NCBI RefSeq assembly: GCF_032854445.1
Contig: NC_088295.1
Location: 66,011,249 to 66,075,248 of the forward strand
Direction: 5' to 3'
Source: Liolophura sinensis
Taxonomy: Eukaryota; Mollusca; Polyplacophora; Chitonida; Chitonidae
Length of the DNA: 64,000 nt
A program made the translations under genes and the position numbers. Under the pieces are notes generated by a model that worked only from the letters and a program-made list of their open reading frames with translations, did not search any database and had not been told where the DNA came from. Positions 1 to 64,000 of this stretch are shown piece after piece (position 1 is the first letter of the stretch; every line of letters starts with the position of its first letter).

Positions 1-2106
1 GTCAAAGGTGGTGTGATCAGCTTTTTTTCGTTTGGCCGTTTTTTTCTTGATCAGTCAGTGGGCGACCAATATTTATTTGATCAGAGCAACCAAATCCTTC
101 TGGCAGTGTACCTTTCCCGCGCAATGGCGACTCGGGTCCAAGCTGTACTGACCTTTGTTCTGTTGTAATGCACCAGTACTATGTATGTAGGCCTACGTAA
201 TAACTAGTGTGCTAATAAAGTGTTATCACAAATTAAGGCAGGAATGAACAGCAGATTACACAACTCTGGTTCGAATTTCTTTAGTCAGGTATGGTTTCGA
301 TTTTTACTTTGAGAGGCACATAATGCATTAAATTAACCGAAGAATTTTTCTTTCTAATCAGAAAAGTTCATACGTTGGTTTTATAAATTGACCTGTATTT
401 AGTTAAAGGATTTTAAGGTGTGTTTTGCATGTTTTTTCTATTTAATCAAATGGTTCGGCGGTTCCATTAAAAGACCAAAATAAATGCAGGAAAATCGGTG
501 ACAAAGCTGAGTTTTAACGTTTGTCGTCAGGATAGGTAATATTTGATAAACCTAGTGAAGGGACCTGTGCAAAGAATGCGTCCTTCTACCGTAACTCAAA
601 CGGATGGATTGTTTCCTCAAAGTAGCCTCCCTTGACAAAGTTCACCGGATCGTTTGGGCGTTTGCGATATAAGGGAGATTGCTATGTCAGTTATTGGTTT
701 GGTCATACAACTCTTTTTAAAAATACATATTACCATGCACGTCAAAATCAATGGAATGATTACCCAGGAAAATAAACCATCGAAGTCACTGTCAACACAT
801 CGCATACAAACAATAGGTAAAGAAGTACATCTTCTATTCGTGCACGTGTTTCATGTTCAGGTCTAGAACACATTGTCACCAATTAACATCAACTGGTGCC
901 AGAGGAAGAAAGTTGTTGGTCAAATACATATATAGGCGCATGCATGTAGGTATATCCTGTGAAAGCGTATAACATACACATGAGCAAAAATGTATTATTT
1001 AATTTTTCATTTCATTGTTTCTCGTGGCAACTTACTCAAGAATGCTACACCAGTAATTTTTTTCACAGGAAGAAACCCATAGTGCCTGGGGTAAACCATC
1101 GACCTTTGAGAAGTTAATGATGAACATTCTCACGTTTGACGTAGGCCTACAGATTTGCACACCACGATATGGTTTGGAGATAAGCGATCTTCAAGGAACA
1201 TTACTGACTGTGCATGCGAACAGTCACACGAGCGTCGTCAACCGGTCATCGTCACCACTGTAAACACGTATATGTACAAGAACCAATCTTACCAATGTCA
1301 TATCACTGTCCAGAATAGAAGAAAATCGGTCGAATCGTTCTAGATTTATTCAACTTTAAACAACTGGAAACAAAGTCATATTACTTTTCATGCACAAAAA
1401 AAAAAACAAAAAAAAAAACAAAACAAAACAAAACAAAAAACATCCCCATTCACCTCACTAAATGATGTTACACACGCATTGTCCAAACTTGAAAGCAATC
1501 AGTCACAATGTTCTTGAGTCACTCTCAGTATACAGTTAACCAACTGGGAAACAGAGATATCTCTGGCAGTCATGTTGTTTGGCGCACATCCCTGAAAACC
1601 AATTCCATCCGCTCTTTCATTGATGTCGTATCTCTTTCCATGTGATATTGGAAAGCAATCAATCACATAATTTATTGCCTGGACATTGTTTGACCTACGG
1701 AATTACGGAATCACATATAACAATGGAATTATTTGTTTCAAGTGCAAATATACAGTGCTATTAGAGTATTTGGCGGGAGTTTAAGGCCATACTTAAGAAG
1801 GGTTGACGGCGATCACATTTATGGGTTGTGCAAGGTATCGTCAGTGAACACCAAAAAATTCCCCTTGTACATAATTTGTAATACCCGTGGGGTTTTAATA
1901 GCTGTTACAAACGTGTATTAACTTTATTTACAACATTTAAACATTTTGATCAATACACACGATTGTCACGATATACGCAGATCCACGTGGTAAGCAAACA
2001 ACAACCGAAAATAATACATTGGTTTTTTTAAAAACATATATTCAAGCGCTGAAGGACGCTATTACATCATACATATGTTGGCAGAAAGTACGGAAGTTAT
2101 CTCCCT
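1..2106. other. Gene-poor flank with no supported coding region
   Basis: I see no exon with splice signals here. It holds one copy of a dispersed repeat (about 101-300), a poly-A/AAAAC-rich tract near 1387-1440, and a fragment at 1071-1165 related to the SINE-like repeat at 10201-10370. A minus-strand AATAAA at 1923-1928 could be the poly(A) signal of the exon at 2107-2238. Confidence 0.5.
101..300 (+). repeat. Dispersed repeat D, copy 1
   Basis: The text around GCGCAATGGCGACTC, followed by GGTCCAAGCTG, recurs near 50895-50965 and 52870-52950 in the same orientation. A second block, containing CAGATTACACA, lies at about 238-270 here and about 53000-53020 in the third copy. The spacing between blocks is similar, which suggests one diverged element rather than chance. 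The class is unknown. No terminal repeats were recognised. Confidence 0.5.
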
Positions 2107-2238
2107 TTATACAGTTTTGTTAATTCTAGATGGCGCTTCTCTCTGCTCTCGTAGATCTCCGAGGGATCGTGATGTGTAGCGTGAGTATTTGTTCCAGGCT
2201 ATGTCGGCAACGATCAGGGAGAGCCTCTCGTAAAACTC
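2107..2238 (-). CDS. Probable 3'-terminal coding exon of an unrecognised gene
   Basis: On the minus strand a good acceptor (TATATCATTTCAG) is followed by 44 codons, read in phase 0 as EFYERLSLIVADIAWNKYSR and on to a TAA stop at 2107-2109. The peptide is rich in charged and aromatic residues like a folded domain end, and an AATAAA lies about 180 bp downstream. A second frame is also open for most of the exon, so the phase is not certain. I found no convincing upstream exon before the neighbouring gene's stop at 3432. It could be an alternative last exon of that gene or the end of a gene nested further away. I do not recognise the family. Confidence 0.4.
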   Translation of the reverse strand, partial: EFYERLSLIVADIAWNKYSRYTSRSLGDLREQREAPSRINKTV

Positions 2239-3431
2239 CTGAAATGATATACAGACCCGGTTATACATGCAGGTATATACATAAATAGTGCAACAAATGA
2301 CAGGTCCACCTATCCAACCTTATTGCATCTGACACCATATATATATATACAGACGCGAGCATCCCGACAGGGGCCGATTCCAGAAAGCGTTTTTTTAAAT
2401 TATTTTGTTTATTTTTTGTTCCAAAAAGTTCTCATTGTGCTACATTTATCTAAATATCACACCGTGTTCCCAGTTTTAAATTAACTCCTTGAGTCCAAAA
2501 ATAAGCATCAAAACTGGTCTTGTGGAATTGACCACTGGGTAACTTTTAGCACATAGTTGCTGTCTATAGTTTCACTGTAACATTCAGAACAGGTTTTAAC
2601 GGTTCTGTTTTATCTAATCTTAGCGTACGGCTGTGGTGACTTTCAACGGTGACAGCTGTCAAAAACAACTTAGTTGGGTGGTGAGCCCAATAGTAAGCTG
2701 GTTCGGCATTTCCAGTATGTTCCCAGTATATTCATCAGTGAGGGCATTTCCGACCACTCACCGAATATATGCATAAAACAGATTGGTTATAAAAACTATA
2801 TAATATGCCTCAAAATGAAACTTAATTTCATTTGTTTTTGCTGTTTCTTCGTTATGTTTAAAACCATACTTTTTGTTTTATAGTACCTTTTAAACTGTCC
2901 TTCAAGATTTCTACTCACAGCGACAAAGACAGCCGCAACTACAAACCACAAGGGACATCATGTGACTATACAATAGAGACCTTTAGTTAAAAGTTCAACT
3001 GGTTACATGTAACTCCAAACTAGGTAAACAAAGAAAATTTGTAGTTTGAATTTGGAGGTTACAGGTTACAAGTTGTAACTTCTAACTACAGGTGTTTGTT
3101 ATGCTTACAATTTAATAGCATTCCCCATGGGAAAATTACGTCTGGTCGATATTTCACTAAATAACGTAATCAAAAAACGCTGTGGTTTGCCGTTGTTGTG
3201 GTTGTCGCGTTCAGTGGAAAATTGTAAAAAAAATCACCGTATTTGATCCCGTGTACGTGAGGCTCCGAGCTAGTCTCAGCGTCGGACTTGGAGTACAGTT
3301 CACTGTGTCATGTGAACGATTGAAATCGAAATCCATTTTGTCCACGGATTTGTTCAAATTGTGACTGACTTCCTCTTGTTGATAACACTGTGTTGACGAT
3401 GGCTCTAAACTGGAATCTGCAACGGAGCTCT

Positions 3432-6400
3432 TCAGACAGCCCTCCGATTTGATGAAGAAAAATTTACCGGGTTCGATTGTGTCTGGATCGGGAATACCCT
3501 CTTCTTTAATTGTCGAATTCGCCTGGGGAGTTCCAGTTTCTCGTGAAGGTCTGCAAAATGATCGTCAAGATCAGCAATGTCTGGGCGCGATTTCACAATG
3601 GATTCGCGCACGTTTGAGTACTGAGAAGGAATATCCCTTGACCTGGTTTGACACAACTGATTCCAGCTTCCACCGACGAATTTAGTATCAAAACTGTCCT
3701 TGGCCAGGAGTAAAGTACCCGTCATGCTGCCTCGAAAGTAAGGCGTCGACTCGTAGTTTTCATCTTGCAAGAAAGCCTCTGTCCGGATGATAACGGATGT
3801 AGGGGGTGTTGTTGCTGTCTCTGTCTGAGTGGACACCGACGTGAGGTCCTCTTCCAACTCAAACTCGTCAGACAAGACCTGCTCCCCGACGACGGTAAAT
3901 GGTTCCCTGTGCACCCAGGGCGATCTGCCCTCTCTACTGTGTCTGTGAGGCCGTCGTTTAGCTCTGTAGCGTGGGGATTTCGCCCCATAGACAATTACTT
4001 TAGAGCCGATCAACCGTATCTTGGAATGGTCGTGATTACAGCTTTTCCTCAGGCACAACAAGGCACTCAAGATATCATTTGGTATCTCCTGTGGTTTGTG
4101 TAGACTATAGACCTTAACTGTTGGAGGCGGTGGACGGAATGGTCTTAGCCCAAGTCGAGGAGCATCGTTAATGGTCCTTTCCTCCCTATCTTCAATCAGA
4201 TCTTCCGTCTCTGAATTTATTGACCTAGTGGCTATTCGGTTCAAATCTGGAGCTGCTGCCGTTCGGTGCAAATCGCCAGAAAATGGAAGAGCTTGTTGGG
4301 TAACAGCGCTAGCCGGCCCTTCCCCGGAGTTTCCTATCTGTGCCACCGGTACTCCCTCTAAGACGTACTCAAAGTCTTCCAACCCGATTGTGTCCTCTTG
4401 GACTGTGCCGGGTTCATCTCTATTTGTTGTGTTTTGATCTTCCTGAGATTGACCCAAATGTGTAAGCTGTTCATCTTCATTTTTCCGAGATTTTACGGAG
4501 AGAACTGTAACATAGAGCAGTTGGCTTGATTTGAGACAAAACTTAAATTGTCTTCTAAGGCAAGGAATTAATCTTGAAAATTACAAGTTTGTAAGCTTTC
4601 ATTAAAGATGAAAAATTGCTAGAAAAAAACAAAACAAAACAAAAAACTTCAGACAGTTCTTCGGACATGATTTTGAGTAAAAGCAAGAGTATTAAAAACT
4701 CAACAGATTAACAATTGCCTTAGAATATACCAGTACGATTATGGTACAACGTACGGTCATAAAAACTGCACCCATCAAATCCACCCATCAAGCATGACAC
4801 CAAACAAAGCACTAGGCTGGTGAGACCAAACCCCATGGCAAACTCCAGCACAGCTTTCCCACAGCGTAGATTTGTGACTTGATTGTAGGCATCTGTAAAA
4901 TACAAGAGACATGTAACAACGACCTGAGATTGGCCGGAATGTGTAAGCTCTTTATCTTCATTTTTTCCGAGATTTTACGGCGAGAACTGCAACACAGCGC
5001 AAGATGAATGAATAAATGAATGCTTGGGGTTTTAACGTCGTAAGTAGCAAATTTTCAGTCATATAGCGACGAGCAGTCATTAGATGGTGTGTACATTTAC
5101 TGTGTCTTCTTGCAGCATGGCGAGCCCATGCCGCCCAAAAATAACAAGAGGAGATAGACGAAGAAGAGAGACTGGCCTCAGGATCATGAAGATGACTTGG
5201 GTTTGAATGTGTGAGATGTAGTTTTATATTTAAAGCAGTTATTTCTTTAAACTGGAACTAACGTAGGGGATAATTAGATAAAAATTAAGAATTGTGTTAG
5301 AACTTCGTGACAAAAATTAAATTCTACGATGAAGAATAATTCCGAAAGGTATGACTAAGTTTCAACCTAGTCTGACATAGTTTTCTGCGCATGGAGTTTG
5401 TAGTAATAACAACCGATCAGAAGTTGAGGGACTTCTTTTCAAGAAAGTCGCAATTGGCTCTTCAAATCTATATTAACATATTGTTAATTTTCACCGTAAT
5501 TTCATACGAAAAATTTTTGCAGATGGGCCATTAATGACTGCTAAAGACAGTGAGGCTGAGGCGCTCCTTGCCCGACGGGTGCTAAATGAGTATCGGATCT
5601 TGGAGAATGCTTTTGAGACTTTTTTTTTTAACAAGTGAAAGTGATAACTTTGTGGTACGCTTGTGAGGCTTACTTCGTTTATACAGAACGCTAACTGGAA
5701 ATGTAAACTATGAAAGATCATTCTTACATCAGCTCTTCCTTACCATACCAAAATGCCGAAACCCACGCCGGTATCGCGACGGAAGCAATACGGACTTGAT
5801 TCCAGAAGGAAGAGATACAACTATGTTTATCCGGCGATTGGGTCTTCTCTGAACCGCTCCGAACTAGTTCCGCCGAGTTCAGAATATTGGTGACAACTTT
5901 GCCGAGTGTATCGGGGATGCCTTTCTCTTTCCTTCCAACGTCTCCAGGATACTTCAGGCAATCTTCACCACTGAGAAAGGACCGATCAGATGCAAATGCG
6001 GATTAATGCCATTTATCTTGAATGGCGACGAGACGAAATGAACCAAAATCTTTTGAGGCCTTCTAAACTGCAGTCTCAATCTCACATACCCTTTCATTGA
6101 GAAGTAACTGTGTTAAATTTATTTGTGTATATTCGTTGTTCGAGGTTACGCTTACCACAGGCGCTCAAAACCAGAATAAACCCTACAAATGCCATATACC
6201 AGCCTCCTACATTTATAAGCAGTAAAGGTATGAAACGACTTTCGGCTGGCACCACCCATTGTCTCCAAAATTCAAAGCCTTCAGCCTGCAACTTTTTCAC
6301 CCCCTTCCTACTTGTGGGTATAATCTTCTCGAATCCACTGTAAGTATTTCCAAAACCAGTGGTATTTTGTCCCGATGGCACTCGTATGTGCTATCTGACC

Positions 6401-6478
6401 TCATAAGGCATCGGTTGTGCCCACGCGCCATCTTGCTTAGAAAGAAATTTGTCTCTACTATCTATCTATATCTATATC

Positions 6479-6527
<49 letters not shown>

Positions 6528-8310
6528 TTAGTAGAGTAATATGGACGCGTGGACACAACCGATGTCTTATGAGGTCAGGAAATGTGAGGCTCCATATATA
6601 CATGTGCAATCTCACCACAGTGAAATAACCATCTTTTGTAACATTTTTTTGTTAACTATCATTGTGGCACAATTTTCTGTTAGTATTTGTCATAACCTGT
6701 AATGAATAACATAAGGAATGAGTGTCCGTGTGTTTGTGGCAGCGTGACTTCAGACGCAAAGGATTGTGGGATCGTGCACTCCTTTACCATCCTTGAGACG
6801 ATCGCCACGTTTTGATTATGTCCTAACGAAATTCCCTTTTATTCTTCTTCAGGTATGAATTCACGCAGATTCCTTTATCCATATGATAGTTGTTGATAGT
6901 TACTTGTATAGTTATGCCGAATGAGCACATTGTTGTATTAATTAGTAGATTAGCTTACAAAGTAGTTGTCTATCGGTCACCTTCAGACGTCGTTGTTGTT
7001 TCCATTTAATTAACATTACGTAATGTTACGCTTCGCATTCGCTAGATTTCTGATTGAAATAACAACAGTTTTAGCTCAGTATATTTAACGATAAGTTGTG
7101 TCTTTTAATAGTTTATAACGCAGTAAAGCTAGATAGAAAGCCTGAGTGGCTCAGAGGAATATTTCCTTACGTATTCGTAGTAGAAATCCACGAATGTGTG
7201 CGATGTCAAAAAAATGGGCGACTACTTTTGTTGGAATAATGGAAATAAGGGGCTTAACTCTAAATGTCAAAAGACAATATGTGTCTGGGAAGTGTAATAT
7301 ATTGTAACTTTCTTTATTTTTTTTTTTCCAAAACTGTATAGGGGTTTTGCAGAGTTAACAGTTGTTGTATAAGTATATATAGATTTATTTCTTTAGTTCA
7401 TATTTGTGTAAAGCAAACTCATGTCACAATTCATTTAAACACATTGTATTACTTTATTTCAATTAATTTACAGTATCCCATGAAAATTAATTATGATTTG
7501 TTGTTATTTAAATCGTGCAAACATTTACCATCCTTGAGACGATCGCCACGTTTTTGATTATGTCCTAACGAAATTCCCTTTTTATTCTTTCTTCAGAATA
7601 AAACCATGTGAATGTTATACAGTATGTCATCTGGGTCTTACAGAAGCACATACAAATGCCACTGGGACAAAATACCACTGATTTGGGAATATTAACGGTG
7701 GATTCGAGAAGATAATAGCCCCAGGTAGGGATAGAAGTGGAAATGTTGGAGGTTGGAAGGCTTTATTTCTTTTTTAATTTTTGAGACATTGGATGGTGCC
7801 GACCGAAAGTCGTTTCATACCTTTACTCCTTATATATATGTAGGACGCTGGTACTAGTATATGGTATATATAGGGTTTAGTCACATGACTGTTTTAACTG
7901 TAACAAAAATAGTAATCAGACTCGAAACTCGTTTAGACTTGCGTAACTAGTACACCAGTAGGCGTAAGTTAGAAAACTTTCGGCAGAAGACATATAAAAT
8001 CACTTGGCCATAAAGGGCCTGCGTGGAATGACAATGCCTCAGCTACATGGCGGTGTACTTATCGATGAGATACCATGGGACAGTGTCAACAAAACCATCC
8101 TAAATATGACAACATATCTCTTTAACATGCGTTGCTATGACAGTTACAATTGTCTTAGTCTGCGATAACTTTTGTGGTACATTTGGACCTTTTATCAGCC
8201 CTTCCACGATTACAAAGCGTTCTATGTGAACTCGTTGTAACTTACCGAGTGCACATAGAAAACACCACAATCCATACTGCAACAGCAAAGACACCGCAAC
8301 CCACTCTCAT
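3432..8310 (-). CDS. Predicted 485-aa protein with three hydrophobic segments and a long C-terminal tail (4 exons)
   Basis: Four exons join with consistent phases: 8310-8246 (ATG, donor GTAAGT), 6337-6156 (donor GTAAGC), 4892-4755 (donor GTACGT) and 4504-3432 (stop). The summed length is 1,458 nt, an exact multiple of three. Hydrophobic segments lie at about residues 5-20, 58-81 and 98-118, the last two separated by a short loop starting at Asp83. The remaining 360 or so residues form a polar, probably cytoplasmic tail rich in Ser, Thr, Pro and Arg, with an RRPHRHSRE basic patch. The first segment could be a signal peptide or a signal anchor. I do not recognise the family. A DUOXA-like relationship was considered and not supported. 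An intervening exon in the 1.9-kb first intron cannot be excluded. Around this gene are an inverted copy of exon 2 (7640-7876) and a duplicate of the exon 4 start (4921-5006). Confidence 0.6.
4921..5006 (-). pseudogene. Duplicated and frameshifted copy of the exon 4 start
   Basis: This block repeats about 80 bp of 4436-4510, covering the splice acceptor and first coding bases of exon 4 of the adjacent gene. It keeps a usable acceptor (TGTGTTGCAG) and then the same CTC-xCC-GTA-AAA-TCT-CGG codons. An extra A in the following A-run (six rather than five) puts a TGA in frame. It looks like a dead tandem duplicate of the exon boundary, lying in intron 3. Confidence 0.7.
5006..5160 (-). repeat. SINE family B, partial minus-strand copy
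   Basis: The stretch begins TGCTTGGGGTTTTAACGTCG, the reverse complement of the 3' end of the complete element at 25828-26188, and continues through the matching CAGTCATAT segment. The ACTC-type tail is represented by a GAATGAATAAATGAATG tract. Confidence 0.6.
6394..6580. repeat. Short inverted repeat flanking a TA microsatellite
   Basis: The left arm at about 6395-6430 (CTGACCTCATAAGGCATCGG) is matched by its reverse complement at about 6541-6580 (CCGATGTCTTATGAGGTCAG). Between the arms lies a TATC then (TA)n microsatellite at 6455-6523. The arms could fold into a hairpin of about 35 bp, consistent with a small MITE or a replication-slippage palindrome. Confidence 0.7.
6782..7598. repeat. 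Direct repeat pair of about 70 bp
   Basis: The block ACCATCCTTGAGACGATCGC through TTATTCTTCTTCAG occurs at 6782-6853 and again, nearly identical, at 7526-7598. The second copy has one extra T after CACGTTTT and extra T's in the pyrimidine run. The 0.7 kb between them is AT-rich with no exon seen. Confidence 0.8.
7640..7876 (+). pseudogene. Inverted, decayed copy of exon 2 of the three-TM gene
   Basis: Read on the plus strand, this segment matches the minus-strand sequence of 6393-6170: shared blocks include GGGACAAAATACCACTG, GGTGGATTCGAGAAGAT and CGAAAGTCGTTTCATACCTT. The copy has lost the open frame through several stops and a T-rich insertion after the GGAAATGTTGGAGG block. It lies in intron 1 of the gene, opposite in strand, so it is a non-functional inverted exon duplicate. 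Confidence 0.8.
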
Positions 8311-9568
8311 GGTTTGACAATCAAAGACGTTTACAGTATTCGCGTGGCAATTACGAACTATCACTTGGGTGTTACATTCCGTCCATGGTTCAATTGGGTC
8401 AGTTTGAAAGGACGACGGTTTAGCCGACGTCAACAAAATGGCGTCATAGCAGAACAGTATGACGCCATAGTATGACGCTGTAGAAATTGAGGGAATCTGT
8501 TTGACGCTGGAACGACGAAATGGAAATACAAATGTGTTACCTTGTAAAGTTGGAGCGCTGCCTTAAAGGGCCTTTATTTGTTGTTGGGAGTAGAAAGTCC
8601 CCGAGTGTGAACCATATGTGATTTTTGAATTCGATATCAAATAGAGCTTACTAGACTGTATGAACTCCGTCTAGTCCACGAAAGTCCTATAGTGTTGACT
8701 TTATTCATTTCAAATATTGTACAGAATTGCTCGTTTTTTATTCCTTATCTAAAGATATAAAAAAATATTCTACATTTTATGAATTGAAAAGCGTCAAGCC
8801 AACAGAAAGCCGGTTTGTGTATCGGCTGACAGTGGAATGTCAGTGCGCATGACTGAAACACTGTCGATCATCTGACACATGAAGTCAAGACAACAACAAC
8901 AGCCGACCAACCAATTCACTCGAATTGTCCTAAGGTTATTCTGTATATATTAGCTTACCTGTCAGTCTTATTAACATTGTGGATTTCCACCCATAGATGT
9001 GGTGGATATTTAGTCAGGGCAGATACTATCTACTGATAAAAATTCTTCATCCAACAGCCGGTGTGTAGCCGGCATAGCTTGTAAATAGTCATGTCGCTAT
9101 GATTTCCCATGACAGCCTGTATAACGGATAATGCTGCTATGAGTCTATCAGTTAGAGGGCTGAAGAGTATGACGAGCTACACCCGCTGAAATTATGAGCG
9201 TGTCTAATCACTGACAGTTTCTATAATAAAGCAAACAACGAATAGAATACTTGAAAGGGGCGAGGCAGGAAATGAAGCTTGCGTGTGCACGTAGCCCAGC
9301 TTTCTCGCTTTCAAATACAACAACAACGTAATTCTTCAAGACTATGATTACACATATACTGGCTCACATGATACAAAATAAATGAATGATTATGGCTTTA
9401 CGCCTCTAGTTATTCAGCCATACATTTGTTCCAGTGAACCTGCTGTCTATTTTTGGATGAGTTTTTAGCTCAAGCAGAGCATATATCAACAAGCGTGGAA
9501 CACGGTGAATGGACCGTACATGTAAAATGTCAGAAATGCTTAAAGAAGATCCACAACTGTTTAACGTT

Positions 9569-12500
9569 CTAATACTGTTGGTCGAGTTTATATACGCCCA
9601 CGTGACCGCAACGTCTGTCGCGAAGACGTCCCAGGAAGTGCAGAGCTGCTTGCTGATTGGTTAATCCATCCGAGCACTCACTTAGCAGAATAAACATGAC
9701 GTCATCAGTGTTAGGCGCTAAGTGTTTGTAAAATGAAACACGCTGAAGGCAGAGTTCTTCTGGACATTTCCAGAGGACGAAATCCGCCCCTGTCCACGTT
9801 CGCCATGACATCGCCAAACTCTCAGCGTTCCCGTCCGTCTTGAATGCCATTAGGTAATAAATTGTGTTGTCACTTGTTGGCCGTTTCGGCAGTATTGTCG
9901 TGCCTTCTCTGGCAATAGTTTCTTCTTCTTCATACATACCTTCAAATACAGACAAACTTATTTATTTCGATATTGATTTAAATGGTTTAAATTAAATTCA
10001 AATTATTTTATCTTTGGCCTAAAACAGTATCTGTCTGATTTGTGAGTGGGAGAACCCATCGTTACTGACCAATTCAGTAGAAAACATACAAAAAAAAAAA
10101 TAAAATAAAAATAAAACTGCAACCGATTCAGAGAAAGCAGGAATACAAAATGGCTCTTTCGTGCGCTTTGTCTCACTGAAGGGCACCCCAATAAAATAAT
10201 CATTTATTTATTTGCTTGTTGTTTAACGCCAAACGTAAAAATCTTTCCCTTATACCATGGCGGTCATTTTCATAGGTAATTGAAACGGAGTGTCCAGGGT
10301 AAATAACTGACCTTTGGAAAGTCAGTGAGGAGCTTTCCCACATGGGACCCTCAGGTATGCCCCTCATTTTGGTGGCAGATATGCGGACGTCAGCTAATTT
10401 AACCTTAGGCTACGGCCAGCTCACGAATGCTTATATGGATGTTGTTTTACTTAAAGAATCCAATGAAATCCTGCAAATATCGCAAGGTTAAGTGAAAATG
10501 GCCTCTGACGAGCGTAGTTACGTGCTAGTTACATTACCCACTATCGGTCCGAAGGCAGATCATAACGTCTGATTTCGTCAAATTTGGATTTCCATATTGT
10601 TTCAGTGGGAGCTCACCATGTTTTGTGGATATATATTCAGGACGCTGAACGGGCTGATACAGCCGGCCTCCCGTACACCGAGCGATGATCTCGACTGGTG
10701 GCTTCTTCTCTTTCGGAAATAATGACGTCACGTCCCAATACGTCATGCTGACGTACTGGAACATCGCTGAAAGGTATGCGCAGAACTGACGACGTCATAC
10801 AGTATTTATAGGCAATTGTAAAAATATCATATTTGTTGTGCTTTTTGACATTTTCGGATAAAATGGTCAAACTGGACGGCACTAACCGCAGCTAAATGAA
10901 CAATTCCCCCCACTACATATAAAGGTGCCCTGCTTGGAATTGTAAAGATTCGTTTTAAGTATTTTTGAATCTCGATCAAGCATCCAGATCACACTACCAG
11001 GCTTGAATCAAACTGGTGAGCGACCTAAAGGCGATGTTGCGGCAAATCCATCAACAACATTTACCACGTAGACAGACTGATAAATGCCCATTGAGACATA
11101 ACGTCCTTGGTGTAGGTAACTACAGAAGGCACCCCAAGAACGCAAATCTCCTCTGCAGCTAAATGTCGTGACAAGAGACAATACAAACTCCTATGTCATA
11201 ACGATCAACATCAAATTTAATGAACTGGTGCTTGGCACAAAGTGAATTTAACTGTGCACAAAAGTTTCATCCAAATCGATCCCGTTCAAAACTTTTTCTA
11301 TGGAGTTGCTAACAAACAGACAGACAAACAAACGCAGGCAAATACATAATACCTCCTTGGCAGTGGTAAAGACAGCCACACAGCATGCAGACGGAACCCA
11401 ATTCAGCGGCAATGTTTGTACAAATGTTCGAATACAACTCACATTATGACAGCACGAGAGACATCGTTCAGGGATATATTGAAGGCACATCCAATGGATA
11501 AACTTGCAATCGATTAGCAATACTTACGATCTCGTTCTAGACTTTTCAGGAGAAAACCCTCGGCGTAATATTTCTGCCGTTTGGCATTCCTGCAGGGTCG
11601 CAGCCATTCCAGAAATTTGCCGCCACTATCCTCATTATCAGCTTCAAAAAATCGGAAATTTGCGTGAATGTGGATATCGTCATTTCGTGTTTTGTCCATG
11701 GAGGAATATCTTCTTCCATGCTTATTACCATCTTGGGAGTAGTCGGGATTTGCTTTCACCCGAGCACCTGGAAAGAAACAAGAAAGAGAGCAATTTATAT
11801 CCTGGCTTCCAGCAATGTTTTGGCTAGTGGATATCCGATACAGCAGACTTACAGCATAGAGAATAAATCCAGAGCAGCGACGTCAGTGTCATAGACACAC
11901 ATCATCAACTGAGCCATGTAATGTCCTTTACTCAAACTGCCATACATACCATTCTATGATACACATGCACTAGCGGACACATTCTGGTCGTAACACACAC
12001 GTGAATTGAGTCAAGGAATCTCCTGAAAACACGACGTGAATCTCTGAAACTCCCATGGTTGGGCATACCTGTACTAGCGGACATACTCCGGTCGCGACAC
12101 ACGACGTGAACTGAGTCATGTAATATCCTAATCTCTCGTGGTTAGGCATACCTGTACTAGCGGTCATTCCATTCTCCAGTCGCGACACACAACGTGAACT
12201 GAGTCATGTAATATCCTAATCTCCCATAGTTAGGCATACCTGTACTAGCGGACCTACTTCGGTCGTGACACACGACGTGAACTGAGTGATGTAATCTCCT
12301 AAACTCCCATGGTTAGGCATACCTGTACTAGCGGACATATTCTGGTCGTGACACACAACGTGAAATAAGTCATGTAATATCCTAATCTCCCACGGTTATG
12401 CATACCTGTACTAGCGGACATACTCTGGTCGTGACACACAACATGAACTGAGTCATGTAACATCCTAATCTCCCACGGCTAGGCATACCTGTACCAACGG

Positions 12501-14757
12501 ACATACTCTGGTCGTGACACACGATGTGAACTGAGTCATGTAGCATCCTAATCTCCCACGGTTAGACATACCTGTACTAGCGGACATACTCTGGTCTCTG
12601 GTCGAGTCACTCTGGTCGAGTCGCGGCATTAAAGGGAGTGTGCGGACAACCTTATTGCATTTCAGATATAGGCCAGTGTGTAGCATTACACGACCGGGTG
12701 TTCAAAATTGGGACTGCGGAGAAATTATATATAAGAGTGAAACCGTTTGCTCATAACCCTCAAAATATACAGATGAAGATCCTCATGTTTAAATTAGTCC
12801 AAATAATGGCAAAAAGTTGGCGATTAAATCTCGTGACACACAGTTTAAGACAATCATTGTCCCATGCTAATTTATTAATTAGTTTCACGTAATACAGTGT
12901 ATGTGTAAGACCTAGGTTGAATGGAGTGCCTCGTAATCCACTTTATTATTTCCTCTTGTAAAATTGCAAACCTGCATGTTGACTGTATTAAATCTAGAAT
13001 GAACTATTGTATAAAACAATAAAAATTTAGAGCAGACTTACAGCAAAGAGACTAAATCCAGAGCAGCGACGACTGTGTGTTATTTGAGAAATGGTCACAT
13101 GTAATATGGTGAAATACGGCCTTTTGTCAATTTACCTCCGTAAGGGGTTCCGCCACCAGAATATCAGTTTATGCAGGATGCTTACACACCAGCAATTGCA
13201 CGTCTCCTAGCACCATGGATTAAGCAGATAGACGCTTTGTGCATAAAACGACGTTACTCTCTCGGGCCGAATAACGCACAAAAACCAACACTGAATTAGT
13301 GTTATTTGGATTCGTGTATAGCTCCTTTCACCGTAACAGTTTATATTTTGCTTGCCATATTAAATTAGATTTTTTTCATGTGTGATTTTGCAGCAAAGTT
13401 GGGATATTATATGTAAGGGCTTTGAAGTGTGTTCTTTTAGGTTACTTTGCATTTGGGCAAAACCTTTGAACATCTTGGAACCAGTGGACTGATCCTTCTG
13501 AAATTTTGTATCCAGGTCGATCAATACTACATATATAACGTTTGAAAAAGACAATAAAATCCGACTTTATTAAATAAGACTTTAGAAGCAGCTCGCCATT
13601 GTAAACCTTTGATATATTCAGGTGTATTATGGGCCAGTGTTTCCGAATTTGTTTTTGTAGTTTGTCTATACATGTGTGCAACGTTTTGATATGATCAAAT
13701 ACTAAGGTATTATGATATTGCTGTTACGTTATTTCGATTGTTTGTAACTAAAAAAAAAACTATGAGAGCGAGAAATTTGTAATTGGCACTGAATTGTATC
13801 CCAAGCATCGTAAGTGCTTTCTGTACCAGTGGTCTGTGAATAAATTTGATATTTGAGTAATAGTTTTCTCGCTATAATTATTTAAATGAAAACACTGTGT
13901 TTAAGGAATACAAATTTAAGCCTATTCATTTAACATAGAGCTAGAGGATAACTGAACTTTGATTAATTTATTCAGAGGATTACATGATCTTGAAATGCCT
14001 ACTTTACTGCCCACGATTCCCCAAAGCTGACTTTCTTAAAATACCAACATCACTGGTGCTGAACGATTATGTTGTACTGACACAAAAGCTGGAGGCAATT
14101 AGTGCAGATTGATTGGAACCCATGAAACAGCTGGCAGTTCTATTTTCCCCCTATTTCTTTGATATAACCAAGTCAAGAATTTGACGAACGAAATGATGTA
14201 CAAAAAGAACCCTAATCCTTCTAATTTTTAGGACAAATATTAGTAGCGCTGAAAGCAGAATATTACGTTTGTTTCTCAGCTTTTTTAAAAAGTAAGGTTG
14301 TGGGTAAGTTGCTTGTTAGATGGTCTAATCATGTGAGAAAGAAAGAAACTAAATATTCCCGCTACAGGTACATGTACATTGACTAAAAGGAGCAGACCAG
14401 GTGTCCCAAATATTATAAGAAATAGTGTACATACACGTCTTGATTACAACATTCTGTCATGCTGGCTTCCTCTTCGGCCGTACCTGCGAAGGTCTGGCAG
14501 CAATCTGCGGATGGCCGTGGGTTTCCCCCGGGCTGTGCCTGGTTTCCTCCCACCATAACGCTGACCGCCGTCGTATAAGTGAAATATTCTTGAGTACGGC
14601 GTAAAACACCAATCAAATAAATAAATAAATACAAAATTCTAACCTTTGTTTTACAGCAAAATGCAAATGAAAATGTTTCTTGATAAAGTGAAATAGATAT
14701 TTTACCAAGGAGCTTTTCAATAACGTTGCCAAGAGCATCAGATTTTGAACGCTGCAT
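9569..14757 (-). CDS. Orphan gene: three supported exons plus a possible first exon
   Basis: Minus-strand exons at 11767-11528 (acceptor TTCTTTCCAG, donor GTAAGT), 10766-10617 (acceptor ACCTTTCAG, donor GTGAGC) and 9939-9569 (stop TAA) join in frame, each boundary being phase 1. A further candidate first exon, 14757-14706, encodes MQRSKSDALGNVIEKLL, ends with a GTAAAA donor and also has phase 1; it is less certain. Without it the coding part is about 253 codons. The product has no signal peptide or membrane segment that I see. It contains aromatic-rich stretches such as FQYVSMTYWDVTSLFPKEKK, and cysteines in the last exon around WKCPEELC. The pattern of alternating strands loosely recalls dimeric alpha/beta-barrel (ABM-like) folds, but that is only a guess. 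I do not recognise a family. An 84-bp tandem array and a SINE sit inside the first intron if the first exon is real. Confidence 0.55.
10201..10370 (-). repeat. SINE-like repeat family C
   Basis: The segment starts ATTTATTTATTTGCTTGTTG, followed by TTTAACGCC, the reverse complement of a SINE 3' end, and runs through a GTGTCCAGGGTAAATAACTG block and TTTCCCACATG. Related text occurs at 1071-1165 and 41041-41185 (GCCTGGGTTAAACCACTG). It differs from families A and B in the body. It lies between exons 9939 and 10617 of the orphan gene. Confidence 0.6.
11960..12600. repeat. Tandem array, unit about 84 bp, about 7 copies
   Basis: The landmark CATACCTGTACTAGCGG recurs at about 84-bp spacing (near 12064, 12149, 12234, 12319, 12402, 12486, 12570). 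Each unit also carries GACACACAACGTGAACTGAG and a CCTAATCTCCCA block. The first unit is longer and more diverged. It lies upstream of exon 11767-11528 of the orphan gene. Open frames through it have no independent support as genes. Confidence 0.85.
12601..14456. other. No gene seen
   Basis: AT-rich sequence without recognisable exons. A short piece at 13032-13068 (AGACTTACAGCAAAGAG and onwards) resembles 11846-11882, suggesting a small local duplication. No tandem repeat or SINE was recognised in this interval. Confidence 0.5.
14457..14631 (+). repeat. SINE family A, 5'-truncated
   Basis: This copy runs from the TCATGCTGGCTTCCTC block through CTGCGGATGG and the GTATAAGTGAAATATTCTTG end to an AATAAATAAATA tail. 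The tRNA-like head is missing. It lies just downstream (on the minus strand) of the possible first exon at 14757-14706. Confidence 0.85.
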
Positions 14758-15527
14758 GTGATGACTTGTTTCATGTTGACCCCCATATTATAGTTACACT
14801 TATCTGAGGTTAAAATACTGAAAAATTACTCACATCGTTCAAGAAGCCCTCTTGGTCCTCTATATTTCATTATAACGATGCTCCCAGGTAAAAAAAAGTC
14901 CGTGTATCGTTCTCGGAACAAGCTATCTACTAGAACAGAGTACATACAAATGCATAGCCTGCGGCTCTGCGCTCTGCTCGAGATTTAGCTATGTATATGG
15001 ATGGCTTCTGGTCTGTAGGCCTATGAGCACCTAACCCATTTGTCTGGAACAGTCATTAATTCGCTAATAAAACCCGGACCCATGGCCTGTCGCAATGTTT
15101 ATTCGTCTATGGACATGTATTTACTTCTGCTAATGCATGTATGACAGTCATACACTTTGCGTCGGGCAATATCGCGCACTTGGAGATTGACAATACATAT
15201 ATAGCGGAAGCGAAACCGTGGTTTGCGGCAAATTGATCCATCGCTCTCAGGCCCACTACACTTTTATGAAAGATAACTCGCTTGGAACGTGACTCGATCA
15301 ATCAGATCAACTGTATGCAATTCCCAAATTCCCATCTGCACTGGACGGGATATATATATATATATATATATATAAGAATCTAAGAATCTAACTACATCGC
15401 GGGACTATATGAGAAGAATTGCAGATATTTTTTGTACGAATCACCCAGCTCTTAACTTACACTTTCCAGCTTGGTTAAAGGTTGGTCGCATTATAGGGTC
15501 AACATGTAAACTATTCTCGGTTTTCTC

Positions 15528-15609
15528 ACACCATAATGCTGACCGCCGTCGAATAAGTGAAGTATTCTTGATTGTTGCGTAAAACACCCATCAAACAAAT
15601 AAATAAATA
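15528..15609 (+). repeat. SINE family A, 3' fragment
   Basis: CACACCATAATGCTGACCGC, then a GTGAAGTATTCTTGATTG variant and ATCAAACAAATAAATAAAT. Only the last 80 bp of the element remains, with an internal change in the usual GAGTACGGCG block. Confidence 0.75.
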
Positions 15610-16417
15610 TGTTAATAAATATGAACCTCCGATACTGATGTATACATGTACCTATATGTGGTTAAGAGGTCTTTCCCACGATACGCGGCGGACTAGACCT
15701 ATTAACGATAATTGTGCTCTTGTTTATCCGATCAATAATGTACAAAGTCAGATACCTTACATCCCCAAGAGACCTCGGATCTATAAACCCGCTGCCATCG
15801 AGTCTTTATATAATCCCTTTGTACACGCATTAACAAATTAATTTTATTTTCAATTTGCAAAGAAGAGAACATCATTGATGCGAGAATATATATGTCAGAC
15901 ATTTTATATGACTTTATCGTCCCTTGTATACAAGTGGGTGACTTTATTATCTTTGCAAATGATAAAGCTTGTTGCTTCCATGTAAACAAATATACACACT
16001 GTTAATATTTGCTTGTTTATGCGTAACAGTGTGCAGACAGTTTGCGAACTCAGGACTACTTCTACATGCATACGAGTTCGAATCCAGCTCATGTCAGCTC
16101 GGTCGAGACACGCCTTACCGTACGTAAAAAACTAAACACCTGGAAAAATTTAAATGAAACATTTACATACATCAGCCAAAGATGCCCACGCATGCAAATT
16201 TTCCTGTGCAAAAGCAGAAGGCGGTATCCTGACAAATAATGGACGTGACCAAGAACGATGAACATAGATTGTGGAATGCAATAATTTTAATGCTAAAATA
16301 TCATACAGTGAATTTAAGGAAGCCGTAAGATTATTTCAGCGGCGTTTGATCTGATATCACCGTATTACCTCCTAGGTATACATGAACATAAAAGGTAAAA
16401 GCATACAAATTTTATCC

Positions 16418-16418
<1 letters not shown>

Positions 16419-16501
<83 letters not shown>
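16419..16501. repeat. (TA)n microsatellite, about 82 bp
   Basis: About 41 uninterrupted TA dinucleotides. Similar shorter runs occur at 6482-6523 and 15351-15374. The length is likely polymorphic or poorly assembled. Confidence 0.95.
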
Positions 16502-16503
<2 letters not shown>

Positions 16504-17093
16504 GGAGCAGTTTGTTTAACAAATGGTGTAAACATGTTACCTATGTCAACAGCTGTGTTTTAATACCAATGCCGCCTGTCCGGGGGCTACATTAATGTTA
16601 AATCACGCTGATTTCTATTCGCTTTTTAAATACGCTCAATGTCGCTGAGTAAACGCCACGAATCCTGAGCTGTATCTTGAAGGATACATGAAAACGTATT
16701 ATAAGACGGAGAGTGTGGTTTTAAGGAAAAATGAAGACAGATATGAAAGATAAATTAGAGAAAGGACTATTTTATATCGCTTAATAACCTCTCTGTTATA
16801 TGCGTGTTTTTCGTACATTCTGTTCAGAATTGGCGTCATCAGTGAACGTACTTGGAATGCGAGGCCAGCATAGCGCCCCCAATACGGGCCCTCTCCCAAC
16901 AAAGTTGTTTTGGCAACTATCACCCTTGACGTCAGCACAGCAGACTATTTAATTTCCGGACGTGAGCCTTAGGAGGACTGTAGTTCAAAGTTCGTTTATA
17001 TTAATTTTTTAGTCAATATTTATTTACTTACCTGGTGCTTACGTTGGCTTGTTAGTGTCGTGCAATCTCATTTGAATTTTTGGGGATTTTCCT

Positions 17094-17480
17094 ACATATA
17101 CTTACTAGTAAGGCGGCTTATCAAGTTGTTTATCAGTAAAGGTATTTGATCGGCTTGCACAGAAAATATTACTTTTTAGCGAAGAAAATTCTTTTTCACA
17201 ATCGTTTTCAATTTTTTCACACAGGGAATTGTTTTTCTGCAAGGAAATTTTTTTTTCTACATGAAAAATATGTCCACCGCGGTATTTTTCATGTGGAACA
17301 ATGATTTCCTCGTAAAAAATAATTTCCTCGCAAGAAAAAAAACCTCCAAAAAAACTATTTCACATGTAAAAAATTGGACTGCTACTACTACATGTAATTT
17401 CCTTCGCTAAAACGCAAAGCGTCAACTAATGTCACTGATGAAACGGCTTGATGAGCCGCCTAACTAGCAAGTATATCTAT
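17094..17480. mobile_element. Foldback (MITE-like) element with long imperfect inverted repeats
   Basis: The left end (ATATACTTACTAGTAAGGCG, then GCTTATCAAG and TTTATCAGT) is the imperfect reverse complement of the right end (ACTGATGAAACGGCTTGATG, then AGCCGCCTAACTAGCAAG). The complementarity continues inward: TTTTAGCGAAGAAAATT pairs with AATTTCCTTCGCTAAAA. The middle is rich in A/T-run blocks such as TTTCCTCG and TTTTTCA repeats. No coding capacity. The target-site duplication is not certain. Confidence 0.8.
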
Positions 17481-18784
17481 ACAACTGCCAGAAAATTTAA
17501 ATGTAATGGCATGGCACTAATAAGCCACCGTAGTTTCGTATTACTCAAGCATTTTTCCAGGTGAACCACCGACTTTTGCCGGATACGTGCAGTACTTGTA
17601 CGTGTAAAAATGTACATGTGCATAGCTATAACAGTTCCTGTGAATAAATGCGTGCATGTATATACATACACATGCCTACACATACAGTGTGTATTAATGG
17701 ATCAGAGAAAATCACACCATGCGTGCATATAGAAAACATAATCTTGGCCATAATCTTACCCGCCATAGTGGAGGCCTACGTTTAGATATTTCTTCAACAG
17801 TATAAGCGTTGGGTCCAACATTAATCAGATGATAAAGTGCACTGTTGTACACGTAGAATTACCGGCCTCTGTAACATTTCCTCCCTCATATTTTCCTTGC
17901 AATACTGACTGCTTTTCACAGCTTAATACATGCCGGATTGAACATCTGTCTCAAGTGCTGTTAGTGTAGACGTACATTGTGCAAATACATCTATTAAAAT
18001 ACAATTGTTTTCTGTACTTCATACTTGCCTGCGGTCGATGGATGACTGCAGGCTTTTTTACAACTTAAATAACGGTATTCTTGCATCTGTTACATACCAA
18101 TTCGTCGCAGCCAGCTGTTACACTTGTCACTGCAGAGCGAAACCATATACTTAAAGGGATGTGTGTACTGCCGCTATTCAAACTGAATATATAGAGAAAT
18201 GAATCGCGTATTCATCGCTCCTAATTTGATAAATAGGATCAGCTACTTTACGCAAACACGTGTATATAGGTTATGTAAATATATCGGAAAGCTTTAATGT
18301 ATACACTAGGCTATACGCGGCGATGAACAAAAACATACCGTTTATGTGCACACGTATAGGTACAGATACATATGTTTATGGGTAGTGTAGAGTACAAAAT
18401 ATATATAACATGCAGTTATCATCATTCAGAGAAGGACTTGTTTTGTTTTCATTGGTTGACATGTACAATATAACGAGACTATAAGAGCCCGGGGTTACAT
18501 GCATATTAGTTTCCACATGCATGTACCCCAGGTGTAAATCTATAGGCTATCAATTATGCATGATTTATGTTCGAAAGAGTTGTCTCTATATATGTAGCAA
18601 TTACAAAACTGGGTGTTGGGTTGAAGTATTGTATAGTAAATGCAGTCTTTCAAGTTACGGTACAAAGAGAAAATGTGTATGGCGTATGGTTCAGTTGCCT
18701 TTTTGGGATGGACTTGTGGTAAACAAATGAGTGTGGATGTGAAGTACGATTACGCTGTGTATGGTGCTTGACCTAAGGCGTTAT

Positions 18785-18890
18785 CCTCGCTACGATATAG
18801 CAAGGCATACTGTAAGCCGGTCCCGGATTAACGAGGTCGCGGGCTCGAATCCACCTCGCTCTCCTTGAAAGAGGAAGGCAGTTTTCTGAC
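18785..18890 (+). repeat. tRNA-like SINE fragment (family E)
   Basis: Text around AACGAGGTCGCGGGCTCGAA, ending in a B-box-like GGCTCGAATCC, resembles 27290-27380 (AATGAGGTCGCGTGTTCGAA). No clover-leaf could be closed, so this is a tRNA-derived repeat, not a tRNA gene. Confidence 0.4.
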
Positions 18891-20736
18891 TTCTGTAATT
18901 GAACACTGTGCCAAACATATGTACTTGTGTAGGTGTTTACAGTGTTTTGCGTGCAGTAACGGTTATATAAACTTTCGGACAATTTTTATGGAATTTTAAG
19001 AATGGAGAGTAGAATGTCGTACTGTTGAGTGGAATGTAGCCTAAAAGGCGATACTGGCCATTAAGAAGCATTCACTTCTCGCTGATTTGGCTACAGATTA
19101 ACGCTGTCAATAAGGAGTTTTGTAAAGTGTATTCGCACGAATTAAACTCGACAAATGGCGATCGGCAACACCCGATCAATACTAGTACACACGTAATAAT
19201 TTGCTCTGGATTGCACTTTGGTTTCCTCTACACACAGACCTAATTACAGTCCTTTAACGGAGTGGGAGTCGGAGTGTAAAAAAAAAAAAAAAAAAAATTA
19301 CTAAGCATTGAGAATTATAGGCCTCCATATAAGCCGAAATTGTTTTATTATGAGCGAATAATACTTGTATTGGAGAGCTCTAACGTTGCTTTGGGATAAT
19401 ATAAGCTACCGGTATCCTCAAAATATGACCGCTTCGAAACCCCATAAATTCTACGAAATTAATGTGCCTTTACAGAGTTGGCCCTTAATATTAACCATAT
19501 CTGTACATATGTACATGGAGTTACACATAGGTCTAGTCCATGTAATCTGCCAAAGGGTCGCCCATACATGTACATGTACTAAAGAAGCCTTTTGTCTAGT
19601 GTGGGTTGATAACATGTAGTTTTATGATTGTCAAGGTGTCCTGCATTTGAAAGGGTTAAGATGAGGAGTCGCCTTTTCAATCAAAGATGCTATAGTTACT
19701 AGGCAGAAAAAGGCCTCTAAATGACTTACACAGGCTGGCAAAAGCCGGTAGGAATGGAGATCGATAAAGTATAAGCTGCATGATTCTTTTGTTGAATTAA
19801 TTAAGGTAACAGGCACCATGTATTGCATGTTTAAGTTGGCCTACGTTTAATAGCCCACTCGGACTGCACGTTACCTACACCATTCTATTGGCCTACTTTC
19901 TTTATTGGAAAAAAAAAATTAAGAAATTAAATCACAGATCGGTCTCCACTGTATTTGCATAAAAGTTTAAAATATTGGACTACATATATAATCTGTCTCC
20001 GTCCTAAGGTGAACAAGATTTCAAGCATCTATCCCATCTCTGAATGCTATGAGTTTCAAGATCAACTGAAATCAGGATCCCATTAGCACTTCCATTTCTC
20101 GGAAGAATGTAATGTAATTCTGTGTATTTTAGGGTATAAGGTCTTTTTTTTTTTTCGCTGCCAGCGTGCGATTCCTGGTGTACAGGTGCAGGCTTGGTAT
20201 CAGAATGATGGGAATTGTCTAAGCTTTTGGGCAAGTATGCGTTTTAATGATGTAAGTTTGAAATTCCAGGCGAGAGGACACAAGGAGACCAGTGGTGTGG
20301 CGGCTGCGAGTGACGTCCCCTTGGCGTTGCAAGACACACCTTCCAGCGAGACCCGACATTGCTCATATAGAACAATGGTACGTTAATAGTGACGTGTACA
20401 AAATATCGTGCGACAAATGTACGATAAATAAATGTCGTACGCCGCTTTGTAAAAGTGGCCCCAGATTTTTGACGGTCAACCTAGGTCAAGATTTTTACGG
20501 CTAGTTTCTCACAAGCTGGGCCAGATATGCACCAAAGCTTATTGGCCACGGAATGTTTAAGACTGAGAAACAGCGATAAACGTTAACGTTGTCGCTTATG
20601 GAAACTTAATGGGGGTCTGAGGCCTGTACTCTAGCAACTCATTTAGGACACCTAACCCAGTATAGGTTACTCCGGGTTTGGTGCTCGTGTAATGCTCTTA
20701 GAGTTATCTGCTCTTTGTTCACTGCCGGTGGTGAAA

Positions 20737-22918
20737 ATGGCTGACGGCGGACGATCTGTGAGTGGAAATGTAAACACGGGCCTGGTTGACGGTGATGATG
20801 TGGACATAAACGACTGTTTCGATGCCATTGAAATGGCAGGAGAAAGGTACGTTTATTGGTATGTCAAATTTGGTACCAGATTAAAACGACTACGAGACAG
20901 TAAACGGCCCTCACATTAACCACTGTTCCTTGTTACTGGGCGTTCAAAAATCGTCACACTTGCATGTGCGCCATTCCATGTACATGTCAGATCCAAACCG
21001 CACGTCAGTATGGCTGATCTAGTACCAAAATGTGAAAAATAAAAAAGCCAAAAAAAAAAAAAAAAAAGAACAACATAAAATAAACTTTTTATTTTTTAAT
21101 ATTCGTTGAACTAATATTCAAAATTCACTTTTTACGCTGCGGTTGTGCTTTCAGTTTTAAATTTTATAATTTTACAAAGCTCAAACTTGAGAAAAGGATA
21201 CAAAGGGAGCATTTTAATTCACCTTTTTACGACTCGATTTTTTATGGTCAATTTGACTCTTTTGTATTGTAGATTTAGAAATGAAGGTTACATGGAGGGT
21301 CTTGATGCGGGACGATCTGTTGGGTATCAGGAGGGTGTCACGATTGGGAAAAAACAGGGCTGGAAAATAGGCTCTGAGGTAGGTTGGTCATTTTACAGAT
21401 GTTGTCCTTTATTCTTTCTGAGATTGTTGGTATCTTCTAAAATACCTGGTGAAAGTTTCATTCCCGTACATTCTTGTACTCCTCATGGAATCTTGACTTA
21501 TTTCTTAAGACACTATTTCATGGATGGGGTTAATCCCACAAATTTGAGAACACATTGAGCTCCTTGTTCTAAATGCCATTTACAAAGCTGTCTAGCTGAC
21601 ATGACAGTAGCGATATCATTGGTTGTCTTGGGCATCTTGAATTTCTAATTAGGTTGAAGTTGAGCACATACAATAATTGTCTTCACTTACTAATGGAGTG
21701 TAATTATTCATGTCAGAGTCCTAAAACAGCACTCCAAGATCATCTAGATAAAGTAGAAAAAGGGAGAACAAAATATATATTTAGTTGTGGAACATCTTAT
21801 TTGGTTGTTTAACACCCACTGAAGTTGAATGTTCCAATGTTCACTGTAGGGCCAGTATTTGGTATAATAAAAGCTAAGAGCTTAAATTTGTATTTTTGTA
21901 GCATTACACCAGTATTTTCATTGTTCTTGTATCTTGTTTTATTAGCTTGGATTTTATCATGGATTTGCATCCTCCTGGAGAAAACTGGCAGCTCAGTATC
22001 CAGACAGTAAGCAGAGGTTAGCGAACATGAGATGACATGGTTGTATAGTTTTGTTGTATAGAAAAGATTAAATATCTGTCCATATTTTAACATAAAAATT
22101 ATCCTAAAATAATTATCTGAATATATCATAGTAGTAATTACAACGTACAAATATGTAGTAATGGTTAAAGTTGGCCTTTTAGTTCACATACATATATATT
22201 CAGATCTCGCTGGCCAGTGGGAATGACAGCTTCTGGATATCCCCCTACCCTTGATGAATGAGGTTATGGGTTCAAATCCCACTCCCGTTAGTACAGCTAC
22301 AGCTGTGAATAAGTGGTTTGTCAGGTAAATGACACGGCAAGGTGATTTGCCTCTATCTCCAAATCTGTCATTAAAGTGGAAAATCCCTGCGTATGGCGGC
22401 AAACACTAACAAAGGAGTCAAATAGTTATAAAAATTTTTTGTTTTCGTGTTATGTGCAGAGTTATCAAGGCTCTGGATAGCTTGGTGATGATGATTGACG
22501 AGTTCCCACTAAGTGATCCCACGACACAGTCCTTACAAGATCAGCTGGAGCAAATCAGGGGAAAATTCAAACAGGTGAGAACAGGTTAGAGAGAGCACAG
22601 CACACAGTATGCTTCCAACACTTTCTGACGCTACACTGCATAACTGAAGGCACATCTAGTTACATGTAGCTGATTAGGTGTCAGCTGTCACAAGAAAAGT
22701 GAAGGAAGCAGTAAGCAATAAGGGGTTTTTAGTCGCTTTATATTAACTGAAACTTTTCATTTCTTTTTCACATTTTGTTTATGCTTTTGTATGTAGAAAT
22801 GATTACAGTATTAATTCCTTGCGTTCTATTTTTGGCACAGATTTCTTCTTTGCTGAATCTTCAGACAGAATTTGGAGGGGGAGAACGGGAGGGCACTCCT
22901 GCAAAATTATCCTTCTGA
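20737..22918 (+). CDS. LTO1: LTO1 / ORAOV1 homologue (5 exons, 159 aa)
   Basis: Exons 20737-20846, 21273-21378, 21946-22016, 22460-22574 and 22841-22918 total 480 nt, with every junction GT-AG and phase-consistent. The start at 20737 (AAAATGG context, MADGG) is preferred over an in-frame upstream ATG at 20692. The product contains the family hallmarks: an N-terminal FDAIEMAGERF motif, a glycine-every-four-residues run (EGYMEGLDAGRSVGYQEG, continuing across exons 2-3) and a C-terminal FPLSDP...IRGKFKQISSLLN segment. LTO1 partners YAE1 as an adaptor that brings the Rli1/ABCE1 ribosome-recycling ATPase to the cytosolic Fe-S assembly machinery. The protein ends in Leu-Ser-Phe, which fits the C-terminal CIA-targeting tripeptide pattern. 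It is slightly longer than human ORAOV1 (137 aa) because of its N-terminus. A poly-A tract and a SINE-like repeat sit in introns. Confidence 0.95.
22200..22420 (+). repeat. tRNA-derived SINE-like repeat in an LTO1 intron
   Basis: GAGGTTATGGGTTCAAATCC is a clear B-box-like core, with an upstream tRNA-like half (CTGGCCAGTGGGAATGACAG) and a downstream body. It differs from families A and B. No matching TSD was recognised. Confidence 0.45.
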
Positions 22919-23635
22919 TAGGTGCTGTAGACAATCTATCAGTTACCTCCCCTGCCCAAGCGTTGTGGCACATTATCTCATACTTTATCTCAGGTAAGAA
23001 AAAATTTATTTGTTGAGACGGTAGGCCAGCGTTCATGGTTTTCATGTTTCTTTTCTTAAATAAATTTTTTTATCTCCCGCCCTCTCCAAGTTGATATATA
23101 CTGGGAAATCATGCCATTTTTCTGAAATAGATGCATGGCACCTCAATCAGTCGTGGTGGAAAATTGCTTTGTGTTTGACTGGTGAGGTTGTTTTGTTTGA
23201 ATTGTGCTTTCGGTTTGTCTGCAGCTTTACACCATAGCCAGAAAAGGGCAGTGGTTTCTCTAGGGCTCTAGCGAGTTCCCTTCACCCATAAACCTGACAG
23301 CCATTATATAATCTAATACTTTCAATAACGTCCGTGGAAAATATTTCAGTACAGTGTTAAAACCCGATCAGAAAAATATAGGCTATGAATAAATGTTAGT
23401 ATATAGAGACGTTTGTGTTGACTGTTACTGTTCTCTGTTTCACATTAGACACCTACACATGTATTACTTCGGTTGATGAACAGAAGGCAGGCTGAAGATG
23501 CCAACCCAAGTATCCTGGCAAAGCACTGAATACTCTGGTGAATCCAACGAAGTTCTGGTGGATATATAAAGGCGGTGTAGAATATCCAGTAAGCTGGCAC
23601 ACAGATAGAATGTCGTGGTTGTGAGAGAGCTGACT

Positions 23636-23720
23636 TGACTGTTAATGAGATTTTATCAGACAGACTGTTAATGAGATTTCATCAGACAGACTGTAAATGA
23701 GATTTCATCAGACAGATTGG
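23636..23720. repeat. Tandem repeat, about 29-bp unit, 3 copies
   Basis: GACTGTTAATGAGATTT followed by a TATCAGACA or CATCAGACA block is repeated three times with few changes. Confidence 0.8.
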
Positions 23721-23904
23721 AATGGTGGAGAGTTATGAAGAGGAAGTCAAGTGAATAAGTGTTTTGGAATCAATACCAAATTTCACATAGATTTTGAAGC
23801 ACCTTGATGAATACTTTTTGCGTGTTTCCCAATGTTGGACCTCAAGTCAAATCTTGCTTATCTTGTCATCATGCTGCATAGCGTATGTTCATATTATAGT
23901 TCCA

Positions 23905-24024
23905 GGAATGTAATTTAAATTTATTTATTTATTTGATTGGTGTTTTACGCCGTACTCAAGAATGTTTCACTTATACGACGGTTGCCAGCATTATGGTGGG
24001 TGGAAGCCGGGAATGTAATTTAAA
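23905..24024 (-). repeat. SINE family A, 5'-truncated, with 15-bp TSD
   Basis: The element body is 23920-24009, read on the minus strand (ATTTATTTATTTGATTGG at its left edge). It is flanked by exact 15-bp duplications GGAATGTAATTTAAA at 23905-23919 and 24010-24024. The target-site duplication shows a retroposition event truncated at its 5' end. Confidence 0.9.
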
Positions 24025-24078
24025 CATAACATGTATGAACATGTATGGTTCAGTAAAATGCCTCTAGGTTATACTGTT

Positions 24079-24359
24079 AAAAATAGTTAAGGTGCCTCCA
24101 TGACTCAGTTGGTTAGCTCACTAGGGCAGTGTAATGACCCAGGAGCCTCTCACCAGTGCGGTTGCTCTGAGTTCAAGTCCAACTCATGCTGACTTCCTCT
24201 CCATCCGTAAGTAGGAAGGTCTGTCAGCAAGAGGTGGATAGTCATGGGTTTCCTCAGGGCTCCTCTCGGGTTCCTACCACCATAATGCTGCCCGCGAAAT
24301 ATTCTTGAGTACGGCGTAAAACACCAATCAAGTAAATAAATAAATAAATAAAAATAGTT
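24079..24359 (+). repeat. SINE family A, full length, with 10-bp TSD
   Basis: The body 24089-24349 starts with a tRNA-like head (GGTGCCTCCATGACTCAGTT, A box; GAGTTCAAGTCC, B box), continues through the CTCATGCTGACTTCC block and ends in CAAGTAAATAAATAAATAA. Flanks AAAAATAGTT at 24079-24088 and 24350-24359 form the TSD. The tail is a short AT-rich repeat, the arrangement expected for LINE-mobilised tRNA-SINEs. Confidence 0.9.
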
Positions 24360-24550
24360 GTGAATTCCCTTTACTCTCACAGCTTCGTGACAGTAGGTGG
24401 TCAATGCTGGTCCTGTTTCTGTTTTGAAGTCCAATTTTTTTTGAAGACCACTTGTCTTTGACAATAGACTACTCATATTTGTATGTGACGTGGAAAAATT
24501 CGCCAGTAACTTGTCAAAGGTCTCTGGGTTAACACCCCCCCCCCCCCCCC

Positions 24551-24616
24551 ACTGGTCGCCGTCATATAAGTGAAATATTCTTGAGTACGGCGTAAAACAC
24601 CAATCAAATAAATAAA
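24551..24616 (+). repeat. SINE family A, 3' fragment next to a poly-C run
   Basis: ATATAAGTGAAATATTCTTG through CAATCAAATAAATAAAC, directly after a run of about 18 C's (24533-24550). Only the last 65 bp of the SINE is present. Confidence 0.8.
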
Positions 24617-24761
24617 CGGTTGACCCATGCAGTGGCGAGTTACTGTTGAGACATGGTCATTTTATTACTATAGGATCGTGTTCGCTATCTGTAGATTATT
24701 GGTATAAACTTGTCAGGAATTAATTGAAATAAAACGTAAATACACAGCAAAGTCAGCTTTG

Positions 24762-24767
24762 ATGTTT
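24762..24767 (-). terminator. Poly(A) signal of the EF-hand gene
   Basis: On the minus strand an AATAAA lies about 50 bp downstream of the stop codon at 24814, in the expected place for 3' end formation of the EF-hand gene. Confidence 0.6.
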
Positions 24768-24813
24768 ATTAGCTTTTTGTTAAAAAAAAAAAAGATACAC
24801 TCAAGCCACAGTT

Positions 24814-27800
24814 TCAGCTTAACATTGCGCGTTTGATGGCCCGATATCTGTTAGTATCCAGCATGATGCTGATGAACTCCCGCCGCGATACCCGGCCATC
24901 TCCGGTAACGTCGGCTTCTTCCATCATCTCGCGCAGCATCGTGTTCGAGAACATGGCGTTTGTGACGTCAGCGGCCGCCCGAAGGTCCTCGAATGTAATG
25001 TAACCTTTGTCCTCTGTGTCAATCAAATTAAACCCCTAAAATGAGGAAAGATGTGACCCTATAAACATTCGTTGGCATTGATTAGCTTTAGAGATAAAGG
25101 GAAAATTTCCGAGCATCTCAATGCTACAGTCAGTGAAATTTTACAGCGTTACTACCTCCCCCCCACTCCGAATTATAAATAGGATTTGGCCCACTGTTTG
25201 CTCGTTATGGGTTTTGACAACAGAAGGTGAATAGTTTGTAATAATCCATGTGTAGAGCTCGTGTTGTTACGTGTCACTTACTAAAGGCAATTTTGGTAGA
25301 TAGTGCTGCTGATTTTACAGACAGCTGAATATAGGAGACTGGCTAAAAGAAGTGGGCTATAGCAGGTTCTATACAGTAGGCCTACGCCATTAAGTTTGTT
25401 TTTCGGCTATGATAGTTTTTAACCTCAGGTGGCTCTATGTTGAAAGTGTACTATGGCTGAGATTTTTCCTTACCGGCTTTGCTATGGAAGAGTTTAGTTA
25501 TGGAAAAATGAATTTTGACTTTAACGGCTTGTATACATGTAGTAAAACTTAACTCTGACTAAATAATGTGAGCACATTCCGCCTACCTGTACTATCTCCT
25601 CGAAGGGATCAGGCCCGTCGCCTTGACCAATAACCACTAGCTGGAGGAAATCATTGAAGTCCACGATACCTCGCTTTGTTTTGTCCAAGTTGGCTGAAGA
25701 AGAGAGACACCAAATGCAGCTGTACACGGAAATTTTTGACGTTTATTGAAGACAGTTATGGGACCAAGTAACCTGATAAGTTCCTTTTAATGACATACAC
25801 ACCGGCTATATTTTTCAATTTCTATTTACCGGCCCGGATAGCACAGTTGGTAGAGCGTCCGCTTCGGGACCGGTAGATCCAGGATCAATCCTTGGTCGAG
25901 TCACACCTAAGACTTTAAAAGAGGAAGTTGTAACTTCCTCGCTTGGCGTTCAGCATGAAGGGGATAGTGCAACGACTGGTTGACCCGTATCAGTATAATG
26001 GCTCGGGCGGGGCGGCTTACTTGCCTTCGGTAAGTCGTCTCAGTGATGCAGCACTAAATAAAAGAGCGGTGGAAATCCGTCCTGCAACAAGGAGGCACAT
26101 TACACGTGCATGCACCCTAATGATTCCTTCGTCGTCATATGACTGAAAAATTGTTGAGTACGACGTTAAACCCCAAGCACTCACTCACTCAATTTCTATT
26201 TTATATATTAGTAAAAATTTGTATTATACATACGTGTATGGATATGTATTGTGATGGGAGTAAAGTAACCTACTTGTATCTAAAAGACCAAAAAATATAT
26301 ATTTGTTCAAATATGTCAGTAGTTTGGTGCCAGTTTTGTTAATCTGATATTAATCTTATGCCTGGCTTGTGCGGTCTCCGTGGCGCAATGACACAGAAGA
26401 CCAATGCAGTCGCTGTGAGCTCAAGTCTCGCTCATGCTGGCTTTCTCTCCGGCCTTACGTGGGAAGGTCTGTCAGCAACATGGCTCCCTGGGCTCTACCG
26501 GGTTTCCTCCCATCAAAGTGCTAGCAGCCCTCGTACAAGTGAAATATTCATGAGTATGGCGTAATACACCGATAAATATATATATATACCTGCCTTGTAA
26601 TATTAATTTGAGCCAGTGGTGATGTGTGTCGATGTGTATTCATTCTCTGCCTAGGGAGGGAATCTCAGAAATTTCCCTGTGGTCGTAGTTCGGTTTGGTG
26701 TGGTTTTACATGAAATTCCATTAGGAGGCCACGCATTCCACAAATATGGCGTACAGCACACAATGTGGTTGAAAATCTGTGCGTTTCACTTGACAAGATT
26801 CGTCAGTTACCAACCATACGTTTACCCTGGTATCTCCATCCACACCTCTTTGAAACTGACCGCCGTCCTATAAATGCAATATTCTTGAATACTTAGCCCA
26901 AACATCAGTCATTAAATCTATTCTTAAATGGAAATTCTGAATGGAATGCAGAATTTTTAAAGCATCCTTATTTCCACGCTATCCTTGTTTCTTCTAACAT
27001 ACCGTAATGGAAAGATATACTGCGTTAGTTAATGAATATTTGGGATGAGCAAAAACAGAAGATATGTTGCTTCTGACTTTACTCCTATACATCAGGAGAT
27101 GCATACACGTATATATGTACATGCCTCTTCGGTAACTAACTCAATACAGGTATACCGGTGGGAGTGCATCCCCTCGTCTGCCTTTCAATCCATAAGTGTC
27201 ACTGAAATGAAATATATTCTCCAAGATTCCGTTTCGTTTAGTTATGAACTCAGACATACATGCACCTATTATTCTGACGTGCTCAAACTGGTAGGGCCTA
27301 CATGGCTCGATGCAGCTGTCAGTTCCTTGGCTAATGAGGTCGCGTGTTCGAATACAACCCTTGCTGGTTCGGTTCCTGTTTTAAGTCAGGAGGACTGTGT
27401 GAAAAGCAATACTTCTAAAATGCTTGTTCATATACTCACAGATTGAATCCTTGAGTACTCCTTTGCTTACACCAAATTTTAACATCTTCAACAATCGTTT
27501 CAGGTCAGATATTGTGATAAGTCTGCAAACAAGGATAACACACGTATTGGCTCATAACCTAAGAAACTCGCAAGTAGATGTTCACCTAAACTTATAGGAC
27601 GCATGCATTATTGTTTGAACATGAATTAGGGAAAATTCAATAATTCAAACTCTTTGTGTTATATACAAAGGCAAATGATAAGGAATCACAATAAACTAAG
27701 CAAATGTCTGAAATTTCTCTTTTGTAACGATCTCTTATGCATTAGGTCAAGACTACACCATTAACATTGTTGACGCGTTCTTTGCAAACTTACTGCTTAC

Positions 27801-29318
27801 AACTTTCATTTGTGTAAGCAAATACAGACATGTAGATAGATTTTGTGAGACCAGAACATCGCAGACTTACCCTCTTCGTTTCGTATCGAACATATCAAAA
27901 GCAATGTGAAGATCCTGTATTTCCTCTCTCGTGAGCTCTCGCGTGATCTCGTCGTTTCTCGCCTGTTGTTTGGCCTCTGCCTCCAGTCTCCTAATGATTT
28001 TGTTCATACTCCCGGCTTTCCGGCGTTCGCTGATGCCGTGTTTCTTGTCTATATCACGTGCCATTTGTCTCGTCTGCTGGTTTTGTCTCTCTCGTTCGTC
28101 TGTAAGTGCTATTACTTCCTCTTTTACCAGCTCATTGCTAATGAACTTTTTATAGAGATCCGTATTCATGTCTAAGCTTACATTTCGCTTGGTGCGAGCC
28201 TTGGCTAGCTTCGCCTTCAGTTTTGCCACTTCAGCTTTTTTCTTTTCTTTCTCCAGCATATTTTGCCTTTCTTCCTCAAGACGCATGTCCTCCAGTTCTT
28301 GTTTTAGCCGTAGTGCTCCCTCGCTTAATCTGAATTCGGCAACCTTCATACCTTGGCTGGAAAATGTGACCTTTTGGCCTGTTTGACCAGATTTGTCACT
28401 AACATCGGGATTTGATGGCTTTTCCTGGTTTCCTGATTCAGATCCTTCATTTTCCTCTGAACCTATTTGCTTAAGAGTCCCTGTTTCCATCGTGACGCTA
28501 TTGGTGGCATGATCTTCATTAGACATCGTTTGGACCGCAATTTCGCTGTCGACAGCCCTTGTGACTTCCTCAGCGTTGTCTGGATTGACGCCGTCTACTG
28601 ATGGATTTACTGTACTAGATCTCACAAGAGGAGAAGCCACCAGAGATTCATTCTCATTCTTGCTTATAATTATGTCGCCAGAAACTGAATTCTCTTCAGC
28701 AATGCTATCCACATCACTTTCATCGAGCTGTAATTCACTACCTAAATGAGGAGTCAAACATATTTCAACATCGTGTTCACTCTGTTCCGTTACCTTCTCT
28801 TGTGTTTTATTAGATGTCTTTAAAGGTGTTACATCTTGTGTGTTTACATCGGCCTCCAATTCATCGTCTCCATGTAATTCTCTGCTTTCATCATGTTTGT
28901 TTCCATTTGTCATTGCCTGTTTCTTGTCGTTTGTGTCATTTAATACTTTGTCCTCTGTCTCATCGAGCTCTTCTCCATTATCATCTTGAGTTTTGTTTCT
29001 TATCACAGCCAGTTGTTTGTAGTTTGTTTTTGACAGCGTCTGTTTGTCTTCTGCACCACCTAATTCCTTGTCTTCGACTAATTTTTTGTCGTCATCGTGT
29101 GTTATTTCACTTGTTACAGGCGGTTCTGTGTCGTCTGGTTTATTTAACATTTTCTCTTTTGTTTCTTCGTTTCCTTTGCTTTTTCCTTCGTCCCATGTGA
29201 TCTCCACTCCACTGGGAATGTCCATCTCAGATATTTGGCTCAAGGAGTCGTCTCCCTTTGACGGAATGTTAGAACTATTTTCCTGTACTGGTGAAACCTG
29301 GGGATTGTCACATTCCAT
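24814..29318 (-). CDS. Centrin-like EF-hand protein with a long acidic N-terminal extension (4 exons, 619 aa)
   Basis: Exons 29318-27871, 27522-27440, 25693-25587 and 25035-24814 total 1,860 nt, with phases matching at each junction (donors GTAAGT, GTGAGT, GTAGGC). The second exon is only 83 nt and supplies the back half of EF-hand 1. Residues 1 to about 330 are acidic and low-complexity (Asp/Glu/Asn/Thr-rich, repeated ET/DDK stretches). Residues about 330-480 are strongly helical and charged (KKKAEVAKLKAKLAKARTKR), probably coiled coil. Four EF-hands follow in centrin spacing. By loop ligands only the fourth (D-V-T-G-D-G-R-V-S-R-R-E) is canonical; loops 1-3 have Lys/Arg or other residues at key positions and may not bind calcium. 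Centrins act at centrioles and basal bodies, but the extension is unlike true centrins, so the cellular role is open. It is convergent with LTO1. Confidence 0.88.
25815..26201 (+). repeat. SINE family B, full length, with 13-bp TSD
   Basis: The body 25828-26188 opens with a tRNA-like head (GGATAGCACAGTTGGTAGAG, A box; GATCCAGGATCAATCC, B-box region), has a GC-rich middle and ends GACGTTAAACCCCAAGCACT with an ACTC-repeat tail. Exact flanking duplications TCAATTTCTATTT lie at 25815-25827 and 26189-26201. It sits in the intron between EF-hand exons 2 and 3. Confidence 0.9.
26371..26588 (+). repeat. SINE family A, diverged near-full copy
   Basis: GGTCTCCGTGGCGCAATGAC head, GTGAGCTCAAGTCTCGCTCA, GGGAAGGTCTGTCAGCAAC and a GAGTATGGCGTAATACACCG end. 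It has a deletion in the tRNA-like part and another between CAACATGG and CTCCCTGGGC, so it is an older copy. Confidence 0.8.
27290..27390 (+). repeat. tRNA-like SINE fragment (family E)
   Basis: GGCTAATGAGGTCGCGTGTT followed by CGAATACAACCC resembles 18785-18890. It sits in the first intron-side region of the EF-hand gene, just beyond the 83-nt exon. Head only; weak evidence. Confidence 0.4.
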
Positions 29319-29450
29319 GGCTGTGTGCCATGAAATTAGTATAATGTTAACCTCTGCCTCAACTGCAGCAGGAACGCCAAGACCCTACAATGACAAAAGC
29401 GGCAATCATAATTGTGTTGCATTAGACACGCGACGAGTGAGAGATTCAAT

Positions 29451-29694
29451 TTTATTTATTTATTTCATTGGTGTTTTACGCCGTACTCAAGAATATTTCA
29501 CTCATACGACGGCGGCCAGCATTATGGTAGGAAGAAAACGGGCAGAGCCCGGGGGAAACCCACAACCATCTGCAGGTTGTTGCCAGACCTCCCCTCGTAT
29601 GGCCGGAGAGGAAGCCAGCATGAGCTGAACTTGAACTCACAGTGACCGCATTGGTGAGAGGCTTCTGGGTCATTAACTGAGCCACGGAAGCCCC
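29451..29694 (-). repeat. SINE family A, near full length
   Basis: Starts TTTATTTATTTATTTCATTG and ends GAGCCACGGAAGCCCC, so it runs from the AT tail to the tRNA-like head on the minus strand. It lies about 130 bp upstream of the EF-hand gene start codon and could therefore be within or near its 5' UTR or promoter. Confidence 0.85.
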
Positions 29695-30074
29695 GTGTAT
29701 CTCTCAAGGAGCGCTAATCATTGACCTGTATGAACTGGTGAATTTAGCGCTGGTACATGCGGCTGTAAGTGTACTCATATTCAACGTTTTGTACTCAGGT
29801 ATATCACGCTAAAGGAATGTGTCACAAGAACAATCTTTTGAAAGAAAGAAAAATATTTTGACAATTTTTGGCGACTTTACAAACTTACTGACTTAAAGCC
29901 GCAGCGGAACTGACGACAGCTGGTTCCAAAACTGCGGTCTCATTTTATTAGTGACTGATAAACTGCAATGAGAAGAGCTGCAATGACAAATGGCACTAAA
30001 CAGACCCCTTTAGATGACAGATCCAGCGAGGGCCCCTGATGATTTCGAAACAGCGGACCTATAAATATTTAGGG

Positions 30075-30235
30075 ATGGGGTCGTGGCCGTGTGGTATGAC
30101 GCTTATCTTTCTATCGCTAGAACCCACGAGACACAGGTTCCATCCCGGCCCTGGACAGGGTTTTTGTAACTTCTCCCTCACTGACTATTCATGTGGTCTT
30201 GGTGAAAATAAGCAGCCAACGACGCCCCCTTTGCG
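30075..30235 (+). repeat. Unclassified tRNA-derived repeat
   Basis: GGGGTCGTGGCCGTGTGGTA resembles a tRNA 5' half with A box; CACAGGTTCCATCCC resembles a B box. A GCCCTGGACAGGG hairpin follows. No second copy was recognised in the window. Confidence 0.4.
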
Positions 30236-30434
30236 CAATCTATAGCGTTCACCGAAGACCACTTGCCTTCCACCAATTTTAATAAGATGTACATGTTCGT
30301 GATGAAAGTTCGTGAATAATATGCTAAATCTCGAGGGTTTAATTAAGATTGAATGCTTCGGTGTCCTCCACCCACAAAACTGATAGCCGTCGTGCAACTG
30401 AACCGTTCTTGTGCACGGAGTTAAGGCAACATCC

Positions 30435-30665
30435 TCCTATTTTCTCTGTGGTCGCTGTGAGTTCAAGTCCAGTTCATGCTGGCTTCCTCCCCGGCCGTAC
30501 GTGGGAAGGTCTGTCAGCAACCTGCGGATGGTTGTGGGTTTCCCCCGGGCTGTGCCCGGTTTCCACCCACCATAATGCTGGCTGCCGTCGTATAAGTGAA
30601 ATATTCTTGAGTACGGCGAAAAACACCAATCAAATAAATAAATAAATAAATCCTATTTTCTCTGT
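30435..30665 (+). repeat. SINE family A, 5'-truncated, with 15-bp TSD
   Basis: The body 30450-30650 begins inside the tRNA-like part (GTCGCTGTGAGTTCAAGTCC) and ends in AATAAATAAATAAATAAA. Exact duplications TCCTATTTTCTCTGT flank it at 30435-30449 and 30651-30665. Confidence 0.92.
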
Positions 30666-30669
30666 AGTA

Positions 30670-31930
30670 GGGCCTAGTAGAAACTGCTGTTATTCCCGTT
30701 TGAATGTTGACATTTATGAAAAAGAAACACAGAATGCTCTGGAGTAACAGGTAACAATACTGTTAACAAATGTATAAAGAGTTGTGCTACATAGGTTACG
30801 ATAGCGAAACTCTTGCCTTTACAAGCATTTATCAGTGATGACACATTATGTACATACCTATCAGCCCTGTAGTTCAGGCCCCTATGTGTTGCATGTTCAC
30901 CCTTTGCACATACTGCAAGCGGTTCGCCACAGTGACATATTTATCTAGGTATGTTGTCATGCTACATGTCCTCATACCGCTGACTTAGAGTGTCAAGCAT
31001 GTTTGTAGCGCTATGTGTACTACGTGCTGGTTTTTGTCCGTGGGCACTCACCATGCATGCGTACAGTTACTATCGGAATTGACATACATTAACAGCGAAC
31101 AACAGAAGACCCCTTACACGCCTGCCAGGATATAGGACAATCATGTATCAATAAAGTCCGCCATAAATATCAGTCAACCGGCGACTCGTATAGAAGCTCT
31201 TGTGAATGGTGTACGCCCACTTGGATCGTTCTTCAACTTTTATTTGTGTCATCGAGCTCTGCATGCCATACATAATCACGCTCTTATGTTTCTCCTGTGA
31301 GTAGCGTTTTCACTGTGCTTCTTTGAACGAAACAATGCCGTTCATAATGAAGATCGATACAGACTGTTTATGAAAAGGTAATCAATAAGATATACAATAA
31401 AGTTTGCATGAGCGTATTAGTATCTTGGAGGACTTTCTGAATATACATGGAAGAGTTAATACTTTAGTTTACGATGCAAAAGGCTCTTTCACTTGGAGCT
31501 TCGTGTTCTTTATTGCATTTCACGAATGTAGTGCATGTAACACGAACTTGTCCTTAACTATCTGAGAATGTTAAACCTTTCCCGCCAAAAGTAATTCGGG
31601 GCTTGGCTGTTTAGTCTTATTCTCTTACAACTTTGCGATGCCGTTTTGTGGACAAATTGTGTAACATATTAATCATAGGAAGAATATAATGATATATTCA
31701 GCGTGAACCTGATTCGCCATTGCGCAAAGCTGTGTCCATCGGAAGGCTGTAATGGGCGCTAGCATATCATCTTCCCAGCTGCGACAGTGTACAATGTATA
31801 TAGCCTATGATAACAAGGAGTTACTATTGCGAAATATATTATGATGCGAATGGAATTTTAAACGGTTCAATGCATACTTTTATTATTTATGTACTATTAT
31901 GATATATCAGGATATTTTTAACTGATGATG
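30670..31930. other. No gene seen
   Basis: Mixed-composition intergenic sequence between the EF-hand gene and a 33-bp tandem array. No exon-like frame with splice sites or SINE copy was found. Confidence 0.5.
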
Positions 31931-31938
31931 GCATCATA

Positions 31939-32136
31939 TCTCTCGTATGTAATACCACATTGGTTACTACATATCACGTATGTAATAACACATTGGTTAC
32001 TACATATCTCGTATATAATACCACATTGGTTACTACATATCACGTATGTAATAACACATTGGTTACTACATATCTCGTATGTAATACCAGATTGGTTACT
32101 ACATATCTCGTATGTAATACCACATTGGTTACTACA
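31939..32136. repeat. Tandem array, 33-bp unit, about 6 copies
   Basis: Units of TCTCGTATGTAATACCACAT plus TGGTTACTACATA alternate with a variant carrying ATCACG and AATAACACA, so the array has a two-unit (66-bp) higher-order pattern. Because 33 is divisible by three, several frames stay open; they are not taken as genes. Confidence 0.9.
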
Positions 32137-32139
32137 TTG

Positions 32140-33120
32140 TTGTTCTAAAACGCTTGGATACACTGGCGCTTGATCCTTACATGTTTTCATATTATTAATA
32201 TAAATATAATTAATGAATGATACAATGTTCAGTGGAGTTTTCATGCCATATGCACTGATGTACTGTTCGTCTTTCAGGTGAAATGCATAATCTATAAATC
32301 ATTTACATCTTTTACGAACTGTCTTCCACATGTAGAGCACTTTGAATGCTATATCCACTCTCCCGTACATGTATGGAGCAACAGTTTCTCAGCAGTTACA
32401 TGAACAGTTAGAAGGCAATCCGGATTGAGGTAAATTAAGGACTTATTTCACTTGGCAAGTGTGGCCATTTGCTAACTGTCACATTGTGGACGCTGCCTTG
32501 ATTTAACTCTTGTTAAATCTATAAATATAAATTTATATTTTTGACTTTGATTTTGCAAGTTGAATATTCAGACAAAGTGTTGGCTTGTAATGATGATATT
32601 ATTGTATGTCCTTCTGTATTGTTTTGCTGTAGTTGGAACCTAGAGGACAGTGCTTGTGTTATCGGCGATGTGTTAAAACCAGACAATGTTGTCTGAGGTT
32701 GAGTATATTCAATGTGCTTGGTAAAGACATTGTTATGCGGATCCACGTTTGTAGTGTACATTTAGTGTAAGGATGTAATTTCATCTCCCGCAGCTGTCAA
32801 TCTGACCCCGGAGTCACGGTTAGAACTATACAGGATATATGTACGCTTGTTCCTTAATGGGCCATCTAAGAATGCTATAGAATAGCCCAATTATAAGAAT
32901 TCCAATTTGTCACCTGGAGTATCCAGTACAATTAAACCTTTAACCGACAGCACATACATTGTTATTGCTATATGTAAGTCTTGTTTGAAATGATTTCGAA
33001 TGTTGAAGCAGATTATGTTAAAATCAAAAGATGGGTAAATTAAAACAATAATCAAACAACCCGTCTTTTTATTAGATCTGTCACTCACTCCAACACGAAG
33101 ATCCAAACAACATCATATCA
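32140..33120. other. No gene seen
   Basis: Open frames are short and have no supported splice context. No repeat family was recognised. Confidence 0.45.
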
Positions 33121-33127
33121 TATAGCC

Positions 33128-33294
33128 ATATGGAAGTCCAGTACATGCTGGCTTTCTCTCCGGCCGTACGTGATAAGGTCTACCAGCAACCTGCGGATGG
33201 TCGTGGATTTCCCCTCCCACCATAAAGCTGGCCGCCGTTGCATAAGTGAAATATTCTTCATTACGGCGTAAACCACCAAGCAAATAAATAAACA
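33128..33294 (+). repeat. SINE family A, 5'-truncated
   Basis: Begins within GTCCAGTACATGCTGGC, has the CTGCGGATGGTCGTGG block and ends CACCAAGCAAATAAATAAAC. A deletion removes most of the GGGCTGTGCCCGG segment. CATATGG occurs close to both ends, possibly a short TSD. Confidence 0.8.
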
Positions 33295-33906
33295 TCGTCA
33301 TATGGCATATTTTTATCCGATTTGACTGGGATTTCTTTCAGACAGGTGAAAAGCAAACCGTCATCGTCAGACACTACGCATTAACGTCTAACTATAAATA
33401 TGTCCTCGCATATTTTCCATAACTACCTTAAACACAATGTTCAGATTTAGAGCACAACTTATCTCTAGTACACTACTTTTACAACAAAGTTCACTGATAC
33501 AAGACAATTAAGCCGTATCCTTGACGTGAAGATTTGTCGACGTATCTGAAGAAACAGTTTGGTTGTAATTTGGGATTTCCACTCTCTGGATATAATAGTA
33601 ACACATGTTCTAGTGCTGAAAATCGGCGGTGACAACACCGTGTTGTAACACACAACCTCAGAGTCATGGACATAACGGAATGCAATAGTTGTTAGCCACC
33701 TAGGCTATTTGACCAACCGGTCTTTGATAGGAGTTACTGACCGGCGGAATTTACGGCGAACATGCATTACCCCAGTGATAATAGCTGAGACTATCAGACT
33801 GGTAAATGTCAATTGGAAAGTGGACATTTATAAAGTGGACACTTTCTCATAATGACAACAACCAATCCGGTATATGTACGGAAGTTAAATCATTTCACCG
33901 TGCATG

Positions 33907-34006
33907 AAGTACCCAAATGCATGTATTAAATTAGAAAGGAGACCTACATGCATGTATTAAATTAGGAAGGAGACCCAAATGCATGTATTAAATTAGGAAG
34001 GAGACT
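33907..34006. repeat. Tandem repeat, about 31-bp unit, 3 copies
   Basis: ATGCATGTATTAAATTAGGA plus AGGAGACC is repeated three times, differing at single bases (AGAAAGG in copy 1, CTAC in copy 2). Confidence 0.9.
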
Positions 34007-34650
34007 TGGAATTTTGAAGCCACGATGGACTCATCTCTGACACACAGACAAGGAACGTGTATCTAGCGTTACGAACGATTGGCATGCACATTTCGTACTG
34101 CCACGTTAACAAACCCCGTGTATGTTCTAAAGCTGACATTTCAATACTCACACATACAGCAGGCTGTATCCACATCGTTCTACACCCTTCATTAGGCTGA
34201 AGGAAATGTAACTTTAGGCAGGCACGTTTCGAGCTGCCCGTGTTAATTTGCTGGTTTGTATACCTGATGGCCGTCCAGAAGCAAAGCAATTTGTTCTGGG
34301 GAGCGGATGTGAGCTGAAAAGGAAGTCGAGGTACTCGAGGTTAAAAAAAGGTACTGGGTCTGATGTGTCAAACATGGTTTAGGCGAGAGTTGTCCAAGGC
34401 TATCATCAGGCTGGTATTGTTTCTGAGATGCTCCATCATCCATCTAGCAGCTTCAACTAAAGTTCGGATCTGCCTTAATGTACCGTGTACATCTACCGTC
34501 GAGTACCCACACACAATTAGACAGGCTTCGTGTGGGGTGGTGAGCGGCCGGTCATTAGCACATTAGTGTTCACCTACATTCTCTTGACTCCCACGCAAAT
34601 GCTTTCAAAATATAACATTATATTCAGACGATTATAGCAGGCAAGCTGTA

Positions 34651-34763
34651 CATTTATTTATTTGGTTGGTGTTTTATGCCGTACTCAAGAATACTACACT
34701 TATAAGACGGCATCCAGCATTATCGAGGGAGGAAACCGGACAGAGCGCGCGGAAAACCCACTT
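34651..34763 (-). repeat. SINE family A, 3' fragment
   Basis: TTTATTTATTTGGTTGGTG through the CGGCATCCAGCATTAT block to GGAAAACCCAC, read on the minus strand. It stands directly before a longer copy, so two insertions lie side by side. Confidence 0.8.
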
Positions 34764-34788
34764 TCCACTACACTTTGATTTGTTTTGT

Positions 34789-35048
34789 TTATTTATTTGA
34801 TTCGTGTTTTACGCCGTACTCAAGAATATTTCACTCATACGACGGCGGCCAGCATTATGGTGTGTGGAAACCGGGCAGAGCCCGGGGGAAACCCACGACC
34901 ATCCGCAGGTTGCTGCAGACCCACTGCACTTACGGCCGGAGAGGAAGGCAGCATGAGCTGGACTTGAACTCACAGCAATCGCACTGGAAAGAGGCTCCTG
35001 GGTCATTACGCTGCGATAGCGCGCTAACCGACTGAGCCACTACCGCCC
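34789..35048 (-). repeat. SINE family A, full length
   Basis: From TTTATTTATTTGATTCGTG to CCGACTGAGCCACTACCGCC. Both tRNA-like boxes are present on the minus strand. Similar text (ACTACACTTTGATT and ACTGCACTTTGAAAT) flanks it, consistent with a mutated TSD. Confidence 0.88.
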
Positions 35049-35727
35049 TACTGCACTTTGAAATCATGTAAGTACACATGCAGGTGCAGACCTTTTGAAG
35101 CACAGGCGCCATGGGCTCCATGAATACTTATTCACGGAGATAACTATGCAGAATGGTAATGCAGAATGGTAGTTCAGAATGAAATGATGAGAAATTTAGA
35201 AGTTCTCAAGTTGGATGAGAAATTTCGAAGTCGATATGTTTTTATGTAAGTTATTCAGATCTGATGTCATTCTTTAGATACTTATACACATTTGGTAGCA
35301 TACGTATACCAGAGCGGAGCTTAGATGGAACTATTCGTAGATCTACATATATAAACACTATCAGTCAATATCTTTACGTATCAACGTATTTTCATGTACA
35401 TGTACCTTACACTGTATCAAAACGAGCAGCTAGGTGCGACTGGTTATAGTCTATCATTAACTTGCACAGTTAAATTGCTACTTTTTTTAACCTATTTCTG
35501 CTTAGGCCATGGGGATAGAGACATCTCATTTGCTACTATTTAAACATTTTCGTGAACAATCAGTATAAAATCCTGACTGAGGTAGTGGGCAACAGGCCGT
35601 ATTTCACTGACTGAGCGGTTCTTATTTTACTCTATATGCTGTAGTCCTTTACATCTAGTCTGTTTCGACCGTAAAACCTAAAGTCAAACATTTTCATACT
35701 TCATAATACTAATAATATACAACAGCG

Positions 35728-36275
35728 AGGGGCCTCCGTGGCTTAGTTGGTTAGCGTGCTAGCGCAGTGTAATTATCCAGGAGCCTCTCACCAATGCAGT
35801 CGCTGTGAGTTCAAGCCCACCTCATTCTGGCTTCCTCTCCGGCCGTACTTGATTTTTTTTTTTTTTTTTTTTTTGATTGGTGAATATTTCACTTATACGA
35901 CGGCGGCCAGCATTATGGTGGGTGGAAACCGGGCAGAGCCCGGGGGAAACCCACGACCATCCGCAGGTTGCTGACAGACCTTCCCACGTACGGCCGGAGA
36001 GGAAGGCAGCATGGGCTGGTCTTGAACTCACAGCGACCGCATTGGTGAGAGGCTTCTGGGTCATTACGCTGCGCTAGAGCGCTAACCGACTGAGCCACGG
36101 AGGCCCCTCCGGCCGTACTTGGAAAGGTCTAGCAAAAACCTGCGGATGGTCGTGGGTTTCCCCCTGGGCTGTGTCCGGTTTCCTCCCACAATAATGCTGG
36201 TCGCCATCGTATAAGTGAAATATTCTTGAGTTTGACGTAAAACAGCAATCAAATAAAAAAATAAATAAATAAGCA
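35728..36275 (+). repeat. SINE family A, full length, split by a later SINE
   Basis: The head is at 35728-35851 (GGGGCCTCCGTGGCTTAGTT, with A and B boxes) and the remainder at 36107-36275 (GGAAAGGTCTAGCAAAAACC to a TAAATAAATAA tail). The break occurs inside the CCGGCCGTACTTG block. The two parts rejoin exactly if the inserted element and one duplicated target are removed. Confidence 0.92.
35852..36106 (-). repeat. SINE family A inserted into another SINE A, 15-bp TSD
   Basis: A minus-strand copy whose tail contains a run of about 22 T's and which ends GACTGAGCCACGGAGGCCCC. The host sequence CTCCGGCCGTACTTG is duplicated at 35837-35851 and 36107-36121. The inserted copy has lost part of the usual GTTTTACGCCGTACTCAAG end. 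Confidence 0.93.
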
Positions 36276-36299
36276 AACAGCGCATATTTAGATCATTCT

Positions 36300-38271
36300 A
36301 TCCGAGAAATACTTTCATTGTTAAAGCTTAGTAGCTCATTCAATGAACGTTTCTCGACTTTGGTTTTTCTGTGTACGACTTCGATCCATTTATTAGGGAG
36401 AATGATAACAAGTCCTGTTGGTTCTGTAATCAGTTTTATCTCGTATACCATGCAGAGCCCACGTGCTTTACACAGCATGTTCTATTCTTGTGAGTGCACG
36501 AAAACAGCAACTTGCATACTACTCTATAGCCGTAACTTCTCAGATAAGCGCTTCCTTGACAGGTAGAGCTAGTGCAGTTACGTCAGAAGGGGTTAGCAAA
36601 ACGTTCCCCGATGACTCTATTGGCACTTAGTCAGTCTTAGGAGAAACAGCGCCCCCTTGTGACACATGCGTGGTAAAGCTGTGGCTTTTCTTGTCTTCAA
36701 GATAGTCTCTTATCTGTATTGGGTGTTCTTGTTCGGCGTGATAAGAGAACCAGGTAAAGATCCACACGCCCAGTAGCTGCCCTAGAGACGATACATTAGA
36801 CAAGCAAACTTACACGAGGTTTTGTAATATTTGACTTGGAACTCGCTGGTGTGAAGATAAAACGAACGGATATTTCTTTTTGTGCAAGCAACAAAAAATC
36901 GGATAATGTTGTTCTATGCCCGGCAGGTTTCTGCATTCAACAACTGAAATAACATGATGATCACTGATAAATATACCCACGACACAACAGCTGTCTGCAC
37001 CCAGCTTACGCAAATGTTTTATTTCAGACGACTGAAGACGCGTCTACGTTTATACTATACACAAAACCTGAAGCCGAAGTTGCAACAAAGAGGTTCAACC
37101 TACGTCTTATGTAGCGTAACATTTCCGTTTATTGCCAAAAAATAATACGATCCCTCCGAATTAGGCCTTCTAATTGAAGAGGCGTGACTCAATTTTTTGA
37201 CTGACCTTAATAAAACTGAATCTCTTCTTAAGAACAATACAAAATGTTTACATTTTAAATCTGAAAAATTTATATTTCTTTTTTTTTTCGTTTGATTTAT
37301 AAAATTCCGATCAGTGGATCAACAAATCAATCAAATGAACGAATCAAGGGCTTAGAAAAATCCGTTGGTAATCTACATGTATATACCAATCAAAATGTTT
37401 TCATGAAATAAATAAGTAAATAAATGAATATAGCGCTTGGTCGTGATAAAAGTCAAGTAGAGCAAGGTCAGTTGTGTTAACGTAGTACACATATATTCCG
37501 TACTTTACACAGTTGTTTAGTCATACATAAGTGCAATATATAGTTTCTAATACAAAATCCTTTAAACGAATGTTTAAGAGGGATGAAAGAAAATTGCTGT
37601 ACGCTGTTTGTCAGACAGCATTTTCCACCGAGAAACGCCGAAAGCATCTGTTTTAATACATAAAACCGCAGCGTGCGCGGGATCCAGGGACCTTCAGCGT
37701 GTACCAGAAGTCGGTACTTCAGTAACGGACTGACACGCGCCAGGGTGTATTGTTGGCTGTAATGAATGTTAAGTCTTTGGGGAAAGCTGTATAAATGGTT
37801 GGCACCTCCATTATGACGGGTGGGTCGCCATGGTTAACTGCTATCACGTAGTCTACAGGCAATTTGTCAGCCCAAATAGGACGTTACGTGAACTTCGTGA
37901 GACATGTATTACCCACGCCATGTCAGAACGTTGCTGTGAGGTAATATGTTTGGGCTGATTTCGAGTTTTTAGACGGGCTCCTTGGTGGACTCAGAAATAC
38001 ACGTCGTATGCTTGTCTTTGTTGCACTTGTTTTGGACAAGGGCATCTTGTCGAAAGCGATAAATTCTCTTGTACTTCTGAGCGAGATCACACGATATGAA
38101 AAAAGTTTCCTTCCTTAAGTACATAACTTGCAGTACTTAGTCGAGATCACACTTAATTCTACTAGGCTACGTGATTGTAGAATCGTGTACATATATAATA
38201 TACTCATTGCATACCACGGTCAGGTCACTTTCACTTTCCCTTCTCCAAGCAATTTCAGTTCCAGTCACGTG
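36300..38271. other. No gene seen
   Basis: Intergenic sequence downstream of the Ras-like gene. It contains an AATAAATAAGTAAATAAATG tract near 37408. No exon-like frame was supported. Confidence 0.5.
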
Positions 38272-41200
38272 TCACTGGTACACACTCAACTTTTTACTGG
38301 ACGACGACTTCCCGGAGATCACTTTTTGTATCGCTTGTTTGAATTTCTGGGACGAACTTGTCTTTCTTTGCCTGCTATTATGAGTGATTTTAGTTTTCCT
38401 GTACTCCCGGTACAAATCCAAAAACATGTCTGTCACACAAGTCACTTGCGTCCAATCAGCCGCAGACACTTCTAGAAATTTGCATCCTAAGTCTTCGGCG
38501 AGTTCTCGCCCTTCTCTGCACGAGACTGTCCGAGAGTAAAGCAAGTCCACTTTGTTCGCCACAACCATGCCCACGATGCTGGTCGATTTTTTGGCATTCT
38601 CTACATACTTTTTAAGTGAAGCAAGCTCCTGAAAGCTTGGCCTGTCCGTGATGGAGTATACAAACATAAAACAATCTCCCCACATCGCGTAGCCGTCCCT
38701 GTGCACCTCGTTCATCTGCAAAACAGAAGAAGGAAACAAAGTGACAGAAACTGTAAAGGGTTCAACTTGTAGACACCATAAGAACACAACAACAATTTTT
38801 TGTACTTGACCAGAAATAGACTTTCATTTTGAGTACACTGTTGGCCCAGGCCTCCCCAGGCCAGCGAATGTCTAATTTGTTGTCGACAATGCGGCCAAAA
38901 GACTTTGAAAATTATTTACTCGTCAAATTTTGAGATCATTTACTCCCATGTTATTTCCCTTTGGAACATTCTACGGCTACAAACACGGAATTGCCTTGTT
39001 ATACGTTTGTACACATAAAAACGAAATTTGTCCAACATTTTAAGTCATAATACCCGACAATCTTAAACCTGCATGCTACTTGTCTCATGGCAAGAGTAAA
39101 ACACTACTCCATATTACAATACTGTTAGATATACTTTAGAATACGCAGATGTGATATTTGATAATTACAGGGCTAACCTTACTAAGTTAGGCGAAGATTA
39201 GAACATGTACAACGCAGAGCAGCTAGGATTAAAAAATCTTCAGAACTAAACCCTCTCAAAATCGTCCAGCATAAGCAATCAACAATGTTCCAAGACCTCT
39301 TCTCAAGAGGTCGCTGTGAGTTCAAGTCCAGCTCATGCTTTCTTCCTCTCCGGCGGTCAGTGGGAAGGTCAGGCAACAACCTGCGGATGGTCGTGGGTTT
39401 CCCCAGGACACCAACCATGATGCTGGCCGCCGTCGTATAAGAGAAATATTCTTGAGAACGGCGTTAAGCACCAATCAAGTAAATAAACAAATTAATAAAT
39501 AAACCACAACATACCTCAGCAGACCAGAAAAATACGCTAAAAGAGTACTGAGAATAGATAAATGAAGGACTATATGATCGTAAATCATCACCAGTGTTCT
39601 CATCTTGAGAACTCCATAGAACTTAAACCATACTGAATGGTTCAGGCTAAGAAATCAACAAACCTCACTAAATCTCTTATCATGGACCACCAAAGGTACG
39701 AAAACCTCGGTAATAAGTCACTGATCTTAGGGAACCTACGGCACATGAACATCACTAAATCAGCCCTGCTAAACTACTTTTGGAAATATGTGGATCCCTG
39801 CTGGAGATGCCACCATATAGCACTCCTGGGTGTGAAGGGGGGGGGGGGGGGGGAGGGGTAAAGCTGTTGTGTTAAGCGGTGTGGAAAGTTAGCTCTCAGA
39901 ACTATATCACGAATCTGTCAAAATGATGCACCTTAGCGATGAAATGACCTAGATTTGTTTATTATATTAAACTGAAGCCGTGGGCATAAATTCCATGGGC
40001 ACCATTATTTATCATGGCACATATACAAGGCGGACAGCTGCGAAGGAATCACGGTTTATAGCGTGCTTGACGAGTGACGATTTAGCAATTTCATTGAGAT
40101 GCGGGCGTTATAACTAAGTATCAAGGCCTAATAAAACTAGCTGGCCCGCAGACTGCACGGTGCTGTTAATGAAATGATAAGGTATAGCAAGCCAGAGATT
40201 GCATCGCGTCAGGTGAACTGAAGTTTATTTTAGAGTACACCAATGAGGGCCGGTTGAAGGTCTGATTGGCACGTGGCTGGGGAGATAGCTGTAACGAATT
40301 ATATAGGTCAGCTGTCGGTGGCACCCCCTGCACTGTTATCACAGTTAACCCAGAGTCGTTTTAGCAGGCATCTTAATGTACTCTGGCATTCCATACGAGC
40401 CTTTAGCCAATATAATATCTACAATAACACTGGCAAGTAAAGATGAGTTGACAGAAGAGCTAAAATGTCCACTCGTGCCTTTCCGTAACAATTGTTTACA
40501 AAAAGTTAAATAATGAATGAATTGAACAGTCCTTTTTCCTATAATTTAATATATATCTTTTGCTGCGTGTCCTTTAATTACTACATTTAGGCACTGCCTA
40601 ATCTAAAGTTTACAAACCTTTTCGTAGATTTTAAAAGCATGACTTAATATGCCTAAAGAGCAACTGGCTAATGCAGTTAAGTTCCTCATTTGTTGGCAAA
40701 GAATATAGATGGAGAGGTCTAAAACCTAAAACTATATAGAGCCCATCAACAATGGGTCGGATGTGAGGTCAAATCCAGCTTTTGTAAATGTCAACTATTT
40801 GTTTTGATTTCTTAAATTTAAACACACAACACATAGATAAGTCTACTGGAGGTAGTATTTTCGTTGCTAACAATGTTTTGTCTAACAAGAGCTTCACTGC
40901 ACATAAAATTGTGTTTTTAAAGAATACGCAAAAGATATGATATTGGCTCCCACGATCCAAATAACATACACGCTAAGAGAAACTTAAATTTGCCGGGAGA
41001 ACAAAATCAAGTAATATCCAGACCTAATCTGGAAAAACAAAACTTCCCTGACGCCATACTTAATAATATTTCACCTACATAGACAATGGCGGCCAGTTTT
41101 GTAAATGGTGGAAATCGTAGTGCCTGGGTTAAACCACTGCCCTTTGGCAAGTTAGGTGACTTGTTACGTACACACGCACACGCCATATTGCACTATCTTA

Positions 41201-44200
41201 ACGGAGTTACGTGCTTTCTGGTAGTCAGAATAACATACCTGGCCAGCAGTATCCAGTATTTCTAACCGAACCTCTTCGTCATCCACGCATGTGTTATACT
41301 TGTATATACTTTCTGAAACAGAAGGTCACAACATCGAATGGCATAGCGATGGATAGCAGTCCTAGGTTTAGAATATTTATTTTATTTATTTATTTTGATT
41401 GGTGTTTTACTCCATCATATATTTCACTTATACGACGGCAGCCAGCATTAATGGTGTGAGGAAACCAGGAAGAGCCTGGGGGAAACCCACAACCATCCAC
41501 AGGTTGCTGGAAAACCTTCCCACGTACGGCCAGAGAGGAAGCCAGCATGAGCTGGATTTGAGCTCACAGCGACCGCATGGTGAGAGGCTCCTGCGATAGC
41601 GCGCTAACCAACAGAGCCACGGAGGCCACCAGGTTTAGAACACAGTATGTGTGTTTTTGGATACATAAGTGCATGTACACTCAAAAAATTAATCTGTTAA
41701 GTTTAACAAGAAGTCTGTTGCCTGAGTCACACTAGAATGTATTCTGCTTTTGCAACGGATTATTCTGTTAAATATAACACGGACATGGTGTTATTTCAAC
41801 ATACAGATTCTATTAGGCTATAAAATGATGTTATGTTGAATGTGACACAGCATTGTGTTATAAAAACAGAATACATTCTAGCTTCAACAGAATTTCTGCA
41901 AAAACTCAGAGTGTATCTGTTTGTTTTAAATGAAACACCAATCAAATAAATAAATAAATGTATTCTTTTAGAGTTGTAACTTTCACAAGTACGTCAAATT
42001 TAATAACTCTAAATAATGTAGCTGTGCACTCCGAAGGTAAATATAAAACGTTGTCTATTAGGGAAACATAAAATGTGTTATGCGGGGCATATTTCCACGT
42101 ACCTACATGTACATATTATATGCTTGTAAACCTGTGTTCCGTTTCTGTTCTACTTCGTGAACCTCTGACTTGTGCACACGTACCCATCTTTGAGAGTAAA
42201 TTGTTGTTTGCTTACGTGTGTGATGAAGGAAAGAAAATTGCAACATTTTTTTTTACATAGTGCAAGAGTTAGAATTATGTGAGAGTGCATAGAAAGGCCG
42301 AATAAAAATAGTTGTCTGGCGTCGAAGTGCAAGTCTGCGCTGATGCAGCTCTCCGCATGCAAAGCTGCTGCACCTTAATGCATATGTTTGAGTTGAACAA
42401 CAGGGCAGTAAGTTATCCTGTTGGAGTTGAAAGTGATTAAGAGAGTTGATTAGTAGAGCAGCTGCGTGGGCCTTACAGTTAAGTCAGAAAAATTCTTCTG
42501 GAGACGTTTCTTTGGCCTTCTTCACCTATTTTGAACAGCGTACACACTGTTATATCTATAGCCCTAAACAAAACCACGTCCGAGTATAGGCTTATTTCAA
42601 AGCAAGCATAGGGTAGAGTCCATACTTTCTGGAAAAGCTCCTTGTTTACAACTTATTCAAATTGGATATAGCAGATTTATTTCAAGCAACTATGCTCTGA
42701 TAAACAAAATAAATGGGACATCTTTGCTGTGCCTAATGGACTGATCCACCACATCCGATGTCACACCACCCCTTCTCGTGACAACATTACTTTCCTGGTG
42801 GAACCAATTGTAACGTCATGACGTCGCATAAAGTGTCCGGTTGACGTCTTTGCAACAATACTACTTATGATTGGTCAATTGCGTGTTCTTGATTGACAGT
42901 TCGGAAAAGTCTATTCAAACCAAAGCCTCTGTCCTGCAGCAAGCATCTTACACATAGCAGCAGTTACACTGTATGTTACCCAAGCTGCATGTTACACTAT
43001 ATGTTACACAAGCTGCATGTTCACTGTATGTTACCCAAGCTGCATGTTACACAAGCTGCATGTTACACTGTATGTTACACAAGCTGCATGTTACACTGTA
43101 TGTTACACAAGCTGCATGTTACACTGTATGTTACACAAGCTGTATGTTACACTGTATGTTACACAAGCTGCATGTTACACTGTATCTTACAAAAAGATGA
43201 TCTCTACTCACCCAGTGTCGGACAATATTCTCCTATAAACCTCTTTGTAAGAAAACGCACTGTAAGGGCTGAAATGTAAACGATAGACAAACTGATTTAT
43301 TTTAACAAGAACAACTTGTACAAGGTAGAACTTCTTCGTATATTCCCTCTGGTAAATGTGGTAGCGTTCCTTCTCGTCTTAATGTCACCTTCAACATTAT
43401 TTATGTCATATATTACAGCTCGGACATTTACACAATGCTGAAACCGCTTTCATAACATTTTGCAAATCAATATTGCGTAATTTTTCTCAAAAAAAACGAC
43501 GTCACACGGACTAAAGGGATAACAATTACATGTACTTAGAATATCCCATTATGTTAAAGACCAGGATTTCAGCGGGACACTCTAATCACTCAGCCATCGT
43601 TATGCAGTCAAATGGAAAATCAGATTGCCGAGGAGGTGTCAAAGAGCAAATTAGTATCATTAATTTTAATGTTTTTCCACGCCAACACCATGCATATAAT
43701 ATTGGCATAAATAGCATTACATGGAACAACAACAACACAGCACACAGCAATCTTTAACATCATCATAACTTATGATACATGTCTGGCCTTGAAGGTATCT
43801 GAATGTAATTCAAAGTTCATTCTTTGGCATATACCAGTATATCTCCATCCTGTATTCGGTGTACGTTCATTTCCTAGCTAGATAGGGTGTGTTTGAGTTC
43901 TTCACGGACTGACAACTGCCACGCATTTTTTGCCCGCTCTCACACTACAAGTTATCCAAGGCTTGCTAGCAATTGAGAAGATGGCTAGGTGTTTACTGTG
44001 AACACGTGACCAATGTTATCATAACTTCATCACCTACACTAATTATACACAAAAACCATCAGTTGTAAGGTGATATTGCATGCTGACGTTGACTTCGCAG
44101 TTTTAATTAAGATAATGTGCCGTACTAGCCATGAGCAAGTGATTACATAAAAAAATGTTGATGTTGGCAATGAGGAAATTTGACCATGCTTTAGTAGTTT

Positions 44201-46616
44201 ACAGTGTGTGCATATAATATTTTGGGTCAAACACATATATACCAATTTTCAAGACTTTTATAACAGTTTCCTTATTGATACCACCGCATGTTTTTTTTTA
44301 AGTGACATGTGCAACTTGGCAATTCCCTTATTGGCACCAAAAGTGCACAGGTTAAGTTTTTTTAAAGTGATATATACAACATACAGTTCATTCAACTCTC
44401 CAAAAGCGCATGCGCTGGCTTCATATCACCACAACCATATGCACTAGACGATATTGACCTGTCGATCCCTTGTGGTACCCTTGATCTAGTGCAGATTGAG
44501 CTTCAAAACTTTTTTTGTCCTTACACTGACTTCCATCAATTCAAATCCATTCAAAAACCTCCACTGGAATCATTACCTGAATAAAAGGGATCTGCAACAA
44601 AGTGTTTAGGTTTTTCTTCCTGAACTTAATTCCTGCTTCATCAACGCGATTCGAGTATTTTTGGAGTAGATAAAGATTTCTGTCCACAAATATGCTAGTG
44701 GTGGGATTCATGTAAGACGGACACAGAAAGTTAAGCATGTCAGGGAGTTTGTAAACATCTGGTAATATTTATTTTATTTCTTTCTGTGTCCACAATAATT
44801 AGTTAGAGTATATGCATATTCCGTCCTATGTTAAACCATATTTGCCACCACCTTGTACAGGAACGACGTGAGGGCAAGTTGGTTAAATTAGGGTAACAGC
44901 GAGTTGCTGTATAAAATTAACAACACAACCGTAAATCTCTGTACTAGTTCACATGCCTTCTAATACACATAACGACTTCCTCATGCATTAATACAAAATA
45001 CGTGTCAAATTTCAGATTAAATAAACAGTAGGAACTGGGAAACTGGCAACATAATAAACACTAAGCTCACCCAAACGGTACACTCAAAAAAATAATCTGT
45101 CAATTTTAACAGAAACTCTCTTGTCTGAGTGAATATATTCTGTTATCATAACACAATATTCTGTCATTTTCAAGATACTATCCTCTTAGAGTAATAGAAT
45201 ATTTATGTAGAATTATTAGAATATGAGTGTAATATTTAACAGAATAATCGGCTGCAATAGCGGAATACATTCTACCATCATTCAGATAGAGAGACTTTCT
45301 GTTAACTTTAATAGATTTTTTTAAAGTCTATACCCTCGACCTTCAATAAATTCGACCAGTAAAGTATAATTATAAACTAACCTGGACAAATAACATTCCT
45401 CTGATATGCCAAAATATTCACGTTGTGCGTGGTCGAATTTATGGAATATTTAGGGTAGTTTCTCTGACTTTCCATTCAGGACGTTTCCATACTTCTAGGT
45501 TCCAAGCTCTAGATGTTCTGTTTTCTACCGCTGAATTAATTACTGAGACAGAACTTCACTACTGGAAAAGGAACGTAGGGGTCTGAAGAAAAGCTTATGA
45601 CATCCAATTTGTTTATTTTTTCAGTTTGATGAAGTCATTATTAATCTGATGAACAATTTGGATGCTGTAAAGTTAATGATGTGCTCCATCCACATGACAA
45701 TTTTCATATCTTTGCAAACCGTACTTGAAAAACGAAATGTGAAAAACCTTGAAGCATCTGGTCTGTTGTTCTCATAAACACAATATAATAGCACAACCTA
45801 TTTACGCGTACTGTATGTTCACTATCTCATGTATCAGTAGAATGCTTCACCATGCGGATATATCAATATAGATGCAGGTAGACGGGAATATCTCGTTGCT
45901 TTGTTTACAGGTTAGAATTATGACTAACATACTCTAGCCATTGGTACATGCACATACCCCTTGAGAAGACATGCATGGACTAATATTATGCGTAAATGAG
46001 TTTGCTTAGCGCCTGCAGAGAATCGCTGACAAATAACAAATGTATATGGTATTTGTTTTGCTACTTTGGATTCATATATACTTTCATACCGTCGTAATAC
46101 ATCTGAATTTTTCAGAAAAAAATTTGTTCAACAGTCATAATGCAGTTGTCAGAGAATATTTATTGACCATTAGGTATGAACATACGATGTGCGTTTTATT
46201 CGATTTATATTACATAAAGTTGTGTTCAGAGTATTTTCAGGTTGGGTGTTTTCAGTGTTTTCTATCTCGTATTAAGTTAGAGTAAACTGGAAATATATTC
46301 ATGATTGCTGACGTCCATATGCCATTGCACTCTACCGTTAACCATACGCTCACGAATGCCGGCGCTATCTATATGCAGAACATAATGAATGAGGCTTTGA
46401 GAGGCTTAGCTGAATCTAGCGTATAAAATGACACTAAAGATGGATTCTGATTTCGATGTATGATCCTCATTTCCTTTGAGGAAACTAGACATTTTCTTTT
46501 AAGCCTCACCTGTTTTTGCCCACCCCGGTGTTGCCTAAAATCACCATCCTACACACGTTCACATCCCTCATTTCGCCACCGTTGACCGCCAGGGCCTTCC
46601 CGCGTACTCCGTTCAT
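38272..46616 (-). CDS. RERG/RASL-type small GTPase, 4 exons, with a one-base frameshift in the P-loop
   Basis: Exons 46616-46510, 43268-43212, 41312-41239 and 38715-38272. Exon 2 is 57 nt and encodes the switch-I region (VRFLTKRFIGEY, then CPTLE). Exon 3 carries DTAGQ and exon 4 carries NKVDL and the SAA (G5) motif. There is no CAAX box: the tail ends KKLSVYQ after a Ser/Lys-rich stretch, as in RERG and RASL11/12. Exon 2 to 4 phases match exactly. Exon 1 as written ends GNTGVGKN plus two bases, out of phase with exon 2. With four rather than five A's at 46512-46516 (minus strand) it would read GVGKT-A and join exon 2 perfectly. So there is either an assembly error or a true inactivating +1 insertion. 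Expected length about 226 aa. The conserved YDPT is YCPT here. RERG-type proteins are non-lipidated Ras relatives linked to growth control. An upstream 5' exon is possible. Confidence 0.87.
39309..39495 (+). repeat. SINE family A, 5'-truncated, in a Ras-like gene intron
   Basis: Begins GGTCGCTGTGAGTTCAAGTC and ends CACCAATCAAGTAAATAAAC; the GGGCTGTGCCCGG part is deleted. It lies in intron 3 of the small-GTPase gene, opposite in strand to the gene. Confidence 0.85.
41041..41185 (+). repeat. SINE-like repeat family C, partial
   Basis: Contains AATGGCGGCCAGTTTTG, then TAGTGCCTGGGTTAAACCAC and CCCTTTGGCAAGTTAGGTG, resembling 10201-10370 (reverse) and 1071-1165. It stops 50 bp short of exon 3 of the small GTPase. 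Confidence 0.55.
41376..41627 (-). repeat. SINE family A, near full length
   Basis: From TTTATTTATTTATTTTGATT to CCAACAGAGCCACGGAGGCC on the minus strand. The GCCGTACTCAAGAAT block is deleted to TCCATCATA, leaving a recognisable but aged copy just upstream of GTPase exon 3. Confidence 0.85.
41676..41913. mobile_element. MITE-like element, copy 1 (diverged)
   Basis: ACTCAAAAAATTAATCTGTT at the left and AAACTCAGAGTG at the right, with an AT-rich body containing repeated TATTCTGTT and AACACGG motifs. It resembles the element at 45083-45325 in both ends and body. No coding capacity. Confidence 0.6.
42966..43190. repeat. Tandem array, 28-bp unit, about 8 copies, adjacent to GTPase exon 2
   Basis: ACACTGTATGTTACACAAGC plus TGCATGTT repeated, with one shortened unit near 43020-43062. 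It lies 22 bp downstream of the 57-nt exon 43268-43212, immediately inside the following intron. Open frames across it are a consequence of the repeat. Confidence 0.9.
45083..45325. mobile_element. MITE-like element, copy 2, with about 37-bp TIRs
   Basis: The left end CACTCAAAAAAATAATCTGT (then CAATTTTAACAGAAACTCT) pairs with the right end AGAGACTTTCTGTTAACTTT (then AATAGATTTTTTT) as imperfect inverted repeats. The internal sequence is AT-rich with no open frame. It lies in the long intron 1 of the small GTPase. Confidence 0.7.
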
Positions 46617-46619
46617 TAT

Positions 46620-49600
46620 GATCCTCGGAGCATCCCTGATCGGGTCAGCATCCCCCACTGAGATCTTCGTGATCTGTTATCTCAGTACACCTTCAGACGT
46701 CCCCCAGAGGGTATATACACTTCTCTCACCTCAGCTGTGCACTGCCCACACTATATGTGTACTGTACAGAGATAACAGTTTCACAAGCGGTAGCAAACGC
46801 TAGCCTTGTGCGCCTGCAAATAAAACAAACACGGAGACTGTTTAATGAGCAAACCAGCAGCACACAAACAGTTAAACACGGAATGTGCGTTATTCAGAAG
46901 TCAATCTTCTCAAAAAGCCACAATTGAGTTTCGCCTTACTGGTCTAGCTATTATTAGAAATGTTGCTGTTCCGGGTTTCTATACCGTTGGCTCTGGACCT
47001 ATGGTGTCCTGGATGACCGTGTTGTCATAAGCATTATGGCCCGAAACCTGGCTGCCTGTAGACGCATTAACTCGAAAATAACTTCCACAAAAATTAACCA
47101 TATTCCTGTAAGTACACGTGCTGGCTATTTATACCTCCGATTATAGTTTACATGTATATGTACTACACTAGGTGAACTTTTACAGAAACACTAAGTACTA
47201 AGTTATCTGAGTGCAGCGTTAATCACTAAAGATTCGTCATTTTTCGTTGTCCCTGCGTAGCAGTCCCATATATTGTCTTAAAAATCTTTTGGGCACATGC
47301 ATGTGCATATTGTAAGTGCTACTTGAAAACTATAATGGACAGCTTAAGATGAAAATATGGACAGTCAGATTATATACAAGTTATATGTTGGTATATACAA
47401 CTAACAGTCCTATTGACTAGCAGTTACGTTCAATCTACCTCACCGGTCTCATCCACAACAAGAGGTTTCTTCAAGAATAACACAGTATCTTTCAGTTTAT
47501 CGGTTTCCTATGATACTGAACGTCTGGTCCTTTCTGCCCAACAACCTTGTATTAACGCTTCCAGGAACATAATTTAGTTGGGCACTAACCTACAATGTAT
47601 GTACAGGTATAGTATTCTTACCTGTCAATATAGGCCTATGCCTCATGGACTGTATTAAATACCAGACATACCCGTGCCTGATGAGATACTTTTCGCGCCA
47701 TTGCTCTCACAATATTTTTGTTTATATATATGTACATAGCTTTACAATAAACACTATATATTTATTTGATTGGTGTTGAATGGCGCACTCAAGAAATCTT
47801 AACTGATATATGACCTATATATAGATATATATTTCCAGGAGTATTTTATCACGTTATGTAATGTCTAAGCCCCTGCCGCATCATCTGTCTGAATATAAAT
47901 GAATGAATGAATGAATAAATGAATGAATGAATCATATAAGAAACTATGAGTTCATCATGTTAGCTTTGGAGATAGCGTCGGTGGATTTCTAACTTTTGCC
48001 ACATTGAACATAGCCGATGCATAGGAAGAACAAGAATGTCATTTTCAGTTAACAGCACGGTCAGCTATATAGAGGCTTCGTTGGTTTTTCTCAGGCGTGT
48101 TAACCAACTAGTGTTGTTTAAGTAATAACCTGGGCTTCAAACAACTGACACATTCTTTCCACACAATACATCGCCAGACAGTGTGAGCATTCCCCTTCCC
48201 ACATGTTGCCATGGAATTGTTTTGGCCATACGGAATGTGTTATAGGATTGTAATCATGTTTATTATATCATACCATGTCGTAAACAATAAATACTCAGTC
48301 ATTTTATAGTCTTGTTTATAGAAACACAATGCCATGCTCATTCAATTATCCTGCTGCCAACTGAGTGGTAAGAGCGTCTGTCTCGAATGCGGGTGAGGCG
48401 GGGTTCAACCCCGTATAAGGGAAAATCTTGGCTCTTCTCTAGCTTGACACTAAGGTGTCAGTATACAGTGACTGGTAGGGTGTCACGTCAATTGTCCTCA
48501 CCTTGGGCATGGCTTTGCAGTGAGCCAGCACTGTCGTAAAATAACAGAAGTAACGTTGAAAGCGAAAACTCCAAAGAAGCAATATATATACAATGCAAAG
48601 GGTCCACATTTATAAATGTCGTACTTTTAAGTTTGCATGAAAGGAAGAAAAATTATCATCTCTAAATATATTTAGAATTATTATATATTCTGTATTTATT
48701 CTAAAAATGCACAAGATGAGCTTAACAGTGTTTAGTTTTTAACCTAGGCGTAATTTTCTATCACCCCTGGAAAGCCCAACCGGTTAAAAAGTCAAATTCT
48801 GAAACAAATTTCAAAGTTGTATATAAACAGCTTGAAGAACAGTGGATTTGTCAACACTTATTGCCTGTACACGTAAGTGCATGTTCGTGTTTGGCGAATC
48901 GCGAGATGCTTGGAGGAAATGCATCTCGATGTTGTTAACATAGTTAATGTACATCTTAATACATAAACACTTTGTCTCTGAGACAGTACAAGGCCCTGTT
49001 ACTATTTGTGTACAAAGAACCTGCAGCCTGCACTCAAAGTATCAGTAAAAGCAAACAGAAAACTCTTGTATAATGTCAAAGCGATGTCGGTGCTTTTGAA
49101 CATGACACCGAGAAGGGATGTGTCGAGCACAAAAATGAGAAACACTTGATGTCGACTACAGGTTTTTGGTACCACGAAGTCAGAGGAGAAGGTTTTTTTT
49201 TTCATTGAGAAAGCTTGTGTTTTACCTCACACAGAAATTCCACCATCAAAGGCTTAGAGAACGATGCTCATCTGTAACACAGTAACCCTGTTTGATTACA
49301 GACTTCATCAGCCGATGTGTGTTTTACATAATGTCATATAGTGGAATCCTGTAAACAAACGGTGATACCCGGCCAATTCCAAACACGTGGGGAAACAATA
49401 TGGGGTCACACGAGGGCAGAGAATTTGGGAAGGAGGAGGAGGAGGAGGAGAGAGAGGGGGTGGGTGTAGGGAACGCCAAACATTGCTCTATGGAATTGCT
49501 TTGGAGGGATGCCGTATTGGCCATAGAACATTGCCCCAATCTCAACCATTCACTTCAATCAACACTGTTTCTTTCATGTACCAAGTTTTGAGGCGAGTGA

Positions 49601-50890
49601 TGCGCGTAGATTGCTGGTATAGAAACACCATATGTCATATAGTTTTATCCTTAAAACAGGCGAGTATAGATGAATACAGCTTTTTCAGGCTTATTTTGAA
49701 AATTTCACTCCTAAAGGACTGATTTCAGTTTTTGTGTTACAGCTCATTGTCATATTCAATATCAGGTCATATTTGAATATAGGGTAAACCCGTTGACTGT
49801 TACAGTTACAGACAAGTTGAAATCTGTATTTAAATCAAGTCAAGTCAAGTCAAATCAAATCGTCTAGAGACAGGCCTTACCTTTAAGTCAGTAGGTGCGT
49901 TAAGTAAGGGGCTTGGTTTTTTGCCTGGTTTCTCCCACCTAAGCCTGGCCCCCGTCAAGTGAATGAGCTAATAATTCTGCAGTGCCGGTACCGCTTTTAA
50001 TACCAATGAAACATGCAAATAAACAAATAAATATAGAAATAAACTTGTCCTTATGGCTGGACCATAAAAGGCTTTGATATTAATTATTAAAAATTTTCTT
50101 CTTTATCCTTTCTTGCAATTTTGAAACAAGCCGCATTTGCATTCATAAGTGCTCAACTTTAAGGACATATGATCGGACATTTTCTAGCGGGGATAACACC
50201 CCCTTACCCTACCTTCCTTAACAATTAGGTTGTTGCGTTCCTATCCAATCTCACTTTCTCTCTCTCATCACTTTCACTCAGTACTCAGTAAACAGATTTT
50301 ATCCCCGTGGCCTAGGAAACCTGTTGCCTGTCTCTTATCTCTACCTTACTACTACAGCTGGTACATACAACCAGTTAACCTTGACCTGAGAGTCCGGTCA
50401 GTACAGTAGCGAGGAATTCAGCATGTTTATCGCTAACAGAAGTTCATCGTTCTGTGAAAACACAAGACTTTCTCCCAAGACGATCGTTTTGGAATAACCC
50501 CCATGCAGGTCGTTTATTTAAATCTTCAACCTCCTCTGTTTACTCCAGCCTGTGATATAACTGGAATTTGGCACCGCGCAAGACCAACCTATGCTCTCAA
50601 AATATCCGAATATTAGCACCTTGGAAAAAAATCTTTTCTTGTCAATAAGTAACAGTGACTAATTCATGAAGAAAACTTTTGGAAGTATTACAATTGTAGT
50701 TGTCTCCGGTCACCGTGCTTTTTTACGTAGCTTTATAGAAACTCAACCCGGAATTTAAGAATTTGTTTTGGTACATGTAGATATAGGTGATATGTTTTAC
50801 ACATAGGACATTTTCACTTTTCTCAAACACATTGTCCTTGTTAAGTAAGTTAGGCCGTTTACAATGATAAAAAAGAATGAGGAGATTTCT
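46620..50890. other. Intergenic stretch with minor repeats
   Basis: Holds a minus-strand SINE-A fragment (47759-47796), a GAAT-type microsatellite (47898-47930), a tRNA-like repeat (48343-48430), a GGA-rich tract (49430-49460) and CAAGT repeats (49835-49856). No supported coding exon; the open frames over the GGA tract have no other evidence. Confidence 0.5.
48343..48560 (+). repeat. tRNA-derived repeat
   Basis: CTGAGTGGTAAGAGCGTCTG (A-box-like) and GGCGGGGTTCAACCCCGT (B box with a strong T-stem) resemble a tRNA gene. The acceptor stem does not close, however, and SINE-like text follows, so it is taken as a SINE or a pseudo-tRNA. Confidence 0.45.
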
Positions 50891-50894
50891 ACAC

Positions 50895-50965
50895 ATCATA
50901 TACCTTTCCCCGAACAATGGTGACCCGGGACCAAGCTGGATTGGCCGTATTGTTGCCAGTTTGCA
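50895..50965 (+). repeat. Dispersed repeat D, copy 2
   Basis: AACAATGGTGACCCGGGACC then AAGCTGGATTGGCCGTATTG, matching copies at 101-300 and 52870. The Tc1 element lies between this and the third copy. Confidence 0.5.
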
Positions 50966-51034
50966 TACAAATCAACATCGTAAATGTATACATGAACAAC
51001 AAACTAATTCGCCTAGACAGAGGTCTCAGTTTTA

Positions 51035-52574
51035 AACTACCAGGCAAAAGAAAGGTTTCACCGTATTTTTGTCATAAAAAAAGTAAAAGCGCGGTTCCGG
51101 GTTTGATTCTAAGTAGGACTTAGTGTATGACTGCATCGTTTCCTCTACCAGAACGCATCGTCACGAACGCAGCAATTGGAATTGTGAAATTGCCACCACA
51201 TACAAAACGTCCTTTTGAGGCATGGCTCGTGATGCACGTCCGGTAATGTTGCATAAATACTCTTGCTCGAAAGAGCAGACATTCAGTGACCGAAAAAACA
51301 CCAACAGTATGCCAAGACTTACGCAAACGCAACGAGGCCAGGCCATCGGTATGTCCACCATGGGAGTCTCGCAACGTCACATTGCAAGAACGTTCAACTG
51401 CAGCCAAACCACCATCAGGAGGTTGTTGATACGCTATCAGCAGACAGGCCAGACCCAAGACAGACCAAGATCGGGAAGACCGAGGGTAACAACTGCGGCT
51501 GATGATCGCTACATCAGGCAGATCCACCTTCGAAACCGATTCGTCACGGCGACGTCAACAGCGTCGACGGCACTAAGCCATGTCATCAGCCCCAGAACAA
51601 CACTGCGTCGTCTTCGTTCAGCTGGTTTACGACCTTACCGCCCCTTCCGTGGGATGGCCTTGACCCTTTTACACCGTCAACGCAGATTGCGATGGGCACG
51701 TATTGTACGTCGGTGGCAGCGACGTGACTGGGCAAGAGTGCTGTTTACAGACGAGAGCAGGTTCTGTCTATTCAGGAACGATGGCAGAGTTCGAGTTTTC
51801 CGACGAAGAGGCGAGCGTCTCGCGCCAAACTGCGTAAGAGTTTGGTGGCGGAGGCGTCATGGTTTAGGGAGGGATTTATGACCAAATGAAGACGCAGCTG
51901 GTTATTGTGTGAGGTAATCTGACTGGCCAGCGATACGTTGATGAGGTACTGAGACCTGTCGTCGTTCCATTCCTCCAACGACAGCCAAGAGGATTGATCT
52001 TGCAACACGACAACGCAAGACCTCACACTGCCCGCATTGTTACAGACTACCTCGAGACCGCAAACGTCATCGTGTTGCCCTGGCCAGCCAACTCACCAGA
52101 CATGAACCCCATTGAGCATCTCTGGGATCACCTTGACCGCCGTTTGAGACAGCTGGTGCCTCCTCCAACTAACCAACAGGAACTTGAGCAAGCTCTGTTA
52201 AACCTATGGAGCCTTATCCTTGTTGACGTCATCCGGCGACTGACGACGTCAATGCTGAGGCGTGTGCTTGCTTGCATTGATGCCCAGGGTGGCCACACTC
52301 GCTACTGATGGCTGTAGTCCTTCATTTCTGTGGATACTGTGACTTTACATGCACTTGCCAGTTAACTTTACATTTGTGTAATTTTTTCTTCTTACCCCTT
52401 GTCTCTTTCATTGTGTTTTGTGGCCAATTGAATGCCAATATTTTAAAGCATTTTTCAGAGAATATTTCACAATGATTCCTGTTTATAAACCAATCCTCTT
52501 AATTCTTATATCTGCCTTTGTTTTTCTTTTATGGGCTCAAGAAGTGGGTGAAACCTTTCTTTTGCCTGGTAGTA
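51035..52574 (+). mobile_element. Tc1-like transposon (copy 1), with TIRs
   Basis: About 1.54 kb. Left TIR ACTACCAGGCAAAAGAAAGG plus TTTCACC matches the reverse complement at the right end for at least 27 bp. TA dinucleotides flank the ends (51033-51034 and 52575-52576). It holds a broken DD34E transposase. The TIR core is shared with the element at 60863-62400, with CCAGGC in place of CCGGGC. Confidence 0.93.
51309..52308 (+). pseudogene. Tc1-type transposase, inactivated
   Basis: The reading frame starts MPRLTQTQRGQAIGMSTMGV, with a paired helix-turn-helix/homeo-like N-terminal region (FNCSQTTIRRLL, RPRSGRPRVTT), then the catalytic VLFTDESRF (first Asp). Near 51834-51850 a deletion shifts the frame, and in the frame that continues two stops follow (in the usual VMVWGG block and before GNLTGQ). 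The C-terminal part from about 51950 keeps HDNARPHTA (second Asp) and NSPDMNPIEHLWD (Glu, 34 residues later), ending GGHTRY and TGA at 52308. Transposases of this family cut and paste at TA sites. This copy cannot make a full enzyme. Confidence 0.92.
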
Positions 52575-52869
52575 TATTTTGAACCGAATTACTTTAAACC
52601 AATTGTTCGACATCAGTTTTCAAATTTATTATCTACTGTTTAGGATTTCAAATGATGACTAGAATACTCTTCAATGTAGCCTATATTATGAGGATATTTG
52701 TAAAGAACGACAAGCAAGGATTGTTAAGGCCGGTCTTTTCATCATTGTTAGAGTAGACTAAAAAAAAAGAAAAAAAAAAGAAACAAACTATGAATGTCTA
52801 GAAGAATTTATAACCTAAGGAAGCAGACACACTAAATTTCTATCACAACTTTGGGTATAAAAGGGGTAA

Positions 52870-53045
52870 ATATGTTCCCGCGCAATGGCGACTCAGGTCC
52901 AAGCTGGATTGACGGTATTGTTTTCTTGTGATACATAAGAACCATATACTGTGCAAATTACCATTTTGCCCACAAATTACCATTGGAAAGACAGGAAAGA
53001 ACACCAGATTACACAGCTAGTGTCTGAATGGAAGACTCGAGGAAA
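52870..53045 (+). repeat. Dispersed repeat D, copy 3
   Basis: CCCGCGCAATGGCGACTCAG then GTCCAAGCTGGATTGACGG, and later CACCAGATTACACAGCTAG, matching 101-300. It is the longest match of the three with the first copy. Confidence 0.55.
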
Positions 53046-56020
53046 GAACAAATAAGTTCAGATCGTCTTGATACAAACAGCTTTGGATCGTCTTGATACA
53101 GGCGAGCAGGAATTTTACCCATTGTTTGACAACAGTTTCACAAGTTACAGTCGACACTGTTAACTGATTTCAACTGATGAACAGAACATTGGTGAAATAG
53201 GGTATAATATAGCTTATATTTTGGGAATAATTGTACAGAACAACATGTAAGGATCGTAAAGATTAGCTTACTTCTGCAGCCAGGGCTAATGTTCACTTCA
53301 TTCTTGCCAGGATAGAATTGAAAAAAGTAATGAATGTCCAAAAAGAATTGTTCATAACAGAAAGGAAGGGTAGTGCTCTTTCCATAGTGAAAGAGAACTT
53401 ATCAACTAAATTCTTGGCACATCCCAATAAGGCACTTTTTGAGGACCCGTGGATATTTATCAACACACTTTAAGAGTTTCCACCTCAGTGGATAAGTGAT
53501 CATCAACGGCAGGAAAGTGTTTTTCAACAATTAGGAACAGACATGGCTTGTTAAACTCTACATGCAGTGACAGACACGTTTATTCAGGCAGACTCACATC
53601 TTCATCTGGTACAAACAGTTTATTAACAGGCGTCAGTTTTTCAGCCATTAAGGTTTACGTAATTTGCCGGTGTGTGTGCACTCGTTTAATGCCATTTGCC
53701 AGAGTTCTTGTACTTCTTGGCAGTCTTCTCGTAGTCATGTTTTGGAGGAAGGCGAAAAAAAAAAAGAAAAAAAAAAACCCTCCCCTAAATTCCCCAAAAT
53801 TGAGCAACACTCATATATCCACGGGAGATTCTGCCATTCACTGATCATAAAAGAAGCTTAAAATAGCCCAAATGGCCGCAAACATCACACAGGGCTGACG
53901 ATAACCAGGAATTTTAGAAGGCGATGTATAATTGCAAAGAATGGTAATAGGAAAACAGACAGATCATGTGCTGCTCTGTGCGGATTCAGAAAGGTGGGTG
54001 TTTACCTGCCCAAGACGATTGGGTGTCCAAAGCGATATACGTATCACTAACCGATAAATATGAGTATAAATATCACGTGATATCATATCATATTTATATA
54101 TCCGCCAGGCTGGATATTTAGCAGACAGATATAACTACATCTCTGGCGTTCATAACGACATACGTCTCGCTCGTGATTTCAACTCTTGGCAACCAGCCAA
54201 ACAGTGGTGGAGTAAGCTGACGTATAATTGTAGTGAGATAGACCTGTCGGTTGCATAAAGGTTCTAGACGATGATAGAGGCTCTTGGAGTAAAAACAAGA
54301 CACGCTCTCTATAAACAGTTAAACATGTAAACACGTAAGGCGATATTTAAACACGGTTTATACAGGCTCATTTACTGTATGCTGGAATATGACACAACCC
54401 AGAGCGTCTTGGCATCAAATATATCCCAGCATCATAATATTTACTAATTTTAAAAGCGACTAACATAGATACATTGGTGTATGATTATGTGACTATGGCG
54501 TTGATATAGCCTACATGGGCTTTATCTAATAGGCATATGTAGGTTTACTGTTATACTGGATAGCGGTGAATAGAACGTCCAAACTGTTATTACACAGTTT
54601 TTTATTTCTCTTTTTCTAAAAAAAAAAAATCTATAACATCTCCCACTCGGCTTGTCTAGGCTAGATTATCTTTGTAAGAAGTTCTGTAACGACAGAGATA
54701 GTCCTTAAAATGCAATATAGGTAAAGTGTTTTGCTACTGTTATTAGAGTTATCAAAGACCCAGGATCACACTGTTACAGATGTCGGTCAAATCGGGTTAC
54801 AGACAGAACTGGGTTAGATAGCTTAATTGGAGGCATAGTGTAAACCATTGATTGTACAACTCGTCCTCTTTACCGGCCTACAGATTGGTTTCAGAGAAAC
54901 ATGGCGACTGCTTGTAAATATTAGCCATCAAGGTAACCACAGATAAAACAATTCGCTTGGATTACGGAAGTACTGGGGAATCCCTTGTTTAGCCGTTTCC
55001 CTGTTGGTTTACAGATTCTGGATGAGGTGCCCATATAATCAGATGTGAAATATGAAGCCAACAGACATGTGATTATCCGAGCTAATGGAATAATCAATGT
55101 CCTAATTAACTGGATGTGTGCTTGGAAAGCGATGTCTATTCAAGCAATAGCGTCTTTTTATTTTTATCATCTGGGACATTCCTCTTAAAAAAGCAGGAAC
55201 ATTAAGCTAAATGTTCAAAATATCGCCACTGAGATTTAGTACTAAACTTTGTACGATCTGGCTAATTATTAAAAGTTAAAGTCTATATACAAAAGTGTTG
55301 TAAAATTAGTGCAACATTAATTCTTTGTTCATAGTATGTGTCTTCATCTTGCCTTTGAACTGAACCTGTGTAACGTAACTACTTATAGAGGGCACTGTGG
55401 GCAAAGAATTTCGTTGATTTCAATCTATACTCAATCTGCAACCATGAACCTTAACGTATGGATTTCAGTTGCACATTGCATGCGGAGCAGAATAACAACA
55501 TGAAAGAATGACTGCCAAAAAGAAAATGAGTTCGGGTCTCAAGCAATCTATATGCATTGATAAAATACGCAATCTAAATGTTGTTACTACTTCAAGGTGC
55601 ACCGGAAACTCGAATGAATAAATTCTATAATGATTGTCAAGATGGTAATGAGTTTTGATGCGTTTCACCATGCTTCCTCTGCATTACTAAATATTCGTGT
55701 ATTATCAGTGCAGACATAACTGCTCTCTAACGGTTCAGTAGGGTTTCATCCAGGCAATGACTCCCATGCACAGTTATCAGTTCAAAGTAGTAATGCATGA
55801 ATGCTATGGTTCGCCGTTACCTCATGAATAGGGAATAGAATAGAAACAACCGAACACAAACACCTTAATACGAACAAGATGCTAAAAAAAAAAAAAAAAC
55901 AAAAAAAAAAAAACGCTCGGTCCAGATTCCTAGGTTTTAGCATTATTTGCGTAAGAACATTTATGAATGGAGAATGCATCTTTACTATGCGAATCATTTC
56001 ATTTCTTTTTTTCTTTCGGA

Positions 56021-56102
56021 GAGAACACCGAAAAGAAATTCGCAGGCATATCATTGCCTTGGCAGTGTTAGAAAACATCTGGGCTGTTCACAGACACCGA
56101 AA
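56021..56102 (+). CDS. Possible internal exon of an unknown gene (weak)
   Basis: After a long pyrimidine tract (TTTCTTTTTTTCTTTCGGAG) an open stretch encodes a basic helical peptide (EHRKEIRRHIIALAVLENIW, then AVHRHRK) followed by a GTAAAA donor-like site. It resembles a helix of a coiled-coil or IQ-type protein. No partner exon was found on the plus strand nearby, so this may be chance. Confidence 0.22.
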
Positions 56103-57098
56103 GGTAAAACGGATTCAAGATCAATGGAAACGTTTTTCTAAAAAGACCAAATTCCATACATTATACCCACTGGGAGGCTTACCTTGAGGGTGGATGTCTC
56201 CTGTTCTATGGCTGCTGAGTCTGACTATAGCTTTACAATTAACCTTTGTAATAAGGTTAACTTCTTCAGGCTAATATTGTAATCGTATAACACTGTGGAG
56301 CAAGAGGATACGTCTGTATCTGAAGAGAGCTCTGGGTATATAGGCCGTGCGGCTACTGGCTACAGGCAACCAAGCCCAGCCACCTCGCCCAACAGGGAAT
56401 CCCGCAGAGCGAATGAGGCTATTCTGGGAGATTCCATACACATACCGTGATGGGAACATTTCATCACTGTGCATGCGCCTTCACATGTCACTATTCGAAA
56501 TCTTATGTTTATGCTATTCATCCCAACTCGTCATCGCAAGTATTGCACTTCATTCCAAGATGTGCTATGTCAGTCGATATTAAAAAGCAATACAACTGAA
56601 CATTACGTATTAATTGTATTTAAAGAAGAGGCAAAAATTTTAATACTCTCTGCACTACCAAACAATTTCAAATATACATTACCTTGTTTAAATCTCAACA
56701 ACACGCATTCAAGATTTATTGTTATTACTAATGGCAATAATAACAACCATTCTGTATGAGTCATCGGTACTGGAAAGTCACATAAACACTAACAGAATTT
56801 ACGCAGAAAAACACTGTATCATTCAGCCGAATCACAAAACTGACCGTTATCGTGCATGGTGTGAAAAGTGTGTTGGGTATGGCAAAAATGAAATCAAAAA
56901 TAAATAAATAAACAATTAACATACCTTCCGAACACCTAAACTAGACAAACTCCTGTGGAGTTACTTACGAGAACGTCACGAGAATATTTGCCCGTTATTC
57001 ATTTAGTGTATTGATGTTTCATGTCGAACTGAGGAATATCTTCCTCTTATATGACAGCTGTCACTTTCTGGCTGGAAGGAATCGGACTCAGAAGGCCA

Positions 57099-57228
57099 GG
57101 GGCCCATCCTACAAAACATGCGCAATTTGGCGCAAGCGTAACTCTCATGGTAGCACATACTGAAGAGATGTGTCGCCATAAGACTGCGCATGTCGCAGTT
57201 ACGCGCGCTTTGTGGAACGAGCACCAAT
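57099..57228. mobile_element. Short MITE-like palindrome
   Basis: The left part, GGCCCATCCTACAAAACATG then CGCAATTTGGCG, is loosely complementary to the right part, CGCGCTTTGTGGAACGAGCA. GCGCA and GTAACT motifs recur inside. A related motif (CGCTTTGTAAAAGTGGCCCC) occurs near 20443. The family is unknown to me. Confidence 0.45.
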
Positions 57229-58235
57229 GCATCTCAAACAATTATAACCTATAGACAACCCGTGACACAAAGTCGCAGCTTAACTGTAAATAGTTGAATT
57301 CAAACACACTCCACAACTGATTGAAGGCTAATTGCTAAGCTCCTAAGTTGGTGGATGTTCGTACCTGAATCGGACTGTCATGGATAATTGAAGTTATATT
57401 ATTATTTTTGGAAAATACAGACCAGGTAAACCTGTGTCATGTACGCAATACCATCAAGACATGATTTCACCATACTTTACCGTTTAAAATTCGTTCAAGT
57501 TTGCGGTGTGAAAGCTTAAATGGTCCAGGTTTCGGGTGAAGTAAGCCAAAGCCTTGTCAGTCTTTGTCTGTCTGAAGTCCAGGATGTGGCACGTGGTTGC
57601 AAGAAATACAAATCACAGCCGACAGTTATAGCCTCTTATTTGTGTTCCCTGAGCGACCGAAGGCGGACGGGCTCTCCACAGGCCATCGGCTAACTCTAAT
57701 TTACACAGCGCCTGTCTTCATAAACTACATATTTCTTAAGTGTGATCAAAGGAAAGGTGTGAAGGATAACGGAAGCAAAGATCCGTTAACGGTACTGCTC
57801 TGAAGGGTCGTCTAAAACTGATGGGGGATGTTTACGGCTTATACTGTGAATGGATTTATGAGCAATTCGGATAGTCTTGCATGTGAAATCAAGGAAGCGA
57901 CGAAGAAATTGAAATATTCACTTATATAACCGTACGATTTGCTTCACGATAAGAAACAGTTTGGTAGATTGTCTGGTAAACGCTGATACTTCAACTGTGA
58001 CTCATAAGTAATATACATAGCTTTTGTATAATGAAACAATTACCAAGGCCGATGTCCAAGGAATTTAGTGGATTGCTCACTCACGACGAGTATAAAAAAG
58101 GAGAAAAAAGAAAAACATTTTTCGTGAGAACAATAAAAGAAATAATAATCAGATTGAATCGAATAAAGCATTCTTTTTCGCTGACTCAGCATTGGGAGCA
58201 ACAGGAGCAACGGCAACGGACAAAAGCCGGACAGT

Positions 58236-59248
58236 TCTTCCCAACTCCTGTCACAAACCATCTCAACTCCTGTTACAAACCACCCCAACTCCTGTTACAA
58301 ATCATCCCAACTCCTGTTACAAACCATCCCAACTCCTGTTACAAACCATCCCAACTACTGTTACAAATCATCCCAACTCCTGTTACAAATCATCCCAGCT
58401 CCTGTTACAAACCATCCCAACTCCTGTTACAAATCATCCCAACTTCTGTTACAAATCATCCCAGCCACTGTTACAAATCATCCCAACTCCTGTTACAAAT
58501 CATCCCAACTCCTGTTACAAATCATCCCAACTCCTGTTACAAACCATCCCAACTACTGTTACAAATCATCCCAACTTCTATTACAAATCATCCCAGCCAC
58601 TGTTACAAATCAACCCAACTCCTGTTACAAATCATCCCAACTACTGTTACAAATCATCCCAGCTCCTGTTACAAACCGTCCCAACTACTGTTACAAATCA
58701 TCCCAACTTCTGTTACAAATCATCCCAGCCCCTGTTACAAATCATCCCAACTCCGGTTACAAATCATCCCAGCTCCTGTTACAAATCATCCCAACTCCTG
58801 TTACAAATCATCCCAGCTCCTGTTACAAATCATCCCAACTACTGTTACAAATCATCCCAACTTCTGTTACAAATCATCCCAGCCCCTGTTACAAATCATC
58901 CCAACTCCGGTTACAAATCATCCCAGCTCGTGTTACAAATCATCCCAACTCCTGTTACAAATCATCCCAACTCCTGTTACAAATCATCCCAACTACTGTT
59001 ACAAATCATCCCAACTTCTATTACAAATCATCCCAGCCCCTGTTACAAATCATCCCAACTTCTGTTACAAATCATCCCAGCTCGTGTTACAAATCATCCC
59101 AACTCCTGTTACAAATCATCCCAGCTCCTGTTACAAATCATCCCAACTACTGTTACAAATAATCCCAACTCTTGTTACAAATAATCCCAACTCCTGCTAC
59201 AAGCCATCCCAACTCCTGTTACAAATCATCCCAACTCCTGTTGCAATA
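58236..59248. repeat. 22-bp satellite array, about 46 units
   Basis: Unit CCCAACTCCTGTTACAAATC plus AT, with variants at the CTC position (CTA, CTT, GCC, CTCCGG). Variants recur in blocks in the same order (ACTACTG, ACTTCTG, AGCCCCTG, ACTCCGG, AGCTC), so there is higher-order structure. Because the unit is not a multiple of three, all plus frames read the same 22-residue cycle, and long open frames of 330 and 408 codons arise from it. They have no other sign of being genes, and I do not annotate them as coding. Confidence 0.95.
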
Positions 59249-60307
59249 TGGTCATAAGATCAAAATCGTTTGTTAGTGAACAAAGATAGACTAAAAGTAC
59301 TCATTTAAAATATAATTGACTAAATTCGGATGAAAATTAGAGCATAACGATCGGTATCAAAATAGATGTGTGTGAGCATCAGATATGACAACCCGTAACA
59401 TAGAATAAGTGCACAAATGAATGGCGAGTACAAAATAATTGACCGTGAGTACAAATGTATGATGAGCACAGAAAGACAGTGGGTATACCAAATGGCGGTG
59501 AGTACAAACAGAGGCCGAATACAAATGGAGGGTGAGTAAAATGGAAAGTAGGTACAAATGAACGGTGAATATATTTGGATGGTGAGTACAAGTAAATGGT
59601 GAGTACAGTACAGAAGTTTCGAGTTCGCGCCTTTTAGTCGCTGACCACATTTACCATAAAATAACAGCCTGAAAAAGTTTTACAAAAAATATTTGGCAAG
59701 ACGAACGGTGGAAAAAATTGAGGTGCTGAACGTTGGTGAACCTAAAGGATGTATGTAAATGTACTATAAAACGAGCATGGTTTTAAGGATAATGCCAGCA
59801 AAGATAGCCTGGTGTGTACAACTTCGAACCCTTGCTTCACCAGATGTCAAATTAAACACACACACACTAAAATTTTCAAATGGCATTGATTATGTTTCTA
59901 CGGTAGGCAGTAGCGATTTCGCTTTCCTAGTCTAGTCATGCAGGCTATGCGACACAAAATATGTTCATACGTTTATATTTTCATCAAGGCTTGTCTGTTA
60001 TCAAAAGAAAGTCAGGTGAAGAATTTTAAAAGTTAATTGCTTCCACACGTTCACTCGGAAGCGCTTGTCACTGCACGTCCGATAGTCGTCTCAATCTTGT
60101 CTTACCATACACCCAATTAGACCGAAGGTATGAAGGAAAATTCTTGGAATGTTGGGGCGACTTTTGAAACAACTTACTGTTAATAGCTTTGGTTGTTTTT
60201 ACTATTTCGTAAGAAAACAAAAAGACATATTCAACAAAGAGACCTTGAGGAATGGTTTGACTGAGAGAAATCTGTTGCAGAGACTCGTGTATCATGGGGC
60301 TGTACAC

Positions 60308-60860
60308 AGAGATTCATGAATTAGGTGGCTAGTGTATAACGAAACTCCTGTATAATGTGGCTAGTGTATACCGAAACACCTGTATAATGTGGTTAGTGTA
60401 TACCAAATCTCCTGTATAATATGGCTAGTGTATACCGAGGCTCCTGTATAATGTGGCCGGTGTATACTGAGATTCATGTATAATGTGACTTATGTATACC
60501 GAAACTTCTGTATAATGTGGCTAGTGTATACTGACGTTCATGTATAATGTGACTTATGTATACCGAAACTTCTGTATAATGTGGCTAGTGTATACCGAAT
60601 CTCCTGTATAATATGGCTAGTGTATACCGAGGATTCCGTATAATGTGGCCGGTGTATACTGAGATTCATGTATAATGTGACTTATGTATACCGAAACTTC
60701 TGTATAATGTGGCTAGTGTATACCGAATCTCCTGTATAATATGGCTAGTGTATACCGAGGATTCCGTATAATGTGGCCGGTGTATACTGAGATTCATGTA
60801 TAATGTGACATGTATACTGAAACTTCAGTACAATGTGGCCAGTGTATACTGAGATTCATG
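60308..60860. repeat. 32-bp minisatellite array, left part
   Basis: Unit TGTATAATGTGGCTAGTGTA plus TACCGAAACTCC, about 17 copies, with alternating subtypes (GACTTATG, GCCGGTG). Pairs and triplets of subtypes recur, giving 64- to 160-bp higher-order repeats. It continues beyond the Tc1 element at 62403. Confidence 0.92.
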
Positions 60861-60862
60861 TA

Positions 60863-62400
60863 AACTACCGGGCAAAAGAAACGTATAATCTTGTTCAGCA
60901 CCACAAGAAAGAGAAAGAAAGACAGACAGTATCAACATGATAAGCATTATATTGCAATAAACCATTTTCCAAGTCCTGTTAAAAAATCCAAAGCCATATG
61001 GATATTACACTTGCTGTCAGGCCGAGTAAAGAAGGCATGGGGTAAATCTGAAAAATTACACAAATGCAAGTAAAGGGACTCCCTTAAAAAGGTGTACCTA
61101 ATGTCCTATCATGTCATAAGACAGATCGTTAGTAGCGTGTGTGAGCACCCATTGCATCAATTAAAGCCAAAATACGTCTCCTCATGGAATTCGTCAGCCG
61201 CCGGATGACGCCATCAGGAATTCTGTCCCAATCCTCAAATAAAGCCTGTTCGAGCTGTTGCCTGTTTTGTTGGGGAGGGACGTCGATCAAGATGATCCCA
61301 CAGATGCTCTAAGGGATTCATGTCCGGCGATCGTGCTGGCCAAGGCAATACGTTGACATCAACGGTGTCCAGATAATTTAGTACAACTCTGGCGGTATGA
61401 GGTCGTGCATTGTCCTGCTGCAAAAGGATACCCCTTTGCTGTTGATGCCCGAATGGCACCACAACAGGTTCCAATATTTCATCTCGGTATCTTTGGCCAG
61501 TCAGATTTCCCTGGATGATGACCAATCTCGTTCTCACCTGTCCACAAATTCCGCCCCATACAAGCACCCCACCAGCACCAAAAGGGTGGACATTCTAAAT
61601 GCAGTTTTGTGCCAATCGCTCTCCCCTGCGTCGATACACACGAATTCGACCATCATTTCTGAAGAGGTTAAATCGGCTTTCATCAGTGAACAGCACCCTT
61701 TCCCAGTCTCGTCGCTGCCATCGACGTACAACTCTTGCCCAACGCAGCCTGTTTTGACGGTGTAGAGGAGTCAATGCCATTCCACGGAAGGGGCGATAGG
61801 CTCTGATACCACTCACGCGGAGTCGTCGTAAGACTGTGCGTCTGCTGATGGGGTGTCCCACTGCCATTTCCGCCGTTGACGTCGCCGTCACAAACCGGTT
61901 ACGCAGGTGGATTGTGCGGATGTACCGGTGTTCGCCAGGCGTTGTAACACTTGGCCTGCCCGATCTTGGACGATCTTGTGTCCTGCCTGTTAGGTGGTAA
62001 CGACCCAACAGTCTGCTGATGGTGGCTTGACTGCAATTGAATCTTCTGGCAATGTGGTGTTGGCTGGCCCCCATGTCGGCCATACCAGTGGCTCTATCAC
62101 GTTCTGCTTGTGTGAGTCTCAGCATCTCTTAGATGTTTTTTATGGTATTGCACCCTTACCATGTGCTACATCGGTATTTATACGGCGGTCATTATCGAGA
62201 ATTTTCAACAGGGCCCGAAACTCTGTTTTTCCTATTTTTCATGATGTCTTACACCAGTTTCAATGAATCTCGTTAAAAAGTAACGTGTGCACAGGGTGCT
62301 TATGTGCAAACGTATTCGCACAACGTTCAAACTTATTCAGCTTATTTTTCCATAGAAAAAACTGCATTTAAAAGTTAGGCGTTTCTTTTGCCCGGTAGTT
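60863..62400 (-). mobile_element. Tc1-like transposon (copy 2) inserted in the minisatellite
   Basis: About 1.54 kb. TIRs AACTACCGGGCAAAAGAAAC plus G are exact at both ends. TA target duplications lie at 60861-60862 and 62401-62402. Removing the element and one TA restores the repeat text ATTCATGTATAATGTGA, so the insertion site is certain to the base. The transposase is on the minus strand. Confidence 0.95.
61119..62125 (-). pseudogene. Tc1-type transposase, inactivated
   Basis: The reading frame opens MLRLTQAERDRATGMADMGA, with the DNA-binding part (FNCSQATISRLL, RPRSGRPSVTT) and the catalytic VLFTDESRF. An in-frame TAG follows at 61595-61597 within the NCI-stop-NVHPFG region. The same frame then continues through QQDNARPHTA (second Asp) and SPDMNPLEHLWD (Glu, 34 residues later). 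Just after DHLDRR a small deletion shifts the frame; the other frame goes on with PQQNRQQLEQALFEDWDRI and ends HTRY-TAA at 61119-61121. It is thus a copy with one nonsense and one frameshift mutation, less damaged than copy 1. Confidence 0.93.
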
Positions 62401-62402
62401 TA

Positions 62403-62575
62403 TAATGTGACTTATGTATACAGAGAGTTCTGTATAATGTGGCCAGTGTATACTGAGGTTTATGTATAATGTGAATTACGTATACCGACACTTCTATATA
62501 ATGTGGCTAGTGTATACCGAAACTCCTGTATAATGTGGTCAGTGTATACTGAGATTCATGTATAATGTAACTTTT
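62403..62575. repeat. 32-bp minisatellite array, right part
   Basis: About five further units of the same 32-bp repeat (TATAATGTGACTTATGTATA, GTGGCCAGTGTATACTGAGG), the part of the array displaced by the transposon. The array ends in TATAATGTAACTTTTATGG. Confidence 0.9.
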
Positions 62576-62579
62576 ATGG

Positions 62580-64000
62580 AAAAAGTGAGTCGACATAAAC
62601 CCTTTCGTTGTATAGCTAGCTACCTTTCACTTTCATATCAAATATATGCTTATTCAGATAACCAGCAGACTTCTGCACTTGGCTGCTATGGAAAGTACTT
62701 CTAACCTATAATTTATGGTTTGGAACTAGAATACATACGAGATTACCTGGGACGTATTCTAGTTAAGAAATACTTTCTATTGACACACGATGGCCGATGT
62801 TACAGATTAGGTGAAGGAAGGGCGGAAAGAGAAAGCAATGTTTTACAGACATGCGCACCATCTGTGGCGCATTATTAATGGAGAACGGAATCAGCTGTCT
62901 CTGACAGCTGGAGACACGACTGACACACAATTAGACGAAAGAACGAAAAATAGAGTGTGGTAGAGCGGAAGTACTAGATGATGCTTTTCTGTCATGCAGA
63001 CGACAGATTTGACCGGAAATTCTTTGTGAATATTTGCCAAGTGTCTCTGTAAATCTTTCAGACATTCAGAATTCAGACTTCAAAAAATTTCATAATTATA
63101 TCTGTCGTTTATAAGCCAATGAATGCATCTCCTTGTACGGAGTATTGTTAAACCATGCAAATATTTAATCCACTACTTCATCTCCATCTGCCAATATTTA
63201 ATGTTTCTTTAATTAAGTAATTACTTAATTTATATATTTATTTCATTGGTGTTTTACGCCGTACTGAAACATTTCAGTATGGTTTTTATGGTTTTTTTAA
63301 TATGGTTTAAAGAACAATACAAGTACATACAGCATGGTGATTATTAAACTCTGTGCAAAACACACAGTTGCCACACGCAGCAAATAAATAAATAAATGTA
63401 TCTGCTCCTTGAAATTTTTTTATCACAAACTGAGCTCAAAACTAAGAATAGCATCAAGCTGCTTCACGGGGCAGTTCAATTCTGCACACCTGCTTCTTCC
63501 AACATACATGTGGATCATTCTATTTTGTAAATGAAACGGAAAACATCTGGATTGAGGATGAACAAGGACAATTCTGGCGATCGATGAAATATTTCTTAAA
63601 AGTGAAATATTTTTTCAAAGCGAGAAGTAAATTTGTTTGAAGAGAGAAACTATGATGGAAACTCTAATAAAAATGACATGTTTAGTAAATTATTGGACAA
63701 TTAACTGGAAATTACATTTTTTACCTTCTTCACTTAATGCTTCTCTCGCTTCAAAAACATATTATTCCCAGTATCTCTTTTGAAGCCACGGGATAGTATA
63801 TTATACATGCTTGAGTGACTTGATTATCTCCTAACCTGCTACACAAGATTAGTTTATTATTATGACAGCGATCAATTAGCTGCCAAGTATTTGTCTTATT
63901 AACGACATTTATGTCTAATATACATATATGAGTAATGTGAAGAATACCTGTATAACTCATTACTAAGTACTTCTCCAAGGTTATCGAAAACTCTGTCCAC
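62580..64000. other. No gene seen
   Basis: AT-rich sequence with a minus-strand SINE-A tail fragment at 63235-63272 (TTCATTGGTGTTTTACGCCG) and a CAAATAAATAAATAAATG tract at 63381-63398. No supported exon. Confidence 0.5.

Follow-up and report, generated by a model that had tools for sequence, protein, structure and literature searches.

A surplus adenine in the P-loop exon of a RERG-like small GTPase gene of a chiton, probably an error of the assembly

The Rerg/Rasl11-12 subfamily is composed of Ras-family GTPases that have no lipidation signals (PMC2186344), and RERG (RAS-like estrogen-regulated growth inhibitor) is represented among solved structures by the human protein, PDB 2ATV. The gene considered here is, as judged from its sequence, a four-exon RERG/RASL-type small GTPase of the Ras family. 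It occupies positions 46616-38272 of the minus strand in a stretch of 64,000 nucleotides of chiton genome (NC_088295.1, 66,011,249 to 66,075,248), which is called the window hereafter. Its first exon has a run of five A's shortly before the donor site, and the gene can be read in two ways, as written (A5) or with one A less (A4).

The A4 protein finds its best solved-structure match in human RERG (1.3e-46, residues 22-189), with 162 bits versus 114 bits for RAP2A, the next in score, so RERG is nearer to it than are the other Ras-family proteins. This match, together with the conserved columns given further below, makes the A4 reading more than a product of chance. Both proteins are 49% identical over the aligned core, have the stretch LTKRFI.EY.PTLES in common and carry a non-glycine residue at Ras position 12. 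However, the window protein presents ANKVD in place of GNKxD and EVSA in place of ETSA/ECSA. The C-terminal CAAX lipidation motif is absent, since the protein ends in KSSSSKKLSVYQ. The RASL11/RASL12 branch is likewise described as free of lipidation signals (PMC2186344), and no structure of that branch was present among the best 60 PDB matches of the A4 protein.

The chiton genome also carries a likely RERG orthologue on C6 (58.2 Mb), with the RERG-like tail QVKQVISKVLRG. In the window gene, too, an intron follows GK[S/T] and the tail has a comparable KQ.I, but with the likely orthologue on C6 the gene itself is taken as a RERG paralogue. In addition, divergent RERG-like paralogues (L005, L010, L015, L016 and L019, at 55-63 Mb of C1) are spread together with the window gene (66.05 Mb) over some 11 Mb of C1, and in one of them, L010, ANKxDL replaces GNKxDL as it does in the window gene. 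Neither a second copy nor the other haplotype of the window gene was found in the assembly, and its relatives there are only about 29-43% identical over the main matches, which argues that it is not a decaying recent duplicate.

The features of the gene are collected in Table 1. All the introns are GT-AG, and the six splice sites are canonical and have good flanks (CAG/GTGAGG and TTTCAG/CC; TGG/GTGAGT and TTTCAG/AA; CAG/GTATGT and TTGCAG/AT, where the slash marks the exon boundary). Intron 2 contains a minisatellite with units of 28/44 nt (window 42943-43191), which on the minus strand begins some 20 nt after exon 2.

Table 1. Positions in the window of the features of the RERG/RASL-like gene.
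Feature	Position	Strand	Remarks
Exon 1, RERG/RASL-like small GTPase gene	46510..46616	-	From ATG to donor CAG/GTGAGG; ends in P-loop GNTGVGK; joined A4 protein matches Pfam Ras
Run of five A's (TTTTT on the + strand)	46513..46517	-	One base above what the family intron phase allows
Upstream AG, alternative acceptor	43292..43293	-	23 nt before exon 2; gives back the frame as GVGKNSLSIVYISALTVRF; probably not functional
Exon 2 (ALTVRFLTKRFIGEYCPTL)	43212..43268	-	Phase 1 at both ends; starts CC CTT ACA GTG
Exon 3 (ESIYKYNTCVDDEEVRLEILDTAGQ, G3 motif DTAGQ)	41239..41312	-	Phase 1 to 0
Exon 4 (MNEVHRDG... NKVD ... VSAAD ... KLSVYQ, stop TGA)	38272..38715	-	G4 and G5 motifs; without C-terminal CAAX

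A preliminary description of this DNA had claimed that exons 2 to 4 join in phase, that exon 1 ends one base out and that reading A4 instead of A5 restores GVGKT and opens the gene, and the joined translation bears this out. Exons 2, 3 and 4 are in frame with each other. Exon 1 (107 nt) ends in ...GGC AAA AAC AG/GTGAGG at phase 2, while exon 2 requires phase 1, so the junction GGCAAAAACAG/GTGAGG is off by one base. The joined message as written gives ...GVGKNSPYSAFSYKEVYRRILSDTGKYIQV followed by an early stop, and its product has no match to any Pfam family, as expected from the loss of frame that the same description had announced. With A4, 226 codons are open (226 amino acids), the P-loop reads GVGKT with the junction GVGKTALTVRF, and the protein is recognized as Ras (PF00071, 3.3e-36). 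The GTPase motifs are complete in this reading only, in which GTP binding and hydrolysis are predicted. Whichever of the five A's is dropped, the result is GK-T-G/, consistent with the family, and GK[S/T] was not obtained by dropping a different base of GGCAAAAACAG. The surplus A had thus been located correctly, but the interval given for it, 46510-46520, covers the whole of GGCAAAAACAG, and the run itself is confined to 46513-46517.

The phase of the intron was compared with that in two relatives from this genome, those for which exon 1 could be located. In the likely C6 orthologue, exon 1 ends GGC AAG TCG G/GTAAGT and exon 2 starts CT GTC GTT; in the relative at C1:61.50 Mb, exon 1 ends GGG AAA TCA G/GTAAGA. 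The window gene has its donor and acceptor where the family has them, and exon 2 keeps phase 1, while exon 1 needs four A's to fit. As the phase-1 intron of both relatives falls one base earlier, the A5 run holds one surplus base. The usual RERG exon structure claimed for this gene is therefore borne out by the phase-1 intron after GK[S/T] in these two relatives, and RERG is also the best PDB match.

A real A5 could still be accommodated if the frame were restored by another splice or by a +1 shift of the ribosome, with an unusual P-loop such as GVGKNSLSIVYISALTVRF as the result. A transcript spliced back into phase is the outcome that would have overturned the preliminary description, and 27 frame-restoring combinations do exist on paper among the donor/acceptor pairs enumerated near exons 1 and 2. 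The nearest one that keeps the real donor uses the acceptor 23 nt upstream (AAATAAATCAG), which yields an open reading frame and lengthens the P-loop by eight residues at its end. Nevertheless, GK[S/T] is retained in none of the 27 combinations, each of which destroys or disrupts the P-loop. The pyrimidine tract of the upstream site is poor, whereas the acceptor in use (TTTACATTTCAG) and the donor CAG/GTGAGG look strong, and exon 2 of the relatives begins at the ordinary junction. Moreover, scanning the minus strand for the motif, both upstream and within intron 1, revealed no further credible P-loop. Concerning the ribosome, a -1 shift at the A run would not reach the right frame, and a +1 shift would be required, for which no signal is known. 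A run of five A's is also below the length of known transcriptional slippage. Taking all this into account, a rescue by splicing or by a ribosomal shift seems extremely improbable.

With respect to the origin of the fifth A, assemblies made from HiFi reads with hifiasm keep residual indel errors, many of which fall in homopolymers, and base errors are documented that displace the coding frame (PMC11429912). The available part of the description of the Liolophura japonica genome, taken to be the assembly of the window, reports 14x HiFi reads (8.77 Gb), hifiasm and purge_dups, 632 scaffolds of 609.5 Mb in which one haplotype was kept, and an animal with 1.24% heterozygosity, and in that part the polishing step is not named (PMC11068029). 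The errors described in long-read assemblies are, like the surplus A, single-base indels in runs that can shift the frame. However, they are mostly reported from longer homopolymers and from tandem repeats (PMC11429912), and the run considered here has only five bases, which counts against an error.

Because the gene is single-copy and its relatives are distant, there is no close sister for a direct test, and frame breaks elsewhere in the assembly were therefore examined. Frame-broken copies were compared with their sister copies, and synonymous and replacement codon differences were counted. The tubulin arrays on C6, C7 and C8 (L038, L041, L044, L046, L048, L050 and L052) contain isolated one-base indels, and several of their copies have almost no replacements. 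L048 carries three +1 insertions with 24:0 synonymous to replacement differences, L044 (C5 to C6) shows 13:1, L038 with its two +1 insertions shows 88:7, and L041 (C3 to C4) shows 10:0 in the exon compared, which is the one after the insertion. The isolated +1 bases in these frame-broken genes are C3 to C4, C5 to C6, T1 to T2 and C2 to C3. Three genuine knockouts in one tubulin gene with 0 replacements would have a probability of about 1e-3 to 1e-10 under the assumptions made. Since genes so constrained are not long dead and three fresh knockouts in one of them are not credible, the +1 bases are most simply errors, and it is likely that the tubulin one-base indels are base-level errors of the assembly that will mislead annotation. 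The same type of error thus occurs in constrained genes elsewhere in the assembly. These copies were chosen for their broken frame, so they show that such errors exist and not how often they arise. In the Ras, actin, HSP70 and galactosyltransferase screens no equally clear artefact was recognized, and for this reason the tubulin arrays may be of below-average quality. GPCR genes were left out as a basis for a rate, since their listing covers the best-scoring candidates, and L067, from the sulfotransferase and fucosyltransferase candidates, was not counted as a control, as its one frame change is possibly an intron.

The clear pseudogenes of the assembly look different, with stops, long deletions and many replacements. 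A galactosyltransferase copy shows 21:50 synonymous to replacement differences and a 7-nt loss, a fucosyltransferase copy shows 23:64 and a 31-nt loss, and other pseudogenes give 6:15 and 4:23. L070 and L075, from the sulfotransferase/fucosyltransferase set, look like true pseudogenes. The HSP70 copy L054 (C1:28749800-28751900), with an 8-nt deletion and 9:8 against its neighbour, is probably a real pseudogene as well.

Regarding these data, the window gene could be a fixed pseudogene of L. japonica inactivated by the surplus A, given that a frame-breaking lesion is present in the assembly, that the product as written has no Pfam match and that the gene is single-copy and not readable otherwise. 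Against this, no second lesion appears in its 681 coding bases, nothing is wrong with its splice sites or its G motifs, and the other pseudogenes of this genome carry the stops, long deletions and many replacements mentioned above. Nor were the extra lesions or the excess of replacements of relaxed constraint seen: human RERG, chiton RERG, RAP2A and RIT1 have 42 invariant columns in common, and the A4 protein keeps 37 of them. A fixed pseudogene is accordingly considered very unlikely.

A recent and real fifth A would leave much the same picture. The sequenced animal would then carry a loss-of-function allele, probably on one haplotype, while the gene is intact in the species, and the message would hit an early stop and be degraded. 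Frame-breaking alleles are frequent in outbred marine invertebrates. A young null allele is also a single clean frameshift with all else intact, and one that is heterozygous in a wild, outbred animal would have the same look in an assembly; the heterozygosity and the single haplotype kept, as given in the portion of the genome description cited above, agree with it. On the other hand, isolated +1 slips of the same kind are found here in strongly constrained genes, so an error needs no extra event, and a null allele is a somewhat doubtful explanation.

Apart from the single surplus base the window gene is undamaged, and in this it resembles the error class of the tubulin copies. An error is favoured on two grounds, the soundness of all the remaining gene and the similar one-letter slips in healthy genes of the same assembly. 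Hence, the fifth A at 46513-46517 is, in our assessment, probably a one-base insertion error of the HiFi assembly, a reading that we infer for this particular A. The ordinary GTPase gene would then be intact in the animal and the surplus A would have been added during sequencing or assembly. The preliminary description had offered a choice between a homopolymer error and a fresh pseudogene; this pair of options is well founded, and the contrast of the tubulin control with the true pseudogenes tips it toward the error.

Other elements were noticed in the window. On the plus strand, 51219-52308 holds a decayed remnant of a Tc1/mariner-type transposase, with one open frame for HTH_Tnp_Tc3_2 and another for DDE_3, and 25832-25903 gives a weak Rfam match to tRNA. 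Near 36080 and 41600, on the minus strand, tRNA-derived SINE-like sequence (GGCCTCCGTGGCTC...GGTTAGCGC) was identified by eye.

If the extra A were real and common in L. japonica, which we hold to be very improbable, the lineage would just have lost one member of a small group of RERG-like GTPases on chromosome 1, or would read it through an unusual splice that disrupts the P-loop. The locus is instead an ordinary and probably functional RERG/RASL-type GTPase gene. As the assembly stands, a gene caller will truncate or skip it, and a pseudogene census of the chiton would come out too high. For this assembly, the tubulin comparison suggests that isolated +1 bases without replacements should be taken as errors until they are checked in the reads.
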